A DNA stretch of 51,331 nucleotides. Source: Opitutales bacterium. Lineage in GTDB: Bacteria > Verrucomicrobiota > Verrucomicrobiia > Opitutales > Seribacteraceae. Position numbers and translations under genes: made by a program. This document shows, piece after piece, positions 1 to 51,331 of this stretch (positions within the stretch are counted from its first letter, which is position 1; each line of letters begins with the position of its first letter). The stretch spans positions 1 through 51,331 of the forward strand of contig JAQXBH010000229.1 of the NCBI GenBank assembly GCA_029252505.1, written 5' to 3'. The notes beneath the pieces are model-generated. The model saw nothing but the letters and a program-made list of their open reading frames with translations, had not been told where the DNA came from and made no database searches.

Positions 1-1055
1 ATATTGACCAAACTGGCGTTTTGTTCAAAAGCAACCTGCTGTGCTTCTTTCCACGTTAGTCGGTTTGTAATTACCCTGTACCGTAAGTCGATTAAATTAA
101 GTGACCCACCACTGGAGGCAATTAGTGGATAGCGTACTTGACCATTATTGTATCCTCTTCGTTCAGCGCTTACTATTCGCTTTTTTAATATTTCTAAACC
201 CTTTTCAGTCGGTACTTCCAATTGCATACCGGCAATCTTTACCTCAAAGGCATTTGGAGTTTGAGGATTTGCGGAAGGATTTATCTGGAGAGCATTTTCA
301 GAAATGGCAACATCATCCCCCAACTTCACTCCCCATATTGCGACTCCTTTAGTTGTCTTAAGAAACTTTCGGTTTCCATAGGTGTGAATTTCAACGGTTT
401 GCCCGTCCGGCAAATTGGCAAATCTTTTAATCATTCCCATTGGACGGTTGGGATCCTTGCAGATATGAAGTGCTTTAATATCGGTATAAGAAGAAACCCA
501 ACTTTCCAAGTGTTGGCTAATCTGTTCGGGCAGAACGGTAAGCCAATTTTCATCCACCGCAAGCTCGAGTGCTTTTCGGGGATCGTTTTGAATAATACTT
601 CTAAATACTGGTGCTCTGTCCTTCGCGAAATTTTCTCCCTTTTTAATCAATTCCCACTTTATTCTGGGATCATGTTCACAGTTCATTTCTTCAAAGCATT
701 GAAATGCTTCAAAAGTTTGAAGCCAATTTTCAAAGGAAACAATAGCTGTGTGTTTGGATAAATCCTGATACTTTTCAGCCTCACACCATTCCGCATTATT
801 CGAAACGATCGGAAGATTTGATTCTGGTTTTTTTACCGTTTTCTCCAGCGTATTGTATTGGTACTTTTCTACTGAATTTTGGGAAATTACCTCTTTGTTT
901 TCTTTGGCTGTACTCCTTACTAGATTTTCACTTTTTTTAAAAAGTGCGAACACGAGAAGTCCCAGACAAGACCAAGGGAGAAAAATTTTGGCCAAATGAA
1001 CCCCAAACCTAGTTCTTAGGCTTTTAGAATGACTGCTTGGGGCGGGCTTGGGCAT
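1..1055 (-). CDS. Partial CDS (runs off left edge); membrane-anchored protein with the start of a C-type-lectin-like domain
   Basis: Manual reverse-strand reading from ATG at 1055: MPKPAPSSHSKSLRTRFGVHLAKIFLPWSCLGLLVFALFKKSENL..., open to the edge and ending ...RYRVITNRLTWKEAQQVAFEQNASLVN, which resembles the start of a C-type-lectin fold (W-x-E-A-x-x-x-A...LV-x-I). Frame at 1055 and at the edge agree. Not in the ORF track because it lacks a stop in the window. Confidence 0.75.
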   Translation of the reverse strand, partial: MPKPAPSSHSKSLRTRFGVHLAKIFLPWSCLGLLVFALFKKSENLVRSTAKENKEVISQNSVEKYQYNTLEKTVKKPESNLPIVSNNAEWCEAEKYQDLSKHTAIVSFENWLQTFEAFQCFEEMNCEHDPRIKWELIKKGENFAKDRAPVFRSIIQNDPRKALELAVDENWLTVLPEQISQHLESWVSSYTDIKALHICKDPNRPMGMIKRFANLPDGQTVEIHTYGNRKFLKTTKGVAIWGVKLGDDVAISENALQINPSANPQTPNAFEVKIAGMQLEVPTEKGLEILKKRIVSAERRGYNNGQVRYPLIASSGGSLNLIDLRYRVITNRLTWKEAQQVAFEQNASLVN

Positions 1056-1297
1056 TTTTCAAATTACATTATAAACAAATTATAATCGAGCTTGCCGGTT
1101 ATACTTAACTACAAATGGGGTCGGTGTCATAAACTAGGATATTCATTTCTATCTTGTAAAAGGACATGTACTGGTTGCTTGTATTATTACGGTTTAATCT
1201 ATCTTTCTATATAAGATTTAATTTTTTTAAATAAAATGGTTAAATAATATAACAAAAATACTGGGCGAACACTAACATTTTTTGATAAGATTTATAA

Positions 1298-4200
1298 TTA
1301 TTTAGGTGCTGCAATTAGAGCTCCCCCTTTTGGAGTTCTGCGAATTGTTCCCGTAGGAGTCATAATCACCGGGTCTTTAAAAATAGATTGCGGGCTGATA
1401 TTTTGAATCACTTCACGAACCGGAGAACCACCACGGGATACAATACTGGCACTTACAAAAATTAATAAATTTCTTTTGGAATAACTCTCTGCAGAAGATT
1501 GAAATAATCTTCCAATCAAAGGAATATTTCCAAGAACGGGAATTTTATCGTTCACCGTTTTAACTTCTTCACGGGTGAGTCCACCGATAATAACAGTGGC
1601 ACCATCAAAGATGGTTACAGATGTATTCACCTTACGAACCGAGAAAATTGGCATTAATATACCGGAAGGTTGTATAATCATTGGGGGAGTGCCTGCTGCA
1701 GAAGTTCCAATCATTGCGGACGAGCCACCGTACTCAATAAAACCGTCGAATTCGGTGACCTTCGGGCTTAATTCAAGGGCAATGGAATTATATTTCTCAA
1801 TCCTTGGAGTTACATCCATCACGACTCCCACCTCTCTGAAGCCGGGCTGTTCATCATCGGGTGCAACTGTATCAAACTGAGGAATTGCACTCTGTATTTG
1901 AATTGCCTGAGCCAAAGCACCTGCTCCTCCTTGTTGCCCCCCTCCTCCACCTCCTCCACCGCCCGGTAATGGGGCGGGTTCGTAATCTGTTGGGTAAATA
2001 AATTCTTGGGCAATGGTAATTTGAGCAGGTTGTCCGTCCATTACCGTTATTCTTGGAGCACTCAGTAAGTCAGTTCCCTGTTTACGCTGTAGGGCACTTA
2101 TTAGTAGTTTTGCCTGGCTACCTCCCAAAATCATACTGCCTCCGCTTCCGCCCATAGTTAAGCTTTGGCTACTTGCTTGCATGAGTGGGGATACTCCCTG
2201 GCCGATCCCAATTTTACCGGGCAGACTAGGGGTTGGGTTAGGAATGTTTAAGCTCGCATCACGATTGTCAGGAATACTAATGATGGTATCTCTTGACATT
2301 CCTGTTGCTGAATGGGCGGTTGCCAATGTTCGCGTATTTCCAGTAAAACTTTTCCCAAAACTAATCACCGGTTGCCCATTTGAATCAACCACGGGATTTA
2401 AGGTAGTGGGATCTAGGACAAAACTCGGATCATCCCAACTGTATTGCCAATCAAAACTAATTTCATCCAATGCACCTTCCTGAACTTCCAGGAATTTTGT
2501 TTCAATCTCTACCTGCCGGCTCGAATCTGCATCCAGTCTTTCTAAAATTCGTTCAATGAGATCCAATAAGCGACGCTCATGGGTAACAATCATTTGAAAG
2601 CCATCAAAGACAAATTTCTGCCCTTTTGTATCATCAAATGGAATTCCCGCTCCTTCTAAAAAAGCTTTTATCTTGGCTCCTGTATCATCAGCTCCGCCTC
2701 CACCGCCTCCGGGAGCAGGCGCAAACGGATCAGCTCCTCCTCCACCCATCCCAGCGCCGGCACCTCCTGTCATACGCTGAATCGTTCCTTGTGTAACTTC
2801 ATAAAATTCTGTTTCGAGAGAGCGACCGGTGAAAGTACCCCCCGATTTCGATACCACAATCGCATCATTTCGTATGTCATAAGTCCAACTTACCATTTCT
2901 GCTATAAATTGTATCATTTTGCCAAGTGGCATTGGATTAAGAGTGATAGTAACATTTGGAAACGGTTCATCTCCATTGGCTAGTGGAATGATGTTCACTC
3001 CTTTTTTTGCTGGATCCGGCTCAGTAAGATCAAAGGTTTTAGCTTGTCTTTGAAGTTCCTGCATCACTTCCGGAAGGGGTGATTCAAAAAATTGTACACC
3101 TGGAACCTGAATGATTTTTAATTTATTTTCTAAATTACTCGGCCCCTCTTTAACTTTTTCAACTTCTTCAATTTGTCGATCAAATACCTTTGGCCTTTCC
3201 CATTCGCGCTCAATTTCCTCGAGCATTTCCGCACGCGTTTTTAAGTATCCGAGATAACTTTCTTCGGTCCGCATTCTGGCAATTCTCTTAAGCATTTCCT
3301 TCGCTTCATAATTATCAGAAAATTGAGTTTCAATGGTTCGGTAAGTTTCGGTCGCTCCCGTAAGATCCCCATTAATATATTGTACTTTTGCACGCATCAA
3401 TAATTCATTTAATTCCAATCTTGTATCCTTCCAACCAGGAGTAAATTCTGTAATATCTCGACGGTAAGGGTTTGCCTTATCTGCCGCAATTCGATCCTCC
3501 ATACGTATTGCTTTTTCCAATTCATTATCAAGTGCCTTCTCCCCTTCTGTCAGTTTTAATCCGGGCCTGCCAAATGACATTGGATCTCCCTGTATATCGC
3601 GATCTTGGTAAAACCCGGTTCGGAATGCATCTAAATATTGATTGGCTAAATCCCAGTCTTTTTCAGACCGTGCATCTTCCGCTTTTTCTAGATTAATACG
3701 ATTTTTTAACAGTGCAGCATCTAATATTAATGGCCAGGTGCGCGTATTAGGTTCAAGGAAAAGCTTTATCTTGAGGAGGGCTTTGTCCGCATCTTCATAC
3801 TCTTTTTTGCGAATCATGCCCTTTGCCTTGGCCAACATTTCCTCGGCAAGCACTGCCTGCTCTTCCACCTTTTCTTTGGCTTTGTCCATTTCGGCCTCAA
3901 AATCAGTTTGTTCTTCTATTCCAAGTGTTTCAGATTCTGCCTTTCGACGAGACTCCTCCACATCTTGGAAGTCAACAACGAGTTCCTGCACCCGACCAAC
4001 CTTACCCTTTAGCATCGCCTCCCCCATCCGGTACCAAGTAATTTGCTGTTTGGTTTTATAAATATCACTGATGAGTGCAATACTTGAAACATTTGATGGT
4101 AATATACCGAGAGCCTCGTCAAGCTGGTCCAAGGCTAAGTCATATTGGCCATCGGCGCCGTCTTTTCTGGCTTTTCCTAACAATCTCTCGGCTCGACGCA

Positions 4201-4840
4201 TCGATGTACCCATTTTTGCCTTCTCGGACTCCATCAGTCTTTCGAAGTCCGGCTTTGCATCGTCCTCTGGAAGTCCCGCTTTGGCGCGAATTTCAGTTAA
4301 ATCTTTTTTCGCCTTTTCTAATTCTTCAACTAGTTTACCTACCAGTGTTGCATCGGTTGACCCTTCTTTTTTAAGAACCAATTCTCTCTGCCTTTTTCTA
4401 CCCTGTAATTCGATATCAATATTTTCTCGGTAACGGGAAAGGAATTGACTGGCTAATGAATACTTTTTATCAGCCATCGCCTCCTGAGCCAACTGGTAAT
4501 ATAACTTCGTTTCTGCCTTTCGGATTTGATTAAGGTAAAAACTATTTTCTTCATTTTCAGTTATTTTCTCTAAAACAACTCGAGCCATTTTTTGAGCCTC
4601 ATCCACCCTTCCAGCACTCGCTAATTCGCGGATATCTTTAAGTACTCGAACTAAATTTGTTTCTGCTCCAATGTTAAATATTGGTGCCGAAACAACATTG
4701 GTGTCTATTTCGGGTGAACTAGATTGTTGAGGTAAATTATTGAGTTGTGAATTCTCATCATTAAACTGGGCATTTAGTAATGAGAAAAACTGACATGCAC
4801 ATGTCAGAGTTATTAAACGAAGATATAAGTTTAAATCCAT
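1298..4840 (-). CDS. Type IV pilus-like outer-membrane secretin with long N-terminal TPR/coiled-coil region (Amuc_1098 family-like); likely start at internal Met (MDLNLYLRLITL..)
   Basis: C-terminal secretin signature (..VGVVMDVTPRIEKYNSIALELSPKVTEF..., ..TSVTIFDGATVIIGGLTREEVKTVNDKIPVLGNIPLIGRLFQS..), secretin N-domains, signal peptide, and neighbours matching the Amuc_1098-1102 order. Confidence 0.88.
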   Translation of the reverse strand: MDLNLYLRLITLTCACQFFSLLNAQFNDENSQLNNLPQQSSSPEIDTNVVSAPIFNIGAETNLVRVLKDIRELASAGRVDEAQKMARVVLEKITENEENSFYLNQIRKAETKLYYQLAQEAMADKKYSLASQFLSRYRENIDIELQGRKRQRELVLKKEGSTDATLVGKLVEELEKAKKDLTEIRAKAGLPEDDAKPDFERLMESEKAKMGTSMRRAERLLGKARKDGADGQYDLALDQLDEALGILPSNVSSIALISDIYKTKQQITWYRMGEAMLKGKVGRVQELVVDFQDVEESRRKAESETLGIEEQTDFEAEMDKAKEKVEEQAVLAEEMLAKAKGMIRKKEYEDADKALLKIKLFLEPNTRTWPLILDAALLKNRINLEKAEDARSEKDWDLANQYLDAFRTGFYQDRDIQGDPMSFGRPGLKLTEGEKALDNELEKAIRMEDRIAADKANPYRRDITEFTPGWKDTRLELNELLMRAKVQYINGDLTGATETYRTIETQFSDNYEAKEMLKRIARMRTEESYLGYLKTRAEMLEEIEREWERPKVFDRQIEEVEKVKEGPSNLENKLKIIQVPGVQFFESPLPEVMQELQRQAKTFDLTEPDPAKKGVNIIPLANGDEPFPNVTITLNPMPLGKMIQFIAEMVSWTYDIRNDAIVVSKSGGTFTGRSLETEFYEVTQGTIQRMTGGAGAGMGGGGADPFAPAPGGGGGGADDTGAKIKAFLEGAGIPFDDTKGQKFVFDGFQMIVTHERRLLDLIERILERLDADSSRQVEIETKFLEVQEGALDEISFDWQYSWDDPSFVLDPTTLNPVVDSNGQPVISFGKSFTGNTRTLATAHSATGMSRDTIISIPDNRDASLNIPNPTPSLPGKIGIGQGVSPLMQASSQSLTMGGSGGSMILGGSQAKLLISALQRKQGTDLLSAPRITVMDGQPAQITIAQEFIYPTDYEPAPLPGGGGGGGGGQQGGAGALAQAIQIQSAIPQFDTVAPDDEQPGFREVGVVMDVTPRIEKYNSIALELSPKVTEFDGFIEYGGSSAMIGTSAAGTPPMIIQPSGILMPIFSVRKVNTSVTIFDGATVIIGGLTREEVKTVNDKIPVLGNIPLIGRLFQSSAESYSKRNLLIFVSASIVSRGGSPVREVIQNISPQSIFKDPVIMTPTGTIRRTPKGGALIAAPK

Positions 4841-4942
4841 GAAAATATAGGGCAATAGAATAAAAATTCTACAAATCTTATACCATACATTGATGGGATT
4901 GGGTCAATAAATAAAAACTGTAATTGTAACAGAAGTTAAATT

Positions 4943-6226
4943 TTAGAAATTTAGAGTTTTGACAATAGTTTTATCTGTCCCCGAAACCTTTTTTTCAATT
5001 TCTATATTCCTATTTTCTTTATTTATGCGAAGCAATTTATAATTTCTGCTCCCAAAATTAAATACTCTTTCAATTTCATTGGCATCAAGCTCGATCGAAC
5101 TTGGTGCTTCACCCTCAATATCAAACTTTAAGTTTATTTTATAATCACCGGTATCCACTTTATCCATCAAGCTATTGATCTCAAAAGGCTTCCCTCCTTT
5201 ATTAAAATCACGGACCAAAGCACGACCCACCATTTTAGCACCACCTGTTTTAGGGTCCTTCACTTGTTGAACTGTAAAAAATTCAACTTGTACCAATTTC
5301 TTCTCATCATTCGGGTCTGTTTTAATTAACGAAGGCATTCCAGGTCGATAGTTTTCATTCTGCTTGTAAGGAACATTTAATTCCAAACGGTTTTTGACAT
5401 TTTTATCTGATTTAGAAGAAACTTTTGTATGAAGGTCTTCGAAGTAGGGAGTCTTCCCTATCCAACTTGATAATTTTAATCGGTAATGATTTTTTTCAAA
5501 AGAAACTACTGTCAGTCCGAACTCTTCCTCTTTTGCCTCTTCGGTTGGAGCTTCTGGCATGGTAGTAGTTAATTCGCCGTTTACCAAATAAATGATGGGG
5601 GGAGTAAACAAATCGTATATGGAAGAATTTTCTTCCGATGAAGTACTTGTCCAACGGCTCTTTTCGGTCCGATTTGAATCATTTAAAAATTTGGATTTGG
5701 TTTGATATACAGAAATTCTAGAATCTTCTTCATCTACATTCTCGATGTCTTTGTTCAGAACCAACTTTTGTTCACCGCGAATAAACTTAATTTCTTTAAA
5801 ACTAATATTTTTTACTCCTTTTTCAGTGTCTAAGGCGATAGGGTTTCTAGATTTATCCCACCCAGTCGTTAAAATTGTACTACTAGGGTTTAAGAGTCTT
5901 CCTTTATATGTTTCCTGAGATTTCAACTGAATGGTAACTCTGCTCTTTTTAGAAAAAATTACTTTCCTTACACTGAATGTTTCGATTTCATTCAGTGCGG
6001 TCTTGTGAATTACAATTTCATCGCCTGGTACCAATTGAGTTTCTTTTAACAATACTAATACATTTTCTCCGCCAACAGAATCTATTGAAAAAGAATAAAT
6101 TTCTGTAGGTTTGTTTTTCTTTTCTAGTTCACCAGATTCAAAAAAGGAGATAACACTAACTAGCCCAAGGCTCAGTACAACGAGCACCATAGCGATTTTG
6201 TCGTAATGTGTATTAACGAATTTCAC
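4943..6226 (-). CDS. Amuc_1099-like pilus-system protein, single N-terminal TM
   Basis: Position between secretin and Amuc_1100-like gene, N-terminal TM (IAMVLVVLSLGLVSVISFF), 427 aa; start overlaps upstream gene by 14 bp. Confidence 0.65.
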   Translation of the reverse strand: MKFVNTHYDKIAMVLVVLSLGLVSVISFFESGELEKKNKPTEIYSFSIDSVGGENVLVLLKETQLVPGDEIVIHKTALNEIETFSVRKVIFSKKSRVTIQLKSQETYKGRLLNPSSTILTTGWDKSRNPIALDTEKGVKNISFKEIKFIRGEQKLVLNKDIENVDEEDSRISVYQTKSKFLNDSNRTEKSRWTSTSSEENSSIYDLFTPPIIYLVNGELTTTMPEAPTEEAKEEEFGLTVVSFEKNHYRLKLSSWIGKTPYFEDLHTKVSSKSDKNVKNRLELNVPYKQNENYRPGMPSLIKTDPNDEKKLVQVEFFTVQQVKDPKTGGAKMVGRALVRDFNKGGKPFEINSLMDKVDTGDYKINLKFDIEGEAPSSIELDANEIERVFNFGSRNYKLLRINKENRNIEIEKKVSGTDKTIVKTLNF

Positions 6227-7325
6227 GATCTAAAAAGATTTTATCTAATCTCGCATTCATTTTTGAATTACCCGACAATTCTAAGAACTTTTGGAGTGGT
6301 TCTTCAATAAGTTGTATCGATTTTAAGGACCCGACTAGGAAAGATTCGAAGTCCCGCTCAATTTCATAAATATATTCAATTAAAAATGTAAATGTTGATT
6401 CTACATTCTGAACGATTGGCAGTGGAGTACCTGAATCGCTTGATTGCCCAGAAAACGGGCTTGGAGTAGATTGAGTTGTAAAAGAGGCAGTCGATTCAGC
6501 CGATCGGTTCACGATCAAATCTTTCACTAAAAAGGGTGGCCTTAATTGATTGATAAAGCTTCTTGCATGGGATGTGTGACCTTTAAATTTGATAACAAAT
6601 GCAAAAGATTTAATTCCTCCATTGTAACGAACTAATTTATCCGCAAAATTGGGACTCGTTAATTGATCGCCTGCAATATGCTGACTATCTTCCTGACCCA
6701 CAGGCTCACGAGATACAGTGAGGAGTTTGATTCTATGTTCACCATTGGAGGATTCAGTTAAATATTCGATTAAAGTTGAAATAATCTTACTTTGAATACC
6801 AAGCAATTTTGCCTCATTTTTGGAAAAACTTGGCCAAAAACCGTCGTAAGAGGACAGACCAAACCCGTATTTTTTTTCTTCGGCTTGATTGGCCACCCCG
6901 AACAGATTACCACCCGTTGATTCATTTTGATTAAAATTGATATTATTTTTTTTACATAAATTGCGCAATCGTGAATAAAGCCTGGTCAAATCTGCGTTGA
7001 TTGATTCCGGGCTTTTGTTTTTCCAATTGGTGAAGATATTTTCACTTGGGTTAAGAATATTGTTCCAAAAACGATGCTGATCTTTTTCTACAGTCGATAA
7101 AGTTATTAAATCTTCTGTCGCTAATTTTGCATCTTCGGAAAGTCCTTCGTAAAGCAAAAGTTCCTCTCTTAAGCTTTTTGCTTTTTGTTCTTCACTGTTT
7201 ATCGAAGAGATAATCTCTTCTAGGTTATCTCCAGAATTACAAGATATAAATTGTAAGGAAATAAATAAAACTAAGAACAAAAACAACAGGGTAAAGAAAA
7301 ACTTATTATGTTTTAAAAAATTCAT
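6213..7325 (-). CDS. Amuc_1100-like pilus-associated membrane protein
   Basis: N-terminal TM/lipobox-like segment, coiled coil, CKKNNI motif resembling CKKKNI of Amuc_1100 (recalled), and gene order. Confidence 0.65.
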   Translation of the reverse strand: MNFLKHNKFFFTLLFLFLVLFISLQFISCNSGDNLEEIISSINSEEQKAKSLREELLLYEGLSEDAKLATEDLITLSTVEKDQHRFWNNILNPSENIFTNWKNKSPESINADLTRLYSRLRNLCKKNNINFNQNESTGGNLFGVANQAEEKKYGFGLSSYDGFWPSFSKNEAKLLGIQSKIISTLIEYLTESSNGEHRIKLLTVSREPVGQEDSQHIAGDQLTSPNFADKLVRYNGGIKSFAFVIKFKGHTSHARSFINQLRPPFLVKDLIVNRSAESTASFTTQSTPSPFSGQSSDSGTPLPIVQNVESTFTFLIEYIYEIERDFESFLVGSLKSIQLIEEPLQKFLELSGNSKMNARLDKIFLDREIR

Positions 7326-7335
7326 GGATCACAAT

Positions 7336-9099
7336 TTATGACTTTGGAATAAATTCATATTTAAATTGAGTAAAATACCGTTTAAATAAATCTCCCTCTC
7401 CTTCAATTGAAAAAGTTTTTTTATCTACCTTTTCAATAAAAGGAAGAGCTTCCAAATATTGAGTCAACGCTTCTTGTTTTACACTATTTAATTCAATTAA
7501 ATGATTTCTCTTCTCATTTGTTTCGGACTCCTTAAAGCCTTTTTCAATCCGAACTAGATATCTACCAGAAAGAATTATTTTATATCTCTTTTTTTCATTC
7601 AATCGTTGATTGCCTACAGTATTTTCTCTGCTTCTTGTTGAGATTTCCTGAAATCTTAGTTCATCAAACCAAGCGTCCGAAACATCTGCATGGTCCAATG
7701 AGTCTTGTAATTGATTAAGAAAATCCTGTATCACCCAACAGGAAAAGCTTTTTTCTCTAAATTTTTGATTTCGTTCGAAAACCAATTGATTAAGCTTATC
7801 GGTAAACAAAAACTGCTCTTGAAGTAATTCCTGGTCTGCAATATTTGACTTCAGGTCTCTTGTATTCTGCCTAAGTGAACTTAACTCTTTTTCCAGCTCA
7901 CCCTCCAATGACGATTTGTTCAATATACTCGGTATTGGCAGAAGAGAAAAAATAAATGCGGCAATTAATAATAATGGTATTTTCTTTTTAAAAGATAGAT
8001 TTGTTAGCTTATTTGCAGGAAGTAAGTTAAGTGGGCGCTTTAAGGTATTCCCTTCATTGCTATTCAAAATTGCTGTCGCCAATCCAACAGGTTCACCAAT
8101 CATGTAAGGAAGAAGAGCGCGCATTTCTTGGCTGATTCCATCCTCTAACAATAAACTCTTCAGGGGGTCAAAATAATCGATATCTAAACTTTGGCTTTGG
8201 CTCAGGTATTCTGGTAAGTTATTCAATAAAGCACCCCTCCCTGCCAGAAACATACGATTCGGTGACTTCCCTTTTTTAAGCCTCTTATAAGTTACAATTG
8301 ACCGGGTAATTTCCTGGCTTGCTCGATTTAAAAACTGTTCCGAGCAATTTTCCAAAACTTGAACACTTGGGTCATCTGGCGAAAACGCCACCTGTCCTGA
8401 AAAATAACTTTTTTTGATTTCCTCTGCTTTTTCAAATAAAATCCCCAAACTATCCGATATATTTTGAGTTAGAGCATTTCCCCCTATTGCTATGCTTCGG
8501 ATAAGGAACCCAGTGGGGTTAATAAAAAGTAAATTAGTAGATTTTGCACCAATGTTTACCACAAGTGTTTCTTGTTGCTCTAATCCTACACCCGATGAAA
8601 TTAATGCATTGTAATCCAGTATCGGTGCAGGAGTAATCTGCAATGGATTTAATCCAATTTCGACCACTTTTTCACAAAATGTTTCCGCAATTTCTGGCTT
8701 GACCGCAAAGGCAAGAATTTCCTGCTCAACCCCGTCATCATCAATTACCTGGTAGTCCCATATAAGTTCTGCCAGGGGAAATGGCATTTTTTGTGACAGT
8801 TCAAAGGCTACTATCTTTTTCTGTTTTTCTTCGTCTACATGAGGAACGCGGATTGTTTTATTGAGAAGAAGGCTTCCCGGAAAGATAAACCGTGCATCCC
8901 CTTTAAGTTTTTCGTTCTTACAAAGTAATTCCAAGCCGGCAATCAATGAATCGAGCCATAACTGATCATTTGAATAATCGTAGTGTAAAGTTTGAAGAGC
9001 AACCTGTTTGAGTTTTAACCTTCCTCCCTCTAATGTAAACACACTAGCGGATAAATGAGAGATACCGCAATTTATAATTACTTCTCTCTTTTCGCTCAT
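7336..9099 (-). CDS. PilM-like actin-fold ATPase fused to a PilN-like TM region (Amuc_1101-like)
   Basis: Actin-like/PilM features (LVVNIGAKSTNLLFINPTGFLIRSIAIGGNALTQNI..., MFLAGRGALLNNLPEYLSQ), followed by TM and coiled coil. Confidence 0.75.
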   Translation of the reverse strand: MSEKREVIINCGISHLSASVFTLEGGRLKLKQVALQTLHYDYSNDQLWLDSLIAGLELLCKNEKLKGDARFIFPGSLLLNKTIRVPHVDEEKQKKIVAFELSQKMPFPLAELIWDYQVIDDDGVEQEILAFAVKPEIAETFCEKVVEIGLNPLQITPAPILDYNALISSGVGLEQQETLVVNIGAKSTNLLFINPTGFLIRSIAIGGNALTQNISDSLGILFEKAEEIKKSYFSGQVAFSPDDPSVQVLENCSEQFLNRASQEITRSIVTYKRLKKGKSPNRMFLAGRGALLNNLPEYLSQSQSLDIDYFDPLKSLLLEDGISQEMRALLPYMIGEPVGLATAILNSNEGNTLKRPLNLLPANKLTNLSFKKKIPLLLIAAFIFSLLPIPSILNKSSLEGELEKELSSLRQNTRDLKSNIADQELLQEQFLFTDKLNQLVFERNQKFREKSFSCWVIQDFLNQLQDSLDHADVSDAWFDELRFQEISTRSRENTVGNQRLNEKKRYKIILSGRYLVRIEKGFKESETNEKRNHLIELNSVKQEALTQYLEALPFIEKVDKKTFSIEGEGDLFKRYFTQFKYEFIPKS

Positions 9100-9123
9100 A
9101 ATTAGAATTGGAAGAAATTGAAA

Positions 9124-9801
9124 TTAATACCCTGAGCCCTTAATTCTTTTTACCGGACCCACGCCTTCTAAATAATTGGAATTTACAATGTGTGCCGGTA
9201 ACAGGATACCTTCGTTTTTAGGTGCATTAGACTGTGCCTGTTGCTTAAACTTTTGTAATATTCTTTCTTCCCTGTATTTATCGAAAAAAATCGAATCCGA
9301 GATTTCTAATGGGATACCATCGTACATTATTTCTACCACATACCCAACTGCGTTAATATAACTTGTTAAAAAACCATCGCGTTCGGCAATTGCTGCAGGA
9401 AATAAAAAGTGGGCATATTTTGTGTTTCTATCAAATTTGATTGTCATATACTCAACTTCCGCACTGTAGTACTGATAAAATTCTGCATCTGGTAATTTTA
9501 GGGTGCGAAGTGACTTCTTTTGATATTCATTCGCAAAGCATAATGATAAGCGTACCTTTATTTTATCGATAAATTCAACATTGATCAAATCACCTTTGTT
9601 TGATGGCTTACTGGTTTTAAATTTTTCCAGCAAAGGATGGGTAACAAATACAAAGGGAACGGTAGCTTTTACCCACTGATCCGATTCTTTAGTTATAGCA
9701 ACCTTCCCTCCCAGTTTAACGAATTGATCGGGATTTGCTTTCAGGTTTCCAAGGAAAAGTAATGATACAAGGAAAAGTAATGTATTTTGTAAGAATTTCA
9801 T
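9124..9801 (-). CDS. Amuc_1102-like pilus-associated periplasmic protein; likely start at MKFLQNTLLFLVSLLFLGNLKA
   Basis: Signal peptide from internal Met15 of the ORF 9124..9843; first gene of the minus-strand pilus-like cluster. Confidence 0.6.
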   Translation of the reverse strand: MKFLQNTLLFLVSLLFLGNLKANPDQFVKLGGKVAITKESDQWVKATVPFVFVTHPLLEKFKTSKPSNKGDLINVEFIDKIKVRLSLCFANEYQKKSLRTLKLPDAEFYQYYSAEVEYMTIKFDRNTKYAHFLFPAAIAERDGFLTSYINAVGYVVEIMYDGIPLEISDSIFFDKYREERILQKFKQQAQSNAPKNEGILLPAHIVNSNYLEGVGPVKRIKGSGY

Positions 9802-9881
9802 AAGGCTAGTCTTTTGAGGTTTTGTATTTTGGTAGATTGCCATCTTTCCAAATCTTGTGTAGTAATAACAAGCATAAACTA

Positions 9882-10370
9882 ATGGATTTTAAGATATCTT
9901 GCTTACTTTTTATTCGCAATCACGCAGAAAAAATTCTTTTACTCAAGAGGAAAAAATCTCCGAACCAAGGTTTATGGAGTCCACCGGGGGGTAAATTGAA
10001 TATGAAAATAGGGGAATCTCCCTATGAATGTGCAGTTCGGGAGGCAAAAGAGGAAACTGGTATGACCCTTACTAATGCTGATTTATCTTTATTTGGGTAT
10101 GTTTCCGAAAAGGGATACGAAAATTCATGTCATTGGCTCATGTTTTTATTTGAATGTAAAAAAACGATCCTCAATCTTCCCGGAGAATTTGAGGAGGGTT
10201 ATTTTAATTTTTTTACTAGAGATGAAATTAATCGCCTAGAAATTCCCGCATCTGATCATGAACTTGTCTGGCCTTTCTACGATAAACAAAAATCTGGTTT
10301 CTGGGGAATATCTGCAGACTGCTCTAATCCACAGTTACCTAAGATTAAGATTGAAGCGAATCCCGAATAA
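9882..10370 (+). CDS. Nudix hydrolase
   Basis: Nudix box GGKLNMKIGESPYECAVREAKEETGM; internal ATG at 9882 preferred over 9822, avoiding overlap with the divergent gene. Confidence 0.9.
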   Translation: MDFKISCLLFIRNHAEKILLLKRKKSPNQGLWSPPGGKLNMKIGESPYECAVREAKEETGMTLTNADLSLFGYVSEKGYENSCHWLMFLFECKKTILNLPGEFEEGYFNFFTRDEINRLEIPASDHELVWPFYDKQKSGFWGISADCSNPQLPKIKIEANPE

Positions 10371-10417
10371 ATAGATAATTCCAAATTCTATTAACTTTTA
10401 CTCCACTTTTTAAATTT

Positions 10418-11587
10418 ATGGAAGGCTTACACCACGATACTATTTTAGAACCCTCTGCAAAAGATTCTGCCAAAATAAAAAAGGAATCTAATGAAGAAGA
10501 AAAAGGAGAAACTCATTCGGACCAAGCGGATTCCATGGATTTTTCTACCTCTACTGCAAATCAGTCTCTCTCGGCAGAGGATAAGGTTGATTTGTACGAA
10601 AAAATGGTTCGGATTAGAAGATTTGAAGAACGATCTCTTCGCTCCTACCAGCAGGGACATATTGGTGGATTTTTACACCTCTACATCGGACAGGAAGCTG
10701 TAGCCGTTGGTTCAGTTTCAATGCTTGGTGAAGACGACCATGTAATCACTGCCTACCGAGACCATGGTCATGCTTTGGCTGTAGGTATGGATTTTGACGA
10801 ATGTATGGCCGAGCTTTACGGAAAAAAAACCGGTTGCTCCAAAGGAAAAGGCGGTTCGATGCATTTCTTCGCTCCCGATAAAAACTACTGGGGAGGACAT
10901 GGTATAGTAGGAGGACAGACTCCACTTGGCCTCGGGATTGCCTTTGCACTTAAGTACAACAAGAAAAAAGGTTCATGCCTTTGCTTTATGGGTGATGGAG
11001 CAACCAATCAGGGCCCCTTTTATGAATCTTTAAATTTAGCTTCCCTCTGGAATCTACCCGTCGTTTATATCATTGAAAATAATGGCTATTCCATGGGCAC
11101 GGCAGAATCTCGACATTCCGCGGGTGATCCACTTGCACGTCGGGGAGAAGCCTTTGATATAGATTGGTCTGTTTCCAATGGGCATGATATTTATGAGGTT
11201 AGGCAGACCATATCCGACGCATTGACTAGTGCACATGAAAAATGCAGGCCCTCGGTACTTGAAATTGTAACCTACAGATATCGCGGTCATTCAGTTGCGG
11301 ATCCTGATCAAACCTATCGAAGCAAAGAAGAAATTGAGGAATACAAAACAAACAAAGATCCTTTGAATTTATTTCGTGAGAAATTAATAAAAGAAGGCAA
11401 CATTTCAGAAGACCAAATTAAAACTATTGATAATAGGGCGAAGGGCGATGCGGAAGCTTCTGCTGAATTTGCTGATGCAAGTCCCTACCCAGATCCAAGT
11501 GAATTGATGGACGATATTTACTGGGAGACCGATAACCCTGGAGAAAAAACATCAGAGGGTACCATGTTTTTCGAAACTCCATCTTAA
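10418..11587 (+). CDS. pdhA: Pyruvate dehydrogenase E1 component alpha subunit
   Basis: TPP-binding GDGATNQGPFYESLNLASLWNLPVVYIIENN; KGKGGSMHFF; followed by E1 beta and E2. Confidence 0.95.
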   Translation: MEGLHHDTILEPSAKDSAKIKKESNEEEKGETHSDQADSMDFSTSTANQSLSAEDKVDLYEKMVRIRRFEERSLRSYQQGHIGGFLHLYIGQEAVAVGSVSMLGEDDHVITAYRDHGHALAVGMDFDECMAELYGKKTGCSKGKGGSMHFFAPDKNYWGGHGIVGGQTPLGLGIAFALKYNKKKGSCLCFMGDGATNQGPFYESLNLASLWNLPVVYIIENNGYSMGTAESRHSAGDPLARRGEAFDIDWSVSNGHDIYEVRQTISDALTSAHEKCRPSVLEIVTYRYRGHSVADPDQTYRSKEEIEEYKTNKDPLNLFREKLIKEGNISEDQIKTIDNRAKGDAEASAEFADASPYPDPSELMDDIYWETDNPGEKTSEGTMFFETPS

Positions 11588-11605
11588 TTTAATATATCTA
11601 ATTTT

Positions 11606-12583
11606 ATGGCAAAAATAACTTACAGAGAAGCACTCAACCAAGCTCTTTCGGAAGAGATCAAAAGAGACAATAATGTAGTCCTTATGGGGGAAGAAGTGGC
11701 CCAATTTAAAGGGTCATATAAAGTTTCAGAAGGAATGCTGGAAAAATTTGGTGCCGAACGAGTAATTGATACCCCTATTAGTGAAGCCGCTTTCTCTGGA
11801 CTAGCAGTGGGAGCTGCTATGATGGGAATGAGGCCAGTTGTAGAATTTATGTTCTGGAGCTTTTGCTATGTCGCGTTTGATCAAATATTCAATAACGCCG
11901 CAAGCGTGAGATATATGTCAGGTGGCCTTATTAATGTCCCGATCGTTTTTAGAGGACCCGCAAATGGCGGAACCAATGTTGGAGCGACACACTCGCATAC
12001 CCCAGAAAATTTTGCTGCTAATACACCAGGATTAAAGGTTATTTGCCCGGCAACTCCTGCCGATGCCAAGGGAATGCTCAAAGCTGCGATTCGGGACAAT
12101 GATCCCGTTTGTGTGATGGAAAATACCATTCTATACAATATGCAGGACGAAGTTCCGGACGACCCCGATTTTATTATTCCTCTCGGGAAGGCAAATATCC
12201 TCAAAGAGGGAAAGGATATGACCATTATTGCTCATGGAAAGGCAGTTCATACCTCTCTAGAGGTTGCTCATACACTCGAAGAAAAACATAATGTTTCCGT
12301 CGAAGTTTTGGATTTAAGGTCAATCCGTCCATTGGATGTTGATGCGATAATAAAAACGGTCAAGAAAACAAACCGAGTTTTATTGGTGGAAGAAAATAAA
12401 CCATTTTGTGGTGTCGATGCACAAATTGCTTTTCTTATACAAGACCAAGCCTTCGATTATTTGGATGCACCGATTAAAAGAGTCTCCGCAATAGATGCTC
12501 CACAGGCATACAGCAAAGCACTTGAGAATATTCAAATTCCTGCTCATGACCGAATTTTGGCCAAGGCAATGGAACTAATCTAA
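11606..12583 (+). CDS. pdhB: Pyruvate dehydrogenase E1 component beta subunit
   Basis: ITYREALNQALSEEI..GEEVAQFKGSYKVSEGM.., LDLRSIRPLDVDAI. Confidence 0.95.
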   Translation: MAKITYREALNQALSEEIKRDNNVVLMGEEVAQFKGSYKVSEGMLEKFGAERVIDTPISEAAFSGLAVGAAMMGMRPVVEFMFWSFCYVAFDQIFNNAASVRYMSGGLINVPIVFRGPANGGTNVGATHSHTPENFAANTPGLKVICPATPADAKGMLKAAIRDNDPVCVMENTILYNMQDEVPDDPDFIIPLGKANILKEGKDMTIIAHGKAVHTSLEVAHTLEEKHNVSVEVLDLRSIRPLDVDAIIKTVKKTNRVLLVEENKPFCGVDAQIAFLIQDQAFDYLDAPIKRVSAIDAPQAYSKALENIQIPAHDRILAKAMELI

Positions 12584-12601
12584 ACTTTAATACACAAGAA
12601 G

Positions 12602-13915
12602 ATGGCTACAATTATAGAAATGCCCAAGCTGAGTGATACCATGTCTGTAGGTACTCTCGTTAAATGGCATAAAAAAGCAGGTGACCTCGTAAAGAATGGT
12701 GATATTTTAGCAGAAGTTGAAACGGACAAAGCTACAATGGAATTGGAAAATTTTGATGATGGGACATTGTTACAAATTTTTGTTGGCGAAGGAGATGAAG
12801 TCCCAATTGGAAGTCCGCTGGCCGCAGTTGGAGAGCCCGGTGAAGAGGTAGTTGCCCCTGCAAAGCCGGATGACGAGCCGATCGAAGAAATAGTTGAAGA
12901 AATAGAAATTCCACCAGAGGTTGAGGTAGTTTCTGCAGTCGAATCTGTACCTGAAAAACCGGAATCCGAAGTCACAGAGACTACTAGTTCCAATTCTGGT
13001 AGAATATCAATATCACCGCTTGCGAAAAAAATGGCTGGTGAACTTAATCTCAATTTAAATGAGATAAAGGGCACCGGACCAAATGGTAGAATAATCAAAA
13101 AAGATATTCTTTCCCATTCTTCAGGAACTTCCGTTACAAAAGAACAGACTGCCTCCGAAGATATTCCTGTAATTCAAAACCAAAAAACCAAATCTCCCTC
13201 CCCCACTATCCTGGAAGACCGTTTAGTTCCAGTCTCTAAGATGAGATCGATTATTGCTCAAAGGCTTCTCGAATCAAAAAATACAATTCCTCATTTTTAT
13301 CTTCAAAAGGAAATAAATGCCACTCCATTAAAAGAGGCTCGGGTTGCATTAAATATTAAATTGGCCAACAGAAACCCAGACAGACCATCAAAACTAACAC
13401 TTAATGATGTTATCTTAAAGGCATGTGCTGAGACAATTTCACTCGTTCCAGAAATTAACAGCTCTTGGGAGGGAAAAGAAATTAAACTTCATGGAGGAAT
13501 TCATCTCGCGTTTGGAGTTGCTGTAGAAGATGGTCTGCTTACTCCAGTTGTTCGAAATGCCGATCAATTAAACCTTGAAGATTTATCTTTCGAGGCAAAA
13601 TCTCTCATTACAAAAGCTCGATCCAAAAAACTTGCTCCTAATGAAATGACCGGCTCCACTTTTACAGTCACTAATTTAGGAATGTTTGGAATTGATTTTT
13701 TTAGTGGAATTATTAATCCACCCAATGCAGCCATTCTCTCGGTTGGTGCAATTGTTAACAAGCCGATTGTCGATTCACTGGGTAACATTAAGGCCGGTGA
13801 AACAATGATGCTGGGATTAAGCTGCGATCATCGATTGGTAGATGGGGCAATTGGGGCTCAGTTTTTGAAGTTACTTGCAGAAACTTTGGAGAATCCTGCC
13901 TCCATGCTTGTATAA
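12602..13915 (+). CDS. pdhC: Dihydrolipoamide acetyltransferase (PDH E2), one lipoyl domain
   Basis: Lipoyl motif VETDKATMELENFDDG, peripheral-subunit binding domain ISPLAKKMAGEL..GTGPNGRIIKKDI, catalytic CDHRLVDGAIGAQF. Confidence 0.95.
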   Translation: MATIIEMPKLSDTMSVGTLVKWHKKAGDLVKNGDILAEVETDKATMELENFDDGTLLQIFVGEGDEVPIGSPLAAVGEPGEEVVAPAKPDDEPIEEIVEEIEIPPEVEVVSAVESVPEKPESEVTETTSSNSGRISISPLAKKMAGELNLNLNEIKGTGPNGRIIKKDILSHSSGTSVTKEQTASEDIPVIQNQKTKSPSPTILEDRLVPVSKMRSIIAQRLLESKNTIPHFYLQKEINATPLKEARVALNIKLANRNPDRPSKLTLNDVILKACAETISLVPEINSSWEGKEIKLHGGIHLAFGVAVEDGLLTPVVRNADQLNLEDLSFEAKSLITKARSKKLAPNEMTGSTFTVTNLGMFGIDFFSGIINPPNAAILSVGAIVNKPIVDSLGNIKAGETMMLGLSCDHRLVDGAIGAQFLKLLAETLENPASMLV

Positions 13916-13918
13916 ATA

Positions 13919-15892
13919 TTAGCCAATCCGTTTATTTGCATCCTCAACTAGCCATTCTGAAATTTCTTTCATCTTTGAAGAAACTTGTTTTTTAGAATCG
14001 TCCAAGTCTAGTGCGTTCTTTTCACCACAGCCAAACAAATAGTATTTAATTTTGGGCTCCGTTCCACTAGGTCGTATTGCAATCGTAAAACCGTTTTCCA
14101 ATTCGAGCATGAGAAAATTTTCGATCGATAATTCGTCTTCATCCTCATCAATGTACCCTTTTTCTAAGAAGTCTTTGCTCTTTATTACCGCAATACCCGA
14201 CACCTCTTTTAGTTTTTTGGTCCGATAAGATGCCGCAAGTGTCTTGATAGTTTTACTTCCTTCAGCACCTTCAAAATATAAGTTTTCGGTTTTCTCTTCG
14301 TGGTAACCATACTTTTTATAAAGATTGTCAAGAAATTGTAAGGGTTCGGTTTTACTAGATTTCAAAAATGCAAAAAGTTCGGCAATTGCTAAAGCCGATG
14401 CATTACCATCCTTATCCCTCACAACATCCAAAGGTAAATACCCATAACTTTCCTCGACTGAAAGAATAACATAAGTTGAATACCTTGTAAGAATATCGAT
14501 ACGTGCAAATAAATCGGTCCCATCAAAGTCGATTGATAAGCCTTCTTTTTCTTTAATTTCTGTTATTGCTTGATCTTCATACTTACCAAGTTTTTCCGCC
14601 ATCCACTTAAAACCGGTCGGGGTATTGATACATTTCACTCCAAATGCTTCTGCTATGCGAGAAATCATTGGCGTTGTAACAAATGTTTTTAGAATAGCTA
14701 CTTGGTTTGGACCTTCATCGGTAATTATTTTCTTTCTTCTGGCAACAATTAAACGATATTCAGCTAGCATGACCGCGACTTGATTACCAGTTAAACACTC
14801 ATACACCCCCGATGATTTACGAACCGCAACTCCGATCCTATCACAGTCTGGATCACTTGCTAAAACAAGGTCTGATTTTGTTTTCTGAGCAACAGAAATA
14901 CCCCTCTTAAGAGCTTCAGGATTTTCTGGATTTGGTGAGTCTACCGTACTAAAATTAGGGTCTTGCTGATTTTGTTCGTCTACCACCGCAACTTCTACCC
15001 CATGGTCCCATAGAGCTGGAATTGCCGAAATTGAACCAGTTCCATGAATTGGAGTGAAAACAAGTTTGGGAGCATGATCTTTTAAGATCTCTGGATCTAG
15101 CACAGAATCTTCCAGTGCTGCCCGATATGCCAAATCATCTTCAGTGGGTAAAATATTCCAGTTTTTTTCGTCCGTCGGGGTGGAAAGTAAAGGCAATAAT
15201 TCACTTACTGAAATTGACTGATATCTACTAACAACTTCTTCGGCATGCGGTGGTACAAGTTGAGAACCATCTGCAAAATAAGCTTTGAAACCATTATCGT
15301 GCGATGGGTTATGACTTGCCGTGATTACTACTCCGGCATGTGCATACTGATGTCTTACTGTAAAACTCAATTGAGGAGTTGATCTTGCACCTTCGAAGAC
15401 GAGTGCATATCCGCCTAATTTCGTCCATGCAGAAGCTGCTAATTCACAAAATTTTCGGGAAAAATGTCTCACGTCATGTGCTACTATTAGCCGTGGTTGT
15501 GCCAGAATACCTTCCTCGGCAAGCCATTTTGTAATATGTAAAAAAAGTGCTTTTGTGGCTCTTAAAACAGTTATTTCATTAAGGGTGTTGCTTCCTACAG
15601 CCGCAAAACTCGGGGTTTCTTTTCCTTTTGTTTTTCCCCTTTCTGCCTTCGTTATGTAATTACCAATCGTTCGTCCTCTCATACCACCAGTTCCAAATGC
15701 AAGGTTTTTGTAAAACCGATTGTTTAATTCTTCCCAGTTTTCAGTATCTAATAATTCTGTGATTGAATCAATAATCCACTCTGGTATTTTCTCACATTCT
15801 ACTAATTCTGTAATGTTTTCAAGAGTGGTTTGGTAAAGAAATTGACTTTCTTTGGCTTTAGTTAGTTGAAGAGAAATTGATTCGTTTTTCAT
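13919..15892 (-). CDS. Phosphoglucomutase/phosphomannomutase family phospho-sugar mutase
   Basis: Active-site TASHNPSHDNGFKAYF, GTGGMRGR, DPDCDRIGVAV, RPSGTEPKIKYY. Confidence 0.93.
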   Translation of the reverse strand: MKNESISLQLTKAKESQFLYQTTLENITELVECEKIPEWIIDSITELLDTENWEELNNRFYKNLAFGTGGMRGRTIGNYITKAERGKTKGKETPSFAAVGSNTLNEITVLRATKALFLHITKWLAEEGILAQPRLIVAHDVRHFSRKFCELAASAWTKLGGYALVFEGARSTPQLSFTVRHQYAHAGVVITASHNPSHDNGFKAYFADGSQLVPPHAEEVVSRYQSISVSELLPLLSTPTDEKNWNILPTEDDLAYRAALEDSVLDPEILKDHAPKLVFTPIHGTGSISAIPALWDHGVEVAVVDEQNQQDPNFSTVDSPNPENPEALKRGISVAQKTKSDLVLASDPDCDRIGVAVRKSSGVYECLTGNQVAVMLAEYRLIVARRKKIITDEGPNQVAILKTFVTTPMISRIAEAFGVKCINTPTGFKWMAEKLGKYEDQAITEIKEKEGLSIDFDGTDLFARIDILTRYSTYVILSVEESYGYLPLDVVRDKDGNASALAIAELFAFLKSSKTEPLQFLDNLYKKYGYHEEKTENLYFEGAEGSKTIKTLAASYRTKKLKEVSGIAVIKSKDFLEKGYIDEDEDELSIENFLMLELENGFTIAIRPSGTEPKIKYYLFGCGEKNALDLDDSKKQVSSKMKEISEWLVEDANKRIG

Positions 15893-16002
15893 TAAGGTTT
15901 TAGGATAAAAATTAAGAGTGGTTTCATCTCATTGATGGTAATATTAAATTTTTATGAAGTTAAAATTTGATTAAAATTTTTAGTACTGAGTAAACTGGAA
16001 AA

Positions 16003-16344
16003 TTAATCATTCACGATTGTTTCAGGAAACCGATACAACCGTTCATCTTTTTTTCCATAGCCAAGCTCTTTTCTCGCTACTGCATCTTGAAAATCGGGGT
16101 CTCTTCTTAACTTGTCTAAAAATTGTCTATGATCATCAGCTTCTATCCGTAAATCTTCTAATTCTTTTTCCAAAACAGCTTCCCTTGATTTCCAATGACT
16201 AAACTCATCATAGGCACGATTGAGTTGAAGCAATAAATAAATTGCTGCTGCAAATATTATAGAGAATATTCCAAGAGTTACTAATTTTTTGGGTACCATT
16301 TCAAAAATTTCTATTTTTAGGATACTGCAACCTTTGTTTTCCAC
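16003..16344 (-). CDS. FtsB/DivIC-like septum formation initiator
   Basis: Short TM plus coiled coil; C-terminal ...DPDFQDAVARKELGYGKKDERLYRFPE typical of FtsB/DivIC. Confidence 0.75.
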   Translation of the reverse strand: MENKGCSILKIEIFEMVPKKLVTLGIFSIIFAAAIYLLLQLNRAYDEFSHWKSREAVLEKELEDLRIEADDHRQFLDKLRRDPDFQDAVARKELGYGKKDERLYRFPETIVND

Positions 16345-16353
16345 AAGTCTCTT

Positions 16354-17328
16354 TCACTTATGTTCGCTGGAATAAATATCATGAAGTCGCAATAATCCCA
16401 TAAGTTTATCTTGGCCCAGTTTAGCAACAGGTAAAACCGATACTTGTTTAGAGCCATGTTCCATTACCGATAATGCTTCACCAAGAGAAAGTGCAGGATC
16501 TATCGTTTTCGGATTAGCGTTCATTATTTGCTTAGCAGTCATATTTAACAAATTTTTATTCTTCATTAAAGATCTTCTTAAATCTCCATCCGTTACAATT
16601 CCTAGTAGTTTGCTATCTTTAACTACACATGCCGCACCTAATGGGTGTTTAGTCATTTCTATGACCAAATCACTAATCAGTGTACTGGATCGAACTATTG
16701 CTATTTCACTTAATGGATGCATTACATCATGGACATTAAATAATAAATTTCGTCCCAATTGTCCTGCTGGATGGGTCTGTGCATACTCTGATTTAGTAAA
16801 CTTTTTCCTTTTCATTAAACCTGATGCAAGTGCATCTCCTAATGAAGCTGACACCATAAAGCTTGCTGTAGGTACAATACCAAGAGGGTCTGCTTCCCCT
16901 AATACGGTTGAGTTTAGGAAGACATCAACTTTTTTTATTAATGGACCATCTGTATTTCCCATTATTCCAACTATCTTCGCTTTTCTTTTTCTAAAGATTG
17001 GTTCCAAAAATAATAATTCTGGGGTACTAGCACTGTTTGATAAAAATATTACTGGATCACCTGATTGATGAATTCCTAAATCTCCGTGCACTGCTTCGGA
17101 AGCATGTAAAAAGGACGCCGGAGAACCCGTGCTGCAAAATGTTGCCGCTAATTTTTTCCCTAACAATCCTGATTTTCCAATACCGCAGACTATTATTTTA
17201 TTGTTAGGTTTAAATAATATATCAAGTGCGAGAGAAAAGTTTTTTCCTAATAGAGATGCAGCCCTTTCTATAGATTCACTTTCTTTTTTTAAAACCTTTA
17301 CGGCTTCTTTCAATTCTTGTTCACTCAT
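16354..17328 (-). CDS. kdsD: KpsF/GutQ-type arabinose-5-phosphate isomerase (SIS plus CBS domains)
   Basis: SIS domain GIGKSGLLGKKLAATFCSTGSPASFLHASEAVHGDLG; THPAGQLGRNL; CBS repeats GIVTDGDLRR. Confidence 0.92.
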   Translation of the reverse strand: MSEQELKEAVKVLKKESESIERAASLLGKNFSLALDILFKPNNKIIVCGIGKSGLLGKKLAATFCSTGSPASFLHASEAVHGDLGIHQSGDPVIFLSNSASTPELLFLEPIFRKRKAKIVGIMGNTDGPLIKKVDVFLNSTVLGEADPLGIVPTASFMVSASLGDALASGLMKRKKFTKSEYAQTHPAGQLGRNLLFNVHDVMHPLSEIAIVRSSTLISDLVIEMTKHPLGAACVVKDSKLLGIVTDGDLRRSLMKNKNLLNMTAKQIMNANPKTIDPALSLGEALSVMEHGSKQVSVLPVAKLGQDKLMGLLRLHDIYSSEHK

Positions 17329-17405
17329 AATAATATTTCTTTTTGATTAAATACTTACATCTATTATAATAATCGTCACTAGTAATTGCTTTTCTTTTAT
17401 CCGTT

Positions 17406-17759
17406 ATGTTTCAAGTTACCTTTTCTGAACAAAGCCTCAAAGAACTAAATTCTTTGGCTCAATCCGATCAACTCTATTTAATGGACAAGTTAAGTTCCCT
17501 TACTAGTAATATCCTTTCGGGGGAAGATAGCAGTATTGGAAGTTTTTTGAGAAATGGTAAAACATTTTTTCGATTAAGGATAGATGATCTTCGTGTGTAT
17601 TTTGAAAAAGTTGATATTTCTCTTCACTGTCACTTTATATTACAAAAGAATTCCTTAAATGATTTCTTAATTCGCTGTAAGATGCCGGCTTCTGATGATG
17701 CTGTCTTAGAAGATCACCAAAGTTTTTGGGAATATTTAGAATCCCTAGCAAAAAAATGA
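17406..17759 (+). CDS. Small RelE/ParE-fold-like protein, no adjacent antitoxin
   Basis: FQVTFSEQSLKELNSLAQSDQLYLMDKLSSL...FRLRIDDLRVYFEKVDISLHCHFILQK has a RelE-like pattern. Confidence 0.55.
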   Translation: MFQVTFSEQSLKELNSLAQSDQLYLMDKLSSLTSNILSGEDSSIGSFLRNGKTFFRLRIDDLRVYFEKVDISLHCHFILQKNSLNDFLIRCKMPASDDAVLEDHQSFWEYLESLAKK

Positions 17760-17792
17760 ATATCTTGTTAAAAACTTGTTTAACGAAAAAAC

Positions 17793-17851
17793 TTTTTCAC
17801 AGTTTTTTAAAAGTTTCTACTTTTTCCTTTGTTACTCTTTTTTTATTCACA
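17793..17851 (+). promoter_or_regulatory. Direct repeat of DnaA-box-like motifs: TTTTTCACA (17793-17801) and TTATTCACA (17843-17851), each followed by GTTTTTT
   Basis: Read directly; the second matches the DnaA-box consensus TTATNCACA, start-to-start spacing 50 bp, in a 244-bp AT-rich spacer upstream of dnaN. Confidence 0.45.
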
Positions 17852-17914
17852 GTTTTTTTATTCGTAAGTTATTGTTCTTTGGAAATTTAGATAGTTATTG
17901 CACTTTTTTCCTTC

Positions 17915-17920
17915 TATAAT
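17915..17920 (+). promoter_or_regulatory. Possible -10 element TATAAT upstream of dnaN
   Basis: Perfect TATAAT 84 nt upstream of the ATG; no convincing -35. Confidence 0.25.
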
Positions 17921-18003
17921 AATGAATAGTTTTTATATATGTTTACTTATCTTTAATAATTCAAGATTGAAGATAACTTCATTTTCAGACAAAAAGATAA
18001 ACA

Positions 18004-19143
18004 ATGAAATTTAAGATAAATCGCGATCATTTTAGCTCAGGACTCCAATTGGTGACAAGCGTTGTAGGGGCAAGAAAAACGATGCCTATCCTACAAAATG
18101 TTTTAATCGAAGCAAAGGATGGATTGGTAAGACTTACTACTACGAATTTAGATCTAGGTGCAAGATGTTCAGTAAAGGCTGATGTATCAACGGAAGGATC
18201 AATTACATTACCGGTAAAGGAGATAGGAAGAATCGTAAGAGAATTGGCAGATATTGAAGTAAGCGTAGAGACTTCGGATCATGCAAAGGCAACGATAAGC
18301 ACAAGAGGTTCGATTTTTAATGTAGTTGGAATGGACAGTAAGGAGTTTCCTCCATTGCCTGAACTAGAAGAACAGAAGGAATTTTCTTTGGAAAGAAACG
18401 AAATAATTTCGATGCTTAAAAGTGTATCCTATGCTCAATCCGTAAATGAAGAAAGATACATGTTGAAAGGAGTCTTTTTTCAATTCAGTAAAGAAAAATT
18501 ATCGCTTGTAGCAACAGATGGCAGAAGATTAGCGGTAACAAATCGAGAAATGAAAGTGGAAGAAGGAGATGCGGGAGAATTTATTTTACCCTCATTAACA
18601 GTTTCAGAGATAGAAAAACTTCCAGATATCGGCAATGAAATTAGTATCTCATTTACGGACAGACAAGTAGCTTTTGAACTAAAGGTTAAATCAGATGATA
18701 ATTCAACGGGAGGTTTTAGGGAGTCCGTCTATCTGGTATCCAAAGTAGTAGAAGGAAAGTACCCAAATTATAAGCAAGTTATTCCAAAAGATGATTTTAA
18801 CTGTGCTGAGATAGAACGGGAGTTAATGCAAGAATGCGTTCACCGTGCAGCTTTAGTATCCGATGAAAAAGTAACATTGCGGATTAAATCAGAAGAGATG
18901 GAAATTACCGGTCAAAGCGTTGTGGGAGACGCGTGCGAATCTATGCCAATAACTTACAGTGGAGAAGACGCAGCGGTATCTTTTAATCCAAGGTTTTTAT
19001 TAGACCCCCTAAAGTCGATAACAAAGGATAAAATATCATTAGAATTTAGGGACGATATGAGTCCAGGTGTTTTTAAGGTTATTGAAAATGAAGGTAACAA
19101 GTTATCGTTTTTGTGTGTCGTAATGCCAATTAGAACAGATTAA
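18004..19143 (+). CDS. dnaN: DNA polymerase III subunit beta (sliding clamp)
   Basis: MKFKINRDHFSSGLQLVTSVVGARKTMPILQNVLIEA..., C-terminal FLCVVMPIRTD. Confidence 0.95.
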   Translation: MKFKINRDHFSSGLQLVTSVVGARKTMPILQNVLIEAKDGLVRLTTTNLDLGARCSVKADVSTEGSITLPVKEIGRIVRELADIEVSVETSDHAKATISTRGSIFNVVGMDSKEFPPLPELEEQKEFSLERNEIISMLKSVSYAQSVNEERYMLKGVFFQFSKEKLSLVATDGRRLAVTNREMKVEEGDAGEFILPSLTVSEIEKLPDIGNEISISFTDRQVAFELKVKSDDNSTGGFRESVYLVSKVVEGKYPNYKQVIPKDDFNCAEIERELMQECVHRAALVSDEKVTLRIKSEEMEITGQSVVGDACESMPITYSGEDAAVSFNPRFLLDPLKSITKDKISLEFRDDMSPGVFKVIENEGNKLSFLCVVMPIRTD

Positions 19144-19145
19144 TT

Positions 19146-20312
19146 TTAAGGCAAGAATAGGGGTTTTGTGGAAAGTGAACCAGAATTAGTTGGGTAATTA
19201 AATGTTTTTCCTTCATAATTTTTAAGAACTAATCCATTTTCGTCTGACTTTACTATGTAATTAGGATTCATTGGTATTTTTCCACCTCCACCAGGTGCAT
19301 CGATCACAAACTGAGGTATACCGTACCCAGATGTAAATCCTCTCAATTCTTCTATTATTTTTAACCCAACCGAAGGATCGGTTCTTAAGTGACCGCTACC
19401 TTCTATTAAATCGCACTGGTACAAATAATAAGGTTTAACTTTCATCATCATTAAACGATGAATGAGGCTTTTTATTATTTGTGTATCATCATTTATTCCT
19501 TTGAGTAAAACCGCTTGATTACCAAGGGGGATACCGTGTGAAACAATTTTTCTACATACATTATATAATTCTTTGGTACATTCTAATGGGTGGTTAATAT
19601 GAATACTCATCCATAGGTTTTCTTGTTTCGAAAATATTTTAAGAAGGTTATCCGTCAATCTTTGTGGAAGGAAAACAGGTACACGAGAACCTATTCTAAC
19701 AAATTCAACATGTGGTATACTAGATAAGCGATTAAGTATGTATTCAATTTTATCGTCTGATAGAATTAACGGATCACCTCCACTGATTAATACATCACGA
19801 ATGGATTTATTGTTTTCGATGTAGTTAAAGCCAGCTTCAATGGATGGGTGAAAACCATACTTTTGTGCATTTGAAACCAATCTACTTCTTGTACAATATC
19901 TACAATAAGAAGCACACCGATCCGTAACTAAAAACAAAACCCTGTCTGGATACCGGTGTACTATACCGGATACGGGCATAGTATTTTCTTCCCCAACGGG
20001 GTCTTTCTTTTCGGTTTTAGATATAACAGATTCAAGACCAGACGGGAGTAGCTGCTTCCTGATAGGGCAACTAGGGTTGTTGGGATCAATTAAATTAAAA
20101 AAATAAGGAGTAACGGCAACAGAGAGCTTATTTTGTGCAATATCAAAACCCTTAATTTCGTTTTCGGTTAATTGAATAAACTGTTCAAATTGTTCTTTTT
20201 TAGTTAACCGATTTCTCATTTGCCATTTCCAATTAAACCAGTCTTCATCATTGGTTGTAGACCAATGACCCTTGCCGCTAAACCAATTTCCTTTTTCGTC
20301 TAATGGGTACAT
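19146..20312 (-). CDS. KamA/EpmB family radical SAM protein (lysine 2,3-aminomutase-like)
   Basis: CASYCRYCTRSR (CxxxCxxC), ISGGDPLILSD, PYYLYQCDLIEGSGHLRT, DAPGGGGKIPMNPNY. Confidence 0.88.
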   Translation of the reverse strand: MYPLDEKGNWFSGKGHWSTTNDEDWFNWKWQMRNRLTKKEQFEQFIQLTENEIKGFDIAQNKLSVAVTPYFFNLIDPNNPSCPIRKQLLPSGLESVISKTEKKDPVGEENTMPVSGIVHRYPDRVLFLVTDRCASYCRYCTRSRLVSNAQKYGFHPSIEAGFNYIENNKSIRDVLISGGDPLILSDDKIEYILNRLSSIPHVEFVRIGSRVPVFLPQRLTDNLLKIFSKQENLWMSIHINHPLECTKELYNVCRKIVSHGIPLGNQAVLLKGINDDTQIIKSLIHRLMMMKVKPYYLYQCDLIEGSGHLRTDPSVGLKIIEELRGFTSGYGIPQFVIDAPGGGGKIPMNPNYIVKSDENGLVLKNYEGKTFNYPTNSGSLSTKPLFLP

Positions 20313-20374
20313 TTGTGAAATAAAATAAAAATAATCATATCTTCTACTCGTAGTTTAAAAGTTATTCAAACATT

Positions 20375-21493
20375 ATGAACGCAGAAAACATTATAAAGAC
20401 AGTAAAGGTAATTATATTATTAAAATTATTAAATACAGCAATTCTCGGAGAAGAAAAAAAATACTTACTTAGTGAAATAGCAGTTTTTGCTCTACCAGGA
20501 GTAGATTCAAAACTATATACGAATAAAGACTTAATTGGTAAAAGTGGAACATTACTAATTTTTCTATCTAATCACTGTAAGATATCACAAGTTTTTCAAA
20601 AGAAAATAGTTGATAATAATAGAGAATGGAAATTAAAAGGCATAAATTTATTAGTGTTTTCGCCTAATTACGAAAACGCTATCTTACCCGATGAACTAGC
20701 GTATTCTGATTCGGGGGACTCATATAAAGAAATGAAAGAAAGGGCTGTACGAGAGAGTTATAATTTTCCATTCATTTACGATGGAAAAGAACAAATAATA
20801 ACAAAAAGTTTAAATGTAAGAATTACACCCAGTGCCTATCTTTATGACAAGGTTGGAAGGCTGGTGTATTCTGGAAGACTTGGAAATCACGAAAAACCGG
20901 AAGAATTCGAAAAGGGAGAACTGAATCAAAATATCAAAAAAATATTGAATAAAGATGATATAGAATTTAACAGAACGAGAAATTTTGGTACGGCAATCAA
21001 ATTCAGAAAAGATTTACACTTGGCTGAAAATGTTAAAAGAAGATATTCGAGCGAAACAGTTCAATTGAATTATGCTGATGAGAGAAGATTAAATTTTTTT
21101 ATAAAACAAAAAACAAATTACCCCAAATTTTTTTACGTGTGGAGCTTACATGAGAATCAAAAACAAAATAGGGAAAACTTAATAACAATATCTTCAAATT
21201 ACAAAATATTTAGAAAGAGAGGTCTAAAGGTTTATACAATTTGTATCTGTAAGGATTCGGAAAAGGGGGTGGCACTTGAAATACTTAAGCAGGCTCAATT
21301 ATCATCTTATAATTACTATTGTTTGGGCAAAGAAATTACAGAAATAAGTAAGATGAGATCATCGGAAGGAAATAAAACAACCCCATTTTGCCGATTATTA
21401 ACGGGAGAAAACCATTTCAAATTCGGAACTAACGGCTTTATAGATGCTAGGATCCTTAGGGTTTCTTTTTTGCAAACATTAAATACCAATTAA
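20375..21493 (+). CDS. Redoxin/AhpC-TSA-like protein with a single Cys at the active-site position
   Basis: TLLIFLSNHCKISQVFQKKI; SLNVRITPSAYLYDKVGRLVYSGRLGNHEKP resembles thioredoxin-fold redoxins. Confidence 0.5.
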   Translation: MNAENIIKTVKVIILLKLLNTAILGEEKKYLLSEIAVFALPGVDSKLYTNKDLIGKSGTLLIFLSNHCKISQVFQKKIVDNNREWKLKGINLLVFSPNYENAILPDELAYSDSGDSYKEMKERAVRESYNFPFIYDGKEQIITKSLNVRITPSAYLYDKVGRLVYSGRLGNHEKPEEFEKGELNQNIKKILNKDDIEFNRTRNFGTAIKFRKDLHLAENVKRRYSSETVQLNYADERRLNFFIKQKTNYPKFFYVWSLHENQKQNRENLITISSNYKIFRKRGLKVYTICICKDSEKGVALEILKQAQLSSYNYYCLGKEITEISKMRSSEGNKTTPFCRLLTGENHFKFGTNGFIDARILRVSFLQTLNTN

Positions 21494-22975
21494 AGTATAA
21501 AGTAAAAAGAAAGAGATCGGGATGAACAACAGAAAAAGTAATTTGATACCTTTTTCCTTACACAATTTATAAAGAAAAAGTATGGAAATTAAATAAAAAA
21601 AGTGAACAGAGTTATCAAGATCCGGTAACACATTAATTTTGAAATATGTAAGTCCTGAAATGGTAAATATACTAAGTAAGTAATCTAATATATTGTATAG
21701 TAAAGAAAAAAAGTAAAAGAAAAAATCAATCTTAATCAAAATTGATAGTAGCAACATTAAAAATATTGATATAATAAATATAAAAGCAATTGGAATAGCT
21801 AGTATATTTATTATGATAGAGCCAGGTACAAAAATGTTAAAATAATCATAAACAAGCAACATGCTTCCGCAGAAAGCAGAATAACTTACCAAAACTGAAT
21901 TGTGTATAAAGCTACCAATATTAATTTTAAAACTTTCCTTAGCTTTTTGTATTTGTGTATTAAAAACGATAATTGATGTAACGACAGTATATGATAACTG
22001 AAAGCCAACCTCCATCAATGCAGATGGATTTACGATGAGAATAATTAAACAAGATAAACACAATGAGGATAAGGTGTTTTTTCTTTTAAAAAAAATAATA
22101 GATAGTTGCCATATATTTATCATTAAGCATGCCCGAATTGCAGATGGTGGGTAATTAACTAGATCCAAATAAATAACCAATATTAATGCGATTATAAGTT
22201 CAGTAATGTATCGGTTAAATGTTATTATAGTAATTAAAAATTTAAAAATTAAATATACAAAACCTATATGTAGACCACTTACTGCAAAGAGGTGCAACGT
22301 ACCGCTTTTTTGAAATGTTGACTTTTGGGAACTAGTTAACATTTTTTTATTACCTAAAATAATAGCATTTATGAAGGAGTTCAACTCATCCTTATTTTTA
22401 ATTGATTCTAAAATCTTTTCTTCTATTAATAAACCTAATTGAACAATTATATTTTTACTCTTTCTCTTATTTACATCAAGAATTTCACAACGTGAAAATG
22501 TGATGTAATAGTCATTATTAATTAATCTAGTTTCTAAGATCCCCTTCACATGATAATCTTGTTTTATCAAAGTTGAGACTTGATTATTTTCCAAACGACA
22601 CAAAATAATTTGATTTGCTAAATTTTCATTCAGTGTAGGTGCAGTAATAATCTCAGCGATATAATAATTACTTTGTAAATTATTAACTTTTCTTTTTATA
22701 TCTAGCTTTAAGGTAACTTCTCTTTTAGGATTTATTTCTAAATTTGGATTAATTTTATAATCATAATAATTAATCAAGTTAAGTAATAGAATAATTTCAA
22801 AAGTAATTAATAATGATGTTTTTATTCTAGAAAATAAGTAATCAAAAATAATTAACTTAATAAATATATGCAAAATTAAAAACTTGATTATTATGTTAAT
22901 AATAAAAACTTGATTTTCACAAAACAGAATAAAAATTATATAAGGAATTAATATTATTAAAATAGGGTTTCTCAT
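21479..22975 (-). CDS. comEC: ComEC/Rec2 family competence membrane protein without C-terminal metallo-beta-lactamase-like domain
   Basis: FQKSGTLHLFAVSGLHIGFVYLIFKFL, YPPSAIRACLMINIWQLSIIFFKRKNTLSSLCLSCLIILIVNPSALMEVGFQLSYTVV; 498 aa ending in TM segments. Confidence 0.85.
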   Translation of the reverse strand: MRNPILIILIPYIIFILFCENQVFIINIIIKFLILHIFIKLIIFDYLFSRIKTSLLITFEIILLLNLINYYDYKINPNLEINPKREVTLKLDIKRKVNNLQSNYYIAEIITAPTLNENLANQIILCRLENNQVSTLIKQDYHVKGILETRLINNDYYITFSRCEILDVNKRKSKNIIVQLGLLIEEKILESIKNKDELNSFINAIILGNKKMLTSSQKSTFQKSGTLHLFAVSGLHIGFVYLIFKFLITIITFNRYITELIIALILVIYLDLVNYPPSAIRACLMINIWQLSIIFFKRKNTLSSLCLSCLIILIVNPSALMEVGFQLSYTVVTSIIVFNTQIQKAKESFKINIGSFIHNSVLVSYSAFCGSMLLVYDYFNIFVPGSIIINILAIPIAFIFIISIFLMLLLSILIKIDFFFYFFSLLYNILDYLLSIFTISGLTYFKINVLPDLDNSVHFFYLISILFLYKLCKEKGIKLLFLLFIPISFFLLYTLIGI

Positions 22976-23037
22976 TTGCTAATAAAATTAATCAATTCAA
23001 GATTTGCACTACTAGGAGAAAAAACTATTATGATGGT

Positions 23038-23907
23038 GTGTTATATGATCGTCCATACATGAAAAGACCTTTTTCTACGAAGAACAAATCTACAGTAGAA
23101 ATTCTTATTGGTATTCTCATAATTTGCTTTTTAATTAATTCTATTACAAGTGTATTTTCCTCTTCAATTAGTAACTTGTTTTTCGAAAACCTTTATTTTA
23201 GTTCAGGGGCAATTACAAAATTTTTTTTATGGACACCTTTCACTTATTCTTTTTTTCACGACGGACCTTTTCACTTAATTTTTAATTTATTAGGTTTTTA
23301 CTTTATTGGTAGAGCAGTTGAGAATGAAATTGGACAAATCAATTTCATTTATTTATTAATTATTAGTTCCAGCATAGGTGCATTCTTTTGGTTATTCTTC
23401 AATAATAGTGGCCAATATTTATTAGGCTCCTCTGCAATGGTAATGGCTTCCTTATCCGCCTTTTGCTTAAGGCAACCCGATAATCCCATTACCCTTCTTC
23501 TTTTTTTTGTTTTACCCGTCAAACTGAAACCCCGTTGGATTTTGATAGGCGTCCTAACCATTGAAATTTATGGATTCTTATTTAATGAAATATCTTCTCA
23601 ATCAGATGTTGCTCATTCCGCTCACCTAGGTGGACTACTAGCTGGTGCCTTTGTTTTTTATTATCTACGCTTAGGTAAAAGTTTTCCTTATTTCGTTTTT
23701 AACTCTTCCAATACCAAATCATCATCTCGAAAAAATACTTCTAATTTCGTAGACAATAATGATTTCAAAATTAATTTTTCAAAGACATCAGAATTACAAA
23801 AGGAAGTGGATCGTATTTTAGATAAAATCAACGACTCTGGTTTTGGTTCCTTAACCTCCGAGGAAAAGATTACTTTAGACAAAGCAAAAAGTTTGCTTAG
23901 AAATTGA
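23038..23907 (+). CDS. Rhomboid family intramembrane serine protease
   Basis: FFHDGPFHLIFNLLGFYFIGRAVENEIG, LLGSSAMVMA, SAHLGGLLAGAFVFYYLR. Confidence 0.85.
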   Translation: MLYDRPYMKRPFSTKNKSTVEILIGILIICFLINSITSVFSSSISNLFFENLYFSSGAITKFFLWTPFTYSFFHDGPFHLIFNLLGFYFIGRAVENEIGQINFIYLLIISSSIGAFFWLFFNNSGQYLLGSSAMVMASLSAFCLRQPDNPITLLLFFVLPVKLKPRWILIGVLTIEIYGFLFNEISSQSDVAHSAHLGGLLAGAFVFYYLRLGKSFPYFVFNSSNTKSSSRKNTSNFVDNNDFKINFSKTSELQKEVDRILDKINDSGFGSLTSEEKITLDKAKSLLRN

Positions 23908-23928
23908 ATCTTTAATAGTTAATTAGGC

Positions 23929-26127
23929 ATGTTATCCTATAACTTTTTTACTAAATTACCAGTACCATATCTAATTTTGGTTTTGTTTAATTTAATTACT
24001 CCTAAGGTAATCATTGCCGGTGAATTACAACCCACTTCACTTATGCAGCAGGAAACAAAATGGTTAGTACAAGCCCTGCAACAAGCCCATTTTAATAAAG
24101 TTTCTATCAAAAATCTAAGTTCCAGAGATTTCATTTTAAGTTATTTAAACAAATTAGATAAATCCAAATTATATTTTAACGAAAGTGATGTGGTAGAATT
24201 CACTAAACGTTATTCCCCGACTTTAATAACATTTTTCGAACAAGGTAATTTGTTTCCTGGTTTTGAAATCTATAATTCATACAAATCAAAATCTATTGAG
24301 AGGCTAGATTGGGTGACGGAGTTTTTAGATTCTGAATTTACCTTCGACTCGAATTCTTCATACAAATTTGATCGTACTGATGCCAATTGGGAGACTAGCG
24401 AGGAAGGTTTAGATGAATTATGGAAGAAGCTGATAGAGTTTGAGGTCTTGGGGGAGGTTCTTTCTTCTGTAGAGACCAATTCAACAAGCCTTAGTCTAAG
24501 TAAGGGCGAACTGACTAATCTCTCAACGAATTCTAAAAGCAAAGTTCGTAAAAGATACGAGCGTTGGAAAAAAAGTATACTTGAATTTGAGTCTACTGAT
24601 GTCCAAGAGTTATATCTAACAACCTTAACCCAAATGTTTGATCCGCATACTACTTTTATGAATATAAAAGAAAAGGAAAAGTTTAACCAAACTATGAATA
24701 ATGAACTAGTCGGTATTGGGGCAGTCTTATCAGATATTGATGGTTATTGTACAATTACCGAACTATTACCGGGGGGCCCCGCAGAATCATCAAGAGAACT
24801 TAATCCGAAAGATCAGATTGTAAAAGTAGCACAAGCGGAGGGTGAGTTTATTAATGTTGTGGATATGAAATTATCTAAAATTGTTGAATTAATCAAAGGC
24901 CCCAAAGACACTGTTGTTAGGCTAGAGGTCAAGCCAGTTAATGATCCTTCATCGACAAAGATTGTGAGAATTATTAGAGATAAAATTAAACTCACATCGA
25001 ATTTAGCCTCTGCGACAATCCATAAAGTAAAGTTTGATAAAGCTGACCGTAAAGTGGGCGTTATTGAATTACGTACATTTTATGGTTCTAGTGGAAGTGG
25101 TCCTAAAGCAACAGATGATGTTGAAGAATTATTACAAAAGTTAAGAGTAGAAGAGGTAGAAGGAGTTATCCTTGATTTGAGAAGAAATGGTGGTGGTTAT
25201 TTAAGTGAAGCGGTCAACTTAGCAGGTTTATTCATTTCGAGAGGGCCGGTTGTTCAGGTTAAAAGTACCGATGGGAAAATCCGAAAGAAATTTGATTTTA
25301 ATCCTAAATTAGCTTGGGATGGTCCACTTATTGTTTTGGTTTCAAGGTATAGTGCGTCCGCCTCAGAAATTGTTGCAGGGGCACTCAAGAATCACAAACG
25401 GGCGATTATTGTGGGTGACAAAACAACTCATGGAAAAGGAACAGTTCAATCTCTTATACAGATGAATTTACCTTTTAACTTTAATTCTTCAACTGGAAAA
25501 AAAAGTGCTGCGAAAATTACGATACAAAAATATTATTTGCCATCGGGAAAAAGTACTCAGATTCAAGGTGTAGAAAGTGATATTTCTATGCCGACTATTA
25601 ATACTTTTTTACCTATCGGTGAATCAGATTTGGATAATGCTTTACCTTGCGACAGCATTGCACCAGTAAACTTTCGCAGACCTGCAAATGAATTTGTATA
25701 TGCATTAGATGATATTCAAAACTTGAAAAAGAAAAGTCTTACTAGGCAACAAGTTTTGCCCGAGTTTGTTTACCTAAACAAGGATGTAAATTGGTATAAA
25801 AATAAGAGAGAGGAAACCACACTTTCTCTCAATCTCGGAAATCGAAGAGAGCAAAAAATTATTAATCAAGAATTTAGTGAATCCATGTCAGAAGACTTTG
25901 ATAATCTTTCAAAAAATGCTTTTACCCAAAAAAATATAAATCTTAATATCGTAGACCTCCAGAATACAAAATCACGAGAAGTAAGAGGTGATAACAAGGA
26001 TGGTAACAGTACAACTAACCTGTACAAACTTCCAACCAACTTTGATATAAGATTACACGAGACATGTAGAGTGATGTCAGATTGGGTTGGCATTATAGAG
26101 TCAAGAAATTTAACGCACAAAAACTAA
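23929..26127 (+). CDS. S41 family tail-specific protease (Prc/Tsp-like, PDZ domain)
   Basis: GIGAVLSDIDGYCTITELLPGGPAE PDZ; VILDLRRNGGGYLSEAVNLAGLFI; SRYSASASEIVAGALKNHKRAIIVGDKTTHGKGTVQ. Confidence 0.93.
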   Translation: MLSYNFFTKLPVPYLILVLFNLITPKVIIAGELQPTSLMQQETKWLVQALQQAHFNKVSIKNLSSRDFILSYLNKLDKSKLYFNESDVVEFTKRYSPTLITFFEQGNLFPGFEIYNSYKSKSIERLDWVTEFLDSEFTFDSNSSYKFDRTDANWETSEEGLDELWKKLIEFEVLGEVLSSVETNSTSLSLSKGELTNLSTNSKSKVRKRYERWKKSILEFESTDVQELYLTTLTQMFDPHTTFMNIKEKEKFNQTMNNELVGIGAVLSDIDGYCTITELLPGGPAESSRELNPKDQIVKVAQAEGEFINVVDMKLSKIVELIKGPKDTVVRLEVKPVNDPSSTKIVRIIRDKIKLTSNLASATIHKVKFDKADRKVGVIELRTFYGSSGSGPKATDDVEELLQKLRVEEVEGVILDLRRNGGGYLSEAVNLAGLFISRGPVVQVKSTDGKIRKKFDFNPKLAWDGPLIVLVSRYSASASEIVAGALKNHKRAIIVGDKTTHGKGTVQSLIQMNLPFNFNSSTGKKSAAKITIQKYYLPSGKSTQIQGVESDISMPTINTFLPIGESDLDNALPCDSIAPVNFRRPANEFVYALDDIQNLKKKSLTRQQVLPEFVYLNKDVNWYKNKREETTLSLNLGNRREQKIINQEFSESMSEDFDNLSKNAFTQKNINLNIVDLQNTKSREVRGDNKDGNSTTNLYKLPTNFDIRLHETCRVMSDWVGIIESRNLTHKN

Positions 26128-26132
26128 ATATT

Positions 26133-26161
26133 AAAGGATTAAATTTAGCACTTAATCCTTT
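26133..26161. terminator. Perfect 10-bp inverted repeat AAAGGATTAA-N9-TTAATCCTTT, candidate bidirectional terminator
   Basis: Read directly; lies at the convergent junction of the S41 protease gene and prmC and includes the prmC stop codon. Confidence 0.55.
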
Positions 26162-27003
26162 CGTGCTATTATAAATCGCTCTCTATTTGTAAAATCTTTA
26201 ATAACTTCTATTTTAGGGAATTTAGACTCTAATATAGGTAGCAATACCGTCTTTTGTCCTAATCCGGTTTCAAGTGCTAGCATGCCCCCTTTACTTAAGT
26301 TACTTTCGGCGAGTGCAATGATCTTACACAAATCTGAAGTCCCATCTGTTGAAACGAGAGCAATTTTTGGATCAAAAAACTTTACTTCATCCTCTGCATT
26401 TTTCCATTCTTCAATAGTTAAGTAGGGAGGGTTGGAAACAATTAGATCATATTGATTCTCTAATTTTTGTTGAGTCCAGTCAAAATTCTCAAATCTTACA
26501 TTTTCTAATTTATTCAAAGATGCATTTTCTCTTGCTAGTTCAATCGCATCACTAGATTTATCTAAGCCGATTCCTGTCGCTAGTTTATTATTTTTGCATA
26601 ATGTGATCAGTATAGCACCAGAACCTGTTCCAAGATCCAAAATTTTTCCACTAAATTTACTTCCGATTCTTTCATTAATTAATTCGGTCAGATATTCAGT
26701 TTCGGGTCTAGGAATTAATGCTCTTTTATCGCATGATAACTCAACACTTCCAAAACTAATTTTACCAAGAATATGTTGTAGTGGAACTCTCTTTCCGCGC
26801 TCGATAACAAATTCCCTGATTTTATTTTGGTATTGTAATTCGACCGGATTTTCAAATTCCAAATATAGCTCCACTCTTTTTTTATTTGTTATAAATGATA
26901 CTATCCACTCCACATCACACTTTGGATTAGGAACGCCTTTTTTCTGTAAAAATTCAGTAGACAAATTTATAATTTCTAAAAATGATAATGGAGAATTATT
27001 CAT
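26152..27003 (-). CDS. prmC: Peptide chain release factor N5-glutamine methyltransferase
   Basis: ILDLGTGSGAILITL, LIVSNPPYLTIEEW; adjacent to prfA. Confidence 0.93.
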   Translation of the reverse strand: MNNSPLSFLEIINLSTEFLQKKGVPNPKCDVEWIVSFITNKKRVELYLEFENPVELQYQNKIREFVIERGKRVPLQHILGKISFGSVELSCDKRALIPRPETEYLTELINERIGSKFSGKILDLGTGSGAILITLCKNNKLATGIGLDKSSDAIELARENASLNKLENVRFENFDWTQQKLENQYDLIVSNPPYLTIEEWKNAEDEVKFFDPKIALVSTDGTSDLCKIIALAESNLSKGGMLALETGLGQKTVLLPILESKFPKIEVIKDFTNRERFIIARKD

Positions 27004-28072
27004 TTTCTAAAAGCATATTTTCTAATTTAATCTTTTGGTCCTCTTGGCTAAGAGCGTCAAACAGATGATCTAAATCTCCCAATAATGCTTCATTTAATGC
27101 ATGAGATGTATAATTTATTCTATGGTCGGTGATTCTACTTTGGGGGAAATTATATGTTCTTATTCTCTCACTCCTATCTCCAGTACCAACTTGGTCTCTT
27201 CTTTCTTTTGCGTACTTTTCTCTTTCTTCCGATTGTTTCAAATTCAATAATCTTGATTTTAGAACTGTCATACCTTTATTTTTATTCTTCAATTGTGATC
27301 TTTCATCGGCACAATAAACCGTAAGACCCGTTGGTTTATGCAAAATCTGTACCGCTGAATCAGTTGTGTTCACTCCTTGACCCCCCGGACCACTTGCTCT
27401 GCATACATTTATTTCCAATTCACTTGGATCAATTTTAATTTCCACATCTCTGGCTTCTGGTAGCACTGCAACTGTTGCAGTCGATGTATGAATTCTTCCA
27501 CTAGCTTCTGTTATTGGTACTCTTTGTACACGATGAACCCCGCTTTCGAATTTAAGTTTAGACCAAACATCCTGACCTTTTAAAAGAAATATAACTTCTT
27601 TAAACCCACCTGTTTCTGAGGTACTTTGGCTCATACACTCGAAATTCCAATTCTTGTTTTCTGCTAGTTTGCAGTACATCCTGTATAAATCTGAAGCAAA
27701 AAGCGAAGCCTCCCCTCCCCCTGCTCCCGCCCGAATTTCTATAATTGTATTCCTGCCTAAATCGGGGTCTTCTGGGAGCATCGAATAAAGTAAAGTTTTA
27801 TGTAAGGAGGGGATTTTAATTTCCAATCCTTCAATTTCTTCCTTTGCCGTTTCGGCAAACTCAGGCTCACTGATTAATTCTTTCGCATCTTCTATCGCTT
27901 TTTGGCAAATCGAAATTTCTTCAAATTGTTCGAGAATTATTTTTATTTTACTGTGTTCTCGAGAAATCTTAGTAGCGAGTTCTTGGTCTTTAAAAACTGA
28001 TGGATCCGCAAGTTTGGATTCAAGTTCATTGTATCGTTGCAGAAAGGGTTCAATGTTTGGTAAATCAACCAT
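26996..28072 (-). CDS. prfA: Peptide chain release factor 1; start at internal MVDLPNIEPFLQRY preferred
   Basis: RASGPGGQGVNTTDSAVQILHKPTG GGQ motif; upstream ORF extension to 28153 overlaps the divergent HAD gene. Confidence 0.93.
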   Translation of the reverse strand: MVDLPNIEPFLQRYNELESKLADPSVFKDQELATKISREHSKIKIILEQFEEISICQKAIEDAKELISEPEFAETAKEEIEGLEIKIPSLHKTLLYSMLPEDPDLGRNTIIEIRAGAGGGEASLFASDLYRMYCKLAENKNWNFECMSQSTSETGGFKEVIFLLKGQDVWSKLKFESGVHRVQRVPITEASGRIHTSTATVAVLPEARDVEIKIDPSELEINVCRASGPGGQGVNTTDSAVQILHKPTGLTVYCADERSQLKNKNKGMTVLKSRLLNLKQSEEREKYAKERRDQVGTGDRSERIRTYNFPQSRITDHRINYTSHALNEALLGDLDHLFDALSQEDQKIKLENMLLENE

Positions 28073-28114
28073 GGAGTATACCATAACAGAACAAAATTTC
28101 TTTAAAACTAGTAA

Positions 28115-29140
28115 ATGAACCCAAATCAACAAAATCGTCAGATACATGGGCAAAACATAATTGCCTGTGTTTGGGACTTTGATAAAACTTTAATTCCAGG
28201 ATATATGCAAAAACCTTTGTTTAAGCATTACGGAATAAACGAGACATCTTTTTGGTCTGAAGTAAATCAACTGCCCGGTTTATATTCGTCCCGCGGAATG
28301 AGAGTCTCACCTGATACCATTTATCTCAATCACTTGTTAAGCTATGTTAAAAATGGTCCGATGCGTGGATTAACAAATGAGAGGTTAAAAGAATTGGGGG
28401 GAGAAATCGAATTTTACCCAGGACTACCAAACTTTTTTGTTGAATTGGCCCAAATAGCCGATCAAGCGGAATTTGCTGGTTATGATTTTAAAATTGAACA
28501 CTACATCATTAGCACTGGTATTTCAAAAATCATAGAAGGAACTAAAATTTCTCCTTATGTTGAAGATATATTTGCCTGTGAGTTCATTGAATCTCCATTG
28601 CCTCCTAACTTTATGAGTCAAACTGAATTTTCACTTCCGTTAGATTTGGAAATCTCTCAGGTTGGCATGACTGTAGATAACACCATAAAGACACGTTGCA
28701 TTTTTGAGATTAATAAAGGATGCAATAAGAATTCCTCTATTGATGTGAATACTTTTATACCCCATGAAGATCGTCGGGTTCCTGTAGACCAAATGATTTA
28801 TGTGGCAGATGGCCCCAGTGATGTTCCAGTATTTACGGTAGTTAAACAAATGGGCGGAAAAACATATGCTGTTTATGATCCCACCAATGAAAAGGAATTT
28901 GAACAGTCCTGTGATTTAGTGGAACGCTCAAGAGTACATAATAATGGCCCCGCCGATTATCGAAAAAGTTCACCTACATCGATATGGATGAGGCAAAAAA
29001 TAAAAGAAATCCTTAGAAATATGATCAAGAAGCGAAATGATCAATTGAGCGAACGTTCTGGAGCTTCTCCTAAGCATATTCAAGAAAAAAGTCATGATAA
29101 AAATGAGTTTAACCTGAAACAAGATACTTTTTGGAAATAA
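28115..29140 (+). CDS. HAD-superfamily hydrolase
   Basis: CVWDFDKTLIPGYM (motif I), IISTGI (motif II), IYVADGPSDVPVF (motif IV). Confidence 0.82.
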   Translation: MNPNQQNRQIHGQNIIACVWDFDKTLIPGYMQKPLFKHYGINETSFWSEVNQLPGLYSSRGMRVSPDTIYLNHLLSYVKNGPMRGLTNERLKELGGEIEFYPGLPNFFVELAQIADQAEFAGYDFKIEHYIISTGISKIIEGTKISPYVEDIFACEFIESPLPPNFMSQTEFSLPLDLEISQVGMTVDNTIKTRCIFEINKGCNKNSSIDVNTFIPHEDRRVPVDQMIYVADGPSDVPVFTVVKQMGGKTYAVYDPTNEKEFEQSCDLVERSRVHNNGPADYRKSSPTSIWMRQKIKEILRNMIKKRNDQLSERSGASPKHIQEKSHDKNEFNLKQDTFWK

Positions 29141-29210
29141 ACGAAATAACTACGAATTAAAAAACTATCTTTCCACTGAAGATTAAAATTGCTACTGTTT
29201 GAATACCAAG

Positions 29211-30152
29211 ATGGATATATCTAATTGGACTCGTAAATGCCTACTCGGAATAGAGGAACTTTCACCAAGTGAAATTACTCAAATTTTGGAACTGTCAAAA
29301 TTATTTAAAAAGGAAATAGAGGGTGACAATTCTAAGAAAAATTATTTGCGCGGGAAGAGAATTGTGAACTTGTTTATGGAACCAAGTACAAGGACAAGAA
29401 TTGCTTTCGAGGTAGCAGCAAAGTCATTACATGCTGATGTAATTTCGGTCGCTGAGCAGTCCAGTAGCTTAACTAAGGGAGAAACATTGCGAGATACAGC
29501 AATGAATATACAGGCACTGGGTGCAGACGCGATTGTTCTTCGCCATTCTTCACCTGGTGCTTCTTTATTTCTTTCCAAAATAGTAGATGTTCCAATTATA
29601 AATGCTGGGGATGGCGCTCATGAACACCCAAGCCAAGCGTTGTTAGATTTATATACGCTTCAGGACAGACTAGGAAGTGTGGCGGGTAAGAAAATAACAA
29701 TTTTGGGAGATATTTTATTTAGCCGTGTGGCACGGTCTAATTTTTGGGCTTTATCTAAAATGGGGGCAGAAGTTACGCTTGCTGGACCATCCACTTTGGT
29801 TCCCAAGCAATTTGAAAGTATGGGGGCACGGGTTAGTCATAATTTAAAGGATGCATTGCAAGATGCTGATGCAGTTATGCTTTTGAGGATTCAACACGAA
29901 AGGCAATCATCAAGCCATTTTCCATCGCTGGCAGAATACACCAAAATTTTTGGATTAAATAAAGACAGAAAACATTGGTTAAAAAAAGATGCACTTATTC
30001 TTCATCCAGGTCCAGTAAATCGAGGTGTTGAGCTAGACTCAGAATTAACGGACTCTCCACAATCAGTTATCTTAGATCAGGTTAGCAATGGAATCGCAGT
30101 AAGAATGGCAATTCTTTATTTATGTACATTGCAGGGAGCAAGCAGTTTATGA
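29211..30152 (+). CDS. pyrB: Aspartate carbamoyltransferase catalytic subunit
   Basis: FMEPSTRTRIAFEVAAKSL, DGAHEHPSQALLDLYTL, LHPGPVNRGVELDSEL; ATG at 29211 preferred over TTG at 29199. Confidence 0.95.
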   Translation: MDISNWTRKCLLGIEELSPSEITQILELSKLFKKEIEGDNSKKNYLRGKRIVNLFMEPSTRTRIAFEVAAKSLHADVISVAEQSSSLTKGETLRDTAMNIQALGADAIVLRHSSPGASLFLSKIVDVPIINAGDGAHEHPSQALLDLYTLQDRLGSVAGKKITILGDILFSRVARSNFWALSKMGAEVTLAGPSTLVPKQFESMGARVSHNLKDALQDADAVMLLRIQHERQSSSHFPSLAEYTKIFGLNKDRKHWLKKDALILHPGPVNRGVELDSELTDSPQSVILDQVSNGIAVRMAILYLCTLQGASSL

Positions 30153-31429
30153 GTATAACCTGCTTAAAAGGAGGTAGAGTTATTGACCCCGTTAATGGAG
30201 TGAACAATATCCAAGATGTTTACTTTCAAAAAGAGACAATAATAACAAAACCTAGAAATATCGATACAGAGCTTATTACAACAATCGATGTTCGAGGTAA
30301 AATAATATTTCCCGGTCTAGTAGATTTGAGGTTTCATCTAAAAAATATCACAGGAGGTCAGACAGAAAATATATTAAGCGGTACGCAAGCAGCAGCAGCG
30401 GGTGGGTATTCCTCAGTATTGCTTATGCCAGACATTTCACCCAAACCAGATAACCCCGGAACAATACAATTTATACAAGATAGAATAATTAAACATGCAT
30501 GCGTTAAAGTTCTTTTATGCGGTAATTTAACAAAAGATGGAAAGGGAGAGCAACTTGCCCCTTTGGGTTCTCTTCAAGAGACTGGTGTAATTGCAATAAC
30601 GGACTGCCCTAAAACGTCACAGAATAACCAAATATTTTCTAAGGGAGTAGAGTATGCGTCCATGTTCGGATTATTAGTACTTGATTTACCCAGAGATATG
30701 TCACTGTCTGGAAATGGTTCTGCACACGATGGACCGCTAGCATTAAAGATGGGATTGGGTGGTTATCCAAGGATTGCTGAGGAACTCTATGTTCAACGAG
30801 CAATATCGATTGCTCAAAGTATTGACACAAAAATTCATTTAACTTCAATCTCTTCCAAGGGTTCTGTAGAATTAATAAAATCTGCAAAAGACAAAGGAAT
30901 CAAAATATCTGCTGATGTAACAGCAAACCACTTATACTTTAATGAAAACTGTATAACTGGTTTTAACCCGAATTTTAAAATGTCCCCACCTATTCGCGAA
31001 GAAATTGATAGGGTTTCATTAATAAATGCATTGCTTGAAGGTACTATTGATTGTGTTTCAACAGCTCATAATCCCTTTCAAGAGCATGAAAAAAATGTGG
31101 AGTATGATTTATCGCCTGCTGGAGTAGTTGGTTTCGAAACTACTTTATCAAGTTGTTATCAAACTCTAAAAGAACATAAGAAATTTTGTTGGACGAAGTT
31201 AATTAAAGCAATGTCAAGTAATCCCTCCAAAATTTTAGAAATAGATACAGGCAGTTTATCAATTGGAACGCCAGCAGATGTTGCAGTATTTGACCCAAAT
31301 ATAGAATGGGAGTATGAAGCTAGAAATAGCTTTAGTCAGGCAACAAATTCACCGTTCGAAAAACATTTATTTCAAGGTAAAATAATCCAAACTTTCGTTA
31401 ATGGAAAAATTGCATTTGATTTAAAATAA
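30149..31429 (+). CDS. pyrC: Dihydroorotase-like protein; probable non-catalytic pseudo-dihydroorotase (PyrC'/PyrX-like)
   Basis: Dihydroorotase fold markers (KISADVTANHLYFNE, FNPNFKMSPPIREEIDR, GVVGFETTLS) but metal ligands replaced; 4-bp ATGA overlap with pyrB. Confidence 0.85.
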   Translation: MSITCLKGGRVIDPVNGVNNIQDVYFQKETIITKPRNIDTELITTIDVRGKIIFPGLVDLRFHLKNITGGQTENILSGTQAAAAGGYSSVLLMPDISPKPDNPGTIQFIQDRIIKHACVKVLLCGNLTKDGKGEQLAPLGSLQETGVIAITDCPKTSQNNQIFSKGVEYASMFGLLVLDLPRDMSLSGNGSAHDGPLALKMGLGGYPRIAEELYVQRAISIAQSIDTKIHLTSISSKGSVELIKSAKDKGIKISADVTANHLYFNENCITGFNPNFKMSPPIREEIDRVSLINALLEGTIDCVSTAHNPFQEHEKNVEYDLSPAGVVGFETTLSSCYQTLKEHKKFCWTKLIKAMSSNPSKILEIDTGSLSIGTPADVAVFDPNIEWEYEARNSFSQATNSPFEKHLFQGKIIQTFVNGKIAFDLK

Positions 31430-31437
31430 AAAATATT

Positions 31438-32127
31438 TTGTATCCAGAATTAGTTATTAATTTAATTGTGGTGTTGTTTTCGTTTTGTCTGTTACAAAAC
31501 AAAGATTCAAGCATAAGATATCACATCAATGTGCAGTTTCCTGAAAAAAACTACTCATTAATTACAATACCCGCTTGTACGATTTTCTTTTTAGAAAATA
31601 GTATGAATTATTTAATAGTTTTTTGTACTATATTTATAGTTAGTTTTTCAAAAGGAAAAGAATTACTTAGAATTAAATTTTTAGAAAAAACCAAATTAAG
31701 TATTAAAAGATTAATTTTATTTTGGCCTTTGCTATTATTTGTCTCATTTATTTCTAGTCAGTTATTTAAAGAATATCGAGAACAAGATTTGGTTTTAAAG
31801 CTACAAAAATTAGGAATATCATACGAAATAATTAATATTGTAATTTTAGCAGTTTTAATTTCACCCATATTAGAAGAAATTTTTTTTCGTAAATTTATGT
31901 ATTGTTCACTCAAGAAGAATTTAGGGGTCTTATGGGCAGCGATATTAACATCATTTCTCTTCGCCTTGGTTCATCTTAACTTATACGCATTTCCTGTATT
32001 ATTTGTTCTCAGTATTATCCTTATTATTATATATGAAAAAGATAATAATATAATTTCACCTGTTCTTTTACATTCAATATTTAATTCAGTAATGATCATT
32101 TCAATATTATTTTCCAGAGAATGTTAA
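31438..32127 (+). CDS. CPBP family intramembrane metalloprotease (TTG start)
   Basis: ISPILEEIFFRKFMY, SFLFALVHLN, SPVLLHSIFNS. Confidence 0.85.
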   Translation: MYPELVINLIVVLFSFCLLQNKDSSIRYHINVQFPEKNYSLITIPACTIFFLENSMNYLIVFCTIFIVSFSKGKELLRIKFLEKTKLSIKRLILFWPLLLFVSFISSQLFKEYREQDLVLKLQKLGISYEIINIVILAVLISPILEEIFFRKFMYCSLKKNLGVLWAAILTSFLFALVHLNLYAFPVLFVLSIILIIIYEKDNNIISPVLLHSIFNSVMIISILFSREC

Positions 32128-32546
32128 AAACTAATACTCAGGTTAGTGACAGCATATCTTCCACTGCAAAAATAGCACTCGAGTTTGCTAAATCATTAGA
32201 GAATAACTGTATAATCTACTTGAACGGAGATGTGGGTTCAGGCAAAACTATATTTACAAACAAAGTCGCTAGTTACTTTGGAAATCATACTATTACAAGT
32301 TCTTCTTTTTCAAGGATACAACTCCACAGAGGATTCCCTAATATTATTCACTGTGATTTATACAGAGGAGTGTTCACTTCAGCACAACTTTTACTAGAAC
32401 TTGAATCTCACCTGGTAGAACCTTGGCTCCTTTTCATTGAGTGGCCAAATGAAACTTTATCAATTCCAAATAGTTTTCAATATGTTGTTAACATAGATAT
32501 AATTAGTTTGGGAAATCGTACTTTTTCCTTTGAGCAAATTATTTAA
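32121..32546 (+). CDS. tsaE: tRNA threonylcarbamoyladenosine biosynthesis ATPase TsaE
   Basis: GDVGSGKTIFTNKVA Walker A, HCDLYRG, LFIEWPNE. Confidence 0.85.
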   Translation: MLKTNTQVSDSISSTAKIALEFAKSLENNCIIYLNGDVGSGKTIFTNKVASYFGNHTITSSSFSRIQLHRGFPNIIHCDLYRGVFTSAQLLLELESHLVEPWLLFIEWPNETLSIPNSFQYVVNIDIISLGNRTFSFEQII

Positions 32547-33736
32547 CAAGCAATTGTACCATCTGAAAATTCCTTAATATAACCCTCCTTAACTAACCAT
32601 TTTAACTCAGTTAAAATTTGTTTTTTTTCTAATTTTAATTTCTCTGATTGTGATAAGATATGTAAAATCCTTGTAGGTTTATCCGATTGTATAAGCTCAA
32701 CAATCTTCACGCAATTTTTGGAAAGTTTTTCTACTTCAATTGATTTCGGATTTTGAGCTGCTGCAAACAGATATTTTTTTGGTCCGTATTTAAAAATGTA
32801 AAATCCACTCTTTTTAAAGTTGATCAGTATATTAAAAAAAAGATCTTTCTTCCATTGGTACGATGTATTCAGAAAGTCACACATAAAATCATTCAACTTT
32901 TTTTCAAATCGATCTATATTATCACCTTTTATCTTAATTATTTTACTAGATTGAATAAACTTTTCAGATTCTGTTGAACTTATGTATCCTACAACTGCTT
33001 CAATTTTATTAAATCTTTTCTTATTATTAAGTTCCTTTGTCTCGTAACTTAATATTTTAAGTGGTTCATTTTTCCATTTTGTAATAGTTAATTCATCTTC
33101 GACGATTTGTAAACTATCGACGTACTTATCATAACTTAAACCAATTCTATTTTCGATTAAATGTGTTTTAATTACTGACTCAAAATCGTGAAAACTTTTC
33201 GGAGGCAGTAATACATCAGTTTTCGTACATTTTAATATATTTTTAAAGTTACCACTAGGATTTTCACCGATTGTTTCAGTTATATTTACAACATGCTTTA
33301 ATCCCTTGTTAACTATGTGTTTGATTGCACTTGATTTTGTACTAAATATTGAATTATCAAATGTAGTAGTAAAAAAAACATCAAGTTCTGTTAAATTTTC
33401 TATTGTGATCTGCAGTCTGTTCTTTTTATCAATTATTGTACGGTTAATTTCTTCCAAGCTGTAAGAAATACCGGATTTTCTAATCCCTTTTTTTAAGGTA
33501 TCTAATATTTTCTTATCGGCACTTACTGTTATTTTAAATTTGTTGTTAAATGAGTTTTCATACCTACTCGGTAATTCTTTCTGCTTCCCTTTGAATTCTC
33601 TTCGCCTGTCGCGTTGTTTAGGTATATCTTTACTATTATTTTTAACTTTATTTGTTTTGTCGTTCCAATCTGGAGCAAAATCAAGATCTTTTAACTGGCT
33701 TAAATCAACTTTCTCTTCCTTATTATTCTCTTCCAT
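32543..33736 (-). CDS. Hypothetical protein, low-complexity charged N-terminus
   Basis: Long ORF (397 aa), convergent with tsaE with 4-bp overlap; no family recognised. Confidence 0.6.
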   Translation of the reverse strand: MEENNKEEKVDLSQLKDLDFAPDWNDKTNKVKNNSKDIPKQRDRRREFKGKQKELPSRYENSFNNKFKITVSADKKILDTLKKGIRKSGISYSLEEINRTIIDKKNRLQITIENLTELDVFFTTTFDNSIFSTKSSAIKHIVNKGLKHVVNITETIGENPSGNFKNILKCTKTDVLLPPKSFHDFESVIKTHLIENRIGLSYDKYVDSLQIVEDELTITKWKNEPLKILSYETKELNNKKRFNKIEAVVGYISSTESEKFIQSSKIIKIKGDNIDRFEKKLNDFMCDFLNTSYQWKKDLFFNILINFKKSGFYIFKYGPKKYLFAAAQNPKSIEVEKLSKNCVKIVELIQSDKPTRILHILSQSEKLKLEKKQILTELKWLVKEGYIKEFSDGTIAC

Positions 33737-33810
33737 AATATCTCATTATTAAATAATTTTGTTTGCTATCTTGCTTTTTCAACGGAATTGTTTTAACAAC
33801 ACTTTTGTTT

Positions 33811-33896
33811 GCTCAGGTGGCGGAATTGGTAGACGCGCTAGACTAAGGATCTAGTGCCTGTAAGGCGTGGGGGTTCGAGTCCCCCCTTGAGCACCA
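33811..33896 (+). tRNA. tRNA-Leu, anticodon AAG, CCA encoded
   Basis: Complete class II cloverleaf; anticodon stem CTAGA/TCTAG with loop CTAAGGA (anticodon AAG); T arm GGGGGTTCGAGTCCCCC; acceptor GCTCAGG/CTTGAGC. Confidence 0.9.
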
Positions 33897-33899
33897 AAA

Positions 33900-34880
33900 T
33901 CATCCATCTATCTTTCTGTCGAACGATTTCGTTTTCGTTTTATCAAAAATTCTGTGCTTTGTCCGTATACCTGCATTGTATTCATCTTTGAAGGTCTTGT
34001 TACCAAAACGATCAAACCCTTCAAATAAACCCTCTTTTTGGTTTTTTTCCCAATGTTCTAGAAGTTTAACTTGGAAACTTCCTCCAGCTAATTTGTAATT
34101 TTTAACGATCCACTCGTTAGAGTCATTACCATTGTATTTATTACCAAATTTTACTTTCGCTTTATGGTTCCATTCAAGCCACATTGTTTCATGTTCTTGA
34201 CTGGAGTAATTCTCTGGATCAAATGGTTCATTGTACCAAAAAATGTGTGTTCCTTGTTTGACACCATGGCTGTAATCTTTTGAAAAGACAGGTATTCCAA
34301 CTTCTGTGAAACGTTCCCATTTGCCATGTAGTCTTCCTGACAAATATTGTTTTTGAAACATAATTTGTTTGGTTGGAAATCGTTTTTCTATTGTTCCGCT
34401 AAACGGAAGCGTTTCATCTCCCCAAAATGCTCGAGGGGAAGAGCTCCAATTTGATGATTTAATGATATCAACACTTTTAATTTTGCCATCTATCACCTTA
34501 ACATTCCCGAGCACAAATGAGTTTCCCATACTTCCAGTCACTGATGCTTTTACATCATTTGAGTATCCCGTTCCGCCTGATTTCATTATCAATCTAACTA
34601 ATTTACCTGATTTGGTTATCTCAGGTAAAGCGACTGCTCCTTCTCCTTTCCAAAATAAATGTTTATCTGTAAATTTTACATTGTTTGCGTCATCCATTCT
34701 TAGATAAGCTGAATCCGCTCTTCTAATTTTGTAGGGACTGTAGGGGAGAGTTTGACTGTCTCTGGAAAATGATGCCCACCATTCGAGTGTCCGTTTTATG
34801 TTTGCTTCAAAAAGGATCAGGAAAGCGAATCCAAAAAAAACTAAACAAATAGCCAAACTGGTGATAATTAGCTTTTTCAT
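33900..34880 (-). CDS. Membrane-anchored protein with MORN/YwqK-like repeats
   Basis: Repeats such as QYLSGRLHGKWERFTEVGIPVFSKDYSHGVKQGTHIFW and EHWEKNQKEGLFEGFDRFGNKTFKDEYNAGIR; N-terminal TM. Confidence 0.6.
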   Translation of the reverse strand: MKKLIITSLAICLVFFGFAFLILFEANIKRTLEWWASFSRDSQTLPYSPYKIRRADSAYLRMDDANNVKFTDKHLFWKGEGAVALPEITKSGKLVRLIMKSGGTGYSNDVKASVTGSMGNSFVLGNVKVIDGKIKSVDIIKSSNWSSSPRAFWGDETLPFSGTIEKRFPTKQIMFQKQYLSGRLHGKWERFTEVGIPVFSKDYSHGVKQGTHIFWYNEPFDPENYSSQEHETMWLEWNHKAKVKFGNKYNGNDSNEWIVKNYKLAGGSFQVKLLEHWEKNQKEGLFEGFDRFGNKTFKDEYNAGIRTKHRIFDKTKTKSFDRKIDG

Positions 34881-34936
34881 ATTAGTTCTAAATGATTGTC
34901 TGTTATAATTTTTAAATCAAGACGAAAAAGTTTAAC

Positions 34937-36001
34937 TTAAATCCAGCATTTTGACCGGTGGGAAAGTGATTTATTTAATGATGCTGGAAAAAATGGCCCT
35001 TGATAAACCAAAGAGGAATAAATTTGTAATAAAGACGCTCCGGCATCTAGTTTTCTAATTGCAGAATCGACTGACGAAATTCCTCCCACACCTATAATGG
35101 GAAACCTGTAATCAGTTAGCCTTGCGAGAAATTTTATAACTTGAACTGACTTTGCTTCAATCGGATTTCCACTCAATCCACCACTTTCGAACGAATCAAA
35201 ATTTAGGTTTTCAAATCTGCTTACTGATGTATTGGTAGCGATCACACCTGAAAAGCCAATATCTCTAGCACTACAGACAATATGTTCTAAAGATTTGTAA
35301 TTTTCATCAGGCGAAATCTTGAGAAGAAGCGGAATCAATGCAACATTGTGTTTTTTCGCACAAGCACGGCTTGCTTTTATAAGATTTTGAAGAAAGGGAG
35401 TGATGAAGTTTTTGCCGTGAAGTTCCCTCAAATTCGGTGTGTTAGGTGAGCTGATATTAACTGTGATATAATCAGCCTGATTATAACATTTATTCAAGCA
35501 TGATATATAGTCATTTTGTGCTTGATCAATGGGAGTGTTTTTTCCTTTTCCTATATTAATTCCCAGTGGTGCTGATCTCTTTCCTTTGGGGTAAAATTTT
35601 GCAATCCGATTCACGACAGCATCGGCACCATCATTATTAAACCCCATTCGGTTTACTAACGCATCATATTTTGGATATCGAAAAAGTCTTGGTTTTGGGT
35701 TACCTGGTTGTGCTTGTGGAGTAATTGTTCCAATTTCAACATGGCCAAAACCAAGCGAGAAGAAAGTTTTTGGAAAAGCGCCATTTTTATCCATTCCAGC
35801 AGCCAATCCTAAGGTATTGGGAAAAGACAGCCCAAAAACATTACAGGATTGATGTTTGGTGGAAGAAGCCAAATTAATACATTTTCTAGCCAAACTTGAT
35901 TTTTCTGTAATGGTTAAAAATTGACATGCTAAGTCGTGGGCATGTTCTGCATTTAACTGAAAGAGGAGAGGCCGAATTAATTTTTTATAAATTAGATTCA
36001 T
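34937..36001 (-). CDS. pyrD: Dihydroorotate dehydrogenase, quinone type
   Basis: GLAAGMDKNGAFPKTFFSLGFGHVEIGTITPQAQPGNPKPRLFR; NISSPNTPNLRELHG; GGLSGNPIEAKSVQVI. Confidence 0.95.
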   Translation of the reverse strand: MNLIYKKLIRPLLFQLNAEHAHDLACQFLTITEKSSLARKCINLASSTKHQSCNVFGLSFPNTLGLAAGMDKNGAFPKTFFSLGFGHVEIGTITPQAQPGNPKPRLFRYPKYDALVNRMGFNNDGADAVVNRIAKFYPKGKRSAPLGINIGKGKNTPIDQAQNDYISCLNKCYNQADYITVNISSPNTPNLRELHGKNFITPFLQNLIKASRACAKKHNVALIPLLLKISPDENYKSLEHIVCSARDIGFSGVIATNTSVSRFENLNFDSFESGGLSGNPIEAKSVQVIKFLARLTDYRFPIIGVGGISSVDSAIRKLDAGASLLQIYSSLVYQGPFFPASLNKSLSHRSKCWI

Positions 36002-36076
36002 AAGTTAAAACCTAGTAAATCAAAAATAGCTTCTTAGAGCGATCAAGAATGAAAAATTACTCTATTTTAAAAAAAG

Positions 36077-36101
36077 ATGGTTGTAATCTTAAAACAACCA
36101 T
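36077..36101. repeat. Perfect inverted repeat ATGGTTGT-N9-ACAACCAT in the divergent pyrD / hypothetical intergenic region
   Basis: Read directly; ends 15 nt before the ATG at 36117. Confidence 0.6.
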
Positions 36102-36116
36102 TCATAAGACAAATTA

Positions 36117-36851
36117 ATGAAAAAAACAGGTTCTAGTTTAGATTGGTGCATTGTTCGAATCGGAGAAGATAAGAATTGGTGGATTAATTCTATAAGTGAT
36201 AACGAAAATTGGGATGCCGATAATTTAAGCATTATTGATCCCAAGCAGTTTCTTTATATTAATGAACTTCTAGATTCTATGACAGAATTTGGTCTAGATA
36301 CTCAATTAGTTGATGACGCTTTTTTTACTTTTGCAATTGAGGAAGAAATTGACGGAGGAATGATCAAGTTGGTTCGAGTTCGCGATTCGTTACTGAAAGC
36401 AGAAGATATGCTTTTCGCTCTTCCTGATGTACTGGATGAGGACAAGGGCCCCTATGCTGATTTTCTTAATCATGTTTCTGAAAAAAGAGTTAGCATGCTC
36501 AATGAATTAATAGAATTTGCAGAACCTTACACTCAGGAAGAAATGGAAGAAGTCCTAGCAGAAAAACAAAACAATGATTTCCTTGAAGGAAGGCGATCGC
36601 ATTTCAGTGATGAATTATTCTCCATTTTAGAGTTTGTGCCTGACGGCTTTGCAATTGATGCAGATTTAGAAGATGAATCTGACAAATTGAAGGATAAAGA
36701 GGAGGATTACTCGGATTTGGAATCGGATTTAATCGAAGTTTCTGACAAAGAGGAAAAGTTATTACCCGATGCTGATTTAAAATGGGACGAAGAAGAGGAG
36801 AAGGATGATACCACTCCCTATGAGGGAGGCGCCCCTGATGAAAGCTCTTAA
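36117..36851 (+). CDS. Hypothetical protein with highly acidic C-terminal tail
   Basis: Intact 244-aa ORF; Asp/Glu-rich tail; 4-bp convergent overlap with hemB. Confidence 0.6.
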   Translation: MKKTGSSLDWCIVRIGEDKNWWINSISDNENWDADNLSIIDPKQFLYINELLDSMTEFGLDTQLVDDAFFTFAIEEEIDGGMIKLVRVRDSLLKAEDMLFALPDVLDEDKGPYADFLNHVSEKRVSMLNELIEFAEPYTQEEMEEVLAEKQNNDFLEGRRSHFSDELFSILEFVPDGFAIDADLEDESDKLKDKEEDYSDLESDLIEVSDKEEKLLPDADLKWDEEEEKDDTTPYEGGAPDESS

Positions 36852-37831
36852 ATTATTTTAGCGATTCTTTCCGCAAAATAAGTAAAAATTATGTTTGCCC
36901 CTGCCCTTTTAATTGAATGCATTGATTCAAGAGCACAGGACTCCAGGTCGAGCCAGCCCTGTAAGTGAGAGGCCCATATTCGTGAATATTCCCCTGAAAC
37001 CTGATACGCTGCTATTGGAATGTTGAAGTTTTCCTTGGCGTATTTGATTACATCTAAATATGGTTCTGCAGGCTTTATCATTAAAATATCAGCACCTTCA
37101 TCGAAATCTAACTCCAATTCCCTTTTTGCTTCACGGAGGTTTGCAGGGTCTAATTGATAAGAAGATTTGTCGATAGTAGTTTTTTGTCCGGTACCGATTG
37201 CATCCCTAAATGGGCCATAGTATGCAGAAGAGAATTTTGCCGAGTAAGAAAGAATACCTGTGTTGTGTTTGTTTTGTTTGTCTAATTCTTCACGAATCAG
37301 TTTAACACGACCATCCATCATATCGGAAGGTGCGACCAAGTCGTACCCTGCTTCCGCTGCTAATACTGCTCCCTGGGCAAGAATTTCGACCGTTCTATCA
37401 TTTTCAACTACCCCATTACAATCGAGTATACCATCGTGCCCGTGAGTTGTGTAAGGATCGAGGGCAATATCACCAATAAGGGCAACATTATCAACTGCTG
37501 CCTTAATTTCGTAAGCAGTCTTATATACCAGGGAATCGGAATTGAGGAATTCGGAGCCTAATGGGTTTTTTTTACTAGCCTGAATCTGTGGAAAAATAGC
37601 AAATGTATTGATCCCAATATCTTGCCATTCTCTAATTTTTGACACCAATAAATTGAGGGGCCATCGAAATATTTCAGGCATAGAATCAATTTTTTCAGGA
37701 ACTTGAGCTTGTTCAGAAACAAAAACTGGTAAAACAAGATCATTATGACATAATTCTTGTTCTTTGACCAAAGAACGAAAAACTGGATTATTTCTTATGC
37801 GCCTAGGGCGATGGGTTAGGTTGAAATTCAT
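36848..37831 (-). CDS. hemB: Delta-aminolevulinic acid dehydratase (porphobilinogen synthase)
   Basis: DPYTTHGHDGIL, LVAPSDMMDGRV, DILMIKPAEPYLD, YQVSGEYS. Confidence 0.95.
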   Translation of the reverse strand: MNFNLTHRPRRIRNNPVFRSLVKEQELCHNDLVLPVFVSEQAQVPEKIDSMPEIFRWPLNLLVSKIREWQDIGINTFAIFPQIQASKKNPLGSEFLNSDSLVYKTAYEIKAAVDNVALIGDIALDPYTTHGHDGILDCNGVVENDRTVEILAQGAVLAAEAGYDLVAPSDMMDGRVKLIREELDKQNKHNTGILSYSAKFSSAYYGPFRDAIGTGQKTTIDKSSYQLDPANLREAKRELELDFDEGADILMIKPAEPYLDVIKYAKENFNIPIAAYQVSGEYSRIWASHLQGWLDLESCALESMHSIKRAGANIIFTYFAERIAKII

Positions 37832-37938
37832 TGATGAAGGGTAATTAAAATGAAATACTCGTAAGCAAATATAAATTCTATTAAATGTTATTATACCTCT
37901 AAGCTACTATGATCGCTATAAAATTATTTGATTAATCT

Positions 37939-39783
37939 ATGGAATGGGAAATGTTTTTAGCTTTCGGACTCTTGTTGGCCGCTCTTATTTCTTTTTTAAT
38001 GGAGAAGGTAAGTGTTGATACCACTGCCCTTACCTTATTAGGAATTATTTTACTATTTTCGGGGTTAGAAATTAGTGATAATTGGCCTTCTTTACCCCAC
38101 ATTTTAAGTGTATTTTCTAACGAGGCACCACTTACCATTGCGGCAATGTTTGTCATTAGTGCTTCTTTAAATCGTTGTAGATTAATTGAGCAAGCTTCCG
38201 ATTCATTGGGCAAATTTTGTAAATATGGATATCGCAGGTTCATGCTCATTTTACTTTTACTGGTAGCCTTTGTATCCGCTTTTATCAATAACACTCCAGT
38301 TGTGGTCGTATTATTGCCAGTCGTGATAAGCCTTTCAAGAAAAATGGGAGTACCATCTTCGAAAATGCTTATACCGGTGTCTTATGCCTCAATATTTGGT
38401 GGATGCTGTACTTTGGTTGGTACAAGTACCAATATTCTAGCAAGCGGAATTATAACAAATTCTACAATCTACCAAAACATGGAACCATTGGGTATGTTTG
38501 AGTTAGCAAAAATAGGCCTTCCCCTATTGGCAATTTCTTTAAGCTTTTTAGTTTTATTCGGAAGAAGATTGTTGCCCGATAGGGAAGCATTATCGGATAT
38601 AATATCAGACCTAGACAGTAAGGAATTTTTAACTGAGGCTATTGTGCATGATAACTCCCCACTTGTTGGACAAAGAATTAAAGATTCTGGAATTACCAAA
38701 CTTTCCGGAGTAAGACTTTTAGAAATTGTAAGAAATGGAGCCGCAATTTCAGCAAGGAAAACAGGGGAAAAACTGGAAGCAAAAGATCGCCTCGTCCTTT
38801 CTTGTAAACCACAAGGGATTATCGAAACTAGTGAAATAGAGGGTGTAAATTTATTAAATGAAACTGCTCTTGGTATTGAGCAAGTTTCCTCTAAAACTGG
38901 AATAATGGTGGAGTGTGTGGTGGGACCCTCATCTTCTTTGATTTCAAGGAACCTTTCGGACGCAAGTTTTAGGGCTCGTTTTAATTTAACTATTCTCGCA
39001 GTACACCGTCGGGGAAAAAATCTTGGGGTTGAAATTGAAAAGATACGGCTCCAGCCAAGTGACACATTATTAATTTTGGGAGCCGAAGATGCAATAGAAA
39101 GACTGAGAAAATCTGATGAAGTCATCCTGCTGGACCAAGCGGCCATGCCAATGAAGAATATGAAAAAAAAGGCACCCATCGTGATTGCAGTTCTAATTGG
39201 GATTATAGCAGTTGCTTCCTTTGGTGTATTACCGATTTCTATAACCTCAATTATTGGGGTGTCAATTTTACTGCTAACTGGTTGCCTAAAACCGCGAGAA
39301 GCCTACCACGCAATCGAATGGAACATATTAATACTGATTTACGGGATGCTGGCACTAGGCATAACGATGCAAAGTACGGGTGCATCCTCAGTTATTGCAT
39401 CAGTAGTAGGAGGAGTTGGGTTGGGGTTATTTGAACCGGAATGGCAACCATTTGCGGTTTTAGTAGTTTTATATTTATGCACTGCTTTTTTAACTGAAGT
39501 TTTATCAAATAATGCAACAATTGTCATAATGGCACCGATATCACTGGAGGTAGCACATTTAATGAACATGCCCCCAAGCGATGCGAGAGCCTATATATTA
39601 ACAGCTTGTATTGCTGCATCCGCAAGCTTTGTCACGCCAATTGGATACCAGACAAATACATTTGTTTATACTGTTGGAGGTTATCAATTTAAAGATTTTC
39701 TGAAAGTGGGTATTTATTTTAACTTAATATATTTTATTGGATCTATCACTTTAGTTTCAATTATTTGGGACTTTATTCCATGA
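37939..39783 (+). CDS. SLC13/DASS-type permease with central TrkA-C (RCK_C) domains
   Basis: Multiple TMs, VAFVSAFINNTPVVVVLLPVV, CCTLVGTSTNILASGI, EVLSNNATIVIMAPI; two hydrophilic TrkA-C-like segments. Confidence 0.88.
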   Translation: MEWEMFLAFGLLLAALISFLMEKVSVDTTALTLLGIILLFSGLEISDNWPSLPHILSVFSNEAPLTIAAMFVISASLNRCRLIEQASDSLGKFCKYGYRRFMLILLLLVAFVSAFINNTPVVVVLLPVVISLSRKMGVPSSKMLIPVSYASIFGGCCTLVGTSTNILASGIITNSTIYQNMEPLGMFELAKIGLPLLAISLSFLVLFGRRLLPDREALSDIISDLDSKEFLTEAIVHDNSPLVGQRIKDSGITKLSGVRLLEIVRNGAAISARKTGEKLEAKDRLVLSCKPQGIIETSEIEGVNLLNETALGIEQVSSKTGIMVECVVGPSSSLISRNLSDASFRARFNLTILAVHRRGKNLGVEIEKIRLQPSDTLLILGAEDAIERLRKSDEVILLDQAAMPMKNMKKKAPIVIAVLIGIIAVASFGVLPISITSIIGVSILLLTGCLKPREAYHAIEWNILILIYGMLALGITMQSTGASSVIASVVGGVGLGLFEPEWQPFAVLVVLYLCTAFLTEVLSNNATIVIMAPISLEVAHLMNMPPSDARAYILTACIAASASFVTPIGYQTNTFVYTVGGYQFKDFLKVGIYFNLIYFIGSITLVSIIWDFIP

Positions 39784-39988
39784 TAGCTTTTATCAAAAAA
39801 AGTATTTCCTAGAAAAGCATTAGGGGATACTGAAAATCATAGTAAATTTAATTTCTAAAAATTGATCATGAGTTTCTTTAATACATGATATTTAATGCTT
39901 TATGAAGTTATGAGGTCCAAAATTAAAATACTAAAATACTAGGCACCGCGCCCCCCTCAAGTTTTCAGGAAAAAGTTTAAATCCTACC

Positions 39989-40018
39989 TTGACTGAAATA
40001 CCAAAAAAAAGGTATAAA
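39989..40018 (+). promoter_or_regulatory. Sigma70-type promoter upstream of gyrB: TTGACT - 18 nt - TATAAA
   Basis: Read directly; 330-bp intergenic gap upstream of gyrB. Confidence 0.45.
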
Positions 40019-40112
40019 ATAACCACTGAAGACTACTTCATGATTGTAAGAAAAATAAACATTTTAGCCTCTATCTTAAAAGAACTAAAGCGTTAGCAAG
40101 GAAACAATTTAA

Positions 40113-42623
<2,511 letters not shown>

Positions 42624-42633
42624 TAAATTTACA

Positions 42634-45219
42634 ATGACAGACAATAACAAATCACTTTTTTCAGGAAATATCAGCGATATTATGCAATCTGCTTACATCG
42701 ATTATTCGATGTCAGTGATTGTAAGTAGAGCCTTACCGGATGTTCGAGACGGTTTTAAGCCAGTTCATCGCAGAGTATTGTACGCTATGTTGCGGGAAGG
42801 TTTGTTGCACAGTAGGGCTTATGATAAATGTGCCGGTGTAGTAGGAGAAGTCTTAAAAAATTATCATCCGCACGGGGATAGTTCTGTATATGATACATTA
42901 GTAAGAATGGCACAACCGTGGGTAATGAGGTATCCGTTGGTAGACGGGCAAGGTAATTTTGGTTCTGTAGATGGAGATTCTGCGGCAGCGTATCGTTATA
43001 CAGAATGCCGACTAACTAAAATAGCGGAGGAGTTGCTTAAGGACATTGATGAAGATACAGTCGACTTTGCGCCAAATTATAAGGAAAGTTCTACAGAGCC
43101 AACTGTTTTGCCTTCTTCTCTGCCATCTCTTTTAATGAATGGTTCATCAGGTATTGCTGTAGGAATGGCCACCAATATACCTCCCCATAATTTGGGTGAA
43201 TTGATTGATGCAGTAACCTTATTAATTGACCACCCTAACTGTACAATTGAGCAAATTATGGAAATTCTTCCTGGTCCTGATTTTCCAACTGGTGGGACAA
43301 TTGCTGGTAGATCTGGTATTAATTCTTATATGCATACGGGCCGTGGAATCGTGAGAATGAGAGGCACAATAACCACAGAGGAATTACCGAATGGAAAACA
43401 GCAAATAATAATTTCTGAAATTCCATATAATGCAAATCGTGCAACACTAGTAACTAGAATTGCAGATTTAGTGAAAGAAAAAATTCTTGATGGAGTGAGC
43501 GATCTCAGAGATGAATCTACAGAAACGACTCGTATCGTTGTAGAACTTAAGTTGGGTGAAATTGAGAGAGTTACGATTAACAAACTGTTTAAATTAACTG
43601 CACTTGAAAGTAGTTTTGGCGTGATTTTATTGGCCTTAGATAAGAGAAGGCCACGACAAATGAATATCAAAGAAGCTTTGGAGTGTTATGTTGATCATCG
43701 GAGAGAGGTTATTCTTAGAAGGACGCAATTCAGATTGAGGAAGGCCGAAGATAGAGCTCATATACTAGAGGGATATAAAATTGCACAGGATAATTTGGAT
43801 GATTTTGTTCGTATAATTCGAGCTTCAGCAAATCGAATAGAAGCAAAATCAAATTTAGTAGCAAAATATACTCTTTCTGACAGGCAGGTGAATGCAATTC
43901 TTGATCTACGATTGTACCAATTGACTGGTATGGAAAGAGAGAAAATCGACGAAGAATATCAAGAATTAATGACAATTATTTCTGGTCTTAAAGAAATCAT
44001 TGAAAATGAACACATACTCTTAGCAGTTATCAAAGATGAATTAAGTGCACTGAGAGATGTTTATGCAGACGAAAGAAAGTGCACAATAACTGAGTATGAG
44101 GGCGACGTTAGAATGGAAGATTTAATTCCTAATGATGGTTGTGTTGTCACGATTACGAAAAGCGGATTTATAAAAAGAACTGGTGTTGAAGAATTTCGTT
44201 CTCAAAATCGTGGTGGAAAGGGAGTTATTGGTAGTGGTCAAAAAGAGGAAGACCCTGTTGAAATACTACAAACTTGTAATGCTCACGATACGCTTATGTT
44301 TTTCATGAAAAATGGTCGTGTGTATGTTGGAAAAGCTTATGAAATTCCAGAAGGAAGTAGAATTGCAAAGGGTAGAAATATAATTAATCTTCTCGAAATG
44401 CAGAAGGGCGAAAAGGTTGCTGCCCTTATTGCCATAGATTCCTTTGAATCCGATCAATCGTTGGTTTTATGTACCCAAAAAGGGGTTGTCAAAAAAACAA
44501 AGATAAACGCGTACAAAAACCATCGAAAGGGTGGGATTATTGGAATAAATGTCGATGAAGGTGATACCGTATTAAAAGCGATAAAAACCAATTCAGATGA
44601 TCATATTTTAATTTTGACAAAAAACGGAAAAGGACTTCGATTTTGCTGTGATCAGCTACGAGACCAAGGTAGAGTGACTAGGGGCGTACGCGGTATCAGA
44701 CTAAAGCCCAAAGATCAAGTAGACACATGCCTTGTGGTCGATGATCAAAAATTATTACTTATTGCAGGTCAAAACGGACTTGGTATTCGTACGCGTTTCA
44801 GTGCTTTTCTTCCAAACGGTGGAAAGCTTGATAGCGAATCGCTCGAAGATGCTACCCCAAGGAAAAGGGGTGGTCAGGGTGTTACCGCAATGAATACTGA
44901 CAGAATAATTGGTGCACTTAGTGTGGACCCTGAGAGTGAAATCTTAATGATAACAAGCAATGGACAAGCGGTTCGTTGCCCTGTAAATAATGTTCGGGAA
45001 ACAAGTCGTGGGTCGAAGGGGGTTAAACTTGTTAATTTATCCGGTAAAGATAAACTAACTGCTATCTCTGAAGTTGTAGAACTCGATGAAGGAGATGAAA
45101 TCGAGGCCGAGGCCGATGGAGTGCAATCCGAAAACTCCTTGGAGATCGAGCCAATTGCAGAAACAGAAAGTGAAGACTCTAATACTGACAACGATAACAA
45201 AATCGATTTTACCGAATAA
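42634..45219 (+). CDS. gyrA: DNA gyrase subunit A
   Basis: YIDYSMSVIVSRALPDVRDGFKPVHRRVLYAM, DSAAAYRYTECRLTKIAEELL, GyrA-box QNRGGKGV. Confidence 0.96.
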   Translation: MTDNNKSLFSGNISDIMQSAYIDYSMSVIVSRALPDVRDGFKPVHRRVLYAMLREGLLHSRAYDKCAGVVGEVLKNYHPHGDSSVYDTLVRMAQPWVMRYPLVDGQGNFGSVDGDSAAAYRYTECRLTKIAEELLKDIDEDTVDFAPNYKESSTEPTVLPSSLPSLLMNGSSGIAVGMATNIPPHNLGELIDAVTLLIDHPNCTIEQIMEILPGPDFPTGGTIAGRSGINSYMHTGRGIVRMRGTITTEELPNGKQQIIISEIPYNANRATLVTRIADLVKEKILDGVSDLRDESTETTRIVVELKLGEIERVTINKLFKLTALESSFGVILLALDKRRPRQMNIKEALECYVDHRREVILRRTQFRLRKAEDRAHILEGYKIAQDNLDDFVRIIRASANRIEAKSNLVAKYTLSDRQVNAILDLRLYQLTGMEREKIDEEYQELMTIISGLKEIIENEHILLAVIKDELSALRDVYADERKCTITEYEGDVRMEDLIPNDGCVVTITKSGFIKRTGVEEFRSQNRGGKGVIGSGQKEEDPVEILQTCNAHDTLMFFMKNGRVYVGKAYEIPEGSRIAKGRNIINLLEMQKGEKVAALIAIDSFESDQSLVLCTQKGVVKKTKINAYKNHRKGGIIGINVDEGDTVLKAIKTNSDDHILILTKNGKGLRFCCDQLRDQGRVTRGVRGIRLKPKDQVDTCLVVDDQKLLLIAGQNGLGIRTRFSAFLPNGGKLDSESLEDATPRKRGGQGVTAMNTDRIIGALSVDPESEILMITSNGQAVRCPVNNVRETSRGSKGVKLVNLSGKDKLTAISEVVELDEGDEIEAEADGVQSENSLEIEPIAETESEDSNTDNDNKIDFTE

Positions 45220-45706
45220 ATTGTTTAACATTTATGACTTTTGCCAGTCTTTTATAAAGCAAGAAAGCACATATCGAGTCATACAAAGCATTGTGTGAAG
45301 TTCTTTTATTTTTTCGGCAATGAATTTTAGCTAGCTCAGAGCTTTCCTCTTTAATAAAAATAGTAGTTAAGTATTCCAGCTTGAATTCTTCCAGTTGTGG
45401 GTATAATGATTTGTACATTTCTTTTGTATCGAGCCACGGTCCCCATTCCACGCGATGGTTTGATTTAGTGGTGTTATTGTAAGGCAAGTACTTTTTCAGA
45501 AGGTTTTTTTCAGTTGGTACATTGTGGGATATTATAAAATCAGGTGTCTTTTCAAATACTGTTTTAAAAAATTCAATACATTCAATTTCATTTCGAATTG
45601 TTTGTTCAGCTAAACTTACTATGTTGGAATTTTCTGATTTGATTAAACCTACTTCTCGTATTCCATTGGAGAGTGAACCTTCAAAGTCCAGGGTCAAAAT
45701 TTGCAT
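45209..45706 (-). CDS. DEDD-type 3'-5' exonuclease-like protein
   Basis: LTLDFEG (Exo I), ISHNVPTEKNLL (Exo II position), SHNALYDSICAFLLYKRL (Exo III HxAxxD). Confidence 0.6.
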   Translation of the reverse strand: MQILTLDFEGSLSNGIREVGLIKSENSNIVSLAEQTIRNEIECIEFFKTVFEKTPDFIISHNVPTEKNLLKKYLPYNNTTKSNHRVEWGPWLDTKEMYKSLYPQLEEFKLEYLTTIFIKEESSELAKIHCRKNKRTSHNALYDSICAFLLYKRLAKVINVKQFIR

Positions 45707-45722
45707 ATTTAAAAAAATCTAA

Positions 45723-46493
45723 ATGAATAAATTAAGTTTTCCAGTTTTTACTAAATTTGTAGAAAAAATTACTAGTGAAACATCTTTATTAATTAGTAAA
45801 TGCTTTGATACAAATATTGTAAATAAAAGAAAAAAATCCGACGGCACGATCGTTACAGATATTGATTTAAATACCGAACGGTATATCAGGGAACAGATTG
45901 AAATATCTTACCCCGGTCACAGCATAATTGGTGAAGAGTTGGCTAATAAAGAAGAAAGTACTGAAAGCGTATGGATTATTGATCCAATTGACGGAACATA
46001 TAGTTTTGCTAGGGGGATTCCTTTATTTGGCACATTAATAGGGTATTTATACGATGAATCTCCTACCTATGGTTGTATGCGCCTTCCTAAAATGGGAAAT
46101 GAATTACTCGTTGGAGATAATGATTCTTGTTTCTTGAATGGAAGAAAAACAAAATGCACTCCGTTTGTTTCATGGGACGAAGCTCTCATCCTTACAACAG
46201 ATGAGAAAAGTATCAATCAATCCTCCATCGCATCTAAATGGCGAACGCTAAAGAAACGAGAGGCTCAATTTAGAACTTGGGGCGATTGTTATGGATATTA
46301 TCTTTTATGCACTGGTAAGGCTGATGCAATGTTAGATATCGATTTAAAACCCTATGACATTTTGCCAATTATACCTATTTTGAAAGGTGCAGGTTTATCG
46401 ATAATAGATTTTTCAGCAAAAAGAGATTTTACATCAATAGTAGCTTGTAAACCCGAAATTAAAGGTGAATTAGCTAAGTTGTTATTAACTTAA
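45723..46493 (+). CDS. Inositol monophosphatase family protein (possibly HisN-type histidinol phosphatase)
   Basis: GTIVTDIDLNTERYI, IIGEELANK, WIIDPIDGTYSFARGIPLFGTLI. Confidence 0.85.
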   Translation: MNKLSFPVFTKFVEKITSETSLLISKCFDTNIVNKRKKSDGTIVTDIDLNTERYIREQIEISYPGHSIIGEELANKEESTESVWIIDPIDGTYSFARGIPLFGTLIGYLYDESPTYGCMRLPKMGNELLVGDNDSCFLNGRKTKCTPFVSWDEALILTTDEKSINQSSIASKWRTLKKREAQFRTWGDCYGYYLLCTGKADAMLDIDLKPYDILPIIPILKGAGLSIIDFSAKRDFTSIVACKPEIKGELAKLLLT

Positions 46494-46497
46494 TTGA

Positions 46498-46573
<76 letters not shown>

Positions 46574-46666
46574 GACTAATCAATCAGCATGTAAATATTA
46601 TCTAAGAAAATCAAGTTAATAATACAAAAAGTAAAAACATGTTCCGAACAAAACTTTTGGTTTTAC

Positions 46667-46694
46667 TTGACAAAAAATCACTTTTCTCTACCTT
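46667..46694 (+). promoter_or_regulatory. Candidate promoter for tRNA-Thr/tuf: TTGACA with weak -10 (TACCTT)
   Basis: Perfect -35 hexamer; -10 is poor (3/6). Confidence 0.3.
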
Positions 46695-46724
46695 AAAAAA
46701 CTTTTCTCTAACTCCATGCCCCCC

Positions 46725-46800
<76 letters not shown>

Positions 46801-46825
46801 CATAAATTCAAACTACGTCAAACAA

Positions 46826-48025
46826 ATGGCCAAAGAACAGTTCCAACGCACAAAACCCCACGTCAATGTAGGTACCATCGGTCATGTAGACCATGGTAAA
46901 ACAACACTAACGACAGCTATTTTACACGCTCAAGCCCGCCAAGGACTTGCTGAGGTCAAAAGCTATGCCGATATAGCGAAAGGCGGAACAGTACGTGACG
47001 CGTCTAAAATTGTAACGATTGCAGTTTCTCATGTTGAGTATGAATCAGCAAACAGGCATTATGCTCATGTTGATTGCCCCGGACACGCAGATTTTGTTAA
47101 AAACATGATCACGGGTGCCGCACAGATGGACGGAGCTATTTTAGTAGTAGATGCTACTACTGGCCCAATGCCTCAAACTAGAGAACACATCCTACTTGCC
47201 CGCCAAGTAGATGTACCTAATTTAGTAGTTTTCTTAAATAAGTGCGACCTCATGTCTGGCGATGACGAAGAGTTACTCGAGTTAGTTGACATGGAAATTC
47301 GTGATTTATTAAGCAAGTACGAATTCGATGGTGATAACGCACAAATCATTCGTGGTTCTGCTACAAAAGCACTTGAAAACGAAGAGAGTGACTTGGGTCT
47401 AGGATCTATTCAAAAACTGATGGATGCCATTGATACAGAAGTCGCTGAACCAGTTCGTGATGTTGACAAACCACTGTTGATGGCTGTGGAGGATGTTTTC
47501 ACTATTACCGGTCGTGGTACCGTTGCAACCGGAAGAATTGAGCGTGGAATAATCAAAGTAGGTGAAGAAGTTGAAATCGTTGGTCTTGGAGAATCTCGTA
47601 AGACTACATGCACCGGTGTTGAGATGTTTCGCAAGGAATTAGGTGAGGGTCAAGCAGGTGATAATGTCGGAATTCTTCTCCGAGGAATCGAAAAAGCTGA
47701 TATCCAAAGAGGTCATGTGATTGCTGCTCCTGGAAGTATCAAACCGCATGTAAAAGCAAAAGCTCAAATTTATGTTCTCAATAAAGAAGAAGGAGGCAGG
47801 CACACCCCATTCTTTAAAGGTTACCGGCCACAATTCTTCTTTGGTACTGCTGATGTTACTGGTATCGTTCAATTGCCCGAAGGTGTTGAAATGGTAATGC
47901 CAGGGGACAATTTAGGTGTTGAAATTGAACTACAAAAGTCAATAGCTATGGAGCCTGGCCAAAGATTTGCTATTCGTGAGGGTGGTAAAACTATAGGAGC
48001 GGGCAACATTACTGAAATTTCTTAA
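46826..48025 (+). CDS. tuf: Elongation factor Tu
   Basis: [49 protein letters not shown]. Confidence 0.98.
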
Positions 48026-48067
48026 TCACTAAGATTACAAATCATCAATCCACCCAATTAAAACTTG

Positions 48068-48143
<76 letters not shown>

Positions 48144-48155
48144 TTTATAATAAAT

Positions 48156-48362
48156 GTGAATCCGTTTAAGAAAGTTAGAACCTTTTACAAGGAGACTGTC
48201 GCTGAGCTTGGAAAAGCTAGTTGGCCTACCTTTGCAGAACTACGAGAATCAACTATTGTTGTTGTTATCGGTGTGGTTATATTAGGCTGCTTTATTTCTG
48301 TTTCAGATTTTTCATTATCTAATTGGGTGGAGTTTGTAACTCAATACCTTCGTTCTAGCTAA
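48156..48362 (+). CDS. secE: Preprotein translocase subunit SecE (GTG start)
   Basis: FKKVRTFYKETVAELGKASWPTFAELRESTIVVVIGVVILG; upstream of nusG. Confidence 0.92.
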   Translation: MNPFKKVRTFYKETVAELGKASWPTFAELRESTIVVVIGVVILGCFISVSDFSLSNWVEFVTQYLRSS

Positions 48363-48374
48363 TCCTTACTCTTC

Positions 48375-48953
48375 ATGAATGCTACTTTATCAACTGGAAT
48401 GAGATGGTACGCCGTACAATGTTTGTCTAATCACGAAGATAAAGTGCGTCGTTACCTAGCCAAGTATAAAGAAGAAGACGAGCACTTTGCGAAAAACTTA
48501 AACGAGGTTCTTGTTCCCATTGAGACTGTCTCCGAGGTCAAGAATGGAAAAAAAAGGCAAAGGGATCGTAAGTTTTACCCTGGATATGTATTTGTTGAAA
48601 TGAAACTTTATGATGACCAAGGTACTCTTAAGAAAGAACCATGGTATAAAGTAAAGGATACAGATGGAGTAATTAACTTTATTGGTAAGGAAACTCCTAC
48701 ACCGCTACGCGATGATGAGATTTCTCGTATTTTAAACCAAGTAGATGAAGCAAAAGGGAAAGAAGTTCCGAAGGTTCAGTTTACGGTTGGTGAAGTGGTT
48801 AAAATACTAGATGGTCCTTTCTTAAATTTAACTGGAGAAATTGAGGAAATTGATCCTGCAAAAGGAAGCTTAAAAGTTTCGGTTTCGATTTTTGGCCGTT
48901 TCACACCTGTTGAACTAGAATTTTGGCAAGTTGAAAAAGCCGATCAAGAATAA
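48375..48953 (+). CDS. nusG: Transcription termination/antitermination protein NusG
   Basis: [55 protein letters not shown]. Confidence 0.95.
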
Positions 48954-48961
48954 TATTTACT

Positions 48962-49387
48962 ATGTCTAAGAAAGCTGTTGGTCTTATTAAACTACAATTA
49001 CCTGCTGGTGCAGCCAACCCTGCTCCTCCTGTTGGTCCAGCATTGGGTGCTCAGGGTGTAAACATCATGGGTTTTTGTAAAGAATTTAACGCAAGAACGA
49101 AAGATCAAGCTGGATTGATATTACCGGTTGTAATAACAGTTTATTCAGATCGGTCATTTAGTTTCATTCTTAAATCACCCCCTGCATCCGTGTTGTTAAA
49201 AAAAGCTGCCGGTTTAGCAAAAGGTTCTGGTGTCCCTAATCGTGATAAAGTGGGGACAGTAACCCGCGACCAAATCAAGGATATTGTAAAGACTAAACAA
49301 AATGATTTAAACGCATCTGATGAAGATGCTGCCTGTAGAATAATCGAAGGGACAGCAAGAAGCATGGGCATCGAAATCGCTAATTAA
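48962..49387 (+). CDS. rplK: 50S ribosomal protein L11
   Basis: [39 protein letters not shown]. Confidence 0.97.
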
Positions 49388-49398
49388 TATAAGATAAC

Positions 49399-50091
49399 AT
49401 GATTTCTCGTAGTAAAAAATATCGCAAGTCAATGGAAGGTTTTTCATGTGACGATCAGAGTACCTTATCGGATGCCTTTGGTAAGCTTGAAAAATTTGAA
49501 AAAGTAAATTTTGATGAAACAATAGAAGTTTCATGTGCCTTAGGAGTTGATCCTAAGCAAAGTTCCCAAGGTGTAAGAGGAATTGTTAATTTGCCACATG
49601 GAAGTGGAAAAGAAGTCCGCGTGATCGTATTTACTGATAATGCAGATGAAGCTCTTACTGCGGGTGCCGATTTTGCTGGACTCGATGACCTAATTAAAAA
49701 AGTTAAAGACGGTTGGATGGAATTCGATGTTGCTCTTGCTACAACAGATTCGATGAAGAGCGTTCGTAGTATTGCCCGAGTGCTTGGTCCTAGAGGATTA
49801 ATGCCAACTCCAAAAGCTGGTACTGTCACCGATAATGTGGCAGAAGCAATTACTGCTGTTAAGGCAGGTAGAGTTGAATTTAAAATGGATAAAACTGGAT
49901 CACTCGCTGTCGTTGTGGGTAAAAGATCTTTTACTTCAATTCAGTTGCAGGAAAATACCACAACTGCCTTGGATGCAGTTTTGTCTTCAAGGCCAGACGG
50001 CTTTAAAGGAAAATTTATCAAAAGTGTTTATATTAGCAGCACAATGAGTCCAAGTGTTAAACTTGATACAAGTACACTCAATCTTTCGTAA
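49399..50091 (+). CDS. rplA: 50S ribosomal protein L1
   Basis: RSIARVLGPRGLMPTPKAGTVTDNVAEAITAVKAGRVEFKMDKTG. Confidence 0.97.
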   Translation: MISRSKKYRKSMEGFSCDDQSTLSDAFGKLEKFEKVNFDETIEVSCALGVDPKQSSQGVRGIVNLPHGSGKEVRVIVFTDNADEALTAGADFAGLDDLIKKVKDGWMEFDVALATTDSMKSVRSIARVLGPRGLMPTPKAGTVTDNVAEAITAVKAGRVEFKMDKTGSLAVVVGKRSFTSIQLQENTTTALDAVLSSRPDGFKGKFIKSVYISSTMSPSVKLDTSTLNLS

Positions 50092-50103
50092 TACAATTAT
50101 AAC

Positions 50104-50613
50104 ATGAGACCTGAAAAATCCTATTTAATAAAAGAGGCTTCCGATTACCTCTCACGATCCGATTATTTTTTTCTTACCGATTACAAGGGAATAAATGCGG
50201 AAGAAACCTCTGAACTTAGAAAAAAGTTGTCTGAGCGAGGAGCTGAATTTCACGTTGTAAAAAACAGCTCACTTACGATTGCAACCAAAGAAAAAGAGTT
50301 GCCCGATATATCAGAACATTTATCAGGCCACACCGCTATTGTAGTCGGAGGAGATGATCCGTCAGGTGTGGCAAAAGCGTTGGGTGACTTTTTAAAGGAA
50401 ACAAAAAAGGTAACCGTTAAAGCGGGAACACTCGGTGATAGAGTTTTAGATACTAATCAAGTTAAGCAATTAGCAGACCTTCCGAGTTTAGAAGTTCTTC
50501 AATCCCAACTTTTATCATTATTTAATACGCCTGCAACTCAACTAGTATCCGTTCTAAGTGCACCAGCACGTTCAATGGTTACTGTTTTACAAGCAAAGGC
50601 TGATAAATCCTAA
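50104..50613 (+). CDS. rplJ: 50S ribosomal protein L10
   Basis: FFLTDYKGINAEETSELRKKLSERGAEFHVVKNSSLTIA; between rplA and rplL. Confidence 0.95.
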   Translation: MRPEKSYLIKEASDYLSRSDYFFLTDYKGINAEETSELRKKLSERGAEFHVVKNSSLTIATKEKELPDISEHLSGHTAIVVGGDDPSGVAKALGDFLKETKKVTVKAGTLGDRVLDTNQVKQLADLPSLEVLQSQLLSLFNTPATQLVSVLSAPARSMVTVLQAKADKS

Positions 50614-50737
50614 ACAACTTTCTGGATATTCTATCCGAAAAATCAAACTATTAACCACCAACCTAGAAGAAATTAGGGGTAATTCCTTAAACACCAATAG
50701 GTACTAATCATATTCAGGACAGGAGGTATATAATAAC

Positions 50738-51124
50738 ATGTCAGACATAACAAAAGACCAAGTAGTTGATTGGCTAAGCGGCCAATCAGTAATAGAGATC
50801 GCAGATCTCGTTAAAGAGCTCGAAGACAAATGGGGCGTTAGTGCAGCAGCACCAGCAGCCGTAGCAGTCGCAGCACCAGCCGGTGGAGATGCTGGAGGTG
50901 CAGCAGAAGCACAAACAGAATTCAATGTTGTTCTCGTTGAATTTGGCGGCAACAAGATTGCCGTTATTAAAGAAGTCCGGGCAATTACCGGTCTTGGATT
51001 AAAAGAAGCAAAAGAGCTCGTCGAAGGTGCACCTAAGCCTGTCAAGGAAGCAGTCTCCAAGGACGAGGCAGATGAGATTGCGAAGAAATTAGAGGCTGCA
51101 GGAGCAAAGGTAGAAGTTAAATAA
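50738..51124 (+). CDS. rplL: 50S ribosomal protein L7/L12
   Basis: [44 protein letters not shown]; strong AGGAGGT SD. Confidence 0.98.
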
Positions 51125-51156
51125 TGCATTTCTTTCTTTCTTTCTAGTTTTAAAGT

Positions 51157-51194
51157 AAAGCCGTATGGTTGCGATGCAATCTGCGGCTTTTTTT
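51157..51194 (+). terminator. Hairpin with T-run between rplL and rpoB (AAAGCCG ... CGGCTTTTTTT)
   Basis: Outer stem AAAGCCG/CGGCTTT, inner TTGC-GAT-GCAA, T-run; candidate terminator/attenuator. Confidence 0.7.
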
Positions 51195-51230
51195 GTTCTT
51201 TCCCTATCCCACAAGTTACCAACCAATAAT

Positions 51231-51331
51231 ATGGATACAGCAATTCGAAAAAATTTCGGTAAGCTTACAGAAGCTATCGAGCCACCAAACTTGCTTCAAA
51301 ATCAAGTTGATTCTTTTCATGATTTTCTTCA
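51231..51331 (+). CDS. rpoB: RNA polymerase subunit beta, partial (runs off right edge)
   Basis: ATG at 51231: MDTAIRKNFGKLTEAIEPPNLLQNQVDSFHDFL; N-terminal RpoB pattern and canonical position after rplL. Not in ORF track. Confidence 0.9.
   Translation, partial: MDTAIRKNFGKLTEAIEPPNLLQNQVDSFHDFL

Follow-up and report, generated by a model that had tools for sequence, protein, structure and literature searches.

Gene order and linked motor genes point to a probable type IV pilus role for the Amuc_1098-1102-like block of a marine Opitutales bacterium

Introduction

What does the gene block around Amuc_1100 assemble, and how far does it extend beyond Akkermansia? Amuc_1100 has drawn wide attention as a probiotic protein of the outer membrane, and loci of the MUL2 type have been described for Verrucomicrobiales and as less conserved in Chthoniobacterales. 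In Akkermansia muciniphila, MUL2 is the locus Amuc_1098-1102 (PMC5332112, PMC13174399). Here, we analysed a window of 51,331 nucleotides (the whole stretch of DNA under study) from an uncultured marine Opitutales bacterium, in which a first-pass annotation had recognised such a block and had left open whether it serves a pilus, secretion or DNA uptake. Our comparison answers this in part: the block goes together with two PilB-type ATPases, PilC and PilT. With a probability of about 0.85, we regard the block as the half of a retractable type IV pilus that spans the envelope and provides alignment and the outer-membrane channel.

Results

The host genome is a MAG of 291 contigs (87% complete, 3% contaminated), and the assumption that it is verrucomicrobial and distinct from Akkermansia was borne out, as relatives with 54-96% secretin identity belong to Opitutales/Opitutia. 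At 1298-9801 of the window, the ORF listing gives five co-oriented minus-strand genes in the predicted order S-MN-O-P-Q, taking the places of Amuc_1102, 1101, 1100, 1099 and 1098, respectively. The reported tight spacing was recovered (S/MN 24 bp, MN/O 10 bp, O/P -14 bp, P/Q 87 bp), as were the three proteins with a single transmembrane segment or signal peptide: a single hydrophobic segment is found near the N-terminus of each of S, P and O. Promoter and terminator scans gave no signal clearly exceeding the shuffled expectation. Divergent NUDIX and pyruvate-dehydrogenase genes lie upstream of the block, a difference from the Akkermansia locus.

Gene Q (1298-4855, minus strand; the start is probably the ATG at 4840) encodes an Amuc_1098-like secretin with a long N-terminal region, in which family models and Pfam place the pore at residues 755-1140 approximately (1436-2593). 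The Pfam secretin domain reaches 116.7 bits (gathering threshold 27.5), and NF042912 (Amuc_1098) outscores every other model with 387.2 bits, under its cut-off of 750, a value attained in only 25 of the 241 genomes of the phylum. Family model, Pfam domain and tree thus place Q in the role of the type IVa secretin PilQ. In Akkermansia, a paralogous secretin (L091) occurs with no block around it. Amuc_1098 itself sits in the outer membrane (PMC4960237).

The second gene, MN (7336-9099, minus strand), appears to join PilM and PilN in one protein. Its PilM-like actin-fold domain (residues 5-327; 8119-9087) scores 92.9 bits with TIGR01175 (cut-off 133) and 61 bits with Pfam PilM_2, above the gathering threshold of 27. 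The earlier calls of a secretin and of a PilM-like protein both stand. PilM was matched in 14/14 family members, and the MN profile aligns up to position 360 with solved PilM structures and with the PilM/PilN chimera 5eou, all of which is as expected for a type IVa PilM. The alignment with the chimera runs through the motif NLLP (8017-8031); in PilN, this motif forms the N-terminus and binds PilM. Most MN homologues carry NLLP, DLLP or DLEP at this site. Hydropathy predicts a transmembrane helix at residues 374-392 (7924-7980), ahead of a periplasmic part. The top model is NF045709 (Amuc_1101), with 233.7 bits against a cut-off of 650.

For the bitopic protein O (6213-7325, minus strand), NF038287 (Amuc_1100) gives 21.1 bits over residues 1-55 only, below the cut-off of 180. 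A bridging sequence (L097) reaches 67.3 bits with the same model, and hhalign aligns O with its Akkermansia counterpart at 97-99% probability (controls <1%). P (4943-6226, minus strand), likewise bitopic and with a YDKI motif ahead of its transmembrane segment, matched no family model searched in NCBIfam or Pfam; its Amuc_1099-like character follows from this N-terminal signature, synteny and an iterated profile. At 427 aa compared to 337 aa, the Opitutales P is about 90 aa longer than in Akkermansia. Its AlphaFold model (pLDDT 80, pTM 0.40) contains small Sm/SH3-like barrels and matched nothing in the PDB at E<=0.001.

The first gene, S (minus strand), lies in an ORF spanning 9124-9843, whose translation more probably begins at the ATG at 9801 (9124-9801). 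It encodes an Amuc_1102-like protein that starts with a signal peptide and has a predicted beta-rich fold, in a family of 13 members, aligned with the Akkermansia protein by hhalign at 89-95% probability (controls <2%). Neither P nor S matched NF042425 or NF042424. Foldseek of the S model (AlphaFold; pLDDT 77, pTM 0.69) found no PDB match at E<=0.001 and left Amuc_1102 (7dsz) outside the top 50, and thus speaks neither for nor against this assignment. No relatives of O, P or S came up when the PDB was searched directly with phmmer or with profiles. Could S be the pilin of the fibre, given that it starts the operon and that Amuc_1102 structurally resembles an archaeal type IV pilin (PMC13174399)? 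We consider this the least probable alternative, as S itself has no class III (pilin) signal, the homologues examined carry a Sec-type N-terminal signal instead (e.g. AASAQ in Akkermansia), and real class III pilins adjoin pilC or stand in linked clusters.

Are these genes, then, the equivalents of Amuc_1098-1102? The NCBIfam search proposed as a check fell short of the curated cut-offs, which none of the five genes reached, indicating distant orthologues rather than NCBIfam equivalogs. The gene-by-gene equivalence claimed by the first-pass annotation is supported at the level of the best-matching NCBIfam model for Q and MN, but not at curated cut-offs; for O, P and S, bridging profiles together with synteny and signatures at the N-terminus bear it out. 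The Akkermansia copies of O, P and S do exceed the cut-offs of NF038287, NF042425 and NF042424. The complete S-MN-O-P-Q block, homologous gene by gene and always in the same order, is present at 42 of the 52 Verrucomicrobiota loci sampled; the others lack members without ever breaking the order. The iterated profiles, searched mainly within the operon zone, matched no shuffled sequence and between 0 and 3 decoy ORFs (for P, three among 1,418). Chance is excluded by these controls, the recurrent gene order and the 28 distinct loci that carry Q. The Opitutales block shares with Akkermansia the five genes, their order and orientation, and the same set of products: secretin, PilM-like protein, bitopic O and P, and S with a signal peptide. 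With this block, the known range of the MUL2-type locus grows to include Opitutales and many further families within the phylum.

The block also resembles type IVa pilMNOPQ operons (Pseudomonas, Myxococcus, Thermus) in PilM homology, the NLLP motif and the gene order M-N-O-P-Q with the secretin last. It differs from them in the fusion of PilM and PilN, the additional first gene S and the presence of two PilB paralogues. A further difference is that Pfam PilO and PilP do not recognise O and P. Pfam models of PilN, PilO and PilP matched none of MN, O and P, even when every member of the respective families was scanned; the proposed PilN, PilO and PilP roles are therefore based on where the genes stand, on membrane topology and on the NLLP motif.

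Which motor would serve such a complex? As first reported, motor genes and pilins are absent from the window: all PF00437, PF00482 and PF07963 matches lie on other contigs, and the window contig contains no PilB, PilC or pilin. In two other genomes, however, block and motor genes form one co-oriented cluster. In genome G015 (locus L118), S-MN-O-P-Q is preceded by pilB-pilT-pilB-pilC together with three N-methyl pilin-like ORFs and an ORF of 704 aa, and coaE-rho stands downstream of the block (L142); G157 (L143) has pilB-pilT-pilB-pilC-MN-Q-coaE-rho. Profile searches of the own genome, family by family, located the components that the first-pass annotation had suggested looking for. Contig C222 carries coaE-rho-pilB-pilB-pilC, apart from the block and orthologous to the block-linked copies (PilB1 50%, PilB2 50%, PilC 42%). 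Four relatives in which this stretch is complete (G241, G242, G243, G245) show the same order, likewise separate from the block, and coaE-rho ties these stretches to the block-linked clusters; in Akkermansia (G021), pilB-pilB-pilC is followed by a pilin. A PilT-type ATPase lies on C17 (with a pilT_fam match in G000), an A24-family prepilin peptidase on C146, and pilins with a class III signal (PF07963) on C218 and C15, no gene being picked out as the major pilin. As in type IVa pilus genomes, PilB, PilC and PilT thus occur in the same genome as the block. Because the MAG is fragmented, the motor genes of C222 and C17 are assigned by binning, and near-identical copies occur in relatives. Retraction is not universal, since G116 and G208 have the Amuc_1098-like secretin but no PilT above its cut-off. 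Profiling at E<=0.001 (secretin in 233/241 genomes, PilT in 239/241) is only weakly informative on association, as both are close to universal in the phylum, many matches are cross-hits to other secretins or ATPases and only three secretin candidates were scored per genome.

Might the block instead supply a second type II secretion system (T2SS) with inner platform and secretin, exporting enzymes and building no surface fibre? A secretin combined with an actin-domain/transmembrane platform is indeed also the architecture of a T2SS (GspC-M): MN has the layout of GspL (actin domain, transmembrane helix, periplasmic part), Q reaches 120 bits against the GspD model, the pilin-like genes of L118 look like a pseudopilin set, and protein 1 of C218 matches T2SSG. 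Yet the actin domain is PilM-like and comes with the PilN motif, and the block pairs with PilC and, within its linked clusters, with a PilT-type retraction ATPase, not with GspE/F. The pattern of a T2SS, a secretin grouping with GspD plus gspE-M genes, was not found for Q. The own genome already holds a complete T2SS on C32 with its own GspL, GspM and GspD, the latter sitting far from Q in the secretin tree, on a branch 4.6 long, so that the objection that Q might be the GspD of a standard T2SS does not apply. The linked pilB/pilT/pilC clusters and this separate T2SS argue for the type IV pilus half, and we regard a second T2SS as unlikely. A block acting mainly as a natural-transformation (DNA uptake) machine appears just as improbable. 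In competent bacteria, DNA uptake also makes use of PilQ, PilM, PilB, PilC and PilT, and Q has HofQ matches, but these are weak (about 50 bits against cut-offs >550), and no com genes were seen beside the block in the loci examined.

Downstream of Q, where Akkermansia has coaE-rho, the first reading of the window had missed the start of a giant gene (3-1055, minus strand). The ORF listing and the relatives' loci identify it as the N-terminal 351 aa of an ORF running off the contig edge; the remainder was looked for in the own genome and not found. A similar N-terminus follows Q in 19 relatives' loci, and the relatives' giant proteins (3,974-4,532 aa) contain lectin, laminin-G and reprolysin-like domains. 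It is tempting, if rather doubtful, to speculate that in marine Opitutales the block and this lectin/laminin-G/metalloprotease-like protein form one dedicated system for capturing particulate polysaccharide and drawing it in, with the giant protein as a surface adhesin that the pilus machine would use or display.

Discussion

Following the type IV pilus reading, we suggest that MN would recruit the motor at the cytoplasmic face through its PilM part and enter the inner membrane with its PilN-like part, while O and P would span the periplasm in the positions of PilO and PilP, and Q would form the outer-membrane gate (PilQ). S would be a periplasmic accessory protein and not a pilin. The two PilB-type ATPases with PilC (C222) may drive the pilus and PilT (C17) its retraction, with a fibre made of pilins cut by the type IV prepilin peptidase (C146). 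The likely use would be to bind particles or glycans and draw them to the cell.

The phylum-wide comparison thus probably names the motor, retraction and fibre genes that go with the block. For Akkermansia, these would be the motor genes pilB-pilB-pilC and, directly after pilC, a candidate pilin; a genetic system for A. muciniphila has been published (Davey 2023). Despite the fame of Amuc_1100 as an outer-membrane probiotic protein, its gene occupies the pilO place of a pilMNOPQ operon. Because the block occurs throughout the phylum and in two genomes is physically linked with pilB, pilT and pilC, the idea that Amuc_1098-1102 builds a retractable pilus can be tested directly.

Results and discussion

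ORF calling placed five co-oriented minus-strand genes at 1298-9801 of the window (contig C228), as the first-pass annotation had stated: S (9124-9843, start probably 9801), MN (7336-9099), O (6213-7325), P (4943-6226) and Q (1298-4855), with intergenic gaps of 24, 10, −14 and 87 bp. O and P are bitopic with an N-terminal transmembrane (TM) helix. In the proposed NCBIfam search with the Amuc_1098-1102 models, Amuc_1098 ranked first for Q (387 bits) and Amuc_1101 for MN (234 bits), with neither score reaching the cut-off of its model. The match of O to Amuc_1100 covers no more than residues 1-55, and no model matched P or S. Pfam detected only secretin and PilM domains in the five products. Within the signal-peptide codons of Q (4790-4807, minus strand), a perfect 7-bp hairpin precedes a T run, which could be an attenuator or chance.

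The proposed gene-by-gene likeness to Amuc_1102-1101-1100-1099-1098 is borne out by these model matches, bridging profiles, profile-profile scores and synteny. In genome G021, which is Akkermansia, O is nearly identical to Amuc_1100 and S to Amuc_1102, both of solved structure, and Q, P, O and MN exceed the Amuc_1098, 1099, 1100 and 1101 cut-offs; S of its relative G113 exceeds that of Amuc_1102. Profiles of the window family matched the syntenic genes of intermediate Opitutales, and the bridging locus L097 reached 67 bits against the Amuc_1100 model. Profile-profile comparison with the Akkermansia counterparts gave probabilities of 97-99% for O and 89-95% for S (crossed controls <2%) and a weaker 9-72% for P, which has a YDKI-plus-TM start in common with Amuc_1099.

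The window derives from an incomplete, binned genome (3.1 Mb, 291 contigs, 87% complete) that is indeed non-Akkermansia: the secretins closest to Q (54-96% identity) belong to marine Opitutales/Opitutia MAGs and single cells, and most of their loci with enough sequence keep the S-MN-O-P-Q order. Among 52 loci, mostly one per family, 42 had all five genes in order and ten lacked members with the order never broken; iterated-profile controls gave no matches for shuffled and 0-3 for decoy ORFs. No block partners were found at L091, a second, paralogous Akkermansia secretin locus. At E<=0.001 the Amuc_1098 model matched 233 of the 241 Verrucomicrobiota genomes sampled, 25 of them over its cut-off; part of the matches below it are other secretins. 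The main text of the published account of the locus distribution does not mention Opitutales.

MN combines a PilM domain with a PilN-like segment. Its profile can be aligned to the PilM/PilN chimera 5eou as far as position 360, through the NLLP motif, and a TM helix follows. This motif in PilN docks on PilM. Position and topology suggest pilO and pilP roles for O and P; Pfam PilO/PilP models did not match them, and a predicted-fold search with P was negative. According to a review citing the Amuc_1100 structure, it resembles type IV pilus and T2SS proteins (PMC13119276). Amuc_1098 has been placed in the outer membrane (PMC4960237). S (MUL2A) might itself be the pilin of the fibre, as Amuc_1102 reportedly resembles an archaeal pilin (PMC13174399), but this is unlikely because the S homologues read carry Sec-type, not class III pilin, signals. 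Q as GspD of a standard T2SS was rejected, since a separate, complete T2SS lies on C32 with its own GspD on a 4.6-long branch of the secretin tree, in which Q groups with other block secretins. The window genome (G000) holds three more secretins, on C126 (L059), C161 (L058) and C196 (L057); the first looks like a second T2SS-type secretin and the other two form a separate group.

A giant ORF starts 243 bp past Q, its first part being 3-1055 (minus). Seven relatives hold the full gene (3,974-4,532 aa; L146:3807-16955(-), L147:3900-15824(-), L148:4222-17646(+), L149:3277-16875(-), L150:3456-16628(-), L151:4218-16595(+), L152:3614-16093(-)). Among the proteins scanned, laminin-G domains are constant, C-type lectin, Ig-like, TSP3 and weak reprolysin-like matches vary from one to another, and a conserved W-rich C-terminus is common to all. 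Only position ties this gene to the pilus; NUDIX and pyruvate dehydrogenase genes (9822-12583, plus), which most Opitutales loci have divergently upstream, show equal conservation and may be unrelated to the pilus. Further large secreted proteins share the W-rich domain (L105:3178-7581(-), directly 3' of the block secretin, and L055:3-2636(-)), which could serve generally to sort proteins to the surface or anchor them there.

Unlike most Opitutales, with these divergent upstream neighbours, other orders have coaE, usually with rho, 3' of the block (about 23 sampled loci). On one G015 contig, pilB-pilT-pilB-pilC is followed by three N-methyl pilin-like genes and an ORF of 704 aa, then by S-MN-O-P-Q and, beyond one or more further genes, coaE-rho; G157 has pilB-pilT-pilB-pilC-MN-Q-coaE-rho (O, P and S not separately labelled). 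The genome search proposed earlier recovered, in the window genome, coaE-rho-pilB-pilB-pilC on C222, a PilT-type ATPase on C17 and pilins on C218 and C15, besides a prepilin peptidase on C146. C222 encodes orthologues of both block-linked PilBs and of the block-linked PilC in G015 and G157, and four relatives with a complete stretch share the C222 arrangement. In the simplest history, an ancestral single cluster would have split later, leaving coaE-rho beside one half or the other. In G021 (L171, 7231-12585), the gene after pilB-pilB-pilC encodes a class III pilin (GFTLMEILVVMVIIVVLATL), which makes it a candidate for the pilin of the Amuc_1098-1102 machine. An Amuc_1098-like secretin occurs in G116 and G208, where no PilT exceeds the cut-off; these may have a version that does not retract.

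Comparative evidence thus argues strongly that motor, retraction and pilin genes belong with the block, the putative fibre and its use being read from genes. The Opitutales block is a divergent new addition to an already known kind of machine.
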